Origin: Fundidesulfovibrio putealis DSM 16056
Lineage (GTDB): Bacteria > Desulfobacterota > Desulfovibrionia > Desulfovibrionales > Desulfovibrionaceae
Assembly: GCF_000429325.1 (NCBI RefSeq)
Contig: NZ_AUBQ01000006.1
Coordinates: 62,001 to 126,000 of the forward strand
Reading direction: 5' to 3'
DNA: 64,000 bases
Made by a program: the position numbers and the translations under genes. The notes below the pieces were generated by a model. The model did not search any database, was not told the DNA's origin, and saw nothing but the letters and a program-made list of their open reading frames with translations. Numbering within the stretch: position 1 is the first letter of the stretch; each line of letters starts with the position of its first letter. Positions 1 to 64,000 of this stretch are shown piece after piece.

Positions 1-622
1 ATGAAGATTTTCCGCTGTGATTATCCAGGATGAAGTCCACTGCCGCGCCCAGGTCGCGCGCCAGGGCCGTGGGCTGGCCGGGGCCGGGGGCGTCCAGTCG
101 CAGCCAGCCGGGCGTGCTCCCGGCGGGGATCTCCTCGGGCAGGCCGAAGCTCTGCGCGAAGCGTTTGCCGTGCCCGGTCAGCACCAGCACGGACTGCGCG
201 AAGCCGCAGTTTCGCCCAAAGGCCACGTCCGAGGCGTTGTCGCCGATCATCACGCTCTCTTCGGGCTTGAGCCCATGGGCGGCGCACAGGTCGTCCCACA
301 TGCCAGGCTCCGGTTTGCGGCAGCCGCAGGCCTCGTCCGGGGCGTGGGGGCAGAAGGCCACATCCTCGAAGGCGACTCCGAACGGGGCCAGGAACTGCGC
401 GAGGCGCTCCTGTACGGCTCGGAAATCCGCTTCGCTGTAGTAGCCGCGCCCGATGCCGGACTGGTTGGTGACCACGAACAGGCGCACGCCCGCCCGGCTC
501 AGGCGGGCCAGGGCCTCGCCCGCGCCCGGAACCAGCTCCACCTGCTCCGGGTCGTGCAGATAGTGGCGCTCCACGATGATGGTGCCGTCGCGGTCGATGA
601 GGGCGTTGGCCACAGGGGTCAT
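1..622 (-). CDS. gmhB: D-glycero-beta-D-manno-heptose 1,7-bisphosphate 7-phosphatase, 3' end outside window
   Basis: HAD-superfamily phosphatase that removes the C7 phosphate from heptose bisphosphate in ADP-heptose synthesis for LPS; cytoplasmic. The frame is open from the ATG at 622 to the window edge, so the C-terminus is missing. Visible motifs are the HAD nucleophile pair D10/D12 (IDRDGT), VVTNQSG near residues 50-56, the GmhB zinc ligands C91, H93, C99 and C101, then RK at 102-103 and GDNASD at 127-132. Its ATG overlaps the stop of the upstream glycosyltransferase in an ATGA, which implies translational coupling. The zinc motif separates it from the related histidinol-phosphate phosphatase. 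Confidence 0.9.
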   Translation of the reverse strand, partial: MTPVANALIDRDGTIIVERHYLHDPEQVELVPGAGEALARLSRAGVRLFVVTNQSGIGRGYYSEADFRAVQERLAQFLAPFGVAFEDVAFCPHAPDEACGCRKPEPGMWDDLCAAHGLKPEESVMIGDNASDVAFGRNCGFAQSVLVLTGHGKRFAQSFGLPEEIPAGSTPGWLRLDAPGPGQPTALARDLGAAVDFILDNHSGKSS

Positions 623-3618
623 CTGGTCCTCCGCAAGTGGTCCGGGAAGGGCTGCGGCGCGTCCAGGAGCATTACGTCCAGGGGCGAGGCGTGGCGAAGC
701 CCCAGGCGCACGGGCCACTTGTCCATAAGCGGCGCGGGCAGGGCGGATGCGTCCAGCCGGGCCTCGAAGCGCATCAGGGCGTCTGGCGCTGACCACAGCT
801 GGGTCTTTTGCCCGGCCAGCTCGAAGCGCACCAGCACCTCACGCGCGGGCTTGTCCAGGCGCACCCGCGTGTACTGGGGAATCTTCCAGCCCTCCCAGCG
901 CCCGGAACCGGTGCTGCGGTAGCTGTTCACCTCGCGCCAGGAGAGGCCGTCCGTGGAGATCAGGGTGCGCACGGCGTTCTTGCCGCCCGCGTCGCTGTAC
1001 ACGCGGGGATAGGCCCGGATGCGAAGCGAGGTGACCGGCATCTCCGAGCGCATGGAGTAGGTCAGGGAGCAGGGCCGATCCTGGTCGCAGGTCAGGCAGT
1101 CCTCGTCGGGGATGCGCTTGATGTTTTCGGACGACGCAAGCGTGGCCGGGTCGAATTGCGCCGCCGTGTACAGCGGCGTAAACACCAGCTCTCCCTGGCC
1201 GTTGGGGTTCACCGTGAGGGTGGCCGGGGCTGGGCAGGTCACCGGCAGGGGGATCTCCATGCGGTCCAGGGTGAGGACGGGCTTGTCCAGCGCGCCCGCG
1301 AGCTTCATGGAGGCGATGATCCGGCGCGAGGACGGAAACGCCTCCAGGATGCGCTGCGAACCGGGCGTCACGCGCAGGGCGGGATGCGCCAGGGCCGGGT
1401 CGTACAGGGCGATGGCCGGGCTGCCGTCAGGGTAGGCCAGCACGCGCACGGGTTTGTCGCCGGGATACGCGCGCTGGTAGGCCTCGTGCGCCTGGGGGGA
1501 ACCCAGGCCGGGACGAGACAACTCCGGATCGAGGCTGAAGGCGTACAGAGCGCGCGAGAGCGTCAGGTCGACCTTGGGAGTCCAGGGGACCACGGGCAGC
1601 TGCTCCAGGAGCGCCAGGGGCAGGGCCTCGCGCCCGGCCTGCTGTCCGGCGAGGCTCGCCTCCAGCCGGAAATCCTCGAGCTCTATCGGCCCTGAGCGCG
1701 TTGCCGAGGGCTGCTCCAGCCTGAGGTCGAACGAGCGCGCTCCGGCCAGATCACGGTCCAGGTTCAGAGAGAGGGTAACGGAGCGTTTGCGTTCGTGGTT
1801 GGCGGGAATCAGGTTGCCGTCTGGCTGCCTGAAGGAGTCCATGGACACTTCAGCCAGTTTCCGGGGCTCTTTCCCGTCCACGGACAAAATCAGCGCGGCT
1901 CGGTCGTCCGTTGTGATGCCTGGGGCCAGTATCACCGAGAAGGTCGCCGTGAGCGTGGCTCCGGTGATCTCGCTGCCGGGCTGGGGTTGGAAGCGGTATT
2001 CTGCCCAGCCGGGCAGCCCGGCGTCGTGCCGGGTGAGCGTCTTGGTCAGGGGCGAGGGGACCATGTTGGACGCGCGGAAGGCATCCTCCAGCATGGAGAA
2101 GCCGGAAAAGTTCTCCTCGTGGACGTAGCGGCCCTGCGCGTCCGCAGTCATGGGGCACACGGGGGTGCGGGCCAGCCCGAAGCTCAGGATGTCCACGTCT
2201 TCCAGGTGGGCGCGGCGGACGGCCAGCGGGAACTTGTCCTGGGCTTTGGTCGAGTCCGGGGCCAGCAGGAAGGCCCGGTGGTAGCCCGAGAGGGGCAGCT
2301 CCCTGGCCGTGGGGATGAGGCCCTGGCCGTACCAGTCGAACACCAGCTTCAGGTTGCGCGGGTTGAAGTAGAGGATGAGGTCCTGGTTGTTCCTGTTCTC
2401 GGCCAGGTAGTCCACCAGCTCCTTGTAGTGCGAGGTCTCGCGCGAATAGTACTCGCTCAGGCTGGTCAGGTTCGGCGAGGCCAGCAGCAGGAGCAAAAGC
2501 GTCGAGACGGTCAGGCGCGCCGCGAATATGGGGCGCTCGGTGCCGAAGAGCCTGTCCGATACCCATTCGACGGCCAGGGCCAGGGCGTGGGCCGCGAAGA
2601 TGTTCAGGAACAGGAACAGGGAGAAGATGTAGCGTGAGGACAATTCCATGCGCGCCTTGGCCAGGAAGATGCCAGCGATGGGCATGAGCACCCAGAGCGA
2701 CAGCAGCAGGACGAACCAGATTCGCCCGCTCCTGAGCGCGCAGGCGCATCCCGCAAGCCCGAGCGCCGCGAAGGCCCAGCCCATGGGGATTTCGCCGCGA
2801 TAGGCGAAGGCCGCGAACTCCTTGAGGGAGGACGCCACGAAATCCAGGTTGAACTTGGGCGTGAAGGTCGGGTCGCGCAGAAGCGCGAAGACGTTCAGCT
2901 GCCCCTGCGCCCAGGGCAGGTAGGCCGCACCGGCCAGGGCCAGGGCCAGGAAAAGCGTCCAGGCCAGGGCGAGGGCCTCGCGGCGATCCTCCCTCAAACG
3001 CCAGAAAAGGATAACAGCTGCGGCTGTCACTTGCGCGAAGATCAGTGTGGCGGCCATGTAGGAGGTGTAGAGCATGGCCGCAGCCAGCGCCCCGTACCAC
3101 CACAGGAGTCTCCTGCGTCCCTCGGTCAGGGCCGTGTACAGCACATGCAGGGCCAGCAGGTTCTCCAGCATGAACAGCGAATAGGGGCGCACCTCGCGGC
3201 TGAAGTGCAGATGATAGACCGACACGGCCAGCATCAGGGCGGCCAGCAGGGCGCTCAGGCGGCCAAGGGGCTTGCGGCACAGCATGTAGACGGCCGGGAC
3301 GGCGGCCACGCCAGCCAGCAGGCCGGGCAGGCGCATGAGCACGTCGGACTTGGCAACGGCGGCGAGCAAGTGGGTGAGGACGTGCGCCAGGGGCGGGAAC
3401 AGCTCCACGCCGATGTCCGAAGGCCCGATGCTCTGGAGCACGGCCAGCATGTCAGGCAGGGGGCGAAGCGACGCGCCCACGGTGATGAACTCGTCCCACC
3501 ACAGGGAGGGCTGCTCCATGTGCAGAAAGCGCAGCCACGCGGCCGCGAGGGTGATGAGCGCCACGAGGACGCGGTCGGTGCGGTCGGTCGAATCAGGTGT
3601 CACGGATGGGCCTTGCAT
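619..3618 (-). CDS. GT39/PMT-type membrane glycosyltransferase
   Basis: Predicted GT-C glycosyltransferase of 999 residues. It should use a polyprenyl-phosphate sugar at the outer face of the inner membrane; the acceptor is unknown. The N-terminal half is strongly hydrophobic with about ten membrane segments. It has the acidic WWDE motif in the first external loop (about residues 40-43) and the SREVRPYSLFML signature common in PMT-like bacterial proteins. The C-terminal ~500 residues are soluble and probably periplasmic; I recognise no domain there. It overlaps gmhB, which suggests a cell-surface glycan role. The ATG at 3618 lacks a good ribosome-binding site; a GTG five codons later is preceded by AAGG and may be the real start. 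Confidence 0.75.
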   Translation of the reverse strand: MQGPSVTPDSTDRTDRVLVALITLAAAWLRFLHMEQPSLWWDEFITVGASLRPLPDMLAVLQSIGPSDIGVELFPPLAHVLTHLLAAVAKSDVLMRLPGLLAGVAAVPAVYMLCRKPLGRLSALLAALMLAVSVYHLHFSREVRPYSLFMLENLLALHVLYTALTEGRRRLLWWYGALAAAMLYTSYMAATLIFAQVTAAAVILFWRLREDRREALALAWTLFLALALAGAAYLPWAQGQLNVFALLRDPTFTPKFNLDFVASSLKEFAAFAYRGEIPMGWAFAALGLAGCACALRSGRIWFVLLLSLWVLMPIAGIFLAKARMELSSRYIFSLFLFLNIFAAHALALAVEWVSDRLFGTERPIFAARLTVSTLLLLLLASPNLTSLSEYYSRETSHYKELVDYLAENRNNQDLILYFNPRNLKLVFDWYGQGLIPTARELPLSGYHRAFLLAPDSTKAQDKFPLAVRRAHLEDVDILSFGLARTPVCPMTADAQGRYVHEENFSGFSMLEDAFRASNMVPSPLTKTLTRHDAGLPGWAEYRFQPQPGSEITGATLTATFSVILAPGITTDDRAALILSVDGKEPRKLAEVSMDSFRQPDGNLIPANHERKRSVTLSLNLDRDLAGARSFDLRLEQPSATRSGPIELEDFRLEASLAGQQAGREALPLALLEQLPVVPWTPKVDLTLSRALYAFSLDPELSRPGLGSPQAHEAYQRAYPGDKPVRVLAYPDGSPAIALYDPALAHPALRVTPGSQRILEAFPSSRRIIASMKLAGALDKPVLTLDRMEIPLPVTCPAPATLTVNPNGQGELVFTPLYTAAQFDPATLASSENIKRIPDEDCLTCDQDRPCSLTYSMRSEMPVTSLRIRAYPRVYSDAGGKNAVRTLISTDGLSWREVNSYRSTGSGRWEGWKIPQYTRVRLDKPAREVLVRFELAGQKTQLWSAPDALMRFEARLDASALPAPLMDKWPVRLGLRHASPLDVMLLDAPQPFPDHLRRTR

Positions 3619-3723
3619 GATGGTTGGTGTGCGTTCGTGGGATACGCAAGGTTCCCGGCAACTTCAAGCCATGATCGGACTTCGGAGGGCCGCCCGCCTG
3701 CACGAGGAAGTGTCTGGCCGATG

Positions 3724-4749
3724 CTACAGGATGACCCCGCCCGCCAGGGCGCGCCCGGAACCGTCGAACACCGCCGCCACCTGTCCGGGCGTGGGCTTTG
3801 GGATGGGATTGTCGAAGCGCAGGGACAAGAGGCCGTCGCGCGCCAGCGACGCCCGCACCGGAGCGGGGCGCTGGCGGTAGCAGGTCTGGGCCAGCGGCGC
3901 ATCTGGCCACTCCTCGAAGGGGACCAGCAGGTTCACCTCGCGAACATGGCAGTCATGGGCATCAAGGCCGGACTTCGGACCCGCGATCAGCGCGTTCTCG
4001 CTGGCGATCTTGTCCAGCACGTACAGCGGCTCGCTCCAGGGGATGCCCAGGCCCTTGCGCTGTCCGATGGTGTGCCGCCACAGCCCCTGATGGCGGCCAA
4101 TCTCGCGCCCGTCCGGCAGGCGCACCGGGCCGGGACCGGGGACGCGTGCGCCCTGGTCCTGCAGGAAGGCCCGGTAGTCGTCACCTGGGACGAAGCAGAC
4201 CTCCTGGCTCTCCGAGGGCAGCGGCGGGGCAAGTCCGCGCGAGGCCAGGGCCGCCGGGACGTCGGCCTTGCGCCATTCCCCCAGCGGGAACAGGGCGCGC
4301 CGGAGTTTTTCCGGGGGCGTAAGCGTCAGGAAATAGCTCTGGTCCTTGGCGGGGTCGGCTCCGCGCAGGAGGCCCCCGCGCTCATCCTGGCGGGCGTAAT
4401 GACCGGTGGCGATGCGCCCAGCGCCCAGGCGCACGGCCTCGTCCGCCAGCAGGCCGAACTTCATGTCCCGGTTGCAGGCGGCGCAGGGGTTGGGGGTGAG
4501 CCCTGCGGCGTAGGCGTCCATGAAGGGCTCAATCACCAAACGCCTGAACTCGCCGGAGAGGTCCACGGCGGCAAAGGGCACGCCGTGAGAGCGGCACAGA
4601 TCGTCCAGCGCCCGCACGAGGCGGAGCTGGCGGTCGTCAGGGGGCAGGAAGTGGGCATGCAGGGCCAGCGCGTCGTGACCGGCCTCGCGTACGAGCGCCA
4701 GGGCCAGGAGGCTGTCCATGCCGCCGGATACGGCGACGGCTACGGTCAT
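3724..4749 (-). CDS. mnmA: tRNA-specific 2-thiouridylase MnmA
   Basis: ATP-dependent enzyme that adds sulfur to U34 of Lys, Glu and Gln tRNAs. The PP-loop SGGMDS is at residues 8-13, the catalytic cysteine C92 lies in NPCAACN, and the second cysteine C185 lies in SQEVCF. DQSYFL and the HTIGQRKGLG segment are also typical. An extra Cys (C89) replaces the Asp usual in the NPD motif. I prefer the ATG at 4749, which has AGG eight bases upstream, over the GTG at 4758. The sulfur donor would normally come from a TusA or IscS relay; a TusA-like protein lies at 24926-25150, although no direct link is shown. Confidence 0.93.
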   Translation of the reverse strand: MTVAVAVSGGMDSLLALALVREAGHDALALHAHFLPPDDRQLRLVRALDDLCRSHGVPFAAVDLSGEFRRLVIEPFMDAYAAGLTPNPCAACNRDMKFGLLADEAVRLGAGRIATGHYARQDERGGLLRGADPAKDQSYFLTLTPPEKLRRALFPLGEWRKADVPAALASRGLAPPLPSESQEVCFVPGDDYRAFLQDQGARVPGPGPVRLPDGREIGRHQGLWRHTIGQRKGLGIPWSEPLYVLDKIASENALIAGPKSGLDAHDCHVREVNLLVPFEEWPDAPLAQTCYRQRPAPVRASLARDGLLSLRFDNPIPKPTPGQVAAVFDGSGRALAGGVIL

Positions 4750-4857
4750 GGGGCGCACCTGTTCGTCATGGAGTGGTCTGGTAACAGGGAACGCCGAAAA
4801 CCGGAACAGGGGCCGGACGCGCCCGCCCGGCTCCTGCTGCCCAAAACGTGCTCCCTG

Positions 4858-7266
4858 CTACCTCCCCAGCCGTTTCTCCAGCGCCGCCACGGCCAGGGTG
4901 GTCTTGATCACCGTGTCCGGATTGAGCGACATGCTCTGGATGCCGCACTCCACGATGAACTCCGCGAACTCCGGGTAGTCCGACGGGGCCTGCCCGCAGA
5001 TGCCGATGTACTTGCCCTTGGCGTTGCACACCTCGATCACCTGTTTGACCATCTTCTTCACTGCGGGGTTTCGCTCGTCATACACATGGGCCACCAGCTC
5101 CGAGTCGCGGTCAACGCCCAGGATCAGCTGTGTCAGGTCGTTGGTGCCGATGGAGAAGCCGTCGAACACCTCCAGGAACTCCTCGGCCATGATGACGTTG
5201 GAGGGAATCTCGCACATGCCGATCACCCTCAGGCCGTTCTCGTCCTGCCTCAGGCCGTATCCGGCCATGGTGTCCACCACCCTGCGGGCCTCCTCCACGG
5301 TGCGCGGGAAAGGGATCATCACCTCCAGGTTCACAAGCCCCATCTCGTCGCGGATTTTCCGGATGGCCCGGCACTCCAGGGCGAAGGCCTCCTTGTAGGC
5401 GTCCGAGTAGTAGCGGCTGGCCCCGCGCCAGCCGATCATGGGGTTCTCCTCGCGCGGCTCGAACTGCGCGCCGCCGATCAGGTTGGCGTACTCGTTGGTC
5501 TTGAAATCCGACAGACGCACGATCACCGGCTTGGGATAGAAGGCGGCGGCCAGCATGCCCACGCCCTCGGCCAGCTTGTCTACGAAGTACTGGGCCTTGT
5601 CCTTGTAGGTGAAGGTCATGTCCGCGATGGTCTGTTTGGCCGCCTGGTCTGTGAGCGCGTCAAAGTGCAGCAGCGCCAGCGGGTGGATGCGGATGGCGGA
5701 GTTTATGATGAATTCCTCGCGCGCGAGCCCCACGCCGTCGTTTGGTATGAAGCTCTTCTCGAAGGCCTGGTCCGGTGCGGCCAGGTTCATGGTGATCTTG
5801 GTCTTGGGGCGCGGGATGTCCGAGAGGTTCAACTCCTCCACGGTGAAGTCCAGGAGCCCCCGGTATACGCGCCCATCCGCGCCCTGGGAGCAGTCCACGG
5901 TTATTTCCTGCCCCTCGGCGATCCGCTCGGTGCCGTGGCCGGTGCCCACCACGCAGGGGATGCCAAGCTCGCGCGAGACGATGGCCGCGTGGCAGGTGCG
6001 CCCGCCCCGGTTGGTGACGATGGCCGAGGCGATCTTCATGATGGGTTCCCAGTCCGGGTCGGTCATGTCCGTGACCAGCACCTCGCCACGCTTGAACTGC
6101 TTGATGTTGGCGGCCTCTTTTATGATGTGCGCGCCGCCCCTGCCGATCATCTCGCCCACGGCCTTGCCCACGGCCAGCACCTCGCCCGTCTGGCCGAGTA
6201 CGTACTTGCGCAGCACGTTCACGTCCTTCTGGGAGTGAACCGTCTCTGGCCGTGCCTGCACGATGAACAGCTCGTCCGTGACGCCGTCCTTGGCCCACTC
6301 GATGTCCATGGGCTTTAAGTGTCCTGCCCTGGCGGAGTAGTGGTCCTCGATGACCATGGCCATGCGGGCCAGCTCGAGCACCTCGTTGTCCGTGACCACC
6401 AGCCTGCGCCGGTCGGACAGGGGCACGTCCACGTTCTTGGTGGGGGACTTGGCGTCATCCGTGTAGACCATCTTGATGGCCTTCTCGCCGGTCTTTCGCA
6501 TGATCACTGGCCTGAATCCCAGGCGCAGCGTGGGCTTGAACACGTAGTACTCGTCGGGGCTGACAGCGCCCTGCACCACGTTCTCGCCCAGGCCCCACGC
6601 GCCGGTTATGTACACCGCGTCCTTGAAGCCGGACTCCGTGTCGATGGAGAACATGACGCCAGACGAGGCCAGGTCCGAGCGCACCATCTTCTGCACCGCG
6701 ATGGACAGGGCGATGGCGAAGTGGTCGAAGCCTTTGTCCACCCGGTAGGAGATGGCGCGGTTGGTGAAAAGCGAGGCGAAGCAGCGCTGGCAGGCCTCCA
6801 TCAGTTCTTCCACGCCGTGGATGTTCAGGTAGGTCTCCTGCTGCCCCGCGAAGGAGGCGTCTGGCAGGTCCTCGGCGGTGGCCGAGGAACGCACGGCCAC
6901 GTCGCAGCTTGCGCCGTAGCGCTTTTCAAGCTCGGCGTAGGCCTGCTCGATGGCCCGGCGCAACTCGTCCGGGAAAGCCAGCGAGCGCACCAGGGCGCGC
7001 ACCTTGCGGCCGCGCTGGGCCAGATTTTCCATGTCGTGGGTGTTCAGGTCGTTCAGGATGCTGCGGATCTTGCGCGCGGCGTCGTTGTGGTCCAGCAGGA
7101 GCCGGTAGGCCGTGGCGGTCACGGCGAAACCGCCCGGCACGCGCACGCCCTTGGGGCCGAGTTCGCGGACCATCTCGCCCAGGGAGGCGTTCTTACCGCC
7201 CACCAGGGGCACGTCGTCTATGGTGATATCTTCGAACCAGAGGATGAGTGCGGTGTTGCGGTCCAT
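4858..7266 (-). CDS. ppsA: phosphoenolpyruvate synthase (pyruvate, water dikinase)
   Basis: Converts pyruvate and ATP to PEP, AMP and phosphate; a gluconeogenic entry point for lactate- or pyruvate-grown cells. At 802 residues it has the family's usual length. The N-terminal ATP-grasp domain shows GGKNASLGEM and RSSATAEDLPDASFAGQ. The phosphohistidine domain has GGRTCHAAIVSRELGIP with H426, and the C-terminal PEP barrel ends with GICGQAPSDYP. The start at 7266 is chosen because GAGGAGG lies six bases upstream; an in-frame ATG at 7305 has no ribosome-binding site. It is monocistronic or leads the mnmA group, 108 bases away. Confidence 0.95.
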   Translation of the reverse strand: MDRNTALILWFEDITIDDVPLVGGKNASLGEMVRELGPKGVRVPGGFAVTATAYRLLLDHNDAARKIRSILNDLNTHDMENLAQRGRKVRALVRSLAFPDELRRAIEQAYAELEKRYGASCDVAVRSSATAEDLPDASFAGQQETYLNIHGVEELMEACQRCFASLFTNRAISYRVDKGFDHFAIALSIAVQKMVRSDLASSGVMFSIDTESGFKDAVYITGAWGLGENVVQGAVSPDEYYVFKPTLRLGFRPVIMRKTGEKAIKMVYTDDAKSPTKNVDVPLSDRRRLVVTDNEVLELARMAMVIEDHYSARAGHLKPMDIEWAKDGVTDELFIVQARPETVHSQKDVNVLRKYVLGQTGEVLAVGKAVGEMIGRGGAHIIKEAANIKQFKRGEVLVTDMTDPDWEPIMKIASAIVTNRGGRTCHAAIVSRELGIPCVVGTGHGTERIAEGQEITVDCSQGADGRVYRGLLDFTVEELNLSDIPRPKTKITMNLAAPDQAFEKSFIPNDGVGLAREEFIINSAIRIHPLALLHFDALTDQAAKQTIADMTFTYKDKAQYFVDKLAEGVGMLAAAFYPKPVIVRLSDFKTNEYANLIGGAQFEPREENPMIGWRGASRYYSDAYKEAFALECRAIRKIRDEMGLVNLEVMIPFPRTVEEARRVVDTMAGYGLRQDENGLRVIGMCEIPSNVIMAEEFLEVFDGFSIGTNDLTQLILGVDRDSELVAHVYDERNPAVKKMVKQVIEVCNAKGKYIGICGQAPSDYPEFAEFIVECGIQSMSLNPDTVIKTTLAVAALEKRLGR

Positions 7267-7339
7267 GAGGGGCCTCCTCGGGAGTGATTGCCGCATGGAT
7301 AGCACGGGGGCGGGGATGATGAGAAGAGGCTGCGGGGCG

Positions 7340-8083
7340 TCACTTCCCCAATATGCTGGTGACGATGTTGTCCCAGGTGCCGTCTTCGCGCATGGAGCGC
7401 AGCGCAGCGTTGAACTCCGCCAATGTTTGTTTCATATGCTCCTGTCTGGAAAACGCGAGGAACGCCGGGGTGACGCTGAAGGGCTTCTCCTGGATGGTGA
7501 ACTTGTCGCGGGACCCTGTTCCGGCCATGGCGGAAAATGCCGCCTCGCGCACGCATAGGATCACGTCGATGCGCTGGGCGCGCAGCTTTTCCAGGTTCTG
7601 GCCGTCGCCGTCGGCTTCCTCCACCTGGAACACGCCCGCCTTGCGCGCAGCCTCGAATTCGTCGCCGTAGGTCCAGCCTCTGCTGATGCCCAGCATCTTC
7701 CCGCGCAGGGATTCGATCCCCTCGTACTTCAGGCCGCTGCCTGCGCGGGTCACCACCAGGAGCGTTTCCTCGAAGAGGGAGTCGCTGTAGTCGTATTTGT
7801 GCAGCCGCTCCTCGGTTTTGTAGATTCCCGCCACTCCTGCATGTCCGTCATCCATGGAGATGAGCGCCCGCTTCCAGGGAAGGGCTTCCAGGGTCACTGG
7901 CTGGCCCATGCGCGTGAAGGCCTCCGCGATGATCGCGGGGTAGATGCCCACAGCCTTGTTGTCGGCGGCGTACATGAACGGAGGGTTGGCCTGATCGAAC
8001 AGGATGCGCAGAGGTTGCGTCCAGCCAGAGGACGCCTGGAGAAGAATGGCCGCAAAGGCCAGGGTGATGATGCGCAGCAGCAT
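7340..8083 (-). CDS. periplasmic solute-binding protein, family 3 type
   Basis: A 247-residue exported protein of the SBP_bac_3 fold. A signal peptide covers about residues 1-22 and cleavage is likely near SSGWTQ. The mature part begins LRILFDQANPPFMY, which resembles the first strand and ligand-binding loop of amino-acid binding proteins, and continues with WKRALISM and DYSDSLFEETLLV. No permease or ATPase lies beside it, so it may be a stand-alone receptor or sensor rather than part of an ABC importer. Such orphan proteins are common in Desulfovibrio. The ligand cannot be told from sequence. Confidence 0.75.
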   Translation of the reverse strand: MLLRIITLAFAAILLQASSGWTQPLRILFDQANPPFMYAADNKAVGIYPAIIAEAFTRMGQPVTLEALPWKRALISMDDGHAGVAGIYKTEERLHKYDYSDSLFEETLLVVTRAGSGLKYEGIESLRGKMLGISRGWTYGDEFEAARKAGVFQVEEADGDGQNLEKLRAQRIDVILCVREAAFSAMAGTGSRDKFTIQEKPFSVTPAFLAFSRQEHMKQTLAEFNAALRSMREDGTWDNIVTSILGK

Positions 8084-8142
8084 GGGATACCCCGACGATA
8101 TTCAAAGAATAACTCCTGCAAGTTCATTGGTAAAGTGCGAAA

Positions 8143-8176
8143 TAAAAACCCCCCGGAACTTTTGTTCCGGGGGGTT
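8143..8176 (-). terminator. rho-independent terminator of cydAB
   Basis: Perfect inverted repeat with arms 8147-8159 and 8164-8176 around a 4-base loop. On the minus strand it is followed by a run of five T. It lies just after the cydB stop. Confidence 0.9.
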
Positions 8177-8204
8177 GCTGATTCATGTCGTGAGGAAGTT
8201 GACC

Positions 8205-9233
8205 TTAGTACGCTTCGTCGTACTCCACGCTCTTCTCATTCACCTTGTGGTTGAAGGTCTTGTACACCCACGCCTGATACAAGATGACGATGGGCACGAA
8301 GGTAAGCGCCACCACCAGCATGATCTTCAGCGTCAGCGGCGAGGACGAGCTGTTGGCGATGGTCATGGACCAGGCCGGGTTCAGGCTGGAGGGCAAGAGT
8401 TTCGGGAACAGCCCCACCACGCCGAACAGCGCAACGCCCGCGATGGTCACGGCGCTGGCGGTCCAGGCTGCGGCGAAGCGGTGCTGCCCGATGTACACGC
8501 GCTGCATCAGCAGGCCGCCCACGGGCAGGGCCAGGATGAGCATCAAGAGGGGGTTGTCCAGGTAGTTCTGGAAGAGCTGCGTGGCGACCGCAGAGAACAC
8601 CAGGAACAACACGGCGATCAGGAGCAGCGCGGGCCAGATCTTCTCGGCCACGCGCATGGCCCGCTCGCGCAGGACGCCTTCGGTCTTGCAGCACAGGTAC
8701 AGCGCCCCGTGCATGATGAAGGCGCACACGAACAGCACGCCGCCGCACAGGCCGTAGGGGTTCAGCAGAGTGAACAGGGTGCCCTGGTAGACGCCGTCCT
8801 TGTCGATGGGGATGCCCTTGAAGATGTTGGCGAAGGCCACGCCCAGGAGCAGCGCCGGGAGGAAGCTGCCCACGAAGTGGATGTTGTCCCAGAGCTTGCG
8901 CATGCCGGGCGTCTCCATCTTGGAGCGGAACTCGAAGGAGATGCCCCGGAAGATGAGCGCGAACAGAAGGAGCATCAGCGCCGAGTACATGGCCGAGAAC
9001 AGCACTGCGTAGGTTCCGGGGAAGGCCGCGAAGGTCACGCCGCCGGCAGTGATGAGCCAGACCTCGTTGCCGTCCCAGAAGGGGCCGACGGAGTTCATGA
9101 GGATGCGTTTTTCAACGTCGTTCTTGGCGATGACCGGCGAAAGCATGCCCACGCCCAGATCGAAGCCGTCCAGCACGAAGTAGACGGCCCACAACACGCC
9201 CCATAAGAGAAACCAGATGGTTCCGAGTTCCAT
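8205..9233 (-). CDS. cydB: cytochrome bd quinol oxidase subunit II
   Basis: Small subunit of the bd-type menaquinol:oxygen reductase in the inner membrane. It begins with the typical WFLLWGVLWAVYFVLDGFDLGVGML and continues with GPFWDGNEVWLITAGG, both diagnostic for CydB. It has 342 residues and about eight or nine membrane segments. The start at 9233 has AAGGAG six bases upstream. It follows cydA after 16 bases, so the two are co-transcribed. In sulfate reducers this complex removes oxygen and may conserve energy under microoxic conditions. Confidence 0.96.
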   Translation of the reverse strand: MELGTIWFLLWGVLWAVYFVLDGFDLGVGMLSPVIAKNDVEKRILMNSVGPFWDGNEVWLITAGGVTFAAFPGTYAVLFSAMYSALMLLLFALIFRGISFEFRSKMETPGMRKLWDNIHFVGSFLPALLLGVAFANIFKGIPIDKDGVYQGTLFTLLNPYGLCGGVLFVCAFIMHGALYLCCKTEGVLRERAMRVAEKIWPALLLIAVLFLVFSAVATQLFQNYLDNPLLMLILALPVGGLLMQRVYIGQHRFAAAWTASAVTIAGVALFGVVGLFPKLLPSSLNPAWSMTIANSSSSPLTLKIMLVVALTFVPIVILYQAWVYKTFNHKVNEKSVEYDEAY

Positions 9234-9249
9234 GTCATTCTCCTTGAGG

Positions 9250-10551
9250 TTAGTGGACCGGGCCCTGCTTGGCGTACTTCACCAAGAGGTAGATGTCGAC
9301 GATGCCCAGGAAGGCGTACACGATGATGAACGCCGCCAGCGAGATGGCCACCTGGGAGGGGTCCACCGGGGAGACCGCGTCCTTGGTCCGCATGAGCCCG
9401 TGGACGATCCAGGGCTGACGTCCCACCTCGGCCACGGCCCAGCCCGCCTGGATGGCGATGTAGGGCAGCGGCAAGGCCCAGATCATGGCGCGCAGATAGG
9501 CGGGGTATTCGGTCAGCTTGTTGGATTTCCACCAGCCGAAGAACGCCAGGAGCGGGAACAGCGTCCCCAGGATCACCATGATGCGGAAGCTCCAGAAGGT
9601 GATGCCCACGGGGGGACGGTCTTCGGGCTTGAAGTCCAGAAGTCCTTTCACCTCGGCGTTGGGGTCGTTGAAGGCCAGCATGGACAAGAGGCCCGGGATG
9701 CCGAAGGCTTCCACCGAGTTCTTCTCGTTGGCCGCGTCGGGGATGGTCAGCAGGTACATGGGGGCGTTTTTCTGGGTGTGCCAGTGCGCTTCCATGGCCG
9801 CGAGCTTGGCGGGCTGGATCTGGGCGACCTCGTTGCCGTGCAGGTGGCCATGCGCGACCAGCACCACTGAGAAGATCAGCGACATCACCGCCCCGTACTT
9901 GAAGGAGCTGGTGAAGAACGTCACTTCGTTCTTGCGCAGCAGGTGCCAGGAGGACACCGCCATCACGAAGAAGCCCGACAGCAAAAACGCCGCCGACAGC
10001 GTGTGGATGTACTGGCTCCAGGCGAAGGGGTTGGTGATCAGCGCCACGAAGTCGTCGAGCTCGGCGCGTCCGTTTCGCATCACGTAGCCCAGCGGGTTCT
10101 GCATGAAGCCGTTGGCGATGATGATCCACAGGGCCGAGAGGTTGGCCGCGAAGGCCGCCAGACAGATGGCTGTGGCGTGCATGCGTTTGGAGAGCTTGTC
10201 CCAGCCGAACACCCACACGCCGATCATGGTGGATTCCAGGAAGAACGCCACGGATGCCTCGATGGCCAGCAGGGGGCCGAAGATGTCGCCCACGTAGGCC
10301 GAATAGCGCGACCAGTTGGTGCCGAACTGGAATTCGAGGGTTATGCCGGTGACGATGCCTATTGCGAAGTTGATGAGAAAGAGTTTGCCCCAGTACTTGG
10401 CCATCTTCTTGTACATTTCATCGCCGGTGCGGACGTATTTTGTCTCCATGAGCGCAACGATGATGGAGAGTCCCAGCGTCAGCGGAACGAAGATGAAATG
10501 GAAGAAGGTGGCGGCGGCAAACTGCAAACGGGAAAGCATCAAGGTGTCCAT
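9250..10551 (-). CDS. cydA: cytochrome bd quinol oxidase subunit I
   Basis: Large haem-bearing subunit of the bd oxidase. The sequence shows H18 (haem b595 ligand), E98 and E106 of the proton path, H183 (haem b558 ligand, in YIHTL), and GRQPW in the C-terminal part. At 433 residues it is the short type, without the long E. coli Q-loop insertion. A good ribosome-binding site (AGGAGAG) precedes the ATG at 10551. It lies 134 bases after the Rrf2 regulator on the same strand, so regulator and oxidase probably form one transcription unit. Confidence 0.96.
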   Translation of the reverse strand: MDTLMLSRLQFAAATFFHFIFVPLTLGLSIIVALMETKYVRTGDEMYKKMAKYWGKLFLINFAIGIVTGITLEFQFGTNWSRYSAYVGDIFGPLLAIEASVAFFLESTMIGVWVFGWDKLSKRMHATAICLAAFAANLSALWIIIANGFMQNPLGYVMRNGRAELDDFVALITNPFAWSQYIHTLSAAFLLSGFFVMAVSSWHLLRKNEVTFFTSSFKYGAVMSLIFSVVLVAHGHLHGNEVAQIQPAKLAAMEAHWHTQKNAPMYLLTIPDAANEKNSVEAFGIPGLLSMLAFNDPNAEVKGLLDFKPEDRPPVGITFWSFRIMVILGTLFPLLAFFGWWKSNKLTEYPAYLRAMIWALPLPYIAIQAGWAVAEVGRQPWIVHGLMRTKDAVSPVDPSQVAISLAAFIIVYAFLGIVDIYLLVKYAKQGPVH

Positions 10552-10685
10552 GCGCCTTCTCTCCTATGCCTGGCCGGTTGAAAGGTGATGCCTGTTGTCA
10601 CGATTGATTGATCCGAACTCCAATTCCTTAACCACTCACTGCACTGCTTCGCCGCACTCTGGACAAACTGCGCGGCATCCGGCTC

Positions 10686-11147
10686 TCAGGGGAGTCTGGC
10701 CACGGGGACGTTGCGTTTGGCGTGCACGTCGGAGCCGGGGCAGTCGTCGCTGGCCGCCAGATCCGAAAAGCTCGCCGAACGCAGCGTGTCCCGAAACTGC
10801 GTCCTGGCCTTGTCCCAGACGCGGTGCACGGCGCAGAAACGGCTGCGTCCGCATTCCTGGGGCCTGGAAAGACACTCATTCACCAGTATTTCTCCGTCGA
10901 TGGCTTCCACGACCATTAGCAGAGAAATATCGCCCGGGGGAAGCGCCAATTCATAACCGCCGCGCGCTCCCTGGCGCACCACCAGGACGCCCGCCTTGGC
11001 CAGGCCCTGGACGATCTTGCCCAGGAAGGCCATGGGGATGTCCATGGCCTCGGACACCTCGCGGCGGCTGGCCAGTTGCCCCGGGGGGCGTTTGGCCAGG
11101 TAGAGCACGCAGCGGATGGCGTATTCGGCGGCACGGGTCAGTTTCAT
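10686..11147 (-). CDS. Rrf2-family transcriptional regulator with three cluster-type cysteines
   Basis: A 153-residue winged-helix regulator starting MKLTRAAEYAIR, as in IscR and NsrR. The reading-head region carries SRREVSEAMDIPMAFLGKIVQGL and RGGYELA. Cysteines C92, C99 and C105 match, with one extra spacer residue, the three Fe-S ligands of IscR (C92, C98, C104), so it probably binds an iron-sulfur cluster. Being upstream of cydAB on the same strand, it is a likely oxygen, NO or redox sensor for the oxidase. A 20-base palindrome 17 bases before its ATG suggests autoregulation. The effector is not known. Confidence 0.88.
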   Translation of the reverse strand: MKLTRAAEYAIRCVLYLAKRPPGQLASRREVSEAMDIPMAFLGKIVQGLAKAGVLVVRQGARGGYELALPPGDISLLMVVEAIDGEILVNECLSRPQECGRSRFCAVHRVWDKARTQFRDTLRSASFSDLAASDDCPGSDVHAKRNVPVARLP

Positions 11148-11163
11148 GCGGTTCCTCAGTAGG

Positions 11164-11183
11164 ACAAATAAGAGCTTGTTTGT
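11164..11183 (-). promoter_or_regulatory. candidate Rrf2 operator palindrome
   Basis: ACAAATAAGAGCTTGTTTGT matches its own reverse complement at 16 of 20 positions. It lies 17 bases upstream of the Rrf2 start. A single similar half-site (GGACAAAC) also occurs near 10668 in the gap before cydA. The rest of 11184-11461 holds no gene I can support and no clear terminator. Confidence 0.6.
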
Positions 11184-11461
11184 CTCATATGCCTATGCCT
11201 GAAACCTGTCAACGCGAATCAGGGGAATATGCGGTATTTTTCCGAGCAATGCCGCAGGGATTTCCTGCGCGCCGAGGCAGAGGCAGCGGGTTGTCAATGT
11301 CAGGGGGCATGAAGCCATCAGGTCCGCGCCGGGGCGGCGCCGGGAATCAACCCGCGTGGAGACTCAGGACAGACCTAAATCTGCATTGAGGTCTTGAAGG
11401 CAAGGGCGTGAGGTTCTGCAATATGTCTGCAGGCGTACCCATGTTTAGCAGGGGGGTGCTG

Positions 11462-12532
11462 CTAGGGCTTGTTCTTGTCCAGCGGGGCCACAGCCTGAAG
11501 CCAGGGCATGTGCCTGCGCAGGGTCATGGCCAGGCCCTCGGCCAGGGCGCGGTTCACCCAGGTTTTCAGGAGCTTGTGCAGTGAGACGTCCACCTGTCCC
11601 AGGTACCAGAAGGCCCCCATGCACAAAACCAGGGCGATGAGCCCGGCGATGAGTCCGGGAGGCTGGCCGGTAATGGCTGTCCAGCGGTCCAGTACCAGGA
11701 TGATGATGTTGGAGTGCACAAGGTAGAGCGCGTAGGAGTAGTCGCCCAGTTGCGCCAGCAGTCTGGGGGAGCGCACCCGGCTCTCCAGGCGGATGAGCCA
11801 GTCGATGAGCAGGCAGGAAATCACGCCCAGGGTGTACAGCACGGCGTAGGCCTGCGAGTACAGCACCGAGATGACGCAGGTGGTCGCCAGGGCCACCTGG
11901 GCGGCCCAGGCCTGCGTCGCGGGTTCGTTTCTGCGCTGGATGTAATAGAATGTCAGCGCGCCCAGGATGAAGGAGTAGTTCCAGATGGAGAGCCAGATGG
12001 AGGCGACGTTCGGCAGCGGCTTGGGCGGCGTGAAGCCGGAGATGTCCGAGAGGATCACCGCGAACAGCCATGCCAGCAGGAACGCCGGGAAGTGCCGGTT
12101 CCATTTCGGGCGGCAGAAGAAGGCGCAGATGAAATAGTACCAGATCTCGTAGACCAGGGTCCATTCTATGCCCAGCTTGTAGCTCTTGCCCATGCCGAAG
12201 GGCAGCAGGGAAAGAACGGCGGGGAGGTTGTCGAAATCAAGCGGCATGCTGGTGAAGGCACGCAACACAAACGATATGGCCACCACCAGGAAGTAGGTGG
12301 GATAGACGCGCAGCAGGCGTTGCACCAGGAAGTTGGGAGCGCAGCGGTCCACCAGGAAGGCCATGAAATAACCGGATATTGCGAAAAAACCGCAGGGGAT
12401 GCCGCCGAAGATGTTCGGCATGAAGTCAAAAAGGGACGGATCGCCCGAGCGTGCGAGATATATCTTGATATGCATGAACACGACGCCCACGCATAGCAGG
12501 CCTCGAAGGGCTTGGATCAGAGTATAAGTCAT
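11462..12532 (-). CDS. membrane acyltransferase, family 3 (OafA/YrhL type)
   Basis: A 356-residue integral membrane acyltransferase. It begins IQALRGLLCVGVVFMHIKIY, with the catalytic-type H21 of this family, and continues FFAISGYFMAF and a series of about ten membrane segments. Such proteins transfer acetyl or other acyl groups to surface sugars. It stands alone between cyd and roo, so the target glycan is unknown. The start has only a weak purine stretch (AAAGA). A sigma70-like promoter lies 70 to 100 bases upstream. Confidence 0.8.
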   Translation of the reverse strand: MTYTLIQALRGLLCVGVVFMHIKIYLARSGDPSLFDFMPNIFGGIPCGFFAISGYFMAFLVDRCAPNFLVQRLLRVYPTYFLVVAISFVLRAFTSMPLDFDNLPAVLSLLPFGMGKSYKLGIEWTLVYEIWYYFICAFFCRPKWNRHFPAFLLAWLFAVILSDISGFTPPKPLPNVASIWLSIWNYSFILGALTFYYIQRRNEPATQAWAAQVALATTCVISVLYSQAYAVLYTLGVISCLLIDWLIRLESRVRSPRLLAQLGDYSYALYLVHSNIIILVLDRWTAITGQPPGLIAGLIALVLCMGAFWYLGQVDVSLHKLLKTWVNRALAEGLAMTLRRHMPWLQAVAPLDKNKP

Positions 12533-12558
12533 TCTTTATGATGCTGGTTAGGGCAAGG

Positions 12559-12573
12559 TGAGCTAAATGCTCA
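12559..12573. promoter_or_regulatory. short palindrome in the acyltransferase leader
   Basis: TGAGCTAAATGCTCA is a perfect 5-base-arm inverted repeat. It lies between the predicted start of transcription and the ATG of the acyltransferase, a usual place for an operator. No regulator is known. Confidence 0.3.
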
Positions 12574-12602
12574 AACTGACAGGATAAAGTATCCAAAGGC
12601 AA

Positions 12603-12631
12603 GATTTAGCAAATTTCCAGGGCACGGTCAA
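12603..12631 (-). promoter_or_regulatory. sigma70-like promoter of the acyltransferase gene
   Basis: On the minus strand TTGACC and TAAATC are separated by 17 bases, leaving a leader of about 64 bases to the ATG at 12532. The surrounding region is markedly more AT-rich than the genes. Confidence 0.5.
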
Positions 12632-12722
12632 CGCGGACAGTGCAACAGACGCGGCGGTCCGATGCCCGCATGCAAGACAGAGCCGGGCGTATTGGGCTCA
12701 GTTACAGTCGCTGGAACATGCA

Positions 12723-12751
12723 AAAGGGGGACGGCCAAGCCGCCCCCCTTT
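12723..12751 (-). terminator. terminator of the rubredoxin-roo unit
   Basis: Hairpin AAAGGGGG / CCCCCTTT with an inner CGGC / GCCG step. On the minus strand it is followed by TTTTG. It sits 18 bases after the roo stop. Confidence 0.8.
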
Positions 12752-12768
12752 GAGATGCGCTATGTGAT

Positions 12769-13974
12769 TCAGGAGGCTGCGATCTTGGCCTGGAGAGTCT
12801 TGGCCACGTTGCGGCCCATCTCCACGCAGGCCTTGAGCTGGTCGTGGGTGGGCCTGTTCTTGGCGCGCACGCCTTCCACCATGTCGAAGTGCATGGCGGC
12901 CAGGGCTTCGTTTACCAGTTTGAGGGACTCGCCGCTCCAGCCATAGGAGCCAAACGCCGCAGCGACCTTGTTCAGGGGCTTCAGGCCCTTCATGTAGGTC
13001 AGCATGGCTGAGACCAGGGGCAGCACGCCGTTGTTGTGGGTGGCGGAGCCCACCACGACCGCCCCGGCCTCGAACACCTCGGCCATCACGTCGGAGTGGT
13101 GGTCGGACTTGAGCGACATCACCCGCACGGGGGTTCCGGCCTCGACCAGCCCTTCGGCGATGGCGTGGGCCATCCTCTCGGTGGAGCGCCACATGGTGTC
13201 GTAGAACACCACGGCACGGTTGACGGGCTTTTGCAGGGCGAAGCGGCGGTAGTCGTCCAGCACGCGGGCCACGCCCTCGCCGCGCCAGATCAGGCCGTGG
13301 TCCGGGGCGATCATGTCCACGGGCCAGCCCAGCTTGCCGAATTCGTCCAGGAGCTTCAGCGTCACGGAGGAGAAGGGCAGCACGATGTTGGCGTAGTAGC
13401 GCGACAGCTGCCTGGCCAGTTCGCCCTGGTCCACCTCGTCGGCGAAGCGCGCGGAGGTGGCGTAGTTCTGGCCGAAGGCGTCGGAGGAGATAAGGAGCTT
13501 GTCTTCCTCCACGTAGGTCATCATGGAGTCGGGCCAGTGCAGCATGCGGGTTTCGACGAAGCGCAGGGTGCGGCTGCCGATGGAGACGCTGTCGCCGGTC
13601 TTGACCACCTGGAGCGGCCAGCCCGAAATGTCGTAGTATTCCTTGAGGGCCTTTTCGCCCATGACAGAGCAGAAGATCTTCTCGGGCTTGCAGGCTTTCA
13701 CCAGCTCGGGCAGCGCGCCGGAGTGGTCGGGCTCCACGTGGTTGACCACGATGTAGTCCACCTCGGAGGGCGGCATCACGTGGGCGATGTTGCACAGAAG
13801 TTTCCCGGCGAAACGGTCTTCAACCGTGTCGATGACGGTGTTCTTCTGGTCCTTGATGAGAAACGCGTTGTATGTGGTGCCCTGGGGGGACAGGGAGTAG
13901 CCGTGGAAGTTGCGGCGGTCCCAGTCCACGGCGCCAATCCAGTATATGTCTTTTTTGATCTCGGCGGCAGTCAT
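12769..13974 (-). CDS. roo: rubredoxin:oxygen oxidoreductase (flavodiiron protein)
   Basis: Cytoplasmic oxygen reductase that takes electrons from rubredoxin and reduces O2 (or NO) to harmless product. The N-terminal beta-lactamase-like domain has all diiron ligands in the Desulfovibrio gigas pattern: H79, E81, D83, H146, D165 and H226. The C-terminal flavodoxin domain starts near residue 255 (VFYDTMWRSTERMAHAI). At 401 residues the length is normal. The start is preceded by GAGG seven bases away. The rubredoxin gene, its direct electron donor, lies just upstream on the same strand, with a strong hairpin in between. Confidence 0.96.
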   Translation of the reverse strand: MTAAEIKKDIYWIGAVDWDRRNFHGYSLSPQGTTYNAFLIKDQKNTVIDTVEDRFAGKLLCNIAHVMPPSEVDYIVVNHVEPDHSGALPELVKACKPEKIFCSVMGEKALKEYYDISGWPLQVVKTGDSVSIGSRTLRFVETRMLHWPDSMMTYVEEDKLLISSDAFGQNYATSARFADEVDQGELARQLSRYYANIVLPFSSVTLKLLDEFGKLGWPVDMIAPDHGLIWRGEGVARVLDDYRRFALQKPVNRAVVFYDTMWRSTERMAHAIAEGLVEAGTPVRVMSLKSDHHSDVMAEVFEAGAVVVGSATHNNGVLPLVSAMLTYMKGLKPLNKVAAAFGSYGWSGESLKLVNEALAAMHFDMVEGVRAKNRPTHDQLKACVEMGRNVAKTLQAKIAAS

Positions 13975-14008
13975 TTCGGTACCTCGAAAGGGGGGGGATG
14001 GAAGAAAG

Positions 14009-14048
14009 GCAAAGGGCCCGCCGCCCGGCGGGGCGGCGGGCCCTTTGC
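14009..14048 (-). other. strong hairpin between rubredoxin and roo
   Basis: An 18-base perfect inverted repeat (14009-14026 and 14031-14048) with a 4-base loop lies between the rubredoxin stop and the roo start. There is no long T-run after it on the minus strand. It may act as a partial terminator or an RNA-processing or stability element that sets different levels of the two proteins. Confidence 0.65.
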
Positions 14049-14057
14049 AAGACGGGC

Positions 14058-14216
14058 TTATTCCTTGACGAATTCGCTTTTGGGTGCTCCGCAGACGGGA
14101 CAGGCCCAGTCGTCGGGCACTTTATCCCAGCTGGTGCCGGGGGAGACGCCGTTTTCGGGGTCGCCCTCGGCGGGATCGTACACATATCCACAGACGTTGC
14201 AGACGTACTTATCCAT
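14058..14216 (-). CDS. rub: rubredoxin
   Basis: A 52-residue electron carrier with a single Fe(Cys)4 site. Cysteines C6, C9, C39 and C42 (CNVCG and CPVCG) and the core [13 protein letters not shown] and DWACP are complete. It supplies electrons to Roo, encoded downstream. The ribosome-binding site AGGAGG is five bases before the ATG. It is preceded by an unusually long region of about 230 bases with structured character. Confidence 0.97.
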
Positions 14217-14453
14217 GTGGCCTCCTGAAGAAATGTCGGGAGCAAGCTACCATCTTTTGGCCCTCAGCGCCGGGTTCGCCCAAGGGCGAATCCTTGCCTG
14301 AGCGGCAAAGAGGTCAAGGCTCCTGACTACAATCGAAGCGGCGTAACGCTCCGAACAAGCGGGCTATACCCGGTTTACCAGCCGTTGTGAATGGGTTTGG
14401 GCATCTGCCTGGGAGGAGATGACTACAAAGCCCGGCTCACGGTTTTAATTCTA
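14217..14453 (-). ncRNA. structured leader or small RNA upstream of rubredoxin (unassigned)
   Basis: This gap holds no gene, but on the minus strand it contains many nested inverted repeats. An outer GCCGGG (14431-14436) can pair with CCCGGC (14269-14274). Inside are GGGC/GCCC around ATCT/AGAT, a 7-base hairpin CGGAGCG/CGCTTCG, and GATTCGCCC/GGGCGAACC. The 9-mer TTGTAGTCA occurs twice. The first hairpin loop carries CCTCC, complementary to the GGAGG before rubredoxin. A TAGAAT (14448-14453) and a TTGACA (14474-14479) stand upstream, but their 20-base spacing is too long for a standard promoter. I cannot match this to a known RNA family. Confidence 0.4.
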
Positions 14454-14475
14454 TCTTTCCAACAGGGGGACATTG

Positions 14476-16515
14476 TCAAGCCTGAAGTGCTTGTCGCGAT
14501 TCGCTCTGGCCCGAAAATTTTTCCGCAAGCCTCGCCAGATGGTTGGACATGTCGCGCACGGAGCTGATGCGCTGGTTGGCCTCTTGGATGCGTGCGGCGA
14601 TGTCCTGCGAAAGGCCGTTGATGTGGCCCACGTTCTCGTTGATGGTCTCGCTGGTGGAGGACTGCTCCTCTGCCGCCGAGGCGATGGTCCGTATCATGTC
14701 CGCGATGCGGTTGGACTGCTCCACGATGTCCGCAAAGACCTTGCCGGTTCCCTCGGCCATGGCGGCAGCCTGCTCCACGGCGTCCTTGGTGCCTGCCATG
14801 CCGGATGCCGCGCGGCTGGTGCCGTCCTGGATCTGCGTGACCGCCTGGGCCACTTCGGCGGTGGCCTGCATGGTCTTCTCTGCCAGTTTGCGCACCTCGT
14901 CGGCCACCACGGCGAAGCCTCGCCCGGCGTCACCGGCTCGGGCCGCCTCGATGGCCGCGTTCAGGGCCAGCAGGTTGGTCTGGTCGGCGATGTCGCCCAC
15001 CACGTCCATGATCCTGCCGATGTTCATGGCGCGGTCCTTGAGCTCTCCCAGCGAACCGGCCAGCTCTTCGGCCCTCGATGCCACCAGGCGCGTCTCGCTG
15101 GCTGTGCGGGTGACCTCCTGTCCGCCTTCCCTGGCCACGGTGTTGGCCTTGTCCGAGGCCTTGGCGGTCTCCCCGGCGTTTCTGGCCACTTCGAGCACCG
15201 TGTCGTTCATCTGGTCCATGGCCTTGGTCAGCGTGGAGGTCTGTGCGGCGGTCTCATCCACGCTTGAAGCCAGCGATTCCATCTGCTGGGACAGCTCCCT
15301 GGCGGATGAGGACAGGTCGGCCGACACGCGGCGCACTTCCTGGGCCACCTCCATGAGGTTCATGCGCTGTTCCTCGATGCGCAGCTTGGCCTCTTCTTCC
15401 TCCGTGAGGTCCATGAACACGGCGATGACGCCCAGGGCCTGCCCTTTCGCGCCGCGCAGGGGCGAAATTTCATAGTGCAGCGGGAAAATGACGCCGTCGC
15501 CGCGCTCGTAGTGGAGCTTGCCGCTTGCCGCCTGTCCGGACTTCATCACGTCCGCAGCCAGGGTGATGGGCGCGCCGCCCTCGCTCAGGGTGATGTCCGC
15601 GTGGCGGCAGGCCAGGTCTGTCACGTCTTTTCCCAGGATTTCGGCCAGCTGCGGGTTCACGAAACAGAACTCGCCGGATTCGTCGGTCACGAAGACGGGT
15701 ATGTTCATGCCGGCCAGGACGCTTTTGTTGTACTCGAGCTGGTCCTGGATGGTGCGCACCATGCCCGCCAGATCGCGCGAGAGGCCTGAGAGCTCGTCCT
15801 GGCCGGACATGGTGAAGTCCACGTCGTGGCGGCCCTGGCGCACCAGCGACGTGTTGGAGGCGATGGTGCGGATGCGGTTAAGCACCGCGCGGCGCATGAA
15901 CCAGGTGACCAGCCCCAGGAGCAGCAGCAGCCCGGCCAGCGAGATGAGCGCCCCCATGAGCTGGTCGCGTCCGGTCTGGGCCACGGTGGGGGAGATGTCC
16001 TGCATGACGACCACCGCGCCGAGCACTGCCTTGGCCGAGCCGTGGCAGTGATGGCACTCGGGTTCGTTTTTGATGGGCTTGGTCATGGCCAGCAGGTGCT
16101 TGCCGCCCTGGCTGGTGCGGGCGGAGCCTTCCGACCCGGCGAGGCTCCTGGCAACCAGGGCGCTCACGTCCTGGTTGCCCAGGAGGGGGGCGAGATCCTT
16201 TCGCAGGGCGGCCTTGTCCGTGGAGTAGGTGACGTTGCCCTTGAAGTCAGTGAGGAAGATGGTGGAGGCCGCGTCGCGCTTTGCCACCTTCTCGAACACG
16301 TGGGCGGTCTCGGTGTTTTTGCCCAGGCGCATGGGCTCTTCCACGGCCATGAGGATGAGGTCGGCGGTGCGCTCCGAGCTGGCCGAGACCAGCTCCATGG
16401 TGGATCGGTTCTGCCAGGCTGTGTTGGCCGCGAACAGTCCCCCGAAAACCACCACGGAGACCGCCGTGATCAGCAGAAGAACCCGGACGCCTAACGACTG
16501 GTAAAACAGGTGCAT
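14476..16515 (-). CDS. methyl-accepting chemotaxis protein with periplasmic c-type haem and PAS domain
   Basis: A 679-residue chemoreceptor. TM1 is at about 11-31 and TM2 at about 186-207. The periplasmic sensor contains CHHCH (C154, C157, H158), a covalent haem c site. HAMP follows, then a PAS domain (about 262-375) and the MCP signalling domain with the hairpin-tip core EVRKLAEKT. This layout recalls DcrA of D. vulgaris, a haem-containing oxygen or redox sensor. Its start has GAGGAGG upstream. It follows the tetrahaem cytochrome gene on the same strand and precedes rubredoxin-roo, fitting an oxygen-behaviour role. Confidence 0.9.
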
Positions 16516-16631
16516 GCCCGAATCCTCCTCGTGCTGCGTGCTCGAAAATCGCTCATACGGTTCGCAAGGCTGAGCCGCGAGGCTCGTTCAAGATGAACGC
16601 GGCGCAGGGACCACACCCGGCAATCGAAGCG

Positions 16632-17090
16632 CTAATGCGCGCCGCCAAAAAGCATCGGCTTGAACCCGAAGGATTTGACCCGCTGTTCGTTGTGGCAGGT
16701 CTGGCACTGCTCGACAGTCAGTTTTGTCTGGATGAGGCTTTTGTCGCCGGATTGGGCGTGCTCGGACCCGGGGCCGTGGCAGACCTCGCATCCGGCGTTG
16801 GCCAGCTCCGGGGTTTTCTCGACGCTCACGAAGCCGCCGGGCTGGCCATAGCCCGTGGTGTGGCAGGCGTAGCATTCCCGAAGCTCGGCAGGTTCGAGCT
16901 TCGCGGACATGATCTGGATGGACTTGAACGAGTGCGCCTTCTTGGAGAACTTGGAGAAGGACGCATATTCCTTCTGGTGACACTCCGAGCAGGCTTTGGA
17001 ACCGATGAAGGATTTCGGCTGCGCGGCGAACCCGGCGAGCGAAAACCCGAGAATCAACACAACACCAAGGAGAACGGCTGCGGCGCGCAT
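16632..17090 (-). CDS. periplasmic tetrahaem cytochrome c
   Basis: A 152-residue exported cytochrome. A signal peptide covers about residues 1-23 (cleavage near FAAQ). Four CXXCH sites are present: C34-H38, C73-H77, C101-H105 and C129-H133. The pattern IGSKACSECHQKEYASF and GCEVCHGPGSEH recalls the cytochrome c554/c-prime type of multihaem protein. I chose the ATG at 17090 over 17150 because it has an AGGGGG sequence six bases upstream and leads directly into the signal peptide. It lies 116 bases before the haem chemoreceptor on the same strand. Confidence 0.88.
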   Translation of the reverse strand: MRAAAVLLGVVLILGFSLAGFAAQPKSFIGSKACSECHQKEYASFSKFSKKAHSFKSIQIMSAKLEPAELRECYACHTTGYGQPGGFVSVEKTPELANAGCEVCHGPGSEHAQSGDKSLIQTKLTVEQCQTCHNEQRVKSFGFKPMLFGGAH

Positions 17091-17153
17091 GCCCAACCCC
17101 CTACGGCTCAGGTTGAGTGAATAAATACTTCGGGGTCCTGTTACGGCCATATT

Positions 17154-17185
17154 GTGTTGAGAGCAACACGAATTTTCACATTATA
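17154..17185 (-). promoter_or_regulatory. promoter -10 and operator-like palindrome of the cytochrome c gene
   Basis: A consensus TATAAT lies at 17180-17185 on the minus strand; the -35 is not clear. A perfect inverted repeat GTGTTG-4-CAACAC (17154-17169) follows at about +4 to +19, as expected for a repressor site. The remaining gap, 17186-17407, has GC-rich short repeats but no gene or RNA that I recognise. Confidence 0.5.
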
Positions 17186-17407
17186 TCGCGAAATAGCGTA
17201 AATAGGATGGTTTCCCGATTACGTGGCATGCATCAGGGGAGTTGCAGCCCGGTGGAGTACGCAACCGGGAGGCCAGTCCGAACGGGGATACGTCCGGAGC
17301 GGAAGCTTCAAGCAGTCTGGGCACTGCGGTGGCGTGGTTTTGCCGGGGGGAGCAACGTGTCGCGAAACGAAAGAGCGTTGCCGAGGCGTCTTGCGCGAAG
17401 CGCCAAA

Positions 17408-17439
17408 TGAAAAACGGCGGGAGCAAGGGCTCCCGCCGT
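17408..17439 (-). terminator. terminator of purL
   Basis: Perfect 11-base stem (17414-17424 and 17429-17439) with a 4-base loop. It is followed on the minus strand by TTTTT. Confidence 0.9.
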
Positions 17440-17462
17440 CCGTGGTTCGATGTCGTTTCCCG

Positions 17463-20450
17463 TTACCAGTCGAGCGTTGCCTTGAAGGCGTCGGCCAGCG
17501 TTTCCACGTCTTCGCTCAGGACGGCCTCTCCGCCGCATGTCACAACCAGCTTGCCGCTGTCGGTAACGCGCCCGATGGGGGCCATCCACTGCCCGGCAAA
17601 GACCTTCTCGAAGCTGGGCACGTTGCCGGAGGGCACGCTCACCACGAAGCGCGAGTGGCTCTCCGAGTAGAGTGTCTCCAGGGGCGAGACGCAGTCGGAG
17701 CTTACGGGCACGCGGGAGAGGTCCACCTCCGCGCCGAGCCTGCCGCCCACGCACATCTCGGCCAGGGCCACGGCCAGTCCGCCGTCGGAGCAGTCGTGGC
17801 AGGCGTTCAGCAGCTTGCCCTGTGCGGCCTTGCGCACGCTCTGGTAGCGCTTCCTGGCGGACAGCGCGTCCACCTGGGGCACGGCGGCGCTGACGAAACC
17901 GAGCTCGTCGGCCAGCTCTGAGCCGCCCAGTTCCGGGCGGGTCAGGCCCAGCACGTAGATCACGTCCCCTGCCTGCTTGAAGTCGGAGGTCATGGCCTGG
18001 GAGGCGTCGGGGATCACGGACATGGCCGTGAAGAGCACCGTGGGCGGGATGGAGATCTTCTCACCGCCGCCGGTGTAGTCGTTCTTCATGGAGTCCTTGC
18101 CGGAGACGCAGGGCACGCCGTAGGCGTGGCAGAAGTGGGCCAGGGCCTGGTTGGCGCGCACCAGCTGGGCCAGCTTGTACTTGCCGTCCGGGGTCTTTTC
18201 GGACTGGACCGGGTCGCACCAGCAGAAGTTGTCCACGCCCGCCATGTGGGCCAGGTCTCCGCCGGCGGCCACGGCGTTGCGCACGGCCTCGTCGATGGCC
18301 CCGGCCATCATCCAGTAAGCGTCCAGGTCGGAGTATTTGGGGCAGATGCCGTGGGAGAGCACCAGGGCCTCCTTGCGCCCGAGCACCGGGCGCATCACGG
18401 CGGCGTCGGCCGGGCCGTCGCGCTCCACGCCCACCAGGGGCTTGACCACGCTCGCGCCCTTCACCTCATGGTCGTACTGGCGGATCATGTACTCCTTGGA
18501 GCAGATGTTCAGCCTGCCCAGCATGCGCCTGAGCAGTCCGCCATGATCCACGGACGCCGGGGCCGGGGTCTCCTTGACGGCGGGGCGCTCCCAGACGGCG
18601 TCCAGCACCATGCGCGGGGTTCCCTCGTGCAGAAAATCCATGTCCAGCAGAGCCACGGGCTTGTCGCCGTAGGTGACCGCGAAAATGCCCGTGTCGGTGA
18701 ACGTGCCGAGCGCAGTGGCTTCCACGTCCATTTCGGCGGCCAATGCCAGGAAGCGTTCGATCTGGTCCGGCCCCACGGCCACGGTCATGCGCTCCTGCGC
18801 CTCGGACAGCAGGATCTCCCAGGGGCGCAGGCCGTCGTACTTGAGCGGGGCCTTGGACAGGTCCAGAAGCGCGCCGCCGGAGTCGCCCGCCATCTCGCCA
18901 ACAGACGAGGACAGGCCGCCAGCGCCGTTGTCGGTGATGGCGTGGTACAGGCCCATGTCGCGGGCGCGCATGAGGAAATCGTACATCTTGCGCTGGGTGA
19001 TGGGGTCGCCGATCTGCACCGCCGTGGCCGGGGAGCCCTCGTGCAGTTCCTCGGACGAGAAGGTCGCGCCGTGGATGCCGTCCTTGCCGATGCGTCCGCC
19101 GGTCATGACGATGATGTCGCCGGGCAGGGCGCGCTTGTCCTGGCTGGGCTTGCCGTTAACCAGGGCGGGCATGATGCCCACGGTGCCGCAAAACACCAGG
19201 GGCTTGCCCAGAAAGCGTTCGTGGAACACCACCGAGCCGTTCACCGTGGGGATGCCGGACTTGTTGCCGCCGTGCTCCACGCCCTCGCGCACGCCTTCCA
19301 TCACCCGGCGGGGGTGCAAAAGGCGCGGGGGCAGGGGCTGGTCGTAGAAGGGCGAGGCGAAGCAGAACACGTCGGTGTTGCACAAAAGGTTCGCGCCCAT
19401 TCCGGTGCCCATGGGGTCGCGGTTGACGCCGACGATGCCGGTCAGGGCTCCGCCGTAGGGGTCCAGGGCGGAGGGAGAGTTGTGGGTCTCCACCTTGACG
19501 CACAGGTGGTGGTCGTCGGTGAAGCGGATCACGCCCGCGTTGTCCTTGAACACGGACAGGCAGATGTCGGACGCGCCCATGTTCCTGCGGATGGTCGATG
19601 TGGAGCCCTGCACGTAGGTCTTGTAGAGGCTCTTGATGGATTCTTTCCGGCCCGTCTCGGTGTTCTCGTACTCGATGTCGGCGGCGAAGATCTTGTGCTT
19701 GCAGTGCTCGGACCAGGTCTGGGCCAGCACTTCGAGTTCGGCGTCGGTGGGGTGCGCGCCCAGCCCGGCGGCCTTGCGAGCCGCTGTGACTTCGGGGCGG
19801 GCGTAGTGGGCGCGGATGGCCTGCATTTCTTCCAGCGAGAGCGCCAGCACGTTCTCGCGCGAGAAGGCCATGAGCTCCTCGTCGGACATGGCGGACAGGT
19901 CGATGGCCGCCACCTCGTCCAGGGACTGGCCCGTGACCTGGGCGGCCTTGGCCTCGAAGCCGGGCTTTTCGGCCCACTCGGCGGCGGACTTTATCTCGAA
20001 GCGCTGGATCAGCTCGTTGCACAGGTGGTCGCGGGCGATGTGCTCCACGGTCTCGCGCGAGAGCTGGCCGCGCAGGGCGTACTGGCTGGAGGCGTATACG
20101 GCCAGGGACTTGGCCTGCTGGCGGCTGAGGCCCAGCACCAGGGCCAGGGTCTCGCGCGCGGTGCGGCCCTCGTTGTCGGTGACGCCGGGGCGCAGGCCCA
20201 CCTCCACGATCCAGTCGAAGCCCGAGGCCAGCGGCGTAAGCGACGCAACGTGGGAGACGGGGTCGTGCAGGGCAGCTGCTTCGACAACTTTTTCCAGGTC
20301 CTGCCTGGAGAGACCGGCCACGGTGTAGGTCTTGACTACGGACGCGTCGTCCACGGGCACTCCCAGTTCGTGGGTGATGCGCATGGCGGCGCGGCGGCCG
20401 GGAACGTCAGGAAGGTTGGACTTGGGAGCTACTTCAACCCGAAAAAGCAT
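17463..20450 (-). CDS. purL: phosphoribosylformylglycinamidine synthase, PurS-PurL fused form without glutaminase
   Basis: Makes FGAM from FGAR, ATP and ammonia in purine synthesis. The 995-residue protein has a PurS-like N-terminal region followed by two PurM/PurL-type halves; HLCVKVETHNSPSALDPYGGA and DNGAGGLSSSVGEMAGDSGG are visible. It ends right after the second AIRS-like domain. The GATase domain of the ~1,290-residue E. coli type is absent, yet it is much longer than the ~740-residue PurL of the PurSLQ complex. A separate PurQ must supply ammonia, and none is encoded in this window. Its own terminator follows. Confidence 0.95.
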   Translation of the reverse strand: MLFRVEVAPKSNLPDVPGRRAAMRITHELGVPVDDASVVKTYTVAGLSRQDLEKVVEAAALHDPVSHVASLTPLASGFDWIVEVGLRPGVTDNEGRTARETLALVLGLSRQQAKSLAVYASSQYALRGQLSRETVEHIARDHLCNELIQRFEIKSAAEWAEKPGFEAKAAQVTGQSLDEVAAIDLSAMSDEELMAFSRENVLALSLEEMQAIRAHYARPEVTAARKAAGLGAHPTDAELEVLAQTWSEHCKHKIFAADIEYENTETGRKESIKSLYKTYVQGSTSTIRRNMGASDICLSVFKDNAGVIRFTDDHHLCVKVETHNSPSALDPYGGALTGIVGVNRDPMGTGMGANLLCNTDVFCFASPFYDQPLPPRLLHPRRVMEGVREGVEHGGNKSGIPTVNGSVVFHERFLGKPLVFCGTVGIMPALVNGKPSQDKRALPGDIIVMTGGRIGKDGIHGATFSSEELHEGSPATAVQIGDPITQRKMYDFLMRARDMGLYHAITDNGAGGLSSSVGEMAGDSGGALLDLSKAPLKYDGLRPWEILLSEAQERMTVAVGPDQIERFLALAAEMDVEATALGTFTDTGIFAVTYGDKPVALLDMDFLHEGTPRMVLDAVWERPAVKETPAPASVDHGGLLRRMLGRLNICSKEYMIRQYDHEVKGASVVKPLVGVERDGPADAAVMRPVLGRKEALVLSHGICPKYSDLDAYWMMAGAIDEAVRNAVAAGGDLAHMAGVDNFCWCDPVQSEKTPDGKYKLAQLVRANQALAHFCHAYGVPCVSGKDSMKNDYTGGGEKISIPPTVLFTAMSVIPDASQAMTSDFKQAGDVIYVLGLTRPELGGSELADELGFVSAAVPQVDALSARKRYQSVRKAAQGKLLNACHDCSDGGLAVALAEMCVGGRLGAEVDLSRVPVSSDCVSPLETLYSESHSRFVVSVPSGNVPSFEKVFAGQWMAPIGRVTDSGKLVVTCGGEAVLSEDVETLADAFKATLDW

Positions 20451-20632
20451 GGCGGATGTCCTCGCGGAGAGTGTTCTGATTTTGCGGCCTGTGCCGGTGC
20501 GCCTATGCGCGCGGCAGGCCGGTCATGACGCGCCCCGGAGCGTCTTTGGGCTACCGGGGCGAAACTTGGTCCGTTCATTCGCAGTGAATTTCAGGGCGGC
20601 GCGGCCAGCTTCCGCCTGCCCGAAGGGAGCCG

Positions 20633-23134
20633 TCAGGAAGCGTTCTCCTCCGGAGCCCAGAGGTTGCGGCGTCCGCCCTGGTTCTTGGCGTTGTAGGACG
20701 CCTTGTCCGCGCGCCTAAGCAGCGACGAGGGGGATTCGTCCGTACCCAGCATGGCCATGCCGCAGCTCATCCCCAGGGTGCCCTCGAAGTGCTCCTCGAT
20801 GGCCGAGCCGATGCGCTTGGCCAGATTCTCCAACTGGGGAGGCTCGATCTCTGTGACCACCACGGCGAACTCGTCCCCGCCGTAGCGGCAGGGGTAGTCC
20901 ATGCCCACGCGCAGCCTGGATTTTATGATGCGCGACACCGTGCGCAGGGCGTCGTCGCCTGCCTGGTGCCCCTGGCTGTCGTTTATGGCCTTGAAGCGGT
21001 CCAGGTCGAAGAACAGGATGCCCATGCGCCGTCCCGTGCGTTTGGAGCGCTGGGCTTCCCGGTCCAGGATCACGTGGAACTGGTAGTGGTTCAAAAGCCC
21101 GGTCAGGCCGTCGAACAGGGCCAGGCGTTTGAGCTTCTCCTCAAGGCGGCGCACCACGGTTATGTCTCGGCCCACCACCAGCCACTGGCGCTGCGAGCCG
21201 GGGCTCTTGGGCAGCGGCGAGAAGACCAGCTCCAGGGTGTGCCCCAGGTCCTCGCCCACGGAGAGGACGGTCTCCACCGGACCGGGAGCGCCCGAGAGCA
21301 TGTCCGGACCCCAGCCCCCCTGGTGGCTGGACACGGGCTTGGCCGCCTGGAACAGGTTCTTCTCCAGAAGCTGTGAGACGCGGGGGGAGGCAAAGGTGAT
21401 GCGCCCGGTGTGGTCGATGGTGAACACGGCGTCTCGCATGGAGCGCACCAGTTTCTCCAAAAATTCCCCTTGCTTGAGAGCCTTGAACTCCCAGCCGGAA
21501 ACCAGGCTTACGTCTTCGAGGAAGAGAAGGATCTCGTCGCGGCCCTGCCACAGGCGCTTTTCGGCCGCCAGATAGACGCAGGCGTCGCGGTCATGGTGCT
21601 CGCCCTGCCAGAGGCAGAAGATCTTGTGCAGCGACGTGCTGGCCGGGTCGGACAGGAAGCCTTCCCACTGGGAGTCGCGGGAGAAGTCCTTGCCTTCGCC
21701 GAGCGCGGTCCAGAGGTCCTTGCCCCGGCTGTTCTCCGGGAGGTTCAGGAAGGTCCGCAAGCGCTGGTTGATCTCAAGGATCGCGCCCTTGGGCGAGAGC
21801 CTGGCCACGCCCACGGGCAGTTGGTCCAGGGTATGGGCTTTCAGCTCCAGCACGGTCTGGCGCAGGGCGAAATGCTCGTAGCTCTGGCTGAAGAAGCGCA
21901 TGTAGAGGGCAACCTGCCGGATTGTCTCCTCGGTGAGACCCTTGCGCGACAGGCGCAATTCACCCATGACGCGCCCCTCGGCGGTGACGGCGTACGAGAG
22001 CGCCTTTGAGGTGTTCCAGGGCAGCGATTCGTAGCCGTTCTGGGCTTTGGCGTGAACGATGCCCCCCTCCGGCGTGCAGGAGAAGAGGTCCCAGTCGTGG
22101 TATTCGGGGACGCCCAGGGCCAGCTCCCAGCTCTCCAGCCCCCATTCCCAGCGCAGGTGGCGCGCCGCCACATTGGCGACGTCGACCTTGCTTCCGGCGG
22201 CCTGGGATATTTCCGAGGCCAGGAAGTGGTACTCCTGCATGAGCTTCACGGTGTGCTGGTAATAGCGTTCGTCGGGGGCGGATTCGGCGATGCCCAGGGT
22301 GGTCAGCACCGACTGGAACCGCTGCGTGCATTTGGTGAGCAGGGCGTCCATGGCCTCGGAGTCCAGCTCCAGGCGGCGCTTGAGCGCGGCCCGGAACAGG
22401 ATGACCGCCGTGGGGTTGGCGGCGGAGGCCAGCTCCATCTCGGACCAGCGCGTGGCGAGGATGATGGCCTGGGTCAGGGGATCGTAGCTGTCGACCGAGT
22501 CGAAATCGTGGTGGTTCTCTATGCAGGCCGGGTTGGGGACCGGGATGCTCAGGTCCTCCAGCAGCTCGGAGGTGAGCTGGCAGTGATCTGTGCGCCAGAG
22601 GTCGCGCTCCTCTTCGATCTGGCCGGGGACGTAGGCGGTGATCACCGGGCCGTGGCTCGCGCCCTGGAACCTGTCGGGGTCGGAGCAGATGAGCAAGAGG
22701 AGCGAGATGTCCTTTAAAAGCGCTGTGAGGTAGGCCTGGTCGGCCATCTCGGGGCAAAGCTTCTCGGCCAGGAGTTCGGCGGCGATGGCCGACCAGATGG
22801 TGAGGCGCCAGTTGGCGAAGAAGTCGATGCCGCGCTTCTTGAAGGCATCGTTCAGGTGCTTCTGGTAGGTGATGGACAGGGCGATCTTGAGTATCTCGCG
22901 GGTGCCCAGGATGGTGGCGGCCCGCTTCAGGTCCGTCACTTTCTGGGCGGAGCCGTAATAGGGCGAGTTGGCCAGGGTGAGCACCGTGGCCGTGAGCACC
23001 GGGTCCATGCCCAGAGTCCTGGCGAGGACCTCGAAGTCGGGGCTGGGCTTGACCGCCTCCTCCAAGAGCTGAAGCATCACCGGCGGGAAGGTGATCTTCA
23101 TGCACTGGCGAAGGGAGGCGATAAGTGTGGTCAT
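20633..23134 (-). CDS. HDOD-PAS-GGDEF signalling protein, predicted diguanylate cyclase
   Basis: An 833-residue cytoplasmic protein. The N-terminal HDOD domain (about 10-210) starts FPPVMLQLLEEAVKPSPDFEVLARTLGMDP. A middle region includes a GAF- or PAS-like part, then PAS segments near 430-500 and 555-660. The C-terminal GGDEF domain contains FDGLTGLLN and an intact YGGDEF, so it should make cyclic di-GMP. An allosteric RxxD inhibitory site is not obvious. It follows the polyprenyl synthase gene after 15 bases on the same strand and could be co-transcribed with the menaquinone genes. Confidence 0.88.
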   Translation of the reverse strand: MTTLIASLRQCMKITFPPVMLQLLEEAVKPSPDFEVLARTLGMDPVLTATVLTLANSPYYGSAQKVTDLKRAATILGTREILKIALSITYQKHLNDAFKKRGIDFFANWRLTIWSAIAAELLAEKLCPEMADQAYLTALLKDISLLLLICSDPDRFQGASHGPVITAYVPGQIEEERDLWRTDHCQLTSELLEDLSIPVPNPACIENHHDFDSVDSYDPLTQAIILATRWSEMELASAANPTAVILFRAALKRRLELDSEAMDALLTKCTQRFQSVLTTLGIAESAPDERYYQHTVKLMQEYHFLASEISQAAGSKVDVANVAARHLRWEWGLESWELALGVPEYHDWDLFSCTPEGGIVHAKAQNGYESLPWNTSKALSYAVTAEGRVMGELRLSRKGLTEETIRQVALYMRFFSQSYEHFALRQTVLELKAHTLDQLPVGVARLSPKGAILEINQRLRTFLNLPENSRGKDLWTALGEGKDFSRDSQWEGFLSDPASTSLHKIFCLWQGEHHDRDACVYLAAEKRLWQGRDEILLFLEDVSLVSGWEFKALKQGEFLEKLVRSMRDAVFTIDHTGRITFASPRVSQLLEKNLFQAAKPVSSHQGGWGPDMLSGAPGPVETVLSVGEDLGHTLELVFSPLPKSPGSQRQWLVVGRDITVVRRLEEKLKRLALFDGLTGLLNHYQFHVILDREAQRSKRTGRRMGILFFDLDRFKAINDSQGHQAGDDALRTVSRIIKSRLRVGMDYPCRYGGDEFAVVVTEIEPPQLENLAKRIGSAIEEHFEGTLGMSCGMAMLGTDESPSSLLRRADKASYNAKNQGGRRNLWAPEENAS

Positions 23135-23149
23135 AGGCGGATGTCCGGG

Positions 23150-24121
23150 TTACTTGTCCCGTTTGGCCATGCCCTCCAGGGCCGCGAGCAACAGCTCTGT
23201 CTCTTCGCTGTCCGGGAAACCGTCCAGGCTTTGTCTGGCCTTGTCCAGGTAGGAGGACGCCATGGCCCTGGTTCTGTCTGCGAAACCGCCGGAGGCAACG
23301 GCTGTTAGTGCCGCTTCCAATTCTACCTCTGGAACTGTGTTCTCTTTGAAGGCTTTTGTAAACCCTTCGCGTGCAGCAGGAGAGAGGCTTTCCAGATAGA
23401 ATATGAGCGGCAGGGTGAGCTTGCCTTCCCGGATGTCGGAGCCCTTGGGCTTGCCCGACACTTCCTTGGGCGAGGTGTAGTCCAGGGCGTCGTCCACCAG
23501 TTGGAAGGCCACGCCCAGGTTCATGCCGTAATCGGCGGCGGCGTCCTGGAGCGCAGCGGGGGCCTCGGCCAGCAGTGCTCCGGCCCGGCAGGCGGACTGG
23601 ATCAGGCAGGCGGTCTTGCCGATGATGATGTCCAGGTAGCCGTCCATGGTCAGGTCCACGTCGCGGATGCGGGCTATTTCCTCGATCTCGCCGCTGGCGG
23701 TGCGCAGGATGGCGTCGGACAGGCAGGCGGTCAGGGAGGGCTTTCCGTAGGCGGCCACCATGGTGTTGGCCAGGGCCAGCAGCACGTCTCCGGCCAGGAT
23801 GGTGTACGTGGCGCCGAAAAGCGTGTGCGCGGCGGGCTGGCCGCGCCGAAGCTCCGCGCCGTCCAGGATGTCGTCGTGGAGCAGGGTGGCCGAATGCAAA
23901 AGCTCCAGGGAACATGCCAGGGGGTAGACGTCGTTTGCCCGGTAGCCCAGGGCGCGCGCGCACAGGATGGTCAGCAGGGGGCGCAGACGCTTGCCGCCCG
24001 CCTTGAGCACGTGCTGCGCCGTGGGCAGCACGTACGGATTGAGCTGCGAGACGTGGCTGCGAAGACATTCCTCTATCAGGGGAAGCTCACGGGACATGTA
24101 CGAGGCGAATTTAAGCATCAT
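23150..24121 (-). CDS. polyprenyl diphosphate synthase
   Basis: Trans-prenyl transferase of 323 residues that builds the isoprenoid tail, probably for menaquinone. Both aspartate-rich motifs are present: LLHDDILD (residues 81-87, D83, D84 and D87) and LVDDALDY near residue 210. GGKRLRPLL at 42-50 binds IPP. It starts 17 bases after the stop of futalosine hydrolase, another menaquinone enzyme. The start (two consecutive ATG codons at 24121) has no strong ribosome-binding site, suggesting coupling to the upstream gene. Chain length cannot be predicted reliably. Confidence 0.9.
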   Translation of the reverse strand: MMLKFASYMSRELPLIEECLRSHVSQLNPYVLPTAQHVLKAGGKRLRPLLTILCARALGYRANDVYPLACSLELLHSATLLHDDILDGAELRRGQPAAHTLFGATYTILAGDVLLALANTMVAAYGKPSLTACLSDAILRTASGEIEEIARIRDVDLTMDGYLDIIIGKTACLIQSACRAGALLAEAPAALQDAAADYGMNLGVAFQLVDDALDYTSPKEVSGKPKGSDIREGKLTLPLIFYLESLSPAAREGFTKAFKENTVPEVELEAALTAVASGGFADRTRAMASSYLDKARQSLDGFPDSEETELLLAALEGMAKRDK

Positions 24122-24138
24122 GATATGGTCTTGTCGGG

Positions 24139-24897
24139 TTATCCCCGGTTTGTCTGGGGCGTCCGCGCCGGGAAAAGCCCGGCCAGCGCGCTCCCAAGGC
24201 CCTCCAGGGCCTGCTTGAGCTTCCAATTGGTCCGGTCGCGCTCTCCAACCCGGTTGGAGATGGTCCGGACTTCCAGAAAAGGCGTCTGGCGTGTGCGGCA
24301 GGCCAGCGCCAGGGCGAAACCTTCCATGCTCTCGGTGAGCGCTCCGTGCCGTTCGGCCATGGCCCGCGCCCGCTCGAAGGAGCCGGTGACGCCCGCCACG
24401 GTCAGGGCCGCACCCCGCCGTACCGTATCGGGCAAGACGAGCCCGAGCTCTGCGGCGTCGTCGTCCGGGGCCAGCTCCAGGGACTGGAGCACCCGCCCGG
24501 CTGCGTCCTCCCACTGGGGGAAGGGAAAGCCCGACGCGTCGGCGGGTTCTTCCCCCGAGACGACGCCGTATTCGGGAAACCCCTCCCGGCTGGCCGCGAC
24601 CACCGACTCCAGCGGCGCGGCAGTCAGATCGAAACTGCCTGCCAGCCCCAGGTTCAGCACGCCGGAAATGTCGTATCGCCCAAGAACAGCGCCCATTTCA
24701 AGCGCCGCGTTCACCGGGCCCACGCCCGTGACCACCAGGAGCGCGTCGCGCCCGAAAATATCCGCAACGGCAGCGCCCCGCTCCGGGACCGCGTATCCGG
24801 CTGCGCCAGCCGATATCCCGGCCAAAGCCGCACGCATCTCGACCGCCGTGGCCGTCACCAGCGCCAGGAGCCGTTTGGGAGCCGGGTGACTGGTCAT
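24139..24897 (-). CDS. mqnB: futalosine hydrolase
   Basis: Nucleosidase-fold enzyme of 252 residues that splits futalosine to dehypoxanthine futalosine and hypoxanthine in the alternative menaquinone pathway. Typical parts are ALVTATAVEMRAAL at the N-terminus, VVTGVGPVNAA (about 55-65), LNLGLAGSFD (about 81-90) and a C-terminal MEGFALALACR before FLEVRTISNRVGERDR. A related 5'-methylthioadenosine nucleosidase is less likely, since ISNRVGERDRTNW is characteristic of MqnB. It is followed by polyprenyl synthase, which supports the menaquinone role. Confidence 0.88.
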   Translation of the reverse strand: MTSHPAPKRLLALVTATAVEMRAALAGISAGAAGYAVPERGAAVADIFGRDALLVVTGVGPVNAALEMGAVLGRYDISGVLNLGLAGSFDLTAAPLESVVAASREGFPEYGVVSGEEPADASGFPFPQWEDAAGRVLQSLELAPDDDAAELGLVLPDTVRRGAALTVAGVTGSFERARAMAERHGALTESMEGFALALACRTRQTPFLEVRTISNRVGERDRTNWKLKQALEGLGSALAGLFPARTPQTNRG

Positions 24898-24925
24898 GCT
24901 CGGCGTTTCCTGTCAAAGCGCCGGG

Positions 24926-25150
24926 TCAGATCTTTCTGACCACGGCCACGAATTTCCCCAGGCCGATGTCTCGCAACTCGATGATTTCCGATTTGCGGTG
25001 CTGCGACACCAGCTCCAGCTTGCGTTTCTGTTGCGGGCATATCTCCACCTCGATCAGCCCGCCGCTCTCCAGGGCCTTGAGAAGCGAACTCGCTTCCAGA
25101 AAGCCCTTTCAGCAGTCGCCCGAGCAGTCGAGGCGGGGAATAGGGTCCAC
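24926..25150 (-). CDS. predicted selenoprotein: TusA-family sulfurtransferase-like protein, UGA = Sec14
   Basis: A 74-residue protein if the in-frame TGA at 25109-25111 is read as selenocysteine. The GTG start at 25150 has GGAGG seven bases upstream and begins two bases after the stop of the dehydrogenase gene. The N-terminus, LDCSGDC-Sec-KGFLEA, aligns with the TusA pattern LDxxGxxCPxP, so Sec14 replaces the catalytic Cys. The rest (SLLKALESGG, LIEVEIC, GKFVAVVRKI) fits the TusA beta-alpha-beta-alpha-beta fold. A SECIS-like hairpin lies directly downstream. Reading TGA as stop would give only 13 residues, with no other start for the conserved remainder. Function in sulfur or selenium transfer is inferred. 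Confidence 0.8.
25071..25107 (-). promoter_or_regulatory. bacterial SECIS-like hairpin downstream of UGA
   Basis: Starting one base after the UGA, AGGGC pairs with GCCCT (5 bases). An inner stem GAAGCG / CGCTTC (6 bases) closes an AGTT loop. The loop G, followed by U, is 20 bases after the UGA, in the range seen for SelB-dependent bacterial SECIS elements. The whole element is inside the coding frame. Confidence 0.7.
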
Positions 25151-25151
25151 G

Positions 25152-26465
25152 CTACAGCCTCCAGTAGTCCAGTCCGCCCTCGGTCAGGGCCTTTCTGTCC
25201 AGGGTGCCACGGATGTCCATGACCAGCCCGCCCCGGGGGGCGGCGAAGCGCTTTGCGAGGTCCCCGGCGGGTGTCGCTTTGTAGGACTGATGCCCCACGG
25301 CCACGATGAGCGCCTCGAGATTCGTGAACTCCTCCAGGGGCGAGAGCGTCAGGCCGTATTCGTGCATGGCCTCTTCCGGGTCGGCCATTGGATCGTGCAC
25401 CAGCACGCGCACGCCGTACTCCTCGAGCTCGCGGATCACGTCCACCACCTTGGTGTTGCGAAGGTCCGGGACGTTCTCCTTGAAGGTGAGGCCCCACACA
25501 CCCACGGTGGCCCCGCTGACTGGCCGCTTGGCCGCGATCAGGCGCTTGATGCACACTTCGGCCACGTGCTTGCCCATGGAGTCGTTGATGCGCCTGCCTG
25601 CCAGGATCACCTGCGGGTGCAGGCCCAGGCCCTCGGCCAGAAAAGTCAGGTAATAGGGGTCCACGCCGATGCAGTGGCCGCCCACCAGGCCGGGCCGGAA
25701 GGGCAGGAAGTTCCATTTGGACCCGGCGGCCTCCAGCACCTCCAGGGTGTCGATGCCGACTTTCTCGCAGATGAGGGCCAGCTCGTTCATGAGGGCGATG
25801 TTCAGGTCGCGCTGGGTGTTCTCGATGATCTTCGCGGCCTCGGCCACCTTGATGGAGCTGGCCCGGTGCACCCCGGCCCGAACCACCGTGCCGTAGACCT
25901 GGCAGAGCAGTTCGCGCACCTCGTCGGTCTGTCCGGCCACCACCTTGACGATGGTTTCCAGGGTGTTGACCTTGTCGCCGGGGTTGATGCGCTCGGGGGA
26001 GTAGCCGATGAAGAAGTCCTGTCCGCCCTTGAGCCCGGAGTGCTCCTCCAGGAGCGGCAGGCAGATTTCCTCGGTCAGGCCGGGATAGACGGTGGACTCG
26101 AACACCACCACGCTGCCCTTGGCGAGGTTCTTGCCCACGGTGACGGATGCGGAGCGCACCGGGTGCAGGTCAGGGCTGCGGTGGGAGTCGATGGGGGTGG
26201 GCACCGCCACGATGACCACGCCGCACTGCGCGATGCGGGCCGGATCACAGGTATATTCAATGGGATTGGCGACCAGGGCGGCGTTGTCCACCTCGCCCGT
26301 GTCGTCGAAGCCCTGGCGCAGGCGATCGATGCGCCGCGCGGAAATATCGAAGCCGACAACGGCGAAATGTCTGGCGAGAGCAACGGCCAGCGGCAGGCCC
26401 ACATACCCCAGGCCGACAATCGCGATGGATGTCTTGCGGGAGTTCAGTTCCTCGAACGTGACCAT
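25152..26465 (-). CDS. UDP-N-acetylhexosamine 6-dehydrogenase (WbpA/TviB type)
   Basis: NAD-dependent nucleotide-sugar dehydrogenase of 437 residues that oxidises C6 of a UDP-sugar to the uronate for surface polysaccharide. The Rossmann motif VGLGYVGLPLAVAL is at the N-terminus. The middle domain has NTQRDLNIALMNELA, and the catalytic region is GLVGGHCIGVDPYYL. The C-terminal NAD domain includes WGLTFKENVPDLRNTK. This pattern favours the WbpA/TviB group over UDP-glucose dehydrogenase. The start at 26465 is supported by GGAG seven bases upstream. The tiny gap to the next gene suggests a shared message. Confidence 0.88.
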   Translation of the reverse strand: MVTFEELNSRKTSIAIVGLGYVGLPLAVALARHFAVVGFDISARRIDRLRQGFDDTGEVDNAALVANPIEYTCDPARIAQCGVVIVAVPTPIDSHRSPDLHPVRSASVTVGKNLAKGSVVVFESTVYPGLTEEICLPLLEEHSGLKGGQDFFIGYSPERINPGDKVNTLETIVKVVAGQTDEVRELLCQVYGTVVRAGVHRASSIKVAEAAKIIENTQRDLNIALMNELALICEKVGIDTLEVLEAAGSKWNFLPFRPGLVGGHCIGVDPYYLTFLAEGLGLHPQVILAGRRINDSMGKHVAEVCIKRLIAAKRPVSGATVGVWGLTFKENVPDLRNTKVVDVIRELEEYGVRVLVHDPMADPEEAMHEYGLTLSPLEEFTNLEALIVAVGHQSYKATPAGDLAKRFAAPRGGLVMDIRGTLDRKALTEGGLDYWRL

Positions 26466-26596
26466 TCTGTATCTCCATTCTGGTATCAGGGGAGAAGCGT
26501 CATTACAGGACTTTCCCCCCGGCATCAAGCCGACCTGGGCGGGCGGACATGCCCTGCGGGCTGGACAGAACGACGCCCTGGGTCTACTTTCTTCGG

Positions 26597-26800
26597 ATGA
26601 ACATCGACTTCAAACTTCTTGCCATGGCCATCGGGCTCGCCCTGGTAATCGAGGGCATGCCTTATTTTCTCTTTGCGGAAAAGATGCCCAAGGTTCTTCG
26701 CACCCTTTCAGCCATGCCGCCGCGCTCCCTGCGCCTGATAGGCATGGCCTCCATGGCCGTGGGGGTCACCCTGGTCTGGATCATGCGCCGGTCAGGCTAG
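26597..26800 (+). CDS. DUF2065 family small membrane protein
   Basis: A 67-residue protein with two predicted membrane helices (about 6-24 and 48-62). It begins MNIDFKLLAMAIGLALVIEGMPYFLFAEKM and has PPRSLRLIGMASMAVGV, the DUF2065 (YjeT-like) pattern. Function is unknown. In several proteobacteria the family lies near hflK/hflC or purA; here the nearest genes are the sugar dehydrogenase and menG. The upstream region shows no strong ribosome-binding site, so the start is set from conservation of MNIDF. Confidence 0.75.
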   Translation: MNIDFKLLAMAIGLALVIEGMPYFLFAEKMPKVLRTLSAMPPRSLRLIGMASMAVGVTLVWIMRRSG

Positions 26801-26869
26801 GCTTTCGCCGCGCCGTTCCCGCCTTCCCGAATCCCTGAGTTCCGCAAACGCCGCCCAGGTCCGGGCGAC

Positions 26870-27580
26870 TTACGTCTTTTTCACGCCCACGTGGATCACC
26901 ACGATCCCGAAGGCCAGCTTTTCCCAGCTCACCTCAGCGAATCCCGAGGCGCGCATCTCAGCCGCCAGGGCGTCCGCGTCCGGAAATTCCCGTATGGTGT
27001 CGGCCAGATAGCGGTACGCGCCGTCGTCCGAGGAGAATACCTTTCCGATCACAGGCAGCAGCCGGTCCAGATAAAAATTGTAGATGCCGCCAAGAATCCG
27101 CTGTTTTCCCGATCCGAACTCCAGGATGCACAAGCGCCCGCCGGGCTTTAGCACACGCAAGAGCTCCGCGTAAGCCTCGCTGCGGGGGCGGATGTTGCGG
27201 ATGCCGAACGCGATGGAGGCCGCCTCGAAGCGTTCGTCCGCGAAGGGCAGCGCCCTGCCGTCGGCCTGCACCGGGTCGATTGATTTCACGCCGCGCCGCG
27301 CGAGCTTCTTCGTGCCCTCGACCAGCATGGGCAGGCAGAAGTCGGCCGCAGTGACGCGGCATTTGGGGTGGCGTCCGGCCGCTTCCAGGGAGACGTCCAT
27401 GGTCCCGGCGGCCAGGTCCAGCAGGCGGCTTGGGCGGTCCTTGGGCAGGGCCAGGTGGTCCACCAGGCGTCTGCGCCACAGAATGTCCAGCCCCAGGCTC
27501 AGGAAATGATTCAGGAAGTCGTACCAGCCCGCGATGCGGCCGAACATGGAGGCCACGCGCTGGCCGTGATCGGAACTCAT
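26870..27580 (-). CDS. menG: demethylmenaquinone methyltransferase
   Basis: Class I SAM methyltransferase of 236 residues that performs the last step of menaquinone synthesis. Typical motifs are FGRIAGWYDFLNHFLSLGLDILWRR at the N-terminus, LLDLAAGTMDVSLE for SAM binding, ALPFADERFEAASIAFGIRN and LRVLKPGGRLCILEF. With mqnB and the polyprenyl synthase nearby it fits a menaquinone-only organism, so menG (ubiE-like) is the better name. It begins three bases after the stop of a small conserved gene. Confidence 0.92.
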   Translation of the reverse strand: MSSDHGQRVASMFGRIAGWYDFLNHFLSLGLDILWRRRLVDHLALPKDRPSRLLDLAAGTMDVSLEAAGRHPKCRVTAADFCLPMLVEGTKKLARRGVKSIDPVQADGRALPFADERFEAASIAFGIRNIRPRSEAYAELLRVLKPGGRLCILEFGSGKQRILGGIYNFYLDRLLPVIGKVFSSDDGAYRYLADTIREFPDADALAAEMRASGFAEVSWEKLAFGIVVIHVGVKKT

Positions 27581-27583
27581 GGG

Positions 27584-27787
27584 CTAGTCCGCGTCCTGCG
27601 AGGTCTGCGGCGAGGCTCCGGAGGGAGCGCCGGGGTAGGGCGTGTGGTCGGAGATGGTGCGCAGCACTTCCAGGTAGATCCTGGAAAAATGGTCGGTGAA
27701 GTTCGACGGCGAGATGCGCCCGGTCTCCACGAACTTGACCACGATCTCTTTGGCCACCTGAAGCGCCTGGGCTTGTATCTTGTCCAC
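27584..27787 (-). CDS. small protein of unknown function upstream of menG
   Basis: A 67-residue soluble, mostly helical protein with a Pro/Ser/Thr-rich tail, beginning (GTG) MDKIQAQALQVAKEIVVKFVETGRISP and continuing FTDHFSRIYLEVLRTI. I chose the GTG at 27787 because GGAG is six bases upstream; a longer frame to 27889 runs through a hairpin and is unlikely. It is three bases from menG and surely co-transcribed. I do not recognise a family, although similar short proteins seem usual in Desulfovibrio. Confidence 0.65.
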   Translation of the reverse strand: MDKIQAQALQVAKEIVVKFVETGRISPSNFTDHFSRIYLEVLRTISDHTPYPGAPSGASPQTSQDAD

Positions 27788-27811
27788 GAGTGTCTCCGCG
27801 GGATGTGTGTG

Positions 27812-27866
27812 AAAAAACCGCCCGGCGGGGAAATGGCCTTTGACCACCAAAGGACAAACCGGGCGG
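27812..27866 (-). terminator. two-step hairpin with T-run before the small gene
   Basis: CCGCCCGG (27818-27825) pairs with CCGGGCGG (27859-27866), with an inner CCTTTG / CAAAGG hairpin. It is followed on the minus strand by six T. It may end transcripts from the acetate transporter or attenuate those entering menG. Confidence 0.6.
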
Positions 27867-27920
27867 AAAAGAGAAATACCTTGAAGCACTCCCCTTTTTT
27901 TCTCTTCCTACCACGGAGGC

Positions 27921-27972
27921 CAATGGGAGTCGAGGGGCCGGGAGGCGGCAAGCCTCCCGGCCCCTCGATTGG
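27921..27972 (-). terminator. long GC hairpin after the acetate transporter
   Basis: Perfect 16-base stem (27931-27946 and 27952-27967) with a 5-base loop, extended by CCAAT / ATTGG. No T-run follows. It lies 27 bases after the transporter stop. Confidence 0.6.
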
Positions 27973-27999
27973 GGCGGTATCTGCTCGAAGTTGGGCGGA

Positions 28000-28551
28000 C
28001 TAATAGGGGAGGATCTTGCGGCCCCGGGCCTCTTCCAGCACCTCGGCCATGCCCAGGTAGAAGGCGGAAGCGCCGCACACGATGCCTTCCCAGCCCGCGA
28101 TGGTGCCGATCAGCTCGGACCCTGTCCAGTCGCGTATGGCCAGCAGGAAGAAGAGCACGGTCAGGGAGCCGAAGATGAACTTGAGCACCGGGCCCTTGTT
28201 CAGCGTCCCGATGAACATGAACAAGGTGAACACGCCCCACACGCACAGGTACCAGCCCATGTAGGCGTGCTCGGTGGCGGTGGTGATGCCCATCTTGGGG
28301 GCCACGATCAGAAACACCAGGGTCAGCCAGAACATGCCGTAGCTGGTGAAGGCCACGTAGGCGAAGGTGTTGCCCTTCTTGTATTCCAGGATGCCCGCGA
28401 TCACCTGGGCGATGCCGCCGTAGAATATGCCCATGGCCAGGATCATGGCGCTGATGGGAAAGAAACCGGCGTTGTGGATGTTCAGGAGGATGGTGGTCAT
28501 GCCGAAGCCGAGCAGGCCTACGGGGGCCGGGTTGGCCGTCTTCTGGTCCAT
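28000..28551 (-). CDS. acetate uptake transporter, GPR1/FUN34/YaaH (SatP) family
   Basis: A 183-residue inner-membrane protein with six membrane helices for acetate or succinate-acetate movement. The family signature NPAPVGLLGFGMTT is at residues 7-20. Start at 28551 is set by this motif; GAAGGAG lies about 13 bases upstream, a little far. A longer in-frame start exists at 28662 but would add an atypical charged extension. Incomplete lactate oxidisers excrete acetate, so a transporter of this type is reasonable, but direction is not evident from sequence. Confidence 0.88.
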   Translation of the reverse strand: MDQKTANPAPVGLLGFGMTTILLNIHNAGFFPISAMILAMGIFYGGIAQVIAGILEYKKGNTFAYVAFTSYGMFWLTLVFLIVAPKMGITTATEHAYMGWYLCVWGVFTLFMFIGTLNKGPVLKFIFGSLTVLFFLLAIRDWTGSELIGTIAGWEGIVCGASAFYLGMAEVLEEARGRKILPY

Positions 28552-28633
28552 TGGGAGGAAACTCCTTCGATGTCTTGGGTGGGTTGTGATGGCCGTCGCG
28601 TTCCTCATGGCTGGCTGAGAAACGTCGGACAGA

Positions 28634-28654
28634 CCCCGCCTGGGCGAGGCGGGG
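28634..28654 (-). terminator. hairpin after the DUF362 gene
   Basis: CCCCGCCT / AGGCGGGG stem with a 5-base loop, about 60 bases downstream of the DUF362 stop. No T-run follows. Confidence 0.4.
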
Positions 28655-28712
28655 CCGGTCATGTTCCTGTCTGGATGTGGTCTCGCGGATGCCGGGAGGG
28701 CGTCCTGAGACC

Positions 28713-29831
28713 TCAGATTTCTACAAGTTCGTAGCGCTGCGACCCCAGGCCGATCTCTTCCGCGTAGGAGAGTTGAAGGTCGCCCAGGGTGTGTTTCCAG
28801 AGCCCCAGGAACTTGTGTTCGCCCGGGCCGTGGTTGGCCGCGAGTTGCGAACCCGGCAAGCCGGACTGCTGATTCACCAGATCAAGGCATGCTTTGTCAA
28901 TGGCAACCGGATCAAAAGAGGCGAGTATCCCGATATCGGGCACGATGGGCGCGTCCGACCAGGGCACGCAGTCGCAGTCCGGGGTGATGTTCACCAGGAA
29001 GTTGAAATAGCCCACCTTGCCCTGGCAGCCCTTCACCGCGCCCAGGGCGTACTCCACCATCTTCTCGGTGAACGGGCCGAGCTGCGTGGCCCAGTCCATG
29101 GAGATGGCCTTGGAGGCGCACACGGTCATGCATTCGCCGCAGCCGATGCAGGTGGATTTGTCGATCGTGGCCTTCTTCTCCGCAAAGCTGATGGCGTTCT
29201 CAGGGCAGACCTTCAGGCATTCGGCGCAGCCGATGCAGGCGCTCTGCTTCACTTCGAAGCGGGGCGAGTGCTGGTCGCGCTTGCCAGCCGGGGGGGAGCA
29301 GCCCATGGCCAGGTTTTTGACCGCGCCGCCGAAACCGGCCATCTCGTGGCCTTTGAAGTGGCTCACCGCGATCATGGCGTCGGCGTCCAGGATGGCCGAG
29401 GCGATCTTCACAGACGCAAAATGTTTGCACCCGATCTCCACCTCGCGCCAGTCGTTGCCGCGCAGTCCGTCGGCGATGATCACCGGCGCTCCGGCGGTGT
29501 CCGGGCCGAAACCGTGCAGAGAGGCGGTGCGCAGGTGGTCCACGGCGTTGTGGCGGGAGCCGGAGTACAGGGTGGCGGTATCGGTGAGGAACGGGGCCGC
29601 GCCGTGTTTCTTCAGGCGGTCCACCACGGCCCGGATGAGCACGGGGCTGACGAAGGTGTCGTTGCCAAGCTCCCCGAAGTGGACCTTGATGGCGGTCAGG
29701 GCGTTCTTGGCGGCCAGGGATTTGAATCCGGCCTGATCGAAGAGCTTGGCGATGCGGGCCAGTTTGTTCTCTTTGGGACCCCTGGCGCGCAGGTTGGCGA
29801 AATAGACTTTGCTTGGTGTGGCTTGGGGCAT
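28713..29831 (-). CDS. DUF362 protein with two [4Fe-4S] ferredoxin motifs
   Basis: A 372-residue cytoplasmic protein. The N-terminal two thirds is a DUF362 domain (KVYFANLRAR, VSHFKGHEMAGFGGAVKNLAMGC). Two clusters, CIGCAECLKVCPENA and CIGCGECMTVCASKA, lie near residues 195-240. It ends with a further DUF362 piece (DPVAIDKACLDLV). The start at 29831 has AAGGAG six bases upstream. Such proteins are common in anaerobes and presumably carry electrons, but no reaction is established. It appears monocistronic. Confidence 0.85.
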   Translation of the reverse strand: MPQATPSKVYFANLRARGPKENKLARIAKLFDQAGFKSLAAKNALTAIKVHFGELGNDTFVSPVLIRAVVDRLKKHGAAPFLTDTATLYSGSRHNAVDHLRTASLHGFGPDTAGAPVIIADGLRGNDWREVEIGCKHFASVKIASAILDADAMIAVSHFKGHEMAGFGGAVKNLAMGCSPPAGKRDQHSPRFEVKQSACIGCAECLKVCPENAISFAEKKATIDKSTCIGCGECMTVCASKAISMDWATQLGPFTEKMVEYALGAVKGCQGKVGYFNFLVNITPDCDCVPWSDAPIVPDIGILASFDPVAIDKACLDLVNQQSGLPGSQLAANHGPGEHKFLGLWKHTLGDLQLSYAEEIGLGSQRYELVEI

Positions 29832-29965
29832 GGCAGGCTCCTTGAGGGCGTTCAATGTGACAGCCATTTTGGGCTTCCGAAGGCGCGAGGTCAAGCCGGG
29901 CGTTGACTTCCCACGGGAACCGTGCTGATGGGATGCCCTGGTATTCACATGTTATCGGAGTACAA

Positions 29966-30442
29966 ATGAACACACGGACGGTTCTTCTCGTTGTCGCATG
30001 TCTGCTCGCAGTTTCTGCCCTGATTCCGGAAGGGGCCAAGGCCCAGGCCGGAACGCAGTACGCCCAGTACGGGCCGTATCCTCCCCCAGGCCCCTATTAT
30101 CCCGACGAAAGGGAGCGTTGGCGCGAGGAGCGCAGGCGCGAAGAGGAATACAGGCGCGAGGAGCGCAGGCGTCTGCGCGAGGAGCAAAAGCGCGAGCGCG
30201 CCTACCAGCAGTGGTATGACGACGAATGGCGCAGGCACAACCAGCGCTATTTCGGCGGGAATTCCATGGCCCCCTATGCCGGCGAGAGCTACGAAGCCTA
30301 CTCCCGCCGGGTACAGGCCCAGTGCAACATTTTGTGGGACCGCTGCGCCAGATACTGCAATACCATCCGCAACGCCAACCAGCGCGCCGCCTGCGTGGCC
30401 AACTGCAACAACGAACTGAACGAATGCAACTCCAGGTACTAA
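29966..30442 (+). CDS. exported protein of unknown function with Arg/Glu-rich segment
   Basis: A 158-residue protein with a signal peptide (about 1-26, cleavage near GAKAQ). A Tyr/Pro-rich stretch follows, then a highly charged R/E-rich segment at about 48-85 that may form a single alpha helix. The C-terminal part has six cysteines (CNILWDRCARYCNTI, CVANCNNELNEC) in a CX5CX3C-like array, probably disulfides in the periplasm. GGAG is five bases before the ATG. I do not recognise a family. It ends 34 bases before the permease gene and may share its transcript. Confidence 0.65.
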   Translation: MNTRTVLLVVACLLAVSALIPEGAKAQAGTQYAQYGPYPPPGPYYPDERERWREERRREEEYRREERRRLREEQKRERAYQQWYDDEWRRHNQRYFGGNSMAPYAGESYEAYSRRVQAQCNILWDRCARYCNTIRNANQRAACVANCNNELNECNSRY

Positions 30443-30476
30443 AGGCCTTCGTGCGTATCGGGCCGCGAGGCGGAGC

Positions 30477-33029
30477 GTGAGCCTGCGCCTGCCCCTGGCC
30501 CTTCGTCTGGCCCGGCGCGAGATGCGCGCCAGCGTGCGCGGCCTGTGCACCTTCCTGGCCTGCCTGGCGCTTGGCGTTGCAGCCATCGCCTCGGTGGGGT
30601 CTTTGTCCGAGGCCTTCAGGACGGCGGTGACCGACGAGGCCGCCTCCCTCATGGGGGGCGACCTGGAGATCAGCCTGAGCCACAGGCCGCTGAATCCGGG
30701 CGAGCTCAAGGTCCTGGAGGGCGCGGGTCGGGTCTCGCGCGTTCTGGAGATGCGGGCCATGGTCTTCAATGACGGCGTCGCTGGCGGCAAGCGCGCCCTG
30801 GCGTCGCTCAAGGCCGTGGACGGGGCCTATCCGCTGCTGGGGACCGCGCTGGTCGGCTCTGCCATGCCTGCCGGCCAGAATCTGGCGCAGCTTTTGGCCG
30901 AGCAGGGCGGCCTGTTCGGCGCGGTGGTGCACCCCGACCTGCTCTTGCGCATCGGGGCCTCGGTGGGGGACCGCATCGGCGTGGGCGATGGGGAGTTCCA
31001 GATTCGCGGCGTGCTGACCCAGGAGCCGGACCGGGCCATGCGTCTTCTGGCCTTCGGGCCGCGCATCCTGGTGTCCGACGCGGGCATGGAGCGCACCGGC
31101 CTTGCCCGCCCCGGCAGCATGGCCCGCTACGAGTACCGCTTGGCCCTTCCTGCCGGAGCCGACCCCGAGGCTGCGTCCGGCGCGATGAAGGAAGGGCTCA
31201 CGGACCCCGGCATCCGGGTGCGCACCGCCGGGGAGGCCGCGCCCACCATCCGCGACGGCTTCCAGCGCCTGGCCGGGCTCATGGCCCTGGTTGGCCTCTC
31301 GGCGCTGCTTCTCGGCGGACTTGGCGTGTCTGAGGGCGTGGCCGCCTACCTGGAATCCAAGACCCGCACCATCGCCACCTTCAAGGCCCTGGGCGCGCCA
31401 GCCTCCGAGGTGTTCTGGATATTCTTCCTGCAGGTGATGTTTCTGGCGGGCCTGGGCATCGCGCTTGGGCTTGCTGTTGGCGCTATGGCCGGGTATCTGG
31501 CCGCGCCTGCGCTTTCCAGCGTGCTGCCAGTTGCGCCAAAGGCCGGGCTCTACCCCAGGGCGCTCCTGCTGGCCGGGCTGTTTGGCCTGCTGAACGCGCT
31601 GGTGTTCGCCATCCCGCCGCTGTCGTCTCGCACGCGGGTGTCGCCTCTTTCGCTCTTCCGGGGATACGCGGTCCCGGCCAAGGACCGCACCGGGCGCGTG
31701 GCCCTGGCCGTCTGCGGCGTCTTCGGGCTGTGCATGGCCTGGCTGGTGCTGGCCACCGCCCCGGACGCCCGCCTGGGCTGGGGCTTTTTGGGCTCGGCTG
31801 CGGCCTGCGCCGTGGCCTTCTGGCTTCTGGCCAAGCTGCTCAAGGGCGTGGCCCGGCTGATCCCCAAGCCCGCCGACCCGCGCCTCTCCCTGGCGCTGCG
31901 CGGCCTGTACCGGCCCGGCAACCCCACGGGCTCTGTGATGGCCTGCCTGGGCCTGGGGCTCACGGTGCTGGCTGCCGTTTCGTTGTCCGACGCCAATTTT
32001 CAGGACGCCATGCGCGAGCAACTGCCCGCCCATGCCCCGTCATTCTTCTTCCTGGACGTGCAGCCCTACCAGATGGACGAGTTCAAGGCCATCCTGGGCT
32101 CCATCGACGGCGTTACCCGCGTGGAGACGGCCCCGTCGCTGCGCGGTCGCGTGGTCACGGTGAAGGGCGTGCCCGTGGAGCAGCTGGTGGTGCCGGAGAA
32201 CGTGTCCTGGGTGGTGCGCGGCGATCGCAGCCTGAGCTACGCCCGCGAGATGCCCGAGTCCACGCAGCTGACCGCCGGTAAATGGTGGAGCCCGGACTAT
32301 TCCGGCCCGCCGCTGGTATCCCTGGACGCCGAGGCCGCCAAGGGCCTGGGGCTTGCCGTGGGCGACACCATCACCGTGAGCGTCCTTGGGCGCGAGGTGG
32401 AGCTGACCGTGGCCAGCCTGCGGCGCATCAACTGGCTGTCCTTGTCGCTGAACCACGCCCTGGTGCTCTCGCCGGGCGTCATCGACAACGAGCCCATGAG
32501 CTTCCTGGCCACCGCCTACGTGGACCCGGCCCGCCCCGACGCCTTCAACCAGGTGTACGACCGGGTGAGCGGGCGCTTCGGCAACGTGAGCATCCAGCGC
32601 GTGGACGAGGCCCTGGCCGACGTGGGCCGACTGGCCGCGCAGATCGCCCTGGCCGTGCGGGCCAGCGCCGTGGTCACGCTGGTGGCGGGCCTTCTTGTGC
32701 TGGCGCAGAGCCTGCGCGCGGCCATGGCCCGGCGGGTGTACGAGACGGTGATCTTCAAGGTCTGCGGAGCCAGCCGCCGCGACATCATGGCCATCATGCT
32801 CTGCGAGCACGGGCTGGCCGGGCTGTCCGCAGGCGTCGCGGCACTGGTGCTGGGAGCCGGGCTGTCCTGGTTCTTCGTGACTCGCTACATGCAGGTGGAG
32901 TGGAGCTTCTTCGCCGCGCCGGTGCTGTTCACCCTGGGGGCGGCCATCGCGCTGACCATGGTCATGGCCCTGGCGGGCATGTGGCGCATGCTGTCCAGCA
33001 AGGCTTGGCCGTATCTTCGAAACGAGTAG
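30477..33029 (+). CDS. large FtsX-type ABC transporter permease (YbbP-like)
   Basis: An 850-residue inner-membrane protein with two FtsX/MacB-type halves: a long periplasmic loop after TM1 (residues 22-40), a membrane cluster at about 260-440, a second loop, and a final cluster at about 700-840. It resembles YbbP, which pairs with the ATPase YbbA in lipid or lipoprotein-related export. No ATPase gene is adjacent, which is unusual; the nearest, at 54258, has its own permease. The GTG start is supported by GAGG six bases upstream. Confidence 0.8.
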   Translation: MSLRLPLALRLARREMRASVRGLCTFLACLALGVAAIASVGSLSEAFRTAVTDEAASLMGGDLEISLSHRPLNPGELKVLEGAGRVSRVLEMRAMVFNDGVAGGKRALASLKAVDGAYPLLGTALVGSAMPAGQNLAQLLAEQGGLFGAVVHPDLLLRIGASVGDRIGVGDGEFQIRGVLTQEPDRAMRLLAFGPRILVSDAGMERTGLARPGSMARYEYRLALPAGADPEAASGAMKEGLTDPGIRVRTAGEAAPTIRDGFQRLAGLMALVGLSALLLGGLGVSEGVAAYLESKTRTIATFKALGAPASEVFWIFFLQVMFLAGLGIALGLAVGAMAGYLAAPALSSVLPVAPKAGLYPRALLLAGLFGLLNALVFAIPPLSSRTRVSPLSLFRGYAVPAKDRTGRVALAVCGVFGLCMAWLVLATAPDARLGWGFLGSAAACAVAFWLLAKLLKGVARLIPKPADPRLSLALRGLYRPGNPTGSVMACLGLGLTVLAAVSLSDANFQDAMREQLPAHAPSFFFLDVQPYQMDEFKAILGSIDGVTRVETAPSLRGRVVTVKGVPVEQLVVPENVSWVVRGDRSLSYAREMPESTQLTAGKWWSPDYSGPPLVSLDAEAAKGLGLAVGDTITVSVLGREVELTVASLRRINWLSLSLNHALVLSPGVIDNEPMSFLATAYVDPARPDAFNQVYDRVSGRFGNVSIQRVDEALADVGRLAAQIALAVRASAVVTLVAGLLVLAQSLRAAMARRVYETVIFKVCGASRRDIMAIMLCEHGLAGLSAGVAALVLGAGLSWFFVTRYMQVEWSFFAAPVLFTLGAAIALTMVMALAGMWRMLSSKAWPYLRNE

Positions 33030-33062
33030 GCGCGCTGCCCAGCGCGCCGGAGAATAGGATTC

Positions 33063-34238
33063 ATGATCAGACTTCTGGACAAGTACGCCCGCAAGCTCGA
33101 AGCGGCGAGGCTCACTGCGCCCGGAGCGCCGCTTTTGGCCGGACTGGACGACGCGCTGGTCTTCAACCGCGAGGCCCCGGAGAATCCGGTGCTGACCGGC
33201 GTGTTCGAGCGCATGAGCATAAACTCGCTGCTGTTTCTGCCCCTGGCCGAACCCTACGCCACCATCGTGGATTTTTTGGCTGCGCGCGCCGCCGAAAGCG
33301 GCGGGGCGGTCATGCCCAGCGACTGCGAGACGCGCACCTTCCTGCATGACCTGCCCGTGGTGGCCGGGTTCACCCCGGAGGCCATCGCCTCGGCCCTCAG
33401 GCGCCGCAAAAGCGTGATCGTGCCCGGAAAAGGCGTGGTGGCCCACGGCACGGTGAGTCCGGAGCAGGCCTTCGTCAGCGCCAGTTCCGTGTGCTTCGCC
33501 TGTTTCGTCAAGTTCTTCGCGGATTACCTGTCCATGCTGCGCCGGGGCGTGAGCGACCCCGCCTACAAGGCTGCCTTCGAAAAGGCCAGGCAGCATCTGG
33601 CCCCCATGCGCCGCGACCAGCCGGACCTCATGTCCGGGCCGTTCACCGAGCGCGCGGAGATCGAGCGGGCCATGGCCCAGGCGGGCAAGGCCACCGTGGA
33701 TTACGGGCTGGTGGATTCGTTTTTCGGCAACATCTCGTATTGCCCCGGCGACATGCTGAGCATCAGCCAGACCGGCTCGTCCCTGGACGAACTGGCCGAC
33801 TGCATCGACCCCTGCCCGCTGGACGGCTCGTCCTGCTCGGGGCTGACAGCCTCAAGCGAGCTGATGGCCCACCAGGGCGTGGTGCTGAAAGCCGGGGCGC
33901 GGGCCATCCTGCACGGGCACCCGCGCTTCGCCGTGATCATGTCCATGGACTGCGAGAAGCTCGACTGCGACAAGCTTGGCCGCTGCCACGTGGATTGCAC
34001 GACCCCGCGCTTCATCGAGGACGTGCCCGTGGTGCCGGGCGAGGTGGGCACGGGGCCCAAGGGGCTGGTGAACACGCTGCCCCCGGCCATGGTCGGCAGG
34101 CGCGGGGTGATCGTGTACGGGCACGGCCTGTTCGCCGTGGGGCAGGACGACTTTCGCGAGCCCTTCGCCACGCTTCTGGATGTGGAGAACTTCTGCCGCG
34201 AGGAGTATTTCCGGCGGGTGGCGCAGTTCGGGGGCTAA
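33063..34238 (+). CDS. class II aldolase/adducin family protein
   Basis: A 391-residue protein. Its C-terminal half has the class II aldolase metal site: HGHPRF near residue 280 supplies two His ligands, and YGHGLFAVGQDD near 357 supplies another. The N-terminal ~180 residues look like a diverged related domain (KSVIVPGKGVVAHGTV). Cys-rich segments (CIDPCPLDGSSC, DCEKLDCDKLGRCHVDC) are unusual. Substrate is unknown; candidates are sugar-phosphate aldolase or epimerase. Its stop overlaps the stop of trmJ on the other strand. Confidence 0.75.
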   Translation: MIRLLDKYARKLEAARLTAPGAPLLAGLDDALVFNREAPENPVLTGVFERMSINSLLFLPLAEPYATIVDFLAARAAESGGAVMPSDCETRTFLHDLPVVAGFTPEAIASALRRRKSVIVPGKGVVAHGTVSPEQAFVSASSVCFACFVKFFADYLSMLRRGVSDPAYKAAFEKARQHLAPMRRDQPDLMSGPFTERAEIERAMAQAGKATVDYGLVDSFFGNISYCPGDMLSISQTGSSLDELADCIDPCPLDGSSCSGLTASSELMAHQGVVLKAGARAILHGHPRFAVIMSMDCEKLDCDKLGRCHVDCTTPRFIEDVPVVPGEVGTGPKGLVNTLPPAMVGRRGVIVYGHGLFAVGQDDFREPFATLLDVENFCREEYFRRVAQFGG

Positions 34239-35014
34239 TCCGTCTCAGGTTTGTCGGGCGCGGCGATCTTCTTGCCGCCCTGGCCCACGGCCCACTTCAC
34301 CTGCCTGCACACGCCCATGAGCAGGTTGAACTCGCTGCGGTTAAGCCGCACGCGCTCCACGAAGCCGCGCACCGGGAGCATCCAGTAGTCCGGGTTGTCG
34401 TCCTTCAGGAAATCGATGGCGGTCAGCGTCTGTCGCAGGTTGGCGAACAGGGCCTCGCGCTCGCTGTGGTTGGCCGCGCGCGATTCGGGCAGCGGGCCGG
34501 AATACTCGCGCCCCTCGGGCTTGGCCTGGGCGGCCTTCATGAACTCGTACAGAAGGATGAGCACGGCCTGGGACAGGTTGAGCGAGGTGGCCTCGTCCGA
34601 GGTGGGGATGTTGATGAGCCTGCCGCAGACCTTGGTCTCGTCGTTGGTCAGGCCCTTGTCTTCGGGGCCGAACAGCAGCGCGGCCCTGCCCCCGGCGCGG
34701 ATGGCCTCCATGCCCCTGGCCGCCGCCGTCTCGGGCGAGAGGAGCCCCTTGCGCCAGCCGCCCACTCGGGCCGTGGTGCCATAGACCGTCTCGTAGGGGG
34801 CCAGCGCCTGGGCCAGATCGTCCACCACCAGCATGTTCGCCAGGATGTCCGAGCCCTTGGCCGTGGCCAGGGCTCGCGCGCGGCCCAGATCGAAGTCCTG
34901 CGGGCTCACCAGGATGAGCGTCGAACAGCCCATGTTGGCCATGGCCCGGGCCGTGGAACCGACGTTCTCGGAAAATTTGGGCCGAAACAGCACGACCGCA
35001 AGATTCGTAAGCAT
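34235..35014 (-). CDS. trmJ: tRNA (cytidine/uridine-2'-O-)-methyltransferase, TrmJ type
   Basis: SPOUT-family methyltransferase of 259 residues that modifies the ribose at position 32 of tRNA. It begins NLAVVLFRPKFSENVGSTARAMANMG (motif 1, with the catalytic-type Arg), with ALLFGPEDKGLTNDE (motif 2) and PTSDEATSLNLSQAVLILLYE (motif 3). The C-terminal extension is typical of TrmJ. The start is preceded by GGAGGGG. It is divergent from the shikimate kinase gene and convergent with the aldolase gene. Confidence 0.9.
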   Translation of the reverse strand: MLTNLAVVLFRPKFSENVGSTARAMANMGCSTLILVSPQDFDLGRARALATAKGSDILANMLVVDDLAQALAPYETVYGTTARVGGWRKGLLSPETAAARGMEAIRAGGRAALLFGPEDKGLTNDETKVCGRLINIPTSDEATSLNLSQAVLILLYEFMKAAQAKPEGREYSGPLPESRAANHSEREALFANLRQTLTAIDFLKDDNPDYWMLPVRGFVERVRLNRSEFNLLMGVCRQVKWAVGQGGKKIAAPDKPETD

Positions 35015-35101
35015 TGCTCCCCTCCGTGGGCCGGGCGTGTATCGCCTGACGGCTTGGCTTGCAAGGCCGGTGGTGGTAGGTGATGCGCCTCGGAGGAACC
35101 C

Positions 35102-35632
35102 ATGGCCGTTTCAAAAGACAAGAATATCTACCTGATAGGCCCCCGCGCCAGCGGCAAGACCACCCTCGGACGCATGCTGGCCGCGGAACTCGAACGCCCC
35201 TTCCTGGACCTGGACGAGGAATTCCTCCAATCCACCGGGCGCACCATCGCCGAAGTGGTGGAGACCGAAGGATGGGAGAGCTTCCGCGACCTGGAGACCT
35301 CCGTGCTGGCCTCCATTGCCGGAACACCGGGCCATGTGGTGGCCACGGGCGGCGGCGTGGTGCTCAAGGCCCGCAACCGCGAGCTTCTGGTCGAAGGCGT
35401 GGTGATTTATCTCCAGACCGATCCGGAGAAGGTGGTGGCCCGCCTGATGGAAGAACTCCTGCCCGAGCAGCGCCCCGCGCTCACGGACCTCGCCCTGGAA
35501 GACGAGGTGCGCAAGACCGTGGAGGAGCGCGACCCCTATTATCTGGCCTGCGCCCACCTGGTTGCCCCGGACCTGCCCCTGGAAGAGCTGGCCGAGCGCA
35601 TCACGGAAGAACTCCTGGAGTGGCCTGAGTAG
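35102..35632 (+). CDS. aroK: shikimate kinase
   Basis: Phosphorylates shikimate in aromatic amino-acid synthesis; 176 residues. The Walker A motif GPRASGKTT is at 13-21, the Mg-binding DLDEEF at 35-40, the shikimate-binding GGGVV near 82, and an adenine-lid region RPALTD near 123. GGAGG stands five bases before the ATG. It is single, divergent from trmJ. AroL-like features are not enough to separate the two paralogue names. Confidence 0.92.
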   Translation: MAVSKDKNIYLIGPRASGKTTLGRMLAAELERPFLDLDEEFLQSTGRTIAEVVETEGWESFRDLETSVLASIAGTPGHVVATGGGVVLKARNRELLVEGVVIYLQTDPEKVVARLMEELLPEQRPALTDLALEDEVRKTVEERDPYYLACAHLVAPDLPLEELAERITEELLEWPE

Positions 35633-35736
35633 TCCCCGGCCACTCCTGAAAAGTCGGAGCCCCCGGAGCATGTCCGCCTTGGCGGCAGGCGTGGCTCAGC
35701 AAACCTGACGCTCCCGAGGGCAATCGAGCGAATAAG

Positions 35737-35762
35737 CAGGGCCGCGCGCAGCGCGACCCCTG
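35737..35762 (-). terminator. hairpin terminator of the phosphofructokinase gene
   Basis: CAGGG...CCCTG outer stem and CGCGC / GCGCG inner stem with a 3-base loop. It is 8 bases beyond the stop. On the minus strand CTTATT follows, so termination may be moderate. Confidence 0.55.
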
Positions 35763-35769
35763 CCGCAAG

Positions 35770-37107
35770 CTATATGGTGCAGAAGGGCGAGCCTTTGCTC
35801 ACCATGGGCGAAATGGCGTACTGCCCGGTGGATTCAAGCACGGCCCGCCAGTAGTCCGAGGTCATGTCCAGCTTCTTGCGCTTGCGTGTCACCAGCTCCA
35901 GCGGCAGGTGCACGTAGCGCCCGTAGACCTTGCTGACCACCATGCCCGTCTTGCCCGCCATGGCCGCGTGCACCGCGAACTGGCCCAGGAAGCCGCAGTA
36001 GACCCGGTCGTTGGAGTTGGCCGGAACCGAGCGGATGATGTAGCTTGGGTCGATGTACTTGATGGTGTGCTGCATGCCGCGCTCTTTCAGGTATCCGGTG
36101 ATCTCGCTGGTCAACAGCGAGGAGATGTCGCCCAGCACCAGGTTGCCCGAGGCGTCCGTGTGGCCGGACTGCTCCAGCAGGTGCTGGCCCGCGCCCTCGG
36201 CCACCACGATCACCGCATGCTTGCGCGCCTTCAGGCGCTCCTCCAGCGAGGGCAGCAGGCCGTGCACGCCGTGCAGCTGGAAGTTGTCCTCCGGCACCAG
36301 CACATAGTTCACTTCCTTCAGGGCCAGGGTGGCCTGCGCCGCGATGAAGCCTGATTCCCGCCCCATGAGCTTCACGATGCCGATGCCGTTCATGGCGCCC
36401 AGGGCCTCGGTGTGGGCGCAGCGGATGGCCTCGGTGGCCTTTTCCACGGCGGTGTCGAAACCGAAGGACTGGGTGACCAGGTTGATGTCGTTGTCGATGG
36501 TCTTGGGCACGCCGATCACCGAGATGCGCGCGCCGCGCTTGGCCACCTCCTCATGGATCTTTCTGGCGGCTTTGAGCGTGCCGTCCCCGCCGATGACGAA
36601 AAGCACCCCGATGTTGGAACGCTCCAGGGCGTCCACGATATCCTCGGGCTGCTGCGGCCCGCGCGAGGAACCCAGCATGGTGCCGCCGAACTCGTGGATG
36701 TTGGAGACGCTCTGGGGGGTCAGTTCCATGATCTCATGGCCGTACTTGGGAATGAACCCCTGGAGCCCGAAGCGGATGCCCAGGGTGGCGGCCATGTTAT
36801 AGTTATGGTGGGCCTCCATGACGATGGCCCTGATCACGTCGTTGATGCCGGGGCACAGCCCGCCGCAGGTGACGATGGCGGCCTTCACCTTGGAGGAATC
36901 GAAATAGATGTTGGCGCGCGGCCCGGCGGGCTCGAAGAGGATGTCGTTCTCCGTCTCGCCTTCGTCCAGGTCCTCGGGCGAGACGCGGATGGGGATCATC
37001 ATGTCGTCGGGCACGAAGTGGCAGTAGGTCAGGGGCGACTCGATCCTGGCCGGACCCAGGGTGGCGATGCGGGTGTCGGGGCCTTTGGCTTTTGCGCGGC
37101 TGGGCAT
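35770..37107 (-). CDS. ATP-dependent 6-phosphofructokinase, group II type
   Basis: Phosphorylates fructose 6-phosphate; 445 residues, longer than E. coli PfkA. GGDGTLKAA at 173-181 and PKTIDNDI at 201-208 are the active-site motifs. The Gly in GGDGT favours ATP as donor, since PPi enzymes have GGDDS there. MGRESGFIAAQATLA is also conserved. This type resembles plant and trypanosome enzymes. The start at 37107 is supported by GGAGG four bases upstream; the ATG at 37131 has none. Confidence 0.88.
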   Translation of the reverse strand: MPSRAKAKGPDTRIATLGPARIESPLTYCHFVPDDMMIPIRVSPEDLDEGETENDILFEPAGPRANIYFDSSKVKAAIVTCGGLCPGINDVIRAIVMEAHHNYNMAATLGIRFGLQGFIPKYGHEIMELTPQSVSNIHEFGGTMLGSSRGPQQPEDIVDALERSNIGVLFVIGGDGTLKAARKIHEEVAKRGARISVIGVPKTIDNDINLVTQSFGFDTAVEKATEAIRCAHTEALGAMNGIGIVKLMGRESGFIAAQATLALKEVNYVLVPEDNFQLHGVHGLLPSLEERLKARKHAVIVVAEGAGQHLLEQSGHTDASGNLVLGDISSLLTSEITGYLKERGMQHTIKYIDPSYIIRSVPANSNDRVYCGFLGQFAVHAAMAGKTGMVVSKVYGRYVHLPLELVTRKRKKLDMTSDYWRAVLESTGQYAISPMVSKGSPFCTI

Positions 37108-37201
37108 GTTTCCTCCGATGCGTTTGGTCATGCTCGGAGCAAGCTATAGCCCAAGGAAATCAAAAATCAAAGGATGCCACGCTCGCTTTTCCACGCGTCC
37201 G

Positions 37202-37271
37202 GCCTGGATACGTATTTGTAAGTCAGTGACGCTTATTGTCGCATGCACTTACAAATTTGAAATATCCAGGC
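37202..37271. repeat. long AT-rich interrupted inverted repeat
   Basis: Outer arms GCCTGGATA (37202-37210) and TATCCAGGC (37263-37271), then inner arms ATTTGTAAGT (37214-37223) and ACTTACAAAT (37247-37256), around a 23-base loop. It is more AT-rich than the surroundings and lies between the starts and ends of two minus-strand genes. There is no T-run typical of a terminator. Confidence 0.7.
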
Positions 37272-37299
37272 GCGGCGCGTCCGCCTCCGGGAGGCTCAG

Positions 37300-37503
37300 T
37301 CAGATGGCGCCGCACATGCGGCGGTAGTTGTCGCACTCGGCCCTGCTGACGAAGGGGCAGGGATCCTTGGAGAACCACTTCCTGCCAGGGCACCAGAAGG
37401 AGCCCTTGAACGGTTCGTTGCAGCCGCGCGGCCCCATCATCTTGCGGGACTTGGAACCGAAACTGATGTCGCCTTTGCCGGTGGATACGGTCCAGAGCGC
37501 CAT
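37300..37503 (-). CDS. small Cys-rich protein of unknown function
   Basis: A 67-residue basic, soluble protein beginning MALWTVSTGKGDISFGSKSRKMMG. It has five cysteines: GCN, WCP, PCP, ECD and MCG, a pattern that could hold a metal or cluster. GGAGG is eight bases before the ATG at 37503. I do not recognise a named family. It stands alone, with the long inverted repeat just downstream. Confidence 0.65.
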   Translation of the reverse strand: MALWTVSTGKGDISFGSKSRKMMGPRGCNEPFKGSFWCPGRKWFSKDPCPFVSRAECDNYRRMCGAI

Positions 37504-37650
37504 GATGATACCCTCCGTTATCAGGAGGGATTCAGCATAAAGCGTACCACCGCCCAGGCTGGCGCGGCGCGAAAAAAGAGGGTAGATGCTAACCCGCACC
37601 GGGAGGCGACAGGGTCGCGACCGGCGCATCATCATTCACCGGAGGTTTCC

Positions 37651-38271
37651 GTGGGCATACTCGCAACAAGCGGCAGCTTCACCCGTTACGCTGTGATGGA
37701 GGACCTGACCGGCCAGCTGGCCTCGGAACTGCCCGAGCGCCTGGCCAAGTTCTCCTTCCGCGACATCGACCAGACTACCGACGAAAGAAGCTACGGCTGG
37801 GTCTGCCTGGAAGACTGGCTGGACAGCTTCTGGCGTACCGCGCCCCCTGAAAAGGCGCACTACATGACCTTCTCCCTGCGGCTCGACACCCGGCGCATCC
37901 CGCCCGCCGTCATCAAGAAACACTTCCTGCTGGCCATCAAGGCCGAGAAGGAAGCCATGAAGGAGACCGGCAAGAGCTTCATCAGCAAGGACCGCAAGGA
38001 AGAGCTCAAGGATCAGGTGATGCTCAAGCTGCGCGCCCGCTTCCTGCCCATCCCCGCCGTGTTCGACGCCGTGTGGAACCTGCGCTCCAATCAGGTGCTG
38101 CTGGCCACCACCAACTCCAAGATCAAGACCATGTTCGAGGAGTACTTCCTCCTGAGCTTCGGGCTGAACCTGGAGCAGCTTACCCCCTATTTCATGGCCC
38201 GGCGCATCGTGGACCAGTCCCGCCACGCCATGCTCGACGACCTCGAACCCAGCCCCTTCGCGGCCCCCTAA
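37651..38271 (+). CDS. rdgC: RdgC-like recombination-associated protein
   Basis: A 206-residue protein similar to the DNA-binding ring protein RdgC. The match is clear in IPPAVIKKHFLLAIKAEKEAMKETGKSFISKDRKEELKDQV and in the following LLATTNSKIKTMFEEYF, but it is about 100 residues shorter than the E. coli protein (303). The GTG start has GGAGG five bases upstream. A second gene follows after nine bases and may replace the missing C-terminal part. RdgC limits RecA function and binds double-stranded DNA. Confidence 0.8.
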   Translation: MGILATSGSFTRYAVMEDLTGQLASELPERLAKFSFRDIDQTTDERSYGWVCLEDWLDSFWRTAPPEKAHYMTFSLRLDTRRIPPAVIKKHFLLAIKAEKEAMKETGKSFISKDRKEELKDQVMLKLRARFLPIPAVFDAVWNLRSNQVLLATTNSKIKTMFEEYFLLSFGLNLEQLTPYFMARRIVDQSRHAMLDDLEPSPFAAP

Positions 38272-38280
38272 GGAGCAATC

Positions 38281-38805
38281 ATGGACCTCATCAAGGCCGC
38301 AATGCAGGACGTGGTGCTGGGGCAGGACTTCCTGACCTGGCTGTGGTTCCGCTCGGAAAAGAACGGCTGGCTCTTCTCCATGCCCGGAAGCGGCGAATTC
38401 AACGTGTTCCTGGAGCAGCGCATCTCGGTGCGCGGCGGCTCCGGCGACAACGTGGAGAAGGCCGTGGTCACCGGGCCGCACGCCGAGTTCACCGAAGCCA
38501 AGCTGGGACTTCGCAACGGCAAGCTGGTGGACAAGGCTCTGGTGCGCATCGAGCGCGACGGCGCCACCTGGATGGTGCTGCTGGCTTCCGACGACTTTTC
38601 GTTGTCGGGCCTCAAGACCCCCAAGATCGAAACCAAGCTGGAAGAGGGCGATGACCCCGACGCGCCGTTCCTGGAGAAGATGATGCTTCTGGAGCAGTGC
38701 ATGGAGTTCGTCGATGAGCTGTACCGCCAGTTTCTGGAAGTGCGCCTCAGCACCAACTGGCTGGACGAGCTGCGCGTGTTTCGCGCCTGGCTGGCGGAGC
38801 AGTAA
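38281..38805 (+). CDS. protein encoded directly after rdgC, unknown function
   Basis: A 174-residue acidic, soluble protein. It starts MDLIKAAMQDVVLGQDFLTWLWFRSEKNGW, with the FLTWLWF(x)SE motif often seen in partner proteins of short RdgC, and ends with a helical ARG/GLU-rich segment. AAGGAG lies five bases before the ATG. The nine-base gap makes co-translation with rdgC very likely. Its role is inferred only from this pairing. Confidence 0.7.
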   Translation: MDLIKAAMQDVVLGQDFLTWLWFRSEKNGWLFSMPGSGEFNVFLEQRISVRGGSGDNVEKAVVTGPHAEFTEAKLGLRNGKLVDKALVRIERDGATWMVLLASDDFSLSGLKTPKIETKLEEGDDPDAPFLEKMMLLEQCMEFVDELYRQFLEVRLSTNWLDELRVFRAWLAEQ

Positions 38806-38826
38806 GAGGTAAGATGCCTCCGGCGG

Positions 38827-38848
38827 CCAAAGGAACAAGTTCCTTTGG
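38827..38848. repeat. dispersed hairpin unit
   Basis: CCAAAGGAAC and GTTCCTTTGG form a perfect 10-base stem with a 2-base loop, framed by GGCGG and AATCC. It is about 20 bases after the rdgC partner stop and looks like the recurring intergenic hairpins of Desulfovibrio genomes. Confidence 0.5.
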
Positions 38849-38889
38849 AATCCTTTATAGCTTCGCGTAATGATGCGATAATTTTGCGG

Positions 38890-38916
38890 GAGCGCGCCGA
38901 AAGGCGCGCTCTTTTT
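38890..38916 (+). terminator. terminator of the rdgC unit
   Basis: GAGCGCGCC / GGCGCGCTC stem with a GAAA loop and five T after it. Confidence 0.9.
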
Positions 38917-39096
38917 GTGGGCTCCAGCAGAAGAAATTACGTGGTGCCCACGAGGAAGACTCCCGGCATTGTTTTGACTATCTTCCGGCTGTGATTACGA
39001 GAAAGCGTGCTTCGAAGCCGCCTGCCCGCAGCGGGGCGGTGTGCTCGGCGCGAACGCTCGTCAGCTTATCAAGCCGTCACTGCCGGGAGGCAGGCC

Positions 39097-39684
39097 ATGC
39101 ACCACGCAGCGCAGACAAACACCCCCATGACAGACGACGCCAGGTGGCGCGCCGTCGTCGCCTGCGACTCTCGCGCGGACGGCGCGTTCTTTTACGCCGT
39201 GAAGACAACCGGCATTTTCTGTCGCCCCTCCTGCAATTCCAAAACCCCGCTTCGCCGCAATGTGCGTTTCTTCGGCACTGTGGACGAAGCCGTCCAGGAC
39301 GGCTTCCGCCCCTGCAAGCGCTGTCGCCCGGAGTTGCACGATTACGATCCGGGTCGGGATCTGGTCGGGCAGGTGAAGCAGGTTTATGAGAATCATTATG
39401 CGGATATCAGGATGGTCAAAGACGTACTTGCCGGGCTCGGCGTCAGCCGCAACCATCTGATGCGCCTGTTTCGCCAGCACGAAGGCTGCACGCAGACGCA
39501 GTATCTCGTTCGGGTGCAGGTCGGGAACGCGAAAATGCTGCTGCGCGAAACGCAGGATGGGATACTTGAGATAGCCCTGGCCAGCGGCTTCGCGAGCCTG
39601 TCCAGTTTCTACAAACGCTTCAGGGAAATCACCGGAACGACTCCCACGGCTTGGCGCGAGTCGCTCCAGGGCGGGAAACCATGA
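39097..39684 (+). CDS. adaA: Ada-like methylphosphotriester sensor with AraC helix-turn-helix (AdaA type)
   Basis: A 195-residue protein equal to the N-terminal half of E. coli Ada. Zinc cysteines C42, C46, C73 and C76 are complete; the methyl-accepting one is C42. An AraC-type helix-turn-helix follows (about 115-190), including VSRNHLMRLFRQHEGCTQTQYL and ALASGFASLSSFYKRFR. GGAGG precedes the ATG at 39097 by six bases. On methylation it should activate this operon. The next gene overlaps by ATGA. Confidence 0.9.
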   Translation: MHHAAQTNTPMTDDARWRAVVACDSRADGAFFYAVKTTGIFCRPSCNSKTPLRRNVRFFGTVDEAVQDGFRPCKRCRPELHDYDPGRDLVGQVKQVYENHYADIRMVKDVLAGLGVSRNHLMRLFRQHEGCTQTQYLVRVQVGNAKMLLRETQDGILEIALASGFASLSSFYKRFREITGTTPTAWRESLQGGKP

Positions 39685-40166
39685 ACATATTCCATTACAA
39701 CACGGACATAGGCGAGGTCGGCATAGCGGAGCAGGACGGGAAGCTCACGAACATCTTCTTTGAGGCGGACCCGGTGCCTGTCGGTGCAGTCGTGCAGGAA
39801 ACGCAGGCGATCCGGGAGGCGCACCGGCAGCTTGCCCGGTATTTCGCCGGGGAGCTGCGGGAATTCTCGCTTCCCCTTGCGCCTCAAGGCACGCAGTTCC
39901 TGCGCGCCGTGTGGGATCAGCTCCGCGCGGTTGCCTACGGCCAGACAGCCACCTACAGTCAGATTGCCCAGCGCGCCGGAAATCCGCGCGCCATCCGGGC
40001 CGTGGGGCTGGCCTGCGCCCGCAACCCCCTGCCGCTAGTCATTCCCTGCCATCGGATACTCGGCAGCAGCGGGAAGCTGACGGGCTATCGCGGCGGGTTG
40101 GCGCTCAAGCAGCGGCTTCTGGAGATGGAAAAGCAGCATGCAGATATTTCCTTACGGACAGGCTGA
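39681..40166 (+). CDS. ogt: methylated-DNA-[protein]-cysteine S-methyltransferase
   Basis: Suicide repair protein of 161 residues that removes methyl groups from O6-methylguanine. The active site IPCHRI has C123, and TYSQIAQRAGNPRAIRAVG is the helix-turn-helix and arginine-finger region. Start ATG overlaps the stop of adaA in an ATGA. The split of Ada into two genes resembles the AdaA/AdaB arrangement of Bacillus. Its last 29 bases overlap the start of the glycosylase gene. Confidence 0.93.
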   Translation: MNIFHYNTDIGEVGIAEQDGKLTNIFFEADPVPVGAVVQETQAIREAHRQLARYFAGELREFSLPLAPQGTQFLRAVWDQLRAVAYGQTATYSQIAQRAGNPRAIRAVGLACARNPLPLVIPCHRILGSSGKLTGYRGGLALKQRLLEMEKQHADISLRTG

Positions 40167-40740
40167 GATCGACCACCTGAAGCGCCACGACAAGAAGCTG
40201 GGCGCGGCCATGGACGCGCTCGGCATGCTCGAGCGCAGGGTCACGCCCGATCTGTTCGCCGCGCTGCTGCGGAGCATCGTGGCCCAGCAGATCTCCACAA
40301 AGGCCGTGGACACCATCTGGGGCAGGCTGCGCGGGAAGGTGGGGGAGGTCACGCCGCAGGCCATCGCAGGCCTTGACGTCGCGGACATCCAGCAGTGCGG
40401 CATGTCCATGCGCAAGGCGGGGTACATCAAGGGCATCGCCGAGGCGGCGGCGCGGGGCTGGATCGACCTTTCGCGGCTCCCGGAACTTGCGGACGAAGAG
40501 ATAATTACGACGCTCTCGTCGCTTCCGGGCGTTGGCGTGTGGACCGCCGAGATGCTGCTGATTCATTCCCTGTGCAGGCCGGACGTGGTCAGCTGGGGAG
40601 ACTTGGCCATCCGGCGCGGCATGATGACCCTGTACGGCCTGAAGACTCTTACCCGAATCCAGTTCGACCGCTACCGCAAGCGTTATTCCCCCCATGGGTC
40701 TGTCGCGTCGATATACCTGTGGGCCTTGTCCGCGCGCTGA
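40138..40740 (+). CDS. alkA: DNA-3-methyladenine glycosylase II, HhH-GPD type
   Basis: Base-excision glycosylase of 200 residues that removes alkylated purines. The helix-hairpin-helix LPGVGVWTAEMLLI is at 129-142, and D155 in WGDLAIRRG is the catalytic Asp. It is shorter than E. coli AlkA (282) because the N-terminal domain is missing, as in many bacterial relatives. Overlap with ogt by 29 bases shows that the three genes form an adaptive-response operon. Confidence 0.9.
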   Translation: MQIFPYGQAEIDHLKRHDKKLGAAMDALGMLERRVTPDLFAALLRSIVAQQISTKAVDTIWGRLRGKVGEVTPQAIAGLDVADIQQCGMSMRKAGYIKGIAEAAARGWIDLSRLPELADEEIITTLSSLPGVGVWTAEMLLIHSLCRPDVVSWGDLAIRRGMMTLYGLKTLTRIQFDRYRKRYSPHGSVASIYLWALSAR

Positions 40741-40774
40741 ATCCTCACACGTCATATCGCCGAGCGTGTACGCG

Positions 40775-40846
40775 AAGCCCACCAAAGTTTTTTGGAAGGG
40801 GGGGCCGGGGGGAGAACCTTTTGTTCACAAAAGGTTCTCCCCCCGG
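40775..40846. repeat. dispersed hairpin repeat with very long stem
   Basis: After a segment with CCACCAAAG and TTTTTTGGAAGG, a perfect 20-base inverted repeat (40805-40824 and 40827-40846) with only two loop bases occupies the gap between alkA and the convergent AOR gene. No T-run follows either side, so it differs from the plain terminators here. The composition recalls repeats scattered between genes in Desulfovibrio. Confidence 0.6.
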
Positions 40847-40848
40847 CG

Positions 40849-42624
40849 TCACAGTGTCAAACCAAGCTCACGCGCCTTGGCTTCAGTCGGCATCCCCTCT
40901 TCTGTCAGCCCACGGATGGCGTAGTACTTGGCCCTGGCTTCCAGGAACTCCTGGCGCGGCACGGGGCGGATGTCCTCGGCCAGCCCGTCCTGGCCCGGCG
41001 GGGCGAAGAAGCGCGCCGGAATGTCGTCGTCGGCGCTGGTGAAGCCCAGGCGGGCGTTCATGATGCGCTCGCGGTAGTAGATGCGCTCGCCCAGGCGCAG
41101 GAGGTCCTGCGCCGACGCGGCCACGCCCGTGGCGGCCTGGTAGGCGTGGGCGTATTCTTCGAGTGAAGCCCCGAAAAAGATGAACTTGCAGGCCGTGAGT
41201 GAATCCACCACGGCGTTGGCGTCCTCGGCGATCTTGATGATGCGGGCCTTGCCCAGGAAGCTGAAGCGGTCCGTGGCCACGGGCTTGCGCAAAATCTCGT
41301 GGCTGACCGGATAGGCGCGCAGGTGGCAGCCGCCCCGCGTTGACAGCGCGTAGGCCAGACTCATGCCGTAGGCCCCGCGCGGGTCGTAGGCGGGCAACTC
41401 CAGGCCTTTCACGGCCATGGCCGCTTCGGGATGGCCCAGCGATGCCGCGTAGCCAGCCGCGCCCATGCCGAGCTCCGGCAGGCGTCCCCGGCCCAGGTCG
41501 TCCAGCAGTTGGAGCACCCGCGCGGGCGTCAGGCGCTCGCCGGTGAGCTCCGCGTGGCAGGCCAGGGTCACGGCGGCGGAGATGGTGTCCATGCCCAGGT
41601 CGTTGCACAGGGCGTTGGCCGCAACCACCAGTTCCATGTCCTCCAGGCCGATCAGCGCCGTAAAATGCGACATGGTCTCGAATTCGGGCATGGAGCGCCC
41701 GTCCGCCGCGATCTTCTTGCACTGGATGTGGCAGCCCCGGCAGCCGTGCCTGGTGGTCTGGTAGGCTTCCTTGTAGCGCACGGCGTTCAGGCGTCCGGCG
41801 GGCTCGAAGTGCGAGGCCCGGAAGTTGTCCGTGGGCATCATGCGCCGCGAGTCCATCAGATCGTACAGCGCGCCCGTGCCGAAGCAGGAGAAGCCGTGCC
41901 CGCCGGACAGCACCGGGGAGGCCGCCACCAGCCGGAAGATGTCCTCGCGGGCCTTTTTCAGGGCCTCCTGGTCGGCCACGCGCACCTTGCCCGTGCCTTT
42001 CACCTCAAGATACTTGAGGTTTTTCGCCGCCCAGCTAAGACCCATGCCGCCGCGCCCGAAGGCGTGGTGCTCGTCCACCATCACGCAGGCGAAGCGCACG
42101 CCGGTCTCGGCGGCAGGGCCGACCAGGGCCAGGGCGCCGGCCAGGGAGCCGGACAGGCCCAGGCGCTTGCGCACCTCATCGCGGGTGAGTCCGGTAAGCT
42201 CCGAGGCGTCGCGGATGTCCACGCGTCCGTCCTCGATGACGATTCCCACGGGACGCTCGGCCCGGCCGGTTATGACAAGGCCGTCCAGGCCCGCTTTCTT
42301 GATCTGCGTGCCCAGAGATCCGCCCACTGAGGCGTCGCAGAACGCGCCGGTCAGTGGCGAGCGCGTGGCCATGCAGGCGCGACCCGACGTTGGCGCGATG
42401 GTCCCCACCAGCGGCCCGGTGAACAGGCACAGGGGCATGCCCGGGTCGTCCCAGGGCAGGTGGACGTGCGGCTCCAGGAAATGTCCGGCCAGCCCTTTGC
42501 CGCCGATGTTTTGGCGCAAAACGTCTTCAGCTATCGGTTCGCGCGCGGTCTTTGCGCGGGAGAGGTCCACCTGCAGGACGGTTCCCATCCAGCCGGATAT
42601 GGGGGCGTTCGGAGTGGCGTTCAT
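40849..42624 (-). CDS. tungsten-type aldehyde:ferredoxin oxidoreductase
   Basis: A 591-residue AOR-family enzyme that oxidises aldehydes to acids (or the reverse) with ferredoxin, using a bis-pterin W or Mo cofactor and a [4Fe-4S] cluster. The cluster ligands are C295, C298 and C302 (CRGCHIQC) and C479 (DSLTACKF). N-terminal pterin-binding parts GGKGLAGHFL and GGSLGTQIKKAGLDGLVITG are typical. The start at 42624 has no ribosome-binding site, so it may be weakly translated or start elsewhere. It is divergent from the next gene by 88 bases. Confidence 0.92.
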   Translation of the reverse strand: MNATPNAPISGWMGTVLQVDLSRAKTAREPIAEDVLRQNIGGKGLAGHFLEPHVHLPWDDPGMPLCLFTGPLVGTIAPTSGRACMATRSPLTGAFCDASVGGSLGTQIKKAGLDGLVITGRAERPVGIVIEDGRVDIRDASELTGLTRDEVRKRLGLSGSLAGALALVGPAAETGVRFACVMVDEHHAFGRGGMGLSWAAKNLKYLEVKGTGKVRVADQEALKKAREDIFRLVAASPVLSGGHGFSCFGTGALYDLMDSRRMMPTDNFRASHFEPAGRLNAVRYKEAYQTTRHGCRGCHIQCKKIAADGRSMPEFETMSHFTALIGLEDMELVVAANALCNDLGMDTISAAVTLACHAELTGERLTPARVLQLLDDLGRGRLPELGMGAAGYAASLGHPEAAMAVKGLELPAYDPRGAYGMSLAYALSTRGGCHLRAYPVSHEILRKPVATDRFSFLGKARIIKIAEDANAVVDSLTACKFIFFGASLEEYAHAYQAATGVAASAQDLLRLGERIYYRERIMNARLGFTSADDDIPARFFAPPGQDGLAEDIRPVPRQEFLEARAKYYAIRGLTEEGMPTEAKARELGLTL

Positions 42625-42712
42625 GGGGGCGAGGTGTACCCGCGCCCGGGGCAGGCGGGCAACCCTAAAGTTTCCGGTTCCCGTACCGATCAGCATGGCA
42701 GAGAGAAAGCAC

Positions 42713-43645
42713 ATGAACATAAGCGGCGCAAATACGATCATGAACCGGGGCACGTTCGCCCGGACACCCTTTATGCCCCTGGAGCAGGGGGCCGTCGAGG
42801 GTTTTGCGCACGAGATAACCCGCCGCACCGCCCTTACCGAGGCCCCGGAGAGCCGCACCACCACCGACGAGGCGCTGGAGAAGTCCCTCACCGAGGCCGT
42901 CAGCTTCGTGGAGGACAACTTCGGCGACCGCGCCGCGCGCACCTTCATGGGCGTGGTGCTTAAGAACGCAGGGTCCAAGCCCCTGAACGAGGACGACCTG
43001 GGCAACGCCCTGGTGGACGGGCTGGAGTTCATCGACCGCGCTTTCGGCATAGCAGCCGGGGACAAGGCCATGTCCTTCTTCAACGGCGAGTTGAACCAGG
43101 CCATCAACGGCTACTTCCAGAACGGGAAGAACGAGTCCTTCCTGGCCATGGACGTGGATCAGGCCAGCGACAAGCTGGGCGAGGCCATGGGGCAGGCCGT
43201 GTCCGCCATGATGGACAAATTCCAGGCGAAAGTGGATCCCAACGCCATGCTCATGGACCAGGCCAAGAAGGACCAGGACGAGACCCTGGACTCCCAGGGC
43301 GAGCCCGGCGACGAGTATCTGACGGACGGGGCGGACGGGGAGGGCGGCGCACTGCTGGACGAGAACGGCATGCCCGTGACCGGAACCACCCTGACCGGGG
43401 AGCTGGCGACATCCGCCGACGAGGCCGCCGCTACGGATTCGACCGCCGCTGCCGGGACTGCCACGGGCGAAGCCCAGGCGCACGAGCAGGCCGCGCGAAA
43501 GGCCCAGGCGGGAACCAAGCGCCGCATGCGCGCCGGAAAAAAGTCCCGCCGAAGCCGCCAGGAAGCCTCCAATTCAGCCAGCGCCGCCAGCGCGTATGAC
43601 CAGTCCGGCATCAAGCCCGGCGTGGTCCTCAACAAGGCCGTCTAG
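42713..43645 (+). CDS. protein of unknown function with acidic and basic tail segments
   Basis: A 310-residue soluble protein. The first ~180 residues look globular (LTEAVSFVEDNFGDRAARTFMGVVLKNAG, GLEFIDRAFGIAAGDKAMSFFNGELNQAINGYFQNGK). Then comes an acidic low-complexity region (about 185-250) and a strongly basic Arg/Lys patch, TKRRMRAGKKSRRSRQE, near 270-285. No signal peptide or membrane segment. I recognise no family. The ATG at 42713 has only a weak purine stretch; an ATG at 42695 is possible. Confidence 0.6.
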   Translation: MNISGANTIMNRGTFARTPFMPLEQGAVEGFAHEITRRTALTEAPESRTTTDEALEKSLTEAVSFVEDNFGDRAARTFMGVVLKNAGSKPLNEDDLGNALVDGLEFIDRAFGIAAGDKAMSFFNGELNQAINGYFQNGKNESFLAMDVDQASDKLGEAMGQAVSAMMDKFQAKVDPNAMLMDQAKKDQDETLDSQGEPGDEYLTDGADGEGGALLDENGMPVTGTTLTGELATSADEAAATDSTAAAGTATGEAQAHEQAARKAQAGTKRRMRAGKKSRRSRQEASNSASAASAYDQSGIKPGVVLNKAV

Positions 43646-43826
43646 TTTTTTCCGCCTCTTGATTCCATTCAATTTTTCCAGTTCAGACCTCTAAAGCATT
43701 TCCGCAATCCACCGATACCTTCAGCAAGGGAGAGGAGATTGCGGTGCAGTCATCGGTTTGTCCGGGGTGCTGCGCCGCAATCGGGGGATAAGTGCATCCT
43801 CCGCATCCAGACTAAGCGAGGGCATC

Positions 43827-45008
43827 ATGAACGCCGCCAAGAAGTCCGCTCCCAATCAGCCTCTGCGCACCGCCCTGGTGGTCAGCGCACACGAAGGCCA
43901 CGCCAGGGTCGACCGCATCAGCCTGAAAAACGCCAGAATCGCCATGTCGCGCGCCGTGCCCAGCGGCAGGGACGCCATCAGCTATCTGCTCGACCAGGGC
44001 GCCGACGTGGTGCTCGTGGACGAAACCCTGGCCGACGGTTCCGGCTGGGACTTCATGCGCGCCCTCAAGTCCGACCCGCGCCTGCGCCACCTCCCGGTCA
44101 TCATGCTGAGCTCCACAGTGGAGCGCGAGCGTGTGGTGGAGGCGGTCCGCCTGGGCTGCGTGGGCTATCTGGTACGCCCCTACACCCTGGACACCTTCTT
44201 CAAGCACCTGGCCCTGGCGCGCCAGTCCAAGTGCTTCCTGCGAGAGGAGCTCGACGGCCTGGCCGACTGCCTGGACATGGCTGAGGAAGGCCGGATCGAG
44301 ACGGCGCTGCCCAAGCTCGAAAAGGTCCTGAACGAGGCCGACGAAGCGCATCATCATTACGAACTGGGCCTGCGCCAGCTGGCGCGCGAGGAGTACTCCC
44401 AGGCCGTGCAGTCCTTCGGCAAGGCCGCCCGACTGAGCGCGCTTCAGGCCGACGCGCATCTGGGGCTGGCGCGCTGCTGGCTGGCTCTGGGCGACGAGGT
44501 GCGCTACCGCAAGGCCCTGACCCAGGCGGCGGACGCCTGCGCCAAGGCCGAGCGCTTCGAGCACTACAAAGATGAGTTCCTGTCCATCATCGCGGACGAC
44601 GCCCGCGCCTTCAATCCTTTCCTGAGCCTTGGCATGCGCCTTTCGCGCGAGATGGACCGCGACGGGGCGCTCATGGCGCTGAAGAACGCGGTCTGGCTGT
44701 GCCCGAACGACGCCAAGGCCCACCTGGAGCTGGGCAAGGCCTGGCACTTCAAGCGCGAGCCCGAGCTTGCCAAGCGCAGCGTGGCCCAGGCGCTGATGCT
44801 CTCCAGCCACGACCACGAGGCCAACGCCCTGTACGAGCGCTTCACCGGGCGCACCTGGGAAGACGAGGCGGAAACGGTGGAGGAGAAGCCTGTTTACGAG
44901 CGCAGGCAGATCATCCCGGACATGGTTCCGGCGATGCTCAACGGAGTTTTGTATCTGGCCGGTATGGTCACGGAAGGCATACACCGGTTCAGACGCGACT
45001 ACGCCTAG
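43827..45008 (+). CDS. receiver-like domain fused to TPR repeats
   Basis: A 393-residue protein. The N-terminal ~125 residues have a CheY-like fold with the phosphoacceptor Asp in DVVLVDETLADGSGWDFM, but the acidic pair near the N-terminus is missing (VVSAHEG) and the usual Lys is Arg (YLVRPY). So it may be a pseudo-receiver. The rest (about 150-370) shows tetratricopeptide-like helices (AREEYSQAVQSFGKAARLSALQADAHLGLARC). GAGG lies five bases before the ATG. Partners are unknown. Confidence 0.8.
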   Translation: MNAAKKSAPNQPLRTALVVSAHEGHARVDRISLKNARIAMSRAVPSGRDAISYLLDQGADVVLVDETLADGSGWDFMRALKSDPRLRHLPVIMLSSTVERERVVEAVRLGCVGYLVRPYTLDTFFKHLALARQSKCFLREELDGLADCLDMAEEGRIETALPKLEKVLNEADEAHHHYELGLRQLAREEYSQAVQSFGKAARLSALQADAHLGLARCWLALGDEVRYRKALTQAADACAKAERFEHYKDEFLSIIADDARAFNPFLSLGMRLSREMDRDGALMALKNAVWLCPNDAKAHLELGKAWHFKREPELAKRSVAQALMLSSHDHEANALYERFTGRTWEDEAETVEEKPVYERRQIIPDMVPAMLNGVLYLAGMVTEGIHRFRRDYA

Positions 45009-45131
45009 GCCCGAACGTCCGGCCGGAGAGCCGGGGAAACCCGACGCCCGACCTGGGCTGGGAGACGGACCAAGACGCAGCCGCGCCGCCCGAAGGCAGG
45101 CAGGGACGCGACGCCAGAGGGTATTAAAGAC

Positions 45132-45180
45132 AACCGGCGGTCAGGCCCCAAGGGGAGGCCTGACCGCCGGTTTGTGTTTG
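45132..45180 (+). terminator. terminator of the receiver-TPR gene
   Basis: Stem 45132-45147 and 45157-45172 (16 bases), extended by inner CC/GG pairs and followed by TTTGTGTTTG. The rest of the gap to 45308 holds no gene I can support. Confidence 0.85.
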
Positions 45181-45308
45181 TTTTGGTCGATGTCTTTGGC
45201 GTGTGGATGATGATCTAAGACGGAGCTGCCTCGACCGTGGCGAAGGCCAGGGCCTCACGCAGAGCTTGAAGTATTCCAGCGAGCGGACGGAATCTCGTCT
45301 CGCTTCAT

Positions 45309-46628
45309 CTACCGTCCGCCGCTACCCGGCCTGCCGCCACCGCCGCTACCCGGACCGCCGCCCGGAGGGCCGGAAGGCCGTGCCCCGGCCTGTTCCTGGG
45401 GGCTCGGCTTCTTGCCTCCAGACGGCAGCAGAATCTGCGTGGCCACCAGCTGCCCCGCCGTGAGTCCCTTGATCACTTCGGTCTCGTGCAGACCCGACAA
45501 TCCAAGCTCCGGCTGCACCCTGATGGCCTTGCCGTCCTCCACCAGGAACACCGCCTGCTGGTTGTCCACCCATTTCAGCGCGGAGTTGGGGATGGTCAGC
45601 ACGTTGGCCTTTTCCTGAACCACCACCTGGCACTGGGTGGTCATCTCCGGGCGCAGCATGGTTGCCTTCTCGGCCCCCAGGCGCACCAGGGCCTGATAGT
45701 AGACGATGTTGTCGCGGATTTCCGGCTGGGGGTAGATGGTGTCCACCACGCCCTTGAACACCGTGTCCGGGTAGGCGTCCACGCGAAATTCCACGGGCAT
45801 GTCGGGCTTGACCTGCCCCACGTCGGTCTCGTCCACGTAAATCCACATTTCCAGACGGGTGGGGTCCAGCACGGTGATCAGGTTGGCCACCTGAAGTCCG
45901 GCCACCACGGTTTCGCCCTGCTGGGTGGACACCAGACTGACCACGCCGTCGATGGGCGAGACGATCTTGGTGTAGGAGATGCGGGTTTCGATGGTGGCGA
46001 GCCCGGCTTCGGCCTCTTCCACGGCCTTGTCGGCCTTGATCTTTTCCTTCAGGAATTCTGTCTTGGCCAGGTCCAGGGTGGCCTTTCGCGCCCTGACGGT
46101 GCTGAAGGTGACCAGCTCCTCGCGCATGGCGGCCTCCTGGGTGTCGCGGGCGACCAGATTCTGCTTGAGCAGCTGGGTCTGGCGGGCGGAGTTGGCCTTG
46201 GCGTAGTCGTACTGGGCTTCGGCAAGCTTCAGCTGCGCGTCGGACTCCGCGATGCGGCGCGGGTACACGTCCAGCACGCGCTGGCGTTCCGCCTGGGCCT
46301 TCTCCATGGTGGCCTCGGCCTGATCGCGCTGGGCCTGGAGCTCGCGGTCGTCGATGAGGGCGATGGTCTGCCCGGCGGTCACCGGGTCGCCCACGCGCAC
46401 GCGCATCTCCTTGATGGTTCCCGTGGCGCGCGCGCCGATGCGCACGATGGCCCCGACCTGGGCCTTCACGATGCCCGTGGCCTGGAGCACCTTGCGCACC
46501 TCGCCCATCTTGACCTCGGCGGTGGCCAGGACCTTGGTGTCCTTCTGCCCGCTGCCGGGCCGCCAGACGGCCAGGGCGACCCCGGCCAGCACAAGGGCGG
46601 CGGCGATCCATTTCCAGTATTTGCGCAT
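45309..46628 (-). CDS. MacA-like periplasmic adaptor (membrane fusion protein)
   Basis: A 439-residue HlyD/MacA-type adaptor linking an inner-membrane pump to the outer membrane. It has an N-terminal membrane anchor (about 7-23), a lipoyl half (VGAIVRIGARATGTIKEM), a long coiled coil (about 95-220), the second lipoyl half (IVSPIDGVVSLVSTQQGETV) and beta-barrel parts. The C-terminal ~35 residues form a Gly/Pro-rich tail. No ABC partner is adjacent: it follows phosphomannomutase after three bases. A MacB-like pair lies at 54258-56220 on the other strand. Confidence 0.88.
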   Translation of the reverse strand: MRKYWKWIAAALVLAGVALAVWRPGSGQKDTKVLATAEVKMGEVRKVLQATGIVKAQVGAIVRIGARATGTIKEMRVRVGDPVTAGQTIALIDDRELQAQRDQAEATMEKAQAERQRVLDVYPRRIAESDAQLKLAEAQYDYAKANSARQTQLLKQNLVARDTQEAAMREELVTFSTVRARKATLDLAKTEFLKEKIKADKAVEEAEAGLATIETRISYTKIVSPIDGVVSLVSTQQGETVVAGLQVANLITVLDPTRLEMWIYVDETDVGQVKPDMPVEFRVDAYPDTVFKGVVDTIYPQPEIRDNIVYYQALVRLGAEKATMLRPEMTTQCQVVVQEKANVLTIPNSALKWVDNQQAVFLVEDGKAIRVQPELGLSGLHETEVIKGLTAGQLVATQILLPSGGKKPSPQEQAGARPSGPPGGGPGSGGGGRPGSGGR

Positions 46629-46631
46629 GGT

Positions 46632-47999
46632 TCAGCTCATTTCCTCTATCCAGCCCCGAAGCGGCGTCTCGATCACGGCCCGGATTTCCTCCAGGCGCTC
46701 GGGGCTCTCGGCCTCGAAGCGCAGCACCAGCACGGGCTGGGTGTTGGAGGCCCGCACCAGCCCCCAGCCGTCCGGGAACACGATGCGCACTCCGTCCACG
46801 TCTATCATGTCGTAGAGGGCGCGGAAATGTTTCTGTGCGCGCTCCACCACGGCGAACTTGATGTGCTCGGGGCAGTCGAAACGGATCTCGGGCGTGTTGA
46901 AGGTGACTGGCCAGTCGGCCAGGAGCGTCCCGGCCGTGGCCTCGGGGTGGCGGTCCAGCACTTCCAGGAAGCGCAGGGCCGCGTAGGTGGCGTCGTCGAA
47001 GCCGTAGTAGCGGTCCGCGAAGAACATGTGTCCGCTCATCTCGCCAGCCAGCTTGGCCCCGGTCTCCTGCATGCGCGCCTTGATGAGCGAATGGCCAGTG
47101 GCCCCCATGACCGGGTTGCCGCCGTGGGCCGCCACGTCCTTGTAGGCCAGGTGCGAGCACTTCACCTCGCCGATCACCGTGGCGCCGGGGTGGTCCTTCA
47201 GGACCTCTCGGGCGTAGATGGCCAGGAGCTGGTCGCCGAACATGAGCTTTCCCGTCTCGTCCACCACGCCCAGGCGGTCCCCGTCGCCGTCCAGGCCGAT
47301 GCCGCAGGCCGCGCCCTCGGACTTCACCCGCTCGATGAGCGCGGTCATGTATTTCTCTACCACAGGGTCGGGGTGGTGGTTGGGAAAGTTACCATCCGGT
47401 TCGCAGAAAATCGGGATCACCTCGGCCCCGATGCCCTTGAGCACCGCCTCGGTCACCGGGCCGCCCGCTCCGTTGCCGCCGTCCAGCACCACCTTGATGG
47501 GGCGCGAGAGCTTGGTCTGGGAGGTCAGGGCCGAGACGTAGGCGGGCAGGATGTCGTGGGTGGAGACGACGCCCTTGCCGGAGGGGAAGTTCCCGGCGGC
47601 CATCATCTTGAAAAGCTCCTGGATTTCGTCGCCGTAGATGGTGGACGGCCCGGCGATCACCTTGAAGCCGTTGAACTCGGGCGGGTTGTGGCTGGCCGTG
47701 ACCATCACCCCCGCGTCGGTTCCCAGGCGCTTGCAGGCGAAGTAGCAGACGGGCGTGGAGACCATGCCCACCAGGACGACGTCCACGCCGGTCTCGGCCA
47801 TTCCCTTGGCGAGCCGCTCCTGATAGATGGGAGATGACAGGCGGGCGTCGTGCCCGACAACGGCGCGGGAAAAACCGTTTTTCAGGAAATATGCGCCGCA
47901 GGCGCGACCAAAAACCTCAACCCATTCGGGATCAAAGTCCTTGTCCACGATCCCTCGAATGTCGTATGCACGGAAAATGTCTGGCGAGAGTGGCTTCAT
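46632..47999 (-). CDS. phosphomannomutase/phosphoglucomutase
   Basis: Alpha-D-phosphohexomutase of 455 residues that interconverts hexose 1- and 6-phosphates for surface polysaccharide. The phosphoserine loop TASHNPP has S103, the Mg loop is GLDGDGDRLG, the sugar loop GEMSGHMFF and the phosphate loop RASNTQPVLVLRFEA. This pattern fits AlgC/ManB types with both activities. Its start is 36 bases from the divergent hflK start, so the promoters overlap. MacA follows almost directly. Confidence 0.93.
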   Translation of the reverse strand: MKPLSPDIFRAYDIRGIVDKDFDPEWVEVFGRACGAYFLKNGFSRAVVGHDARLSSPIYQERLAKGMAETGVDVVLVGMVSTPVCYFACKRLGTDAGVMVTASHNPPEFNGFKVIAGPSTIYGDEIQELFKMMAAGNFPSGKGVVSTHDILPAYVSALTSQTKLSRPIKVVLDGGNGAGGPVTEAVLKGIGAEVIPIFCEPDGNFPNHHPDPVVEKYMTALIERVKSEGAACGIGLDGDGDRLGVVDETGKLMFGDQLLAIYAREVLKDHPGATVIGEVKCSHLAYKDVAAHGGNPVMGATGHSLIKARMQETGAKLAGEMSGHMFFADRYYGFDDATYAALRFLEVLDRHPEATAGTLLADWPVTFNTPEIRFDCPEHIKFAVVERAQKHFRALYDMIDVDGVRIVFPDGWGLVRASNTQPVLVLRFEAESPERLEEIRAVIETPLRGWIEEMS

Positions 48000-48035
48000 G
48001 TTGGCAGCGTCCAGATTTTTTTAGGGAGTGTTTAG

Positions 48036-49106
48036 ATGAACTGGGATTGGGAAAAACTGCAAGACAAACGACAGGGGCAGTTCGGTTCGGGGCCTGACTT
48101 CAAGAGCCTTGGAGACGAATTCAAGCGCATAACCGATTTCAATTTCCGCATCCCCGGCGGGCCGAAGTTGATAGTGCTCGCAGTGGCCGTCTTGTGGCTG
48201 GCCTCCGGCATATACATCGTGGAACCAGACGAGGTCGGCCTGGTCAAACGGTTTGGCGCATATGAACGCACCACCGGACCTGGACCGCATTACCATATAC
48301 CCTTTCCGGTGGAAAGCGTGGTGATGCCCAAGGTGACCCGCGTGGAACGCGTGGAGATCGGTTTCAAAACGATCGGAACGAGAGACGGCACAGGCTCGCA
48401 GTACAAACCTGTTCCTGAAGAGGCCCTGATGCTCACCGGAGACGAGAACATCGTCGATCTCCAGGTGATCGTGCAGTACCAGATCGGCGACCCCGTCGAA
48501 TGGGAGTTCCGCATCCAGCGCCCCATCGAGACGGTCAAGGCAGCCGCCGAGGCCGCCATCCGCGAGGTGATCGGCAACAAGACCATCGAGGCCGTGCTGA
48601 CCACGGGCAAGCTGGAAATCCAGAACACCACGCGGGAGCTGCTCCAGTCCATCCTGGATCGCTACAACACCGGCGCGCGCGTTGTGGCCGTGCAGTTGCA
48701 GGACGTGCACCCGCCCAAGGACGTGGTCGAGGCGTTCAAGGACGTGGCCAGCGCCATGGAAGACAAGAACCGCCTGGTGAACGAGGCCGACGCCTACTAC
48801 AACGACATCATCCCCAAGGCGCGCGGCCTGGCCGCGTCCATGCTGAACGACGCCCTGGGCCACAAGGAGGCCGTGGTGCGCAAGGCCAAGGGTGAAGCCT
48901 CGCGCTTCCAGGCCCTGCTGCTCGAATACAACAAGGCCAAGGAGATCACCCGCGACCGCCTGTTCATCGAGACCATGGAGGAGGTTTTCGCCAACCCCGA
49001 GCTTGAGAAGATCATCCTCTCGGACGACGCCCTCAAGCAGGCCGTGCCCTATCTGCCCCTGGACCGCCAGGGACGGGTCAAGTCCGGCGACAAGGGAGGC
49101 AAATAA
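48036..49106 (+). CDS. hflK: HflK, SPFH-family membrane protease regulator
   Basis: A 356-residue inner-membrane protein with one N-terminal membrane helix (about 44-62) and a large periplasmic band-7/SPFH domain. With HflC it forms a cage that controls the FtsH protease. GIYIVEPDEVGLVKRFGAYERTTGPGPHYHIPFPVE is the typical beginning of the domain; a coiled coil follows (about 225-330). GGAG precedes the ATG by seven bases. hflC starts two bases after its stop. Confidence 0.94.
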   Translation: MNWDWEKLQDKRQGQFGSGPDFKSLGDEFKRITDFNFRIPGGPKLIVLAVAVLWLASGIYIVEPDEVGLVKRFGAYERTTGPGPHYHIPFPVESVVMPKVTRVERVEIGFKTIGTRDGTGSQYKPVPEEALMLTGDENIVDLQVIVQYQIGDPVEWEFRIQRPIETVKAAAEAAIREVIGNKTIEAVLTTGKLEIQNTTRELLQSILDRYNTGARVVAVQLQDVHPPKDVVEAFKDVASAMEDKNRLVNEADAYYNDIIPKARGLAASMLNDALGHKEAVVRKAKGEASRFQALLLEYNKAKEITRDRLFIETMEEVFANPELEKIILSDDALKQAVPYLPLDRQGRVKSGDKGGK

Positions 49107-49108
49107 CC

Positions 49109-49954
49109 ATGCGTACCATCGTCATATTCGCGTTGGCGGCCATTCTGTCCGCCATCATCGCCATGCAGTGCCTCTTCACCGTGGACGAAACCAAGCAGGC
49201 CATCGTCATCCAGCTGGGCAAGCCAGTCTCGGAGACGCTCGGCCCCGGCCTGCACTTCAAGCTGCCCTTCGTGCAGAACGTGGTCTACCTGGACTCGCGC
49301 GTGCTGCAATACGACGCCAGTTCCGCTGAGGTGCTCACCAAGGACAAGAAGACCCTGGTGGTGGACAACTACGCCAAATGGCGCATCGTCAACGCCCTGC
49401 GCTTCTACCAGACGTTGCAGAACGTCGCGCGCGCCAACTCGCGCCTGGACGACCTGATCTACGCGGAAGTGCGCGTGGCCATCGGCAACTATACCATGGA
49501 AGAAGTGGTTTCCTCTCGCCGGGCCGAGATCATGTCCATCGTCACCAGCAGCGTGAACGAGACGGTCAAGGACCTGGGCATCCAGATCATGGACGTGCGC
49601 GTGAAGCGCACCGACCTGCCGCTCCAGAACGAGAAGGCCATCTTCGGGCGCATGAAGGCCGAGCGCGAACGCCAGGCCAAGCTGTACCGTTCCGAAGGCC
49701 AGGAGGAGTCCGCCAAGATAAAATCCCGCGCGGACAAGGAACGCACCATCCTGCTGGCCGAGGCCGGTCGGGAGGCCGAGGTGCTGCGAGGCCAGGGCGA
49801 CGCCGAGGCCGCCAGGACCTACGCCGAAGCCCTGGGGCAGTCGCCGGAGTTCTACGGCTTCATGCGCAGCCTCGAGGCCTACAAGAAGGCCCTCAAGGAG
49901 AACGGCCGGGTGGTGCTGACCCCTGGATCGGGCTTCCTGAAGTACCTCAAATAG
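49109..49954 (+). CDS. hflC: HflC, SPFH-family membrane protease regulator
   Basis: Partner of HflK, 281 residues. One N-terminal membrane helix (about 3-22) is followed by the SPFH domain (LFTVDETKQAIVIQLGKPVSETLGPGLHFKLPFVQ) and the usual helical part rich in Glu, Arg and Lys (FGRMKAERERQAKLYRSEGQEESAKIKS). The two-base gap to hflK and the terminator after it define a two-gene operon. Confidence 0.95.
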   Translation: MRTIVIFALAAILSAIIAMQCLFTVDETKQAIVIQLGKPVSETLGPGLHFKLPFVQNVVYLDSRVLQYDASSAEVLTKDKKTLVVDNYAKWRIVNALRFYQTLQNVARANSRLDDLIYAEVRVAIGNYTMEEVVSSRRAEIMSIVTSSVNETVKDLGIQIMDVRVKRTDLPLQNEKAIFGRMKAERERQAKLYRSEGQEESAKIKSRADKERTILLAEAGREAEVLRGQGDAEAARTYAEALGQSPEFYGFMRSLEAYKKALKENGRVVLTPGSGFLKYLK

Positions 49955-50121
49955 ATAACTGGAACAGCTGGTTTTGCTGAACCCCTGGCTTCTTCGAGTG
50001 ATCGCGCCTGATAACGTGCAATGCCCTCTCTGGAGTGAACAGCTGCGGTTGCGGCAGGGCTCGCGCCGCACAGGCTGAAGCCACGGAAAAACGGCAGACA
50101 TGCCGCGCATTCAGAACCCGG

Positions 50122-50147
50122 ACGGGGGCCGAAAGGCCCCCGTTTTT
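50122..50147 (+). terminator. terminator of hflKC
   Basis: ACGGGGGCC / GGCCCCCGT stem, GAAA loop and five T. The gap 49955-50271 otherwise holds no gene I can support. Confidence 0.92.
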
Positions 50148-50271
50148 ATGGGCGTCACAAGGGCGTAACCACGCCATGGCAAAGTCCTCCGGCTTGCCAA
50201 AGGCGAAGGGCGGGTGTATCGAGTGCCGACCTTCCCGGCGCGGACCATCCGTGCCCCCTGTGAGGATCTCA

Positions 50272-50595
50272 ATGCGGGCTTTCAACGTGAAACTCATTCT
50301 CCTCGTGGCGCTCTTCGTGGCCCTTGTGGTCAAGGGCGGCCAGCTTTTTTCAGCCGAGGGCGTGCAAGCCATGACCCGCCTGGTGGAGAAGGACAGGCCC
50401 GCTGTCCAGGAATCGACCCCCCCGCGTCCGATCGAGGAGGAATTCCGGGGCATAAGCCCACGCCCGGAGCTCTCCGAACTTGCCGCCCCTGCCCGGAAGA
50501 CGGTCAAACCCGCCTCGAAGCAGGTTGCCCGTAAGCCGGGCAAACCGCAGCCAGCCGCTCCTGAAGCGGCGAAAAAATCAGCCAAAAAGGGTTGA
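50272..50595 (+). CDS. small membrane-anchored protein with Lys/Pro/Ala-rich tail
   Basis: A 107-residue protein with one N-terminal hydrophobic helix (about 6-22, VKLILLVALFVALVVKGG) and a disordered tail rich in Lys, Pro and Ala that ends APEAAKKSAKKG. The helix may be a membrane anchor or an uncleaved signal. GAGG is six bases before the ATG at 50272. I do not recognise a family. It precedes corA by about 66 bases and could share its transcript. Confidence 0.55.
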   Translation: MRAFNVKLILLVALFVALVVKGGQLFSAEGVQAMTRLVEKDRPAVQESTPPRPIEEEFRGISPRPELSELAAPARKTVKPASKQVARKPGKPQPAAPEAAKKSAKKG

Positions 50596-50661
50596 TCCCG
50601 CAGACGGTCTTGGCGCGCCGGGCGGCCGTCCCCGCAGCATGGCAACGCATCGGAGGCGACA

Positions 50662-51594
50662 ATGATTACGTGCTACACTCATGCATTCGGCATTCCTACG
50701 CCCGGATGCGACATCAAGGACGCCTGCTGGGTCAACCTGACCGCGCCCAGCGAGAGCGAAATCCGCGACGTGTCGCAATCCCTGGACATCCCTTTGGATT
50801 TCCTGACCGATCCGCTCGACCTGGACGAACGCGCCCGTATCGAGATCGACGACAACTGCCTGCTGATCGTGCTGCACACCCCGGTGCGCCGCACGGCAGG
50901 GGACTCCGTGCCCTTTGCCACCGTGCCCCTGGGGATAGTGTTCAAGAACGGCTGCCTGGTTACTATCTCCGTGCAACCCATCGACATCATGGAATTCTTC
51001 TTGAACCGCAGGGTGAAGAACTTCGCCCCGGACCAGCACGCGCGGTTCGTCATCCAGATCTTCAACCAGACGGCCATCCTGTTCCTCAAGTACCTCACTG
51101 AGATCAACAAGAAGACCAACGCTTCCGAGATGGAACTGCACCGGGCCATGAAGAACGAGGAACTCATCAAGCTGCTCAATCTGGAGAAGAGCCTCGTGTA
51201 CTTCACCACGTCCATCAAGGCCAACGAGATCATCATGGCCAGAATACAGCGTGCGGACATCATCAAGATGAACGAGCAGGAGCACGAGCTGCTGGAAGAC
51301 GCCATCACGGAGAATCTCCAGGCCATCCACATGACCAGGATCTATTCCAACATCTTGTCCGGCATGATGGACGCCTTCGCCTCGATCATCTCCAACAACC
51401 TGAACGTGGTGATGAAGTTTCTCACCACCGTGACAATCATGCTCATGATTCCCAACCTGGTGTTCAGCTTCTTCGGCCAGAACGTGAAGCTGCCTTTCCA
51501 GGAGCATGAGGCCGGGGTGATCGTCACGCTGGTGGTGGCGGTCCTGGCCACGGTCGGGGGCGTCTGGATGGTGGTGAAGCGTCGCCTGTTCTAG
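50662..51594 (+). CDS. CorA-family divalent cation transporter with GQN in place of GMN
   Basis: A 310-residue CorA-type channel with a cytoplasmic N-terminal domain, a long helix (about 205-255) and two C-terminal membrane helices. The family motif YGMN after TM1 is here FGQN (residues 271-274). In characterised CorA proteins this loop selects hydrated Mg, and most changes there reduce transport. The cation is therefore uncertain. It is followed by a stretch of about 220 bases before secF. Confidence 0.82.
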   Translation: MITCYTHAFGIPTPGCDIKDACWVNLTAPSESEIRDVSQSLDIPLDFLTDPLDLDERARIEIDDNCLLIVLHTPVRRTAGDSVPFATVPLGIVFKNGCLVTISVQPIDIMEFFLNRRVKNFAPDQHARFVIQIFNQTAILFLKYLTEINKKTNASEMELHRAMKNEELIKLLNLEKSLVYFTTSIKANEIIMARIQRADIIKMNEQEHELLEDAITENLQAIHMTRIYSNILSGMMDAFASIISNNLNVVMKFLTTVTIMLMIPNLVFSFFGQNVKLPFQEHEAGVIVTLVVAVLATVGGVWMVVKRRLF

Positions 51595-51812
51595 ATGCAG
51601 GCAGCCCTGAGGCGAGGGGGGCGCCGCTGCGACGCCGCACCTCCCGCAGGAATGTCGCGTGACGCGCGGTTTCGCCCAAGAGGCCGTTGCGCCGCGCCGG
51701 GGCATTTTCCTCCGGCTCCGGGATGCCGCAAGGCTTGACAAGCCCAGCGAAAAGACCGATTTCACTCCACTTGCGCCGCTTAGGGCGCCATAATCCGCAT
51801 TGGGGGACCTCC

Positions 51813-52901
51813 ATGGGACTTGAGTTCATCAAGCCGAACATAAACTTCAATTTTCTCGGCTACCGGCGCTACGCCTACATCCTTTCCCTCGTCCTGGTGC
51901 TGGCCGGCATCACCTCGCTGGTGGTGAAGGGCGGCCCGCGCTACGGCGTCGACTTCGCCGGCGGCATGACCATCCAGCTCAAGTTCGCCAAGGCCATCGG
52001 TCCCGACGACATCAAGAAGCCGCTTGACGCGGCGGGCCTCCCGGGGCTTGCCGTGCAGCGCCTGGGCCAGGAGAAGGACAACTCCTTCCTGATCAGCACC
52101 TCCGACCACGGAGAGCCCCTGGAGCAGGTGCGCATGAAGGTGGCCAACTCCCTCAAGGCCAGCCTGGGCGAGGGCGCTTTCGAGGTGCAGCGAATCGAGG
52201 TCGTCGGTCCCAAGGCGGGCGCAGACCTGCGGGTCGGCGCGCTGAACGCCATCTTCTACGCGGTACTGCTCATTGCAATCTATATTTCCGGCAGGTTCGA
52301 GCAGCGCTGGTTTGCTGCCGCAGCCATGGCGGGCGGCCTGGCCGTGGGCATGTGGGGGCTTCGGTCCCTGGGCTTGTCCATGGGATATCTTATCGTGGCC
52401 GCAATCCTCATCACCCTTGTGCTGTGCTGGGTGCTGAAGCTCAAGTACGCCCTGGGCGCGCTGGTGGCGGACATCCACGACATCATCATCACCATCGGCG
52501 TGTTCTCCATCTTCGACCTGGAGTTCGACCTGACCATCGTGGCGGCCCTCCTGACCATCCTGGGCTACTCGCTGAACGACACCATCATCGTCTATGACCG
52601 CATCCGCGAACGCCTGCACCAGAGCAAGGGCGAGAGCTTCGAGAAGACCATCAACGACGCGGTCAACCAGACCCTGTCGCGCACCATGCTCACCTCGCTG
52701 CTCACCCTGTTCACGGTGGCCGCGCTGTACTTCTTCGGCGGCAGCGTGCTGAAGGACTTCGCCCTGGCCATGATCATCGGCATCATTGCCGGAACCTACT
52801 CCTCGGTGTTCATGGCCAGCCCCATCCTGGTTGACCTGGGCTCCGGGCTCGGTTCCCTGCAGGGCGACGCCGACCAGCCCGCTCAGGATCAGAAAGCGTG
52901 A
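51813..52901 (+). CDS. secF: SecF, protein translocase subunit with apparent extra membrane hairpin
   Basis: A 362-residue RND-type subunit that uses the proton gradient to aid export. Typical parts are NFNFLGYRRYAYILSLVLV (TM1), YGVDFAGGMTIQLKF, FEVQRIEVVGPKAGADLR, and IHDIIITIGVFSIFDLEFDLTIVAALLTILGYSLNDTIIVYDRIRE. Between the second and third usual helices (RFEQRW and KYALGALVADIHD) lies an insert of about 44 residues with two hydrophobic stretches. The gene immediately upstream is corA, not secD. Its stop overlaps the GTG of tatC (GTGA). Confidence 0.9.
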   Translation: MGLEFIKPNINFNFLGYRRYAYILSLVLVLAGITSLVVKGGPRYGVDFAGGMTIQLKFAKAIGPDDIKKPLDAAGLPGLAVQRLGQEKDNSFLISTSDHGEPLEQVRMKVANSLKASLGEGAFEVQRIEVVGPKAGADLRVGALNAIFYAVLLIAIYISGRFEQRWFAAAAMAGGLAVGMWGLRSLGLSMGYLIVAAILITLVLCWVLKLKYALGALVADIHDIIITIGVFSIFDLEFDLTIVAALLTILGYSLNDTIIVYDRIRERLHQSKGESFEKTINDAVNQTLSRTMLTSLLTLFTVAALYFFGGSVLKDFALAMIIGIIAGTYSSVFMASPILVDLGSGLGSLQGDADQPAQDQKA

Positions 52902-54103
52902 GCCAGCCTCAGGAAGCGGCTGCCGATCCCGGCAGGGAGATGAGCCTCCTGGACCACCTGGAGGAGCTTCGCGTACGTCTGGTGCGTGTGCTCATCGCCG
53001 CAGGCGTGGGCTTCGCCATCTGCTTCGCCTTTGCCGAGAAGATCCTCGAGATCATGCTCCGGCCCCTGAAGGAGGTGCTGCCCGCCAGCAGCACCATCCA
53101 GACCACGGCCCTGACCGAAGGCTTCTTCGTCTCCATGAAGGCGGCCTTCGTGGCGGGGCTTTTCCTCGCAAGCCCCGTCATCTTCTATCAGATATGGAGC
53201 TTCGTGGCTCCCGGCCTCTACGAGGAGGAGCGCAGGCTGGCCATCCCGGTGGCCATCTTCACCGCCCTGTGCTTCATCAGCGGCGCAGGCTTCGGATACT
53301 ATGTGGTGTTCCCTTTCGGGTTCACCTTCCTGGCCAACTACGCCTCGGACATCGTCACCCTGAACCCCAAGCTCTCCGAGTACTACTCGCTGGCCCTGGG
53401 GCTCCTGTTCGCTTTCGGCATCATCTTCGAGATGCCGGTGTTCATCTTCTTCCTGGCCCGCTTCGGCGTGGTGGACCACATCTGGCTGCGCCAGAAGCGC
53501 CGCTGGGCCATCGTGATCTTCTTCGTGGTGGCGGCAGTGTTGACTCCCACCCCGGACGCCGTGAACCAGATCCTCATGGCCGCGCCCATGGTGGTGCTCT
53601 ACGAGATAAGCATCTGGGTGGCGTATTTCTTCGGCAAGAAGAAGCCCAAGCCCGAGGAGGGCGGGGACCTGCCTGTTCCCACGGATGGCGGCGACGACGG
53701 CGGAAACGGGCCTGACGGCGCTGCCCCGGCAGGGTCCGACGCAGCCCTTGACGATGCCCGCATCTCCGAGATCCCGCCCGCCGAAGGCGCAGCCTCCCTC
53801 GCCGGGAGCGATGCACTCCAGGCCGACGCGCACGCCTCGAGCCCCGAGGGTGTTTCCCCGGCTGACGCCACGACCGGAGACTCCGGAGATTCCGGAACGC
53901 CAGGCGAGCCAGAAGCTCCCCGCGATGCCCACGAGGCCGAGCGCGAAGCCCACGACACCGCCGCACTCGGTCATGACGACGCGCAACCCGTTGCGGCCAA
54001 GCCCGAAGCTTCGTCAGCGTCCGAATCCGAGGCCGTTAAGCCTGGGGCTCCCGTAGACGAAACTCCCGCCACGGCTGCCAAGCCTGAGGCGAAAAAAGAC
54101 TGA
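52898..54103 (+). CDS. tatC: TatC, twin-arginine translocase subunit with long acidic tail
   Basis: A 401-residue protein; the six-helix TatC core occupies about 15-255. Seen are MSLLDHLEELRVRLVRVL, EGFFVSMKAAFVAGLFLASPVIFYQIWSFVAPGLYEEER and LTPTPDAVNQILMAAPMVVLYEISI. Most TatC proteins end near 250; here a disordered Glu/Asp/Ala/Pro-rich tail of about 145 residues follows. The GTG start overlaps the secF stop, so both translocase parts are translationally coupled. A strong terminator follows. Confidence 0.94.
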   Translation: MSQPQEAAADPGREMSLLDHLEELRVRLVRVLIAAGVGFAICFAFAEKILEIMLRPLKEVLPASSTIQTTALTEGFFVSMKAAFVAGLFLASPVIFYQIWSFVAPGLYEEERRLAIPVAIFTALCFISGAGFGYYVVFPFGFTFLANYASDIVTLNPKLSEYYSLALGLLFAFGIIFEMPVFIFFLARFGVVDHIWLRQKRRWAIVIFFVVAAVLTPTPDAVNQILMAAPMVVLYEISIWVAYFFGKKKPKPEEGGDLPVPTDGGDDGGNGPDGAAPAGSDAALDDARISEIPPAEGAASLAGSDALQADAHASSPEGVSPADATTGDSGDSGTPGEPEAPRDAHEAEREAHDTAALGHDDAQPVAAKPEASSASESEAVKPGAPVDETPATAAKPEAKKD

Positions 54104-54164
54104 TCCGACCCAAACTGGCTCGATCCGGCCCGGCGCACCTGCCGAGCCGCGCATAAGCACTTCA

Positions 54165-54198
54165 GGGCGTCCCGGCCATGCCGGGACGCTCTTTTTTT
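54165..54198 (+). terminator. terminator of secF-tatC
   Basis: GGGCGTCCCGGC / GCCGGGACGCTC stem with a 3-base loop and seven T. Confidence 0.93.
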
Positions 54199-54257
54199 GC
54201 GCCCTGACAGGCGCGCCCCGGTCCTGCCATCCCCTCCTCCATTGTTCGGGAAGCGTC

Positions 54258-54977
54258 ATGCCACTCGACCAAACCACCGCAATCTGGCAGACTGCGCGCG
54301 TTATGGAGAACACGCCGCTTATACGTCTTGAGGCCGTCACCAAGTCCTATTTCCTGGGGGACGTGCAGACGCAGGTGTTGCGCGGAGTGACGCTGGGCAT
54401 CGATGCGGGCGAATTCGTGGCCCTGCAGGGGCCGTCCGGCTCGGGAAAGTCGACGCTGCTGCACATCCTGGGGCTTCTGGACCGTCCTACGCAGGGGCAC
54501 TATTTCCTGCGCGGCCAGGACGTGGCCCAGCTTTCGGACGACGCCCTCTCGGGCCTTCGCAACCAGGCCATCGGCTTCGTGTTCCAGAGCTTCTACCTGA
54601 TTCCGTACGCCACGGCCCTGGACAACGTGCTGCTGCCAGGGCTCTACAGCGCCAAGCCCCAGGCGGAGCTGCGCGAGCGCGCCGAGCATCTGCTGTCCCA
54701 GGTGGGTCTGGCCGACCGCATGCGCCACAAACCCTCGCAGCTCTCCGGCGGCCAGCAGCAGCGCGTGGCCCTGGCGCGCTCCATGCTGAACGACCCGGAC
54801 CTCATCCTGGCTGACGAGCCCACCGGCCAGCTCGATTCCAACACCTCGTCAGAGATCATGAGCCTGTTCGCCCAGGTGAACGCACTGGGCAAGACCATCA
54901 TCGTGGTCACGCACGACGAGGAAACCGCCAGCTATGCCAAACGCAGAATCCTCGTCCTGGACGGCCAGATCGCTTGA
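54258..54977 (+). CDS. ABC transporter ATPase, MacB/LolD type
   Basis: A 239-residue ATPase that powers an FtsX-type permease. Walker A GPSGSGKST, Q-loop VFQSFYLIPYATALDNVLLP, signature LSGGQQQRVALARS and Walker B LILADEPTGQLDS are all present. An alternative start is the ATG at 54303 (MENTPLIRLE), which fits the usual N-terminus of this family. The permease gene overlaps by 44 bases. Its natural adaptor may be the MacA-like protein encoded at 45309-46628, though it is not adjacent. Confidence 0.93.
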   Translation: MPLDQTTAIWQTARVMENTPLIRLEAVTKSYFLGDVQTQVLRGVTLGIDAGEFVALQGPSGSGKSTLLHILGLLDRPTQGHYFLRGQDVAQLSDDALSGLRNQAIGFVFQSFYLIPYATALDNVLLPGLYSAKPQAELRERAEHLLSQVGLADRMRHKPSQLSGGQQQRVALARSMLNDPDLILADEPTGQLDSNTSSEIMSLFAQVNALGKTIIVVTHDEETASYAKRRILVLDGQIA

Positions 54978-56220
54978 GCTGGCCCACGTGGCCGCACGCT
55001 CGCTGCGCGTCCTGGGCATGGCCTGGGGGGCGCTGTGGGCGTTCAAGCTGCGCTCGTTCTTCGTGGTGCTGGCAGTGGCCCTGGGCATAGCGGCCCTGAC
55101 CATCATCATCGCCTCGGTGGACGGCGCGCGGCGCAAGGTGCTGGAGATCGTGGACTGGTTCGGCCCGGACGCAGTTCTGGTCTTTGGCGGCAACATCGAA
55201 ACCCGCGCGGTGGGCCAGCGCACCCTGACCCTCACCGCAGCCGACGTCCGTTCCATAGAACTTTCCCTGCCTGGCGCGTATCTGGTGGTTCCCATGCGGT
55301 CCCGGGGCGGCGTGACCCTGCGCTTCGAGAATCGCAACATGGTCACCCCCCTGGTTGTCGGCTCCACCGCCAACTACGCCGAGGCCTGGAACTGGCCCCT
55401 GATCGAGGGCCGCGACCTGACGGAGGACGACGTGAAGCACTCGGCCAAGGTGTGCCTGATCGGCGACGCCCCGGCCAAGGAGCTTTTCGGGGACGAGTCC
55501 CCCCTGGGGCAGGTCATCCTGGTGCAGGACCTGCCGGTGCAGGTGGTGGGTCGGCTCGCCTATCGCGGATTCACGCCCGGCGGCGGCGGAGTGTCGGTGG
55601 ACGACCGCATCATCATGCCCATCACCACCCTGACCCAGCGGTTCCATCTGGAGCGCAACTACTACCGGGGACTCCGGGTGAAATTCCTGGAACCGGAAAT
55701 GATGGAAGACCACATCGCCAACCTCAAATCCCTCCTGCGCCACAACCACAAGCTGAAGCCGGAGGACCCGGACGACTTCTCCGTCATCTCGGCCACGGAG
55801 GTGCTCAAGTTCCTCAGCATGATCACCGGGGGCATCATGGTGTTCCTGGGCATCACGGCCGGAGCGGCCATCGTGGTGGGGGGCTTTGTGCTGGCGAACC
55901 TGCTGTTTCTGTCGGTCAGCGAGCGCCAGGAGGAGATCGGCCTCAAGAAGGCGCTGGGGGCGTCGTCCCTGGACATCACCATCCAGTTCCTGGCCGAGGC
56001 CGTGATCATGACGCTTATCGGCGCGGTCATCGGCATCGGCATCGGCATCGCCATGGGGCAGCTGCTCACCCGGCTCGGCGTGCTGGAGATCCAGCTCTCG
56101 GGCAAGCTGTTCGTGCTGGCCCTGCTGTCTTCACTGGTTATCGCGCTGGTTTTCGGGCTCAAACCCGCCCGCAAGGCCGCGTCTCTGAACCCAATCGAGG
56201 CCCTGCGCGGCGGCGACTAG
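54934..56220 (+). CDS. ABC transporter permease, MacB type
   Basis: A 428-residue inner-membrane permease with one N-terminal helix, a periplasmic core of about 220 residues (TLTAADVRSIELSLPGAYLVVPMRS, LIEGRDLTEDDVK) and three C-terminal helices (about 285-405). The end SVSERQEEIGLKKALGASSLDI and PARKAASLNPIEALR are family signatures. It overlaps the ATPase gene, so the two are translationally coupled. The start codon is uncertain because of the overlap. Confidence 0.9.
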   Translation: MPNAESSSWTARSLELAHVAARSLRVLGMAWGALWAFKLRSFFVVLAVALGIAALTIIIASVDGARRKVLEIVDWFGPDAVLVFGGNIETRAVGQRTLTLTAADVRSIELSLPGAYLVVPMRSRGGVTLRFENRNMVTPLVVGSTANYAEAWNWPLIEGRDLTEDDVKHSAKVCLIGDAPAKELFGDESPLGQVILVQDLPVQVVGRLAYRGFTPGGGGVSVDDRIIMPITTLTQRFHLERNYYRGLRVKFLEPEMMEDHIANLKSLLRHNHKLKPEDPDDFSVISATEVLKFLSMITGGIMVFLGITAGAAIVVGGFVLANLLFLSVSERQEEIGLKKALGASSLDITIQFLAEAVIMTLIGAVIGIGIGIAMGQLLTRLGVLEIQLSGKLFVLALLSSLVIALVFGLKPARKAASLNPIEALRGGD

Positions 56221-56230
56221 TGGAGCGTCT

Positions 56231-56255
56231 GCGAAAACATGGACATGTTTTTCGC
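56231..56255 (+). terminator. hairpin after the MacB-like permease
   Basis: GCGAAAACATG pairs with CATGTTTTTCGC, with a one-base bulge and a 2-base loop. It begins 11 bases after the permease stop. Confidence 0.6.
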
Positions 56256-56356
56256 AAACAAAATCAATGGTTCTCTTGGTTTAGACTTGTATATTGTTTG
56301 AACGCCTTGTGAGAACGCCACACTGGCTTCTTCTTCGACGCCGCGCCGCGCGGCAC

Positions 56357-56992
56357 TTACGCAAGCTTCTCCACCCAGGCCAGATAGGCGTACCCGCCGC
56401 GCACGGAGTGAATCTCCAGCCGGGCGCGGCCTTCTTTTTCCATCTCCCGCAGATGCGTCAGCAATTCGGGGCGCAGGCTCACGCCGTACAGCCTGAGCCA
56501 GCGCTCATGCAGCCACTCCAGCCACACCGGCAGGCCCCCCTGGCCCCAGAAGTCCACCACGGCCAGCGTCCCGCCGGGTTTGAGCGCGGACCAGCCAGCC
56601 TCCAGGGCGTCCTTCCAGGTCGGGATCATGGAGAGCACGTAGGAGAAGAACACCACGTCGAAGCGCCCGTCCAACTCGAAGTGGACGCAGGGATTCAACT
56701 CCTCGGCCCGGCACAAGGCCAGGCGCACGTTCTGCCCGCAGAGCTTGCTCCCGGCGGTTTCCAGCATCCGGGCTGACACGTCCAGCCCGCACAGGTTCAG
56801 GTCGGGCCGAAGCCTGCGCAGCACCGCCAGATTTCGCCCCGTGCCGCACCCCATCTCCAGTACCGCCCCGCCGTGAGGGGCGGGCATCTCCTCCAGCAGG
56901 CGGTCGCGTCCCAGCAGGTAGAAGCGCCGGGTTGCGTCGTAGATGTGGCGTTGCAGGGCGTACATCCGGTCCATGCGAAGGGCCTGTTCCAT
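56357..56992 (-). CDS. btaB: BtaB, SAM-dependent N-methyltransferase of betaine lipid synthesis
   Basis: A 211-residue class I methyltransferase. It begins MDRMYALQRHIYDATRRFYLLGRDRLLEEM, which is typical of BtaB, with LEMGCGTGRNLAVL for SAM binding. BtaB adds three methyl groups to diacylglyceryl-homoserine to give DGTS. Its length equals that of the Rhodobacter protein (about 210). It starts four bases after the stop of btaA, which makes the assignment firm by context. Confidence 0.85.
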   Translation of the reverse strand: MEQALRMDRMYALQRHIYDATRRFYLLGRDRLLEEMPAPHGGAVLEMGCGTGRNLAVLRRLRPDLNLCGLDVSARMLETAGSKLCGQNVRLALCRAEELNPCVHFELDGRFDVVFFSYVLSMIPTWKDALEAGWSALKPGGTLAVVDFWGQGGLPVWLEWLHERWLRLYGVSLRPELLTHLREMEKEGRARLEIHSVRGGYAYLAWVEKLA

Positions 56993-56996
56993 TGCG

Positions 56997-58232
56997 TCAC
57001 TCCGTCAGTTCATAGAGGTGGAAGGCCCCGTAGAGGCAGGAACGGTCGCCGGGGGAGAGCCTGCGCGAGGTCTCCTCGTGATACTGGAAGCGGCGGCGAA
57101 GCGGGGCCGGAAGTGTTTCCTCGATGGGGGATATCTCCCCGGCGGTGCGGAAGATGACCCGCGCGCCGGGCCTGCCGGTGCGCGCGATGGCGGCCCACAG
57201 GTCGCGCAGGGCCTTGGGGGTCATCCAGTCCTGGGAGTCCAGGAGGACGTAGCGGTCCAGGCTGCGGTCCGGCTGCTTGTCCAGATACCCGCCCAGGCTG
57301 TCGTGGACCACCTCGGCGCGCGGCGCGGCAGCCTGGAGCGCCGCGTGGTTCTCGGGGCGCAGGTATTCAGGCAGGGCGGAGGGCGTGCGCGCGTCGTAGC
57401 GCCGTCCGAAGGCCTGCCATGCAAAGGGGTTGTCCTTGAGAGGGAAGCCGCAGGCCAGCTTCTCGATGCGCTTGCGGTATTCTTCCAGCACGCCGCCGGG
57501 ACATTCGCGTTTGAGCGCCCGGTACTGCTGCGGCGGGATGCCCAGACTGAACACGGCCACGGCGTAGTCGGAGAGGAAGCGCACCAGACGGCTGGCGAGC
57601 AGCGGTTCCAGCTCGCGTTGGTAGGCCTCGCGCTGCTCCTCCAGGGTGGTTGCCTTCAGGATACGTTCGGGGTCGCGCCCACTCAGGCGGCAGATGTTGC
57701 GCAGGAGCCTCAGGAACTGGCCCATGCGGGCGTGCTCGTAGAGGTTGTCCGTGAACATGGAGATGCGCGGGTTGCCGAATAACGAGCCGGAAGCCTGCCA
57801 GTAGGCGGCGGTGTCCGGGTGGGAGAGTTCCAGATAAGGCAGGATGTGGTGGGTGAAGGCTGTGACGTTGCCCTGGTCGTCGGCCTTGCCGAAGAAGCGG
57901 AAGAAGGCGTCGTGTCCGGGCAGGCGGCGGGCGGCCTCGAGCTTCAGGCGGCTCAAGTGGACGTGGTGGATGTTCAGGTCCACGGCAGTCACGGAGTGCG
58001 CCCCGCCGAGCAGGTAATGGCATATGTTGCAGCCGCCCGAGGCGATGGTCAGCACCCGGTGGTGGGGCGCAAGGACCAGGGCCTCCAGGTCGGTCCTGGG
58101 GTCCTCCCAGATCTGATTGTAGACGAAGCCTGAGAACCAGGAGACGAACAGGCGCTCCAGGACGCCTTGCCTGGAAAAGGCCGGACTTTGGCGCACGGCG
58201 GCCTTGAGAAGGTCCGCGCAGGATTGTGACAT
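56997..58232 (-). CDS. btaA: BtaA, SAM:diacylglycerol 3-amino-3-carboxypropyl transferase (DUF3419)
   Basis: A 411-residue protein of the DUF3419 family, which transfers the aminocarboxypropyl group of SAM to diacylglycerol, the first step to the betaine lipid DGTS. The N-terminal FVYNQIWEDPRTDLEAL, LTIASGGCNICHYLLGGAHSVTAVDLNIHHVHL and the C-terminal YVLLDSQDWM and RTAGEISPIEETL are characteristic. The pair btaA-btaB is separated by four bases. Such lipids replace phospholipids under phosphate shortage in other bacteria. Confidence 0.88.
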   Translation of the reverse strand: MSQSCADLLKAAVRQSPAFSRQGVLERLFVSWFSGFVYNQIWEDPRTDLEALVLAPHHRVLTIASGGCNICHYLLGGAHSVTAVDLNIHHVHLSRLKLEAARRLPGHDAFFRFFGKADDQGNVTAFTHHILPYLELSHPDTAAYWQASGSLFGNPRISMFTDNLYEHARMGQFLRLLRNICRLSGRDPERILKATTLEEQREAYQRELEPLLASRLVRFLSDYAVAVFSLGIPPQQYRALKRECPGGVLEEYRKRIEKLACGFPLKDNPFAWQAFGRRYDARTPSALPEYLRPENHAALQAAAPRAEVVHDSLGGYLDKQPDRSLDRYVLLDSQDWMTPKALRDLWAAIARTGRPGARVIFRTAGEISPIEETLPAPLRRRFQYHEETSRRLSPGDRSCLYGAFHLYELTE

Positions 58233-58397
58233 GGGTCCCCCGCGTGACGGTTTTCTCCTGTGACTAGGCGCGCTGGGTTACGGTTTCGCGGCGGATGGCC
58301 GTCTTTCGCGCCTGCTGCGCGTTGCGCGTTTTGGGCAACTGCCGGACGTATTTGAAACGAATTGAATTTTCATCCGGCCCGAAGTAAGAGTCTGGTC

Positions 58398-59897
58398 ATG
58401 TTGGCAAAGCCGTTGTTCGCCGCCCTTGCGGCCTGGGTCCTGTTCCTGGGCCTCGTCCAGAGCGCCTGGAGCCAGACCCTGCCCCCGGAGGCCCTGGCCG
58501 TGCATGCGGTCAACCGCCTGTCCTTCGGGGCCGTGCCCGGCGAGATCGACCGGGTCCGGGCCATGGGAGTGCCCGCCTACGTCCAGGAGCAGCTCAATCC
58601 GGAGAAGCTGCCCGAGCCCCAGGCCCTCACCGACCGGCTGGCCGCACTCAAGACCTATTCCCAGGATACGGTCCAGCTGTTTCGCACGTTTGGCCCCAAG
58701 GCCCCTGGAGGGCCGCGCGTCAACCCAACCATGGACGAGATCAACGCCGCCAAGGCCAAGGCTGCGATAATCGCCCGCGAGGCCGCCGAGGCCAAGCTCT
58801 GGCGGGCCGTGCTGTCGCCGCGCCAGCTGGAAGAGGTGCTGTGCGACTTCTGGTACAACCACTTCAACGTGCCCTCGGACAAGGGCCTGACCCATCTCTG
58901 GGTGGGCAGCTACGAGCGTGAGGCCATCCGCCCGCACGTGCTGGGCCGTTTCGAGGACATGCTCCTGGCCGTCACCCGCCATCCGGCCATGCTCATCTAT
59001 CTGGAGAACTGGCAGAGCGCCGACCCGGACAGCCCGCAAGGCAAGGGCAAGCAGCGTCCGCTGGTGGAAATCCACGCGCGCGAGCTGTTGACCGCGCACA
59101 CCATGGGCGTGGACCCCGGCAGGCTCAAACCCCAGGAAGTGACCACCCTGGCCAGGATACTGGCCGGATGGACCATCGGCGCGCCGCGCACGCCCCAGGA
59201 TTCCAACGGTTTCGTCTTTGACGAGCGCCGCCACGACCCCAAAGAAAAGCAGTTCCTGGGCAAGCCCCTCAAGGCGTCGGGCTACGCCGAGGGCGTGGCC
59301 GCGCTGAAGCTCCTGGCCGCCCAGCCCGAGACGGCCCGCAACATTTGCGGCAAGCTCGCGCGGCTGTTTCTGGCCGAAGAGCCTCCCAAGCCGCTGGAGG
59401 AGATGCTGTCCAAGGTCTTCCTGGACAGCGGCGGGGACATCCGGGCCGTGTTGACGGTCCTGTTCGCAAGCCCGGAGTTCGCCGACCAGAAGTACGCCTG
59501 GAACCGCTTCAAGAACCCCTTGCGCTACGTGGTGTCCGTGGTGCGCGCCAGCGCGCGTCCCGTGTACGAGGTGCGCTCCCTGGCGGAACATCTCGACTGG
59601 CTGGGCATGCCCCCGTACGGCGCGCCGGGCGTCTCCGGTTTCAAGACCACCCGCGACGCCTGGGTGGACGCGGACCAGTTCCTCAAACGCCTGAATCTGG
59701 CCGCCCAGGCCGGGGAGGGGGGCCTGCCCTGCTGGTCGCCCGGCAGCTACGCGCCCCTGCGTCCGCTGGATTCGACCGAGTTGGCCAAAGTGATGGGGCT
59801 GTCCTTGTCGCCGGTGACGGCCAAAGCCGTGGAGGCAAGCCCTGCCGAGCGAAAGGCCGGGGTGCTGCTGGGCAGCCCCGAAGGGCAGCAGTTCTGA
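58398..59897 (+). CDS. DUF1800 family exported protein
   Basis: A 499-residue protein with a signal peptide (about 1-25, AAWVLFLGLVQSAWSQ). The DUF1800 pattern includes LHAVNRLSFGAVPGEIDRV near the start, the FWYNHFNVPSDKG motif, and HARELLTAHTMGVD (about residues 221-234). I prefer ATG 58398 over the TTG at 58362. It is followed after 70 bases by a DUF1501 gene; these two families very often occur together, mostly in planctomycetes and other secreting bacteria. The reaction is unknown. Confidence 0.85.
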   Translation: MLAKPLFAALAAWVLFLGLVQSAWSQTLPPEALAVHAVNRLSFGAVPGEIDRVRAMGVPAYVQEQLNPEKLPEPQALTDRLAALKTYSQDTVQLFRTFGPKAPGGPRVNPTMDEINAAKAKAAIIAREAAEAKLWRAVLSPRQLEEVLCDFWYNHFNVPSDKGLTHLWVGSYEREAIRPHVLGRFEDMLLAVTRHPAMLIYLENWQSADPDSPQGKGKQRPLVEIHARELLTAHTMGVDPGRLKPQEVTTLARILAGWTIGAPRTPQDSNGFVFDERRHDPKEKQFLGKPLKASGYAEGVAALKLLAAQPETARNICGKLARLFLAEEPPKPLEEMLSKVFLDSGGDIRAVLTVLFASPEFADQKYAWNRFKNPLRYVVSVVRASARPVYEVRSLAEHLDWLGMPPYGAPGVSGFKTTRDAWVDADQFLKRLNLAAQAGEGGLPCWSPGSYAPLRPLDSTELAKVMGLSLSPVTAKAVEASPAERKAGVLLGSPEGQQF

Positions 59898-59967
59898 TGA
59901 ACGGACATGCATGGACGCGGACTTGGGCGGGCAGCGCGCCCCATGAGGCGAGGGCTGGGGGGATGTC

Positions 59968-61245
59968 ATGAAGCGCCGCGAATTTCTGAACGTCGCCGCG
60001 TGCGCCGCCTTGGGCGCGTCGCTTGGGATGCTGCCGGGCTCCGCTTCAGGCGCAACTTCTTCAGGCGCTGCTTCTTCAGGCGCAGCTTCTGGCGCAGCTT
60101 CTGGCGGCACCTCTGGCAAACGCCTCATCGTGCTGTTCCTGCGCGGCGGCCTGGACGGCCTCTCCGCCGTGGTCCCGGTGGACGACCGCTGGTATTACCA
60201 GGCCCGGCCCTCCATCGCCCTGGCCCCTCCCGGCCAGGAAGGAGGCACGCTGCCGCTGGCTCCCGGCTTCGGCCTGCACCCGGCCCTGGAGCCGCTGCTG
60301 GAGTTCTGGCGCGCGGGGTCGCTGTCCATCATTCCCGCCTGCGGCCTGCCCACGCCCGTCCGCACCCACCCCGAGGCCCAGCGGGCCATGGAGAGCGGCC
60401 AGCCCACGGAGCGCCACAACCGCGACGGCTGGCTGGCCCGGATGCTTCCGCTCCTGGGGCCGCAGGCCAAGACCCTGGCCCTGGCCCCCACGCCGCCGCT
60501 CATAAGCCAGGGCAGGCCGGGCGTTCAGAACGTGCGCCCCACGGGGTTTCCCCCCTCGGTGTGGCGCATCGAGCGTCCCGCGATCTTTTCGTCCTTCGAC
60601 GCCATCTATCAGGGCAACGACCCCCTGAGCCGCTCCTATCGCCAGTCCCAGACCGTGCTGCGCAACAAGCTGACCGAACTGGACCGGGAGATCAGCGTGT
60701 CCTCGGCGGGCGCGCCCTCCATCCATGCGTTGCCCACCCTGGGCGGGCAGATCACGTCCTATATCGAGAAGAATCCCGACGTGCGGCTGGTGTACGCGGC
60801 CCTTGGCGGGCTGGACGCACACTTCAAGCAGGGGGCGGAGAAGGGCAGGCTGGCCGAGGCGTTGTTGTCCTTGGGAAAAGGGCTCGCTTCACTGGGCAAG
60901 ACATTGGGGCCGGTGCTTGACGACACCTGTGTGTTGGTAATGAGCGAGTTCGGCAGGAGCCTGCGCGAGAACGAGTATGGCGGCACGGACAACGGCCACG
61001 CCACCGTGTTCATGGTGCTGGGCGGGCGCACGGCGGGCGGGGCGCTGCACGGCCCGTGGCCGGGGCTTGCCCCCGAGAAGCTCTCCGACGGGCTGGATCT
61101 GGCCGCCGGGGTCGATTCCCGTGAGGTGGTCGCCCAGATCGCGGCCTCGCATTTCGGCCTGGGGCGCGAGGCAGTGGCCCAGGTGCTGCCCGCCTACACG
61201 CCAAGCGGCGCGCTCAATTCCCTTTTCCGGTCCATAGGGCCTTAA
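59968..61245 (+). CDS. DUF1501 family protein with twin-arginine-type signal
   Basis: A 425-residue exported protein. It starts MKRREFLNVAACAALGAS, a twin-arginine-like signal. A low-complexity Ser/Gly/Ala/Thr stretch follows at residues 25-50, encoded by short tandem repeats. The domain begins KRLIVLFLRGGLDGLSAVVPVDD and includes VLVMSEFGRSLRENEYGGTDNGHATVFMVLGG, both DUF1501 marks (related to the alkaline phosphatase/sulfatase fold). It pairs with the preceding DUF1800 gene. tatC is in the same window. Confidence 0.87.
   Translation: MKRREFLNVAACAALGASLGMLPGSASGATSSGAASSGAASGAASGGTSGKRLIVLFLRGGLDGLSAVVPVDDRWYYQARPSIALAPPGQEGGTLPLAPGFGLHPALEPLLEFWRAGSLSIIPACGLPTPVRTHPEAQRAMESGQPTERHNRDGWLARMLPLLGPQAKTLALAPTPPLISQGRPGVQNVRPTGFPPSVWRIERPAIFSSFDAIYQGNDPLSRSYRQSQTVLRNKLTELDREISVSSAGAPSIHALPTLGGQITSYIEKNPDVRLVYAALGGLDAHFKQGAEKGRLAEALLSLGKGLASLGKTLGPVLDDTCVLVMSEFGRSLRENEYGGTDNGHATVFMVLGGRTAGGALHGPWPGLAPEKLSDGLDLAAGVDSREVVAQIAASHFGLGREAVAQVLPAYTPSGALNSLFRSIGP
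60042..60118 (+). repeat. coding tandem repeat, Ser-Gly-Ala-Ala type
   Basis: About five imperfect copies of a 12-15 base unit (TCAGGCGCAGCTTCT and variants) lie just after the signal peptide of the DUF1501 protein. Copies differ by 3-base steps, so changes keep the frame. Confidence 0.75.
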
Positions 61246-61338
61246 GTATCTCCGAACCCTTCCGAAAAGAAACCTTGGGAAAGGACCGCGCCATGCGGCC
61301 CGGTCGACACGGATGTCCTCTTGCCCAAGGAGCTTATG

Positions 61339-61776
61339 ATGGCCACAGTCATATCCATGCGCGAATACGTTCGCGACAGGGTGTCTCTCATGGCGGAGCC
61401 GCCCGACGCGGCGCCCGCGGAACCCTACATCAACGACAGCCAGGTCTGGTCCAAGGATTACTCCAAACTCGAGAACGTGGTGTTCGGGGCGCTCAAGATC
61501 CGCGAGGTCCTGAACTATTACCTCTATTACGAGGACGTATGGGCCTACCTCATCCTGAACCTGCTGGACGCAGCGGCCAACGCCACGCCCGAGGACCACG
61601 GCGAACTGTCCGAAGCGGCGGCGCATCTGCGCAACTACATGCTTCAGGCAGTGGACCGCGCCAACCGCAAGAACATGTACGCGGCAATGCTCATCCTGGA
61701 CCTGATCGAAAAGGCCCCTGGCTTCAAGGCCCAGGTTATGGGCCTGCCCCAGGAACAGAATTTGAGTTCGGTGTAG
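61339..61776 (+). CDS. protein of unknown function, helical, cytoplasmic
   Basis: A 145-residue acidic protein beginning MATVISMREYVRDRVSLMAEPP. No signal peptide or membrane segment. The centre (NVVFGALKIREVLNYYLYYEDVWAYLILNLLDAAANATP) and the C-terminal part appear helical. AAGGAG lies six bases before the second of two ATG codons, so I start at 61339. I do not recognise a family. A clear terminator follows, so it is probably monocistronic. Confidence 0.65.
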   Translation: MATVISMREYVRDRVSLMAEPPDAAPAEPYINDSQVWSKDYSKLENVVFGALKIREVLNYYLYYEDVWAYLILNLLDAAANATPEDHGELSEAAAHLRNYMLQAVDRANRKNMYAAMLILDLIEKAPGFKAQVMGLPQEQNLSSV

Positions 61777-61805
61777 TCCAAAAAGCGTTTTAAGTTCCTG
61801 GAATT

Positions 61806-61847
61806 ACAGGATAGCCCGGCTAGAGATAGTCCGGGCTGTCCTGTTTT
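61806..61847 (+). terminator. terminator after the 145-residue protein gene
   Basis: ACAGGATAGCCCGG pairs with CCGGGCTGTCCTGT (with one T-G pair) and is followed by four T. The rest of the gap to 62174 is AT-rich with no gene; it contains a short GATC-GCC-GATC palindrome near 61976, and no promoter I can call with confidence. Confidence 0.85.
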
Positions 61848-62174
61848 GGCATTTCGCCCCGTCTTCATTTTGAGAGGTTTCCCCGGCGATTCAGGCCGTG
61901 TTGCGGGACAATTCAAAAAACAATCGCTTCTTTGTGCGCGCAATAACCCGCAATACTTGATCTATATATTCCTGATCGCCGATCAACGGCCGATAGTGAC
62001 TTTTTGAGATATGCAGGGTGCATTAATAAATACTTGGTATAGCGTCTAATTTTTACTCAGACAAAAGGGCATGTTCCTTGCTTCAAGATGGCAGAGCGCA
62101 TCATTTTGACAAGAAGATGGCTCATTTTTCCCGCGGTAATTCAGTAGTAACAATCAACCCTTGAGGACGTACCC

Positions 62175-63092
62175 ATGTTGATGAACGACACTATTGCTCG
62201 TGCTCTTTTTGGACGCAGTTGTGCCATTCGCGACCTTGATGACCCGCCAGGCCACCAGCTCAACCCGCCTGTGCACGATACGGAAGCTGCCGACTCCAAT
62301 ATGACAACCGAGGATCTGTACCGGATGCAACGCATGCAGAAGTCATCTCTGCTTGAAAGCAGGCTTGGGGGGATAGAGAATCCAAACATCAAGGCCGCCG
62401 AACATATCGAGGAATACAAACAGGCTTTCAGGCTCGTCCACGACGAGTACGCCGACAGCGGGTATGTCGAGCCTACTCCCGAGCATCCGTTCCACTACTC
62501 GGTCCACAGCTTCCTCCCGGAAACGCGCGTCTTCATTTTCCAGTCGCGCCGCCAAGTCCTGGCCACGCTGACCCAGATCTTCGACACAAACGGATTCGGG
62601 CTGCCCATGGACGCCCTCTACGGGAAGGAGCTCGACAACCTGCGGCGAAAAAATCGGCGGATAACGGAGCTGTCCGCCCTGGTAACATCCAGGCCGTTCC
62701 GCATGAGGAACCTCATACTGCACCTGTGCAAGGCCATGTTCGACCATTCGCGCGCCAGCCGCGTGGATGACATCTGCATCATGGTAAACCCCAAGCACCT
62801 GCGATTCTACACAAAGATCCTTCTGTTCGAGCAGTTCGGCCCCGAATTGTTTTACGAGAAGGTTCAGGCCCCGGCGATCCCCCTTCGCATAGACATGAAC
62901 CACATCGAGGAATGCTTGCAGGAAAAGTACGGGCGGTTCGGTCGGGCCGCGAACCTCCACGCCTTCTTCTGCGGCTCGGCCGACGCATCGGGGGGAGTGG
63001 GTCCCGTAGCTCGTGCGTTCGATATCCGCACTCCATCCCGGGACGTTCTGAGCTTCTTCCGCTGCCCCCAGGAGCACTCCCTGGCCGCGTAA
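62175..63092 (+). CDS. FeeM-like N-acyl amino acid synthase
   Basis: A 305-residue soluble protein. The middle and C-terminal part resemble the GNAT-fold N-acyl amino acid synthases (FeeM/NasA) related to autoinducer synthases: FRLVHDEYADSGYVEP, LHLCKAMFDHSRASRVDDICIMVNPKHLRFYTKILLFEQFGPELFYEKVQAPAIPL. These enzymes join a fatty acyl group from ACP to an amino acid. The first 55 residues are unlike the family core. GAGG is eight bases before the ATG. It is single, after an AT-rich leader. Product and purpose are inferred only. Confidence 0.7.
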   Translation: MLMNDTIARALFGRSCAIRDLDDPPGHQLNPPVHDTEAADSNMTTEDLYRMQRMQKSSLLESRLGGIENPNIKAAEHIEEYKQAFRLVHDEYADSGYVEPTPEHPFHYSVHSFLPETRVFIFQSRRQVLATLTQIFDTNGFGLPMDALYGKELDNLRRKNRRITELSALVTSRPFRMRNLILHLCKAMFDHSRASRVDDICIMVNPKHLRFYTKILLFEQFGPELFYEKVQAPAIPLRIDMNHIEECLQEKYGRFGRAANLHAFFCGSADASGGVGPVARAFDIRTPSRDVLSFFRCPQEHSLAA

Positions 63093-63132
63093 AATAACAG
63101 CGCAAGCAGTTCCATTCTGGCAGGCAGAACGG

Positions 63133-63172
63133 GGCAAAAGGCCTGAACGTTTCAACGTCCAGGCCTTTTGCC
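63133..63172. terminator. bidirectional terminator
   Basis: GGCAAAAGGCCTG (63133-63145) pairs with CAGGCCTTTTGCC (63160-63172), with an inner ACGT / ACGT stem. It serves the two convergent genes on either side. T-rich ends are present on both strands. Confidence 0.8.
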
Positions 63173-63220
63173 ATGATGGCCCGACAGAAGCGGGGGAAGA
63201 AGGAGGGCGCGACTCTGTTC

Positions 63221-63979
63221 TTACGGATTCTTCGCCAGGAAGGGGCAGAACGACAGGGCCGCCGCGCCAAGGCGCGTGGCGGCCCCGCGTCCTTCGTAGA
63301 GCACCAGCGGAGGGAGGGCGCGAAGCCCTGTTCCGGCGTTCTTGACGGCCTCCAGCAGCACCAGCCGCGCGGGTTCCTCCAGGCGTGAATGCACCATCCG
63401 CAGCCGTTTGGGCGCAAGCCTTGCCGCCTCGCATCCCGTCATCAATTCAGACAGCCGCTCAGCCGGGAACACCATGGCCAGGGCTCCCTTGTTGGCCAAT
63501 AGCCAGGACGCCGCAGCCAGGAAGTCCTGAAGGCTCCCCTGCGCCTCGAACCGGGCCTGGGTGCGCGATTCGTCCTGGCAGGAGAGGCCCGTGCCCAGCC
63601 TGCGGTAGGGGGGATTGGCCAGCGCCAGTCCGAAGGACTCCGGAGGTAGCACCTCGCGGATGCGCGTCACGTCTGCGGTCATGGCCGTGAAGCGGCCTGC
63701 GAGTCCGAGATGCGCGGCGTTGGCCGTGGCGGCCTGGGTCATGGCCGGGTCGATGTCCAGGCCCAGGGCCTCGCGCGGCGAGTCGTGGGCCAGCAGGGCG
63801 GCCAGGGCGGCCACGCCGCAGCCCGCGCCCAAATCGGCAATGCGGACGTTCTTCTTGGGGAGCACGAACGAGGCCAGCAGCAGCGGGTCCAGGGAGAACC
63901 GGTAGCCGTCCTCAGGCTGGAACAGGCCATTGGGGAAGGCCTCGCGCGCTTCCTGAACGCCGGGTGCGTCGCAGGTCAT
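63221..63979 (-). CDS. trmN6: tRNA1(Val) A37 N6-methyltransferase family protein
   Basis: Class I SAM methyltransferase of 252 residues related to E. coli TrmN6 (YfiC). It starts NGLFQPEDGYRFSLDPLLLASFV, which is typical, with ADLGAGCGVAALAALLA for SAM binding and the NPPY motif (ALANPPYRR) for base methylation. The target is predicted to be adenine 37 of valine tRNA. It begins 21 bases before the window end, so its upstream context cannot be seen. A ribosomal or other RNA target is possible. Confidence 0.85.
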   Translation of the reverse strand: MTCDAPGVQEAREAFPNGLFQPEDGYRFSLDPLLLASFVLPKKNVRIADLGAGCGVAALAALLAHDSPREALGLDIDPAMTQAATANAAHLGLAGRFTAMTADVTRIREVLPPESFGLALANPPYRRLGTGLSCQDESRTQARFEAQGSLQDFLAAASWLLANKGALAMVFPAERLSELMTGCEAARLAPKRLRMVHSRLEEPARLVLLEAVKNAGTGLRALPPLVLYEGRGAATRLGAAALSFCPFLAKNP

Positions 63980-64000
63980 GCGGGCTGCTCAGGCCGGGGT

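Follow-up and report, generated by a model that had tools for sequence, protein, structure and literature searches.

A predicted selenoprotein family of the TusA superfamily with selenocysteine at the putative relay site

The cysteine of the CPxP motif of TusA takes sulfur from IscS. In YeeD the CPxP cysteine shows mass-spectrometric signs of a persulfide and the decomposition of thiosulfate depends on it, a reaction that TusA itself could not carry out (PMC11073785). TusA-domain proteins of the SirA-like/YedF type have been linked to SelD (PMC2432076, PMC5322559). A table of 119 prokaryotic selenoprotein families has been published (2026, PMC13188914), and it contains no TusA or SirA selenoprotein. 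Neither was any TusA/SirA-type selenoprotein found in the literature that we searched by titles, starts of abstracts and passages, including PMC12013277, PMC9312934, PMC5029168, PMC1794560, PMC4607533, PMC11097638, PMC5322559, PMC2432076 and PMC11073785; supplements and preprints were outside the scope of this search, so an earlier mention is possible.

Here we describe a gene, located in a window of 64,000 nucleotides (the whole stretch of DNA that was analysed), which very likely encodes a selenoprotein with the TusA fold, no labelling or expression data being available for it. Conservation of an in-frame TGA, the hairpin which follows it and the occurrence of SelB and tRNA-Sec together support the identity of the residue as selenocysteine (Sec). 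The family would bring selenium into a fold, that of TusA, which serves as a hub for sulfur transfer, and there the stronger nucleophile accompanied by a resolving Cys might alter the chemistry.

The gene, its homologues and its predicted fold

The selenoprotein gene occupies positions 24926..25150 of the minus strand. It starts with GTG (25150-25148), ends with TGA (24928-24926) and codes for 74 residues; the in-frame TGA at codon 14 (25109..25111, minus strand), predicted to be read as Sec, is followed by 60 sense codons before the stop. A GGAGG Shine-Dalgarno sequence (25158..25162, minus strand) is separated from the GTG by a spacer of seven bases. The upstream neighbour, a nucleotide-sugar dehydrogenase gene (25152..26528, minus strand; UDPG_MGDP_dh domains), terminates with TAG at 25154-25152, one base ahead of the GTG, and therefore the Shine-Dalgarno sequence lies inside its 3' end. 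Downstream, after a gap of 28 bases, there is the gene of futalosine hydrolase MqnB of menaquinone synthesis (24139..24897, minus strand; TIGR03664, 176.6 bits, cut-off 124.7). The plus strand at 24926-25150 holds an unrelated frame.

More widely, the minus strand at 23150-27580 contains menaquinone-related genes (polyprenyl synthase, mqnB, menG/ubiE-like) and the nucleotide-sugar dehydrogenase gene around the selenoprotein gene.

The first-pass annotation, made from sequence alone, had reported the GTG start, the GGAGG site, the TGA at codon 14 and, 60 codons later, a normal stop, all of which held; it named no strand, and the frame proved to lie on the minus one (25150 to 24926). The LDxxGxxU motif, C13 and C38 are present in the window protein as it described. 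C38, mentioned there as an extra Cys, is not conserved and varies even within the genus.

Besides the own genome, homologues with TGA at the same codon were detected in 10 of 38 relatives; in the weakest of these matches (G028) the frame ran into a second TGA, its terminator. Profile searches of the order, the class, the phylum and the class of the carrier G529 matched 54 of 297, 55 of 348, 24 of 395 and 19 of 55 genomes, and a single TGA was found inside the match in 52 (taken as the true matches of the order), 54, 23 (own genome included) and 18 of them, respectively. The remaining matches were G226 and G215 in the order, both weak and devoid of the motif, G226 again in the class, G613 in the phylum, rejected as a chance match of 15 residues, and one canonical TusA in the class of G529. 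These searches overlap, and the distinct carriers number 85 (54 + 22 + 9), counted by the tool as genomes with one TGA inside the match; 84 of them, all but G302, were read. The order and phylum searches, including that of a further phylum described below, were samples drawn evenly (297, 395 and 388 genomes).

TGA is present at the Sec codon in all 84 homologues read. The residue preceding Sec is C in 84/84, U-2 is D in 81 and E in 3, and U+2 is G in 77, A in 6 and P in 1, which gives the motif [D/E]-C-U-x-[G/A/P] in every sequence (84/84); C9 is C in 52/84. Identity to homologues in other genomes amounts to 26-75% on both sides of the TGA. Each of the proteins consists of one domain, some 70-110 residues long according to which start is taken, and the family divides into a Desulfovibrionales subfamily with mostly C-W-x-D-C-U-x-G-[F/Y/L] and a subfamily found elsewhere in the phylum with mostly D-Y-R-x-D-C-U-x-[G/A]-[F/Y]; the two subfamily profiles align with an hhalign probability of 99.4. 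The pattern CWxDCUxG[FY] was met at 59 loci in genome contigs, 9 of which score at least 72 bits against the family profile; the remaining 50 reach no more than 17.9 bits, if they score at all, and were taken for chance without individual reading.

The first-pass annotation had stated that its reading would be refuted by a lack of homologues with Sec or Cys at the aligned position, by the absence of the Sec machinery or by a sequencing error at the TGA. None of these was borne out: homologues with Sec at this position are present in 85 genomes, which belong to 37 genera (genus labels of the tools), both SelB and tRNA-Sec were found in the own genome, and the TGA is no sequencing error because it is common to so many genera.

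No Cys form of the family was found in the order, class, phylum and G529-class profile searches, among 388 genomes of another phylum (that of G726) or in 18 genomes of mixed origin, the last scan having no positive control. The search profiles carried C in the Sec column, therefore Cys forms should score fully, and those matches that lacked a stop were weak, none exceeding 26.4 bits. The phylum of G726 yielded seven matches in six genomes, namely five canonical TusA proteins of the CPxx type (18.1-26.4 bits) and two chance frames. The closest Cys-containing relatives to emerge were TusA proteins, and distant ones. As the order and the phyla were sampled, rare Cys forms may have been missed. 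A PDB sequence search with the family profile gave nothing relevant, and the window protein found no match in genome and viral contigs or, by tblastn, in plasmids, records near the window possibly being excluded in both cases.

The candidates rejected as Cys forms were L272-L275, L278 and L297 (canonical TusA proteins), L276 and L277 (chance frames across longer frames of the other strand), L202 (a chance frame among longer frames on both strands), and G226 and G215 (no motif).

An AlphaFold2 model of the window protein, built from an alignment of 10 sequences (pLDDT 87.8, pTM 0.72), comprises strand 6-8, helix 13-26, strand 32-37, helix 39-51 and strands 54-63 and 66-73. The predicted structure thus has the beta-alpha-beta-alpha-beta-beta fold, with the reactive residue located where helix 1 begins, by which the TusA superfamily is recognised. 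In a structure search the five best PDB matches were three YeeE-YeeD chains, YhhP/TusA and IscS-TusA; four matches had E <=0.001, unrelated folds were mixed in from rank 6, and thioredoxin was absent among the 50 PDB structural matches shown. Alignment by hhalign of 74 family sequences with 28 TusA domains (27 from the phylum and one own) gave a probability of 96.5 and an E of 9.6e-10 (pairwise value), placing Sec on the catalytic Cys of TusA and leaving the first Pro of CPxP opposite a gap. The subfamilies alone reached 92.4 and 94.5 against TusA, and a reversed control 1.3. The earlier claim of Sec at the catalytic position of a TusA-like fold is thereby supported by profile-profile comparison and predicted structure.

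Against the Pfam TusA model (PF01206) the window protein scores 13.2 bits; with a cut-off of 28.6 this criterion is not met, and the protein lies outside PF01206 as curated. Single members show only weak resemblance to the model: at E up to 1 it was hit by 4 of 28 members in one set (best E 2.1e-6) and by 3 of 22 in another (best E 2.6e-4). The family lacks the CPxP motif (84/84), which together with the score below the Pfam cut-off defines it as a divergent family of the TusA superfamily. The own genome has two PF01206 matches above the cut-off, so the selenoprotein is no replacement for TusA. When 50 members were compared with NCBIfam at E up to 1, no matching model was that of a selenoprotein and none fits the window protein; TsoC (NEPxGxxU; PMC12013261) was weighed as a possible known TusA-like selenoprotein, and no Tso model appeared among these matches.

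The downstream hairpin and the selenocysteine machinery

A hairpin of the bacterial SECIS type is located at 25080..25097 (minus strand), with 7 bp, an AGUU loop and a stem beginning 11 bases after the UGA; the predicted longer stem spans 25073-25105. The SECIS search advised by the first-pass annotation was carried out with our own scripts, and the hairpin fits 81 of 84 sequences, each of which makes 6 or all of the 7 pairs in one or the other of two registers; the exceptions, which misfit both, are G267, G211 and G329. In the set of 74 sequences 40 use the four-base-loop register (97% of cells paired), 32 the six-base-loop register (95%) and 2 neither, and arms slid elsewhere are 31-61% paired; in the set of 84 the split is 49, 32 and 3. 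The registers were assigned by the same pairs that were then counted, thus the 95-97% figures are partly built in. Compensatory changes are present in the hairpin pairs. For distinct sequences pairing reached 95.2% and 94.3% versus shuffled maxima of 88.7% and 85.7%, and within the register groups it exceeded 2000 of 2000 arm shuffles for each register; the shuffles are uncorrected for relatedness and lean towards structure. A fairer control than register pairing or shuffles is the position of the arms: at 14 other positions 0-19 of the 84 sequences fit, versus 81 at the real one (19 at three bases before, 0 at six before, 6 and 11 at three and six after, and 0-5 at the ten positions further on).

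The Ser at U+7 is encoded by AGT in 49 of 52 members of the order, a codon which six window genes employ for 3 out of their 230 serines. Taken alone, the window gene lends only moderate support, 217 of 5000 synonymously recoded versions folding as well and 97 of 20000 keeping all seven pairs. Selection on both the hairpin and the AGT codon appears likely.

Within the DYR subfamily, seven genomes from two families (L203, L205-L209, L212) share one and the same hairpin sequence, GGACGTAAGTTTACGTCT, and the RNA at this site appears constrained at least as much as the protein.

SelB of the own genome scores 366.4 bits (cut-off 242.25) and tRNA-Sec 83.9 (cut-off 47), with a second tRNA-Sec match at 49.8 bits. 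The tRNA was sought in the own genome only, and its model is loose, matching all 14 control genomes, 5 of them above the cut-off. The SelB scan took 80 of the 113 genomes listed and was positive by the curated cut-off in 76 (49 of the 52 carriers included and 27 of the 28 non-carriers); the carriers without a match (G019, G267 and G329) are fragmented or incomplete assemblies. SelB fails to separate carriers from non-carriers, hence its co-occurrence is uninformative on function and was rejected as a guide to it.

A second SelB match above the curated cut-off was noticed in several genomes, nearly full-length in the carriers G552, G669, G652, G614 and G686 (G614 having a third, partial one) and covering only part of the model in G529, G505, G571 and G716.

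Gene neighbourhoods, proposed function and rival explanations

Neighbourhoods were analysed for 49 of the 85 carriers. The nucleotide-sugar dehydrogenase gene upstream and mqnB downstream occur in the same 17 of 49 loci, all instances of this menaquinone context belonging to the order. A TauE/SafE-type transporter gene follows downstream in 7 loci (genus g8), and the upstream gene encodes what we take, by reading of its sequence, to be an S1-like protein. Downstream of the gene, 7 of the 49 loci have CbiK; upstream of it, 6 have a LysR regulator. SelD and YedF lie near the gene in one locus of 49, that of G630 (whose proteins served as queries), at +2.3 and +3.3 kb downstream (within 2.3-3.9 kb). 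Most recognised neighbours are neither sulfur nor selenium genes. There are four recurrent contexts and none is universal; no context being common to all carriers, the neighbourhood was rejected as proof of a pathway.

Three loci merit separate mention. The SelD of G630 (L214, ~2.3 kb downstream) is apparently a selenoprotein, since its frame reads through one TGA (GSGUASK); the frame with this TGA lies upstream of the listed ORF, beside YedF. In the TauE/SafE context of G117 (L237) a BadF/BcrA-type ATPase is encoded ~1.7-4 kb upstream, beside what we take from its sequence to be, probably, a dehydratase-like partner; a selenium cluster described earlier includes a CoA-substrate-specific enzyme activase and a 2-hydroxyglutaryl-CoA dehydratase subunit (PMC5322559). 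In the L206 group the gene is placed between DUF4198 and a gene which we take, again by reading of the sequence, to be molybdopterin-oxidoreductase-like (0.5-4 kb upstream) and the CbiK chelatase gene (~1 kb downstream); this may be a metal-uptake region.

The computational evidence supports decoding of UGA at codon 14 as Sec with the aid of the hairpin immediately downstream, and a location of Sec at the beginning of helix 1, the site of the catalytic Cys in TusA. The mechanism proposed on this basis is inferred. The selenolate may accept a sulfane sulfur or selenium atom, giving Sec-S(-) or Sec-Se(-), from a donor that could be a cysteine desulfurase, a persulfide, a polysulfide or thiosulfate. 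The atom would be either passed on or freed as sulfide/selenide on attack by the neighbouring Cys, which would leave a Cys-Sec selenenyl-sulfide to be reduced afterwards. The selenenyl-sulfide between C13 and Sec, already put forward by the first-pass annotation, is plausible in view of the invariance of the pair in the 84 sequences read, while the sulfur/selenium relay suggested there is still an inference with no activity data behind it. The chemistry is borrowed by analogy from TusA and YeeD (PMC11073785), and as CPxP is missing, partners and chemistry may differ from those of TusA. For the whole proposal of a TusA-fold selenoprotein acting as chalcogen carrier or reductase, whose function is inferred, we consider the chances for and against to be level.

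The rival which survives best, and which remains possible, is a thiol/selenol redox protein cycling through Cys13-Sec14 without chalcogen transfer, with disulfides, peroxides or quinone-related electrophiles as substrates. Vicinal Cys-Sec pairs act in thioredoxin reductase. The C-U dyad of all 84 sequences read speaks for such a role, as does the position between the nucleotide-sugar dehydrogenase gene and mqnB in 17/49 loci. Against it, the fold is that of sulfur carriers, none of the 50 structural matches shown being a thioredoxin, TusA proteins are the closest relatives with Cys that our searches returned, and the menaquinone context was seen in the order alone.

A dedicated selenium carrier, feeding SelD via a Sec perselenide in parallel to YedF, seems unlikely. 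It is favoured by the link of TusA-domain proteins to SelD (PMC2432076, PMC5322559) and by the SelD and YedF genes downstream in G630; however, this arrangement was found in 1/49 loci, and with SelB present in 27/28 non-carriers Sec decoding is seemingly independent of the selenoprotein. Still less probable is a soft-metal or mercury/arsenic-binding protein employing the C-U pair. The CU motifs of the organometal proteins SaoL and HgcA (PMC13188914) speak in its favour, but CbiK (7/49 loci) and DUF4198 are near the gene in one group with no recurrence elsewhere, a statement limited to the neighbours identified, metal-resistance families as such being outside the scan. That the TGA is a true stop, leaving a 13-residue leader peptide or a pseudogene, can be practically dismissed: the own terminator is also TGA and a good ribosome site serves the first 13 codons, yet the frame is conserved before as well as after the TGA (26-75% identity to homologues elsewhere) and the hairpin and AGT codon look selected.

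Meaning of the family and comparison with known systems

A bolder version of the chalcogen-carrier reading, towards which we are at present slightly more sceptical than favourable, sees in the family an old, phylum-wide and Sec-only carrier in which Cys does not replace Sec. Such a family would have been overlooked because homology-based selenoprotein finders need Cys counterparts, and the 85 Sec versus 0 Cys forms in our searches point to a blind spot in selenoprotein discovery. If this reading is true, it would be the first TusA-fold protein known with selenium at the relay site, and there would be a Sec-dependent branch of intracellular sulfur/selenium trafficking in sulfate-reducing lineages. 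The family also lends itself to the question of why Cys does not take the place of Sec.

Compared with TusA/SirA (PF01206; YhhP 1dcj, 3lvj), the predicted fold is alike (TM 0.76 and 0.73 by query) and the reactive residue is at the same start of helix 1; D six residues ahead of Sec, present in 42 of 84 sequences, resembles the D-x-R-G-x-x-C of many TusA sequences. The new family differs in having Sec for Cys, C ahead of Sec and no Pro after it, which appears as a one-residue gap. YeeD (TsuB; 8k1r, 8j4c), partner of the thiosulfate transporter YeeE, is the best structural match (TM 0.78-0.82 by query, three chains) and has a reactive chalcogen residue at the same site, but unlike the new family it retains CPxP with a cis Cys-Pro peptide (PMC11073785); no YeeE was recognised by eye among the neighbours inspected. 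YedF (TIGR03527) shares a TusA-type domain tied to selenium, whereas its reactive residue is a Cys in CPxP and a second domain (DsrE) is attached. The new proteins are single domains with Sec, so that the DsrE-fused TusA arrangement of YedF is not met, and there is no TIGR03527 match. Finally, a Cys directly ahead of Sec is shared with SaoL, SaoC, HgcA, KCU-star, MbdU and Csac_0668, CU-motif selenoproteins which belong to other domain families (PMC13188914).
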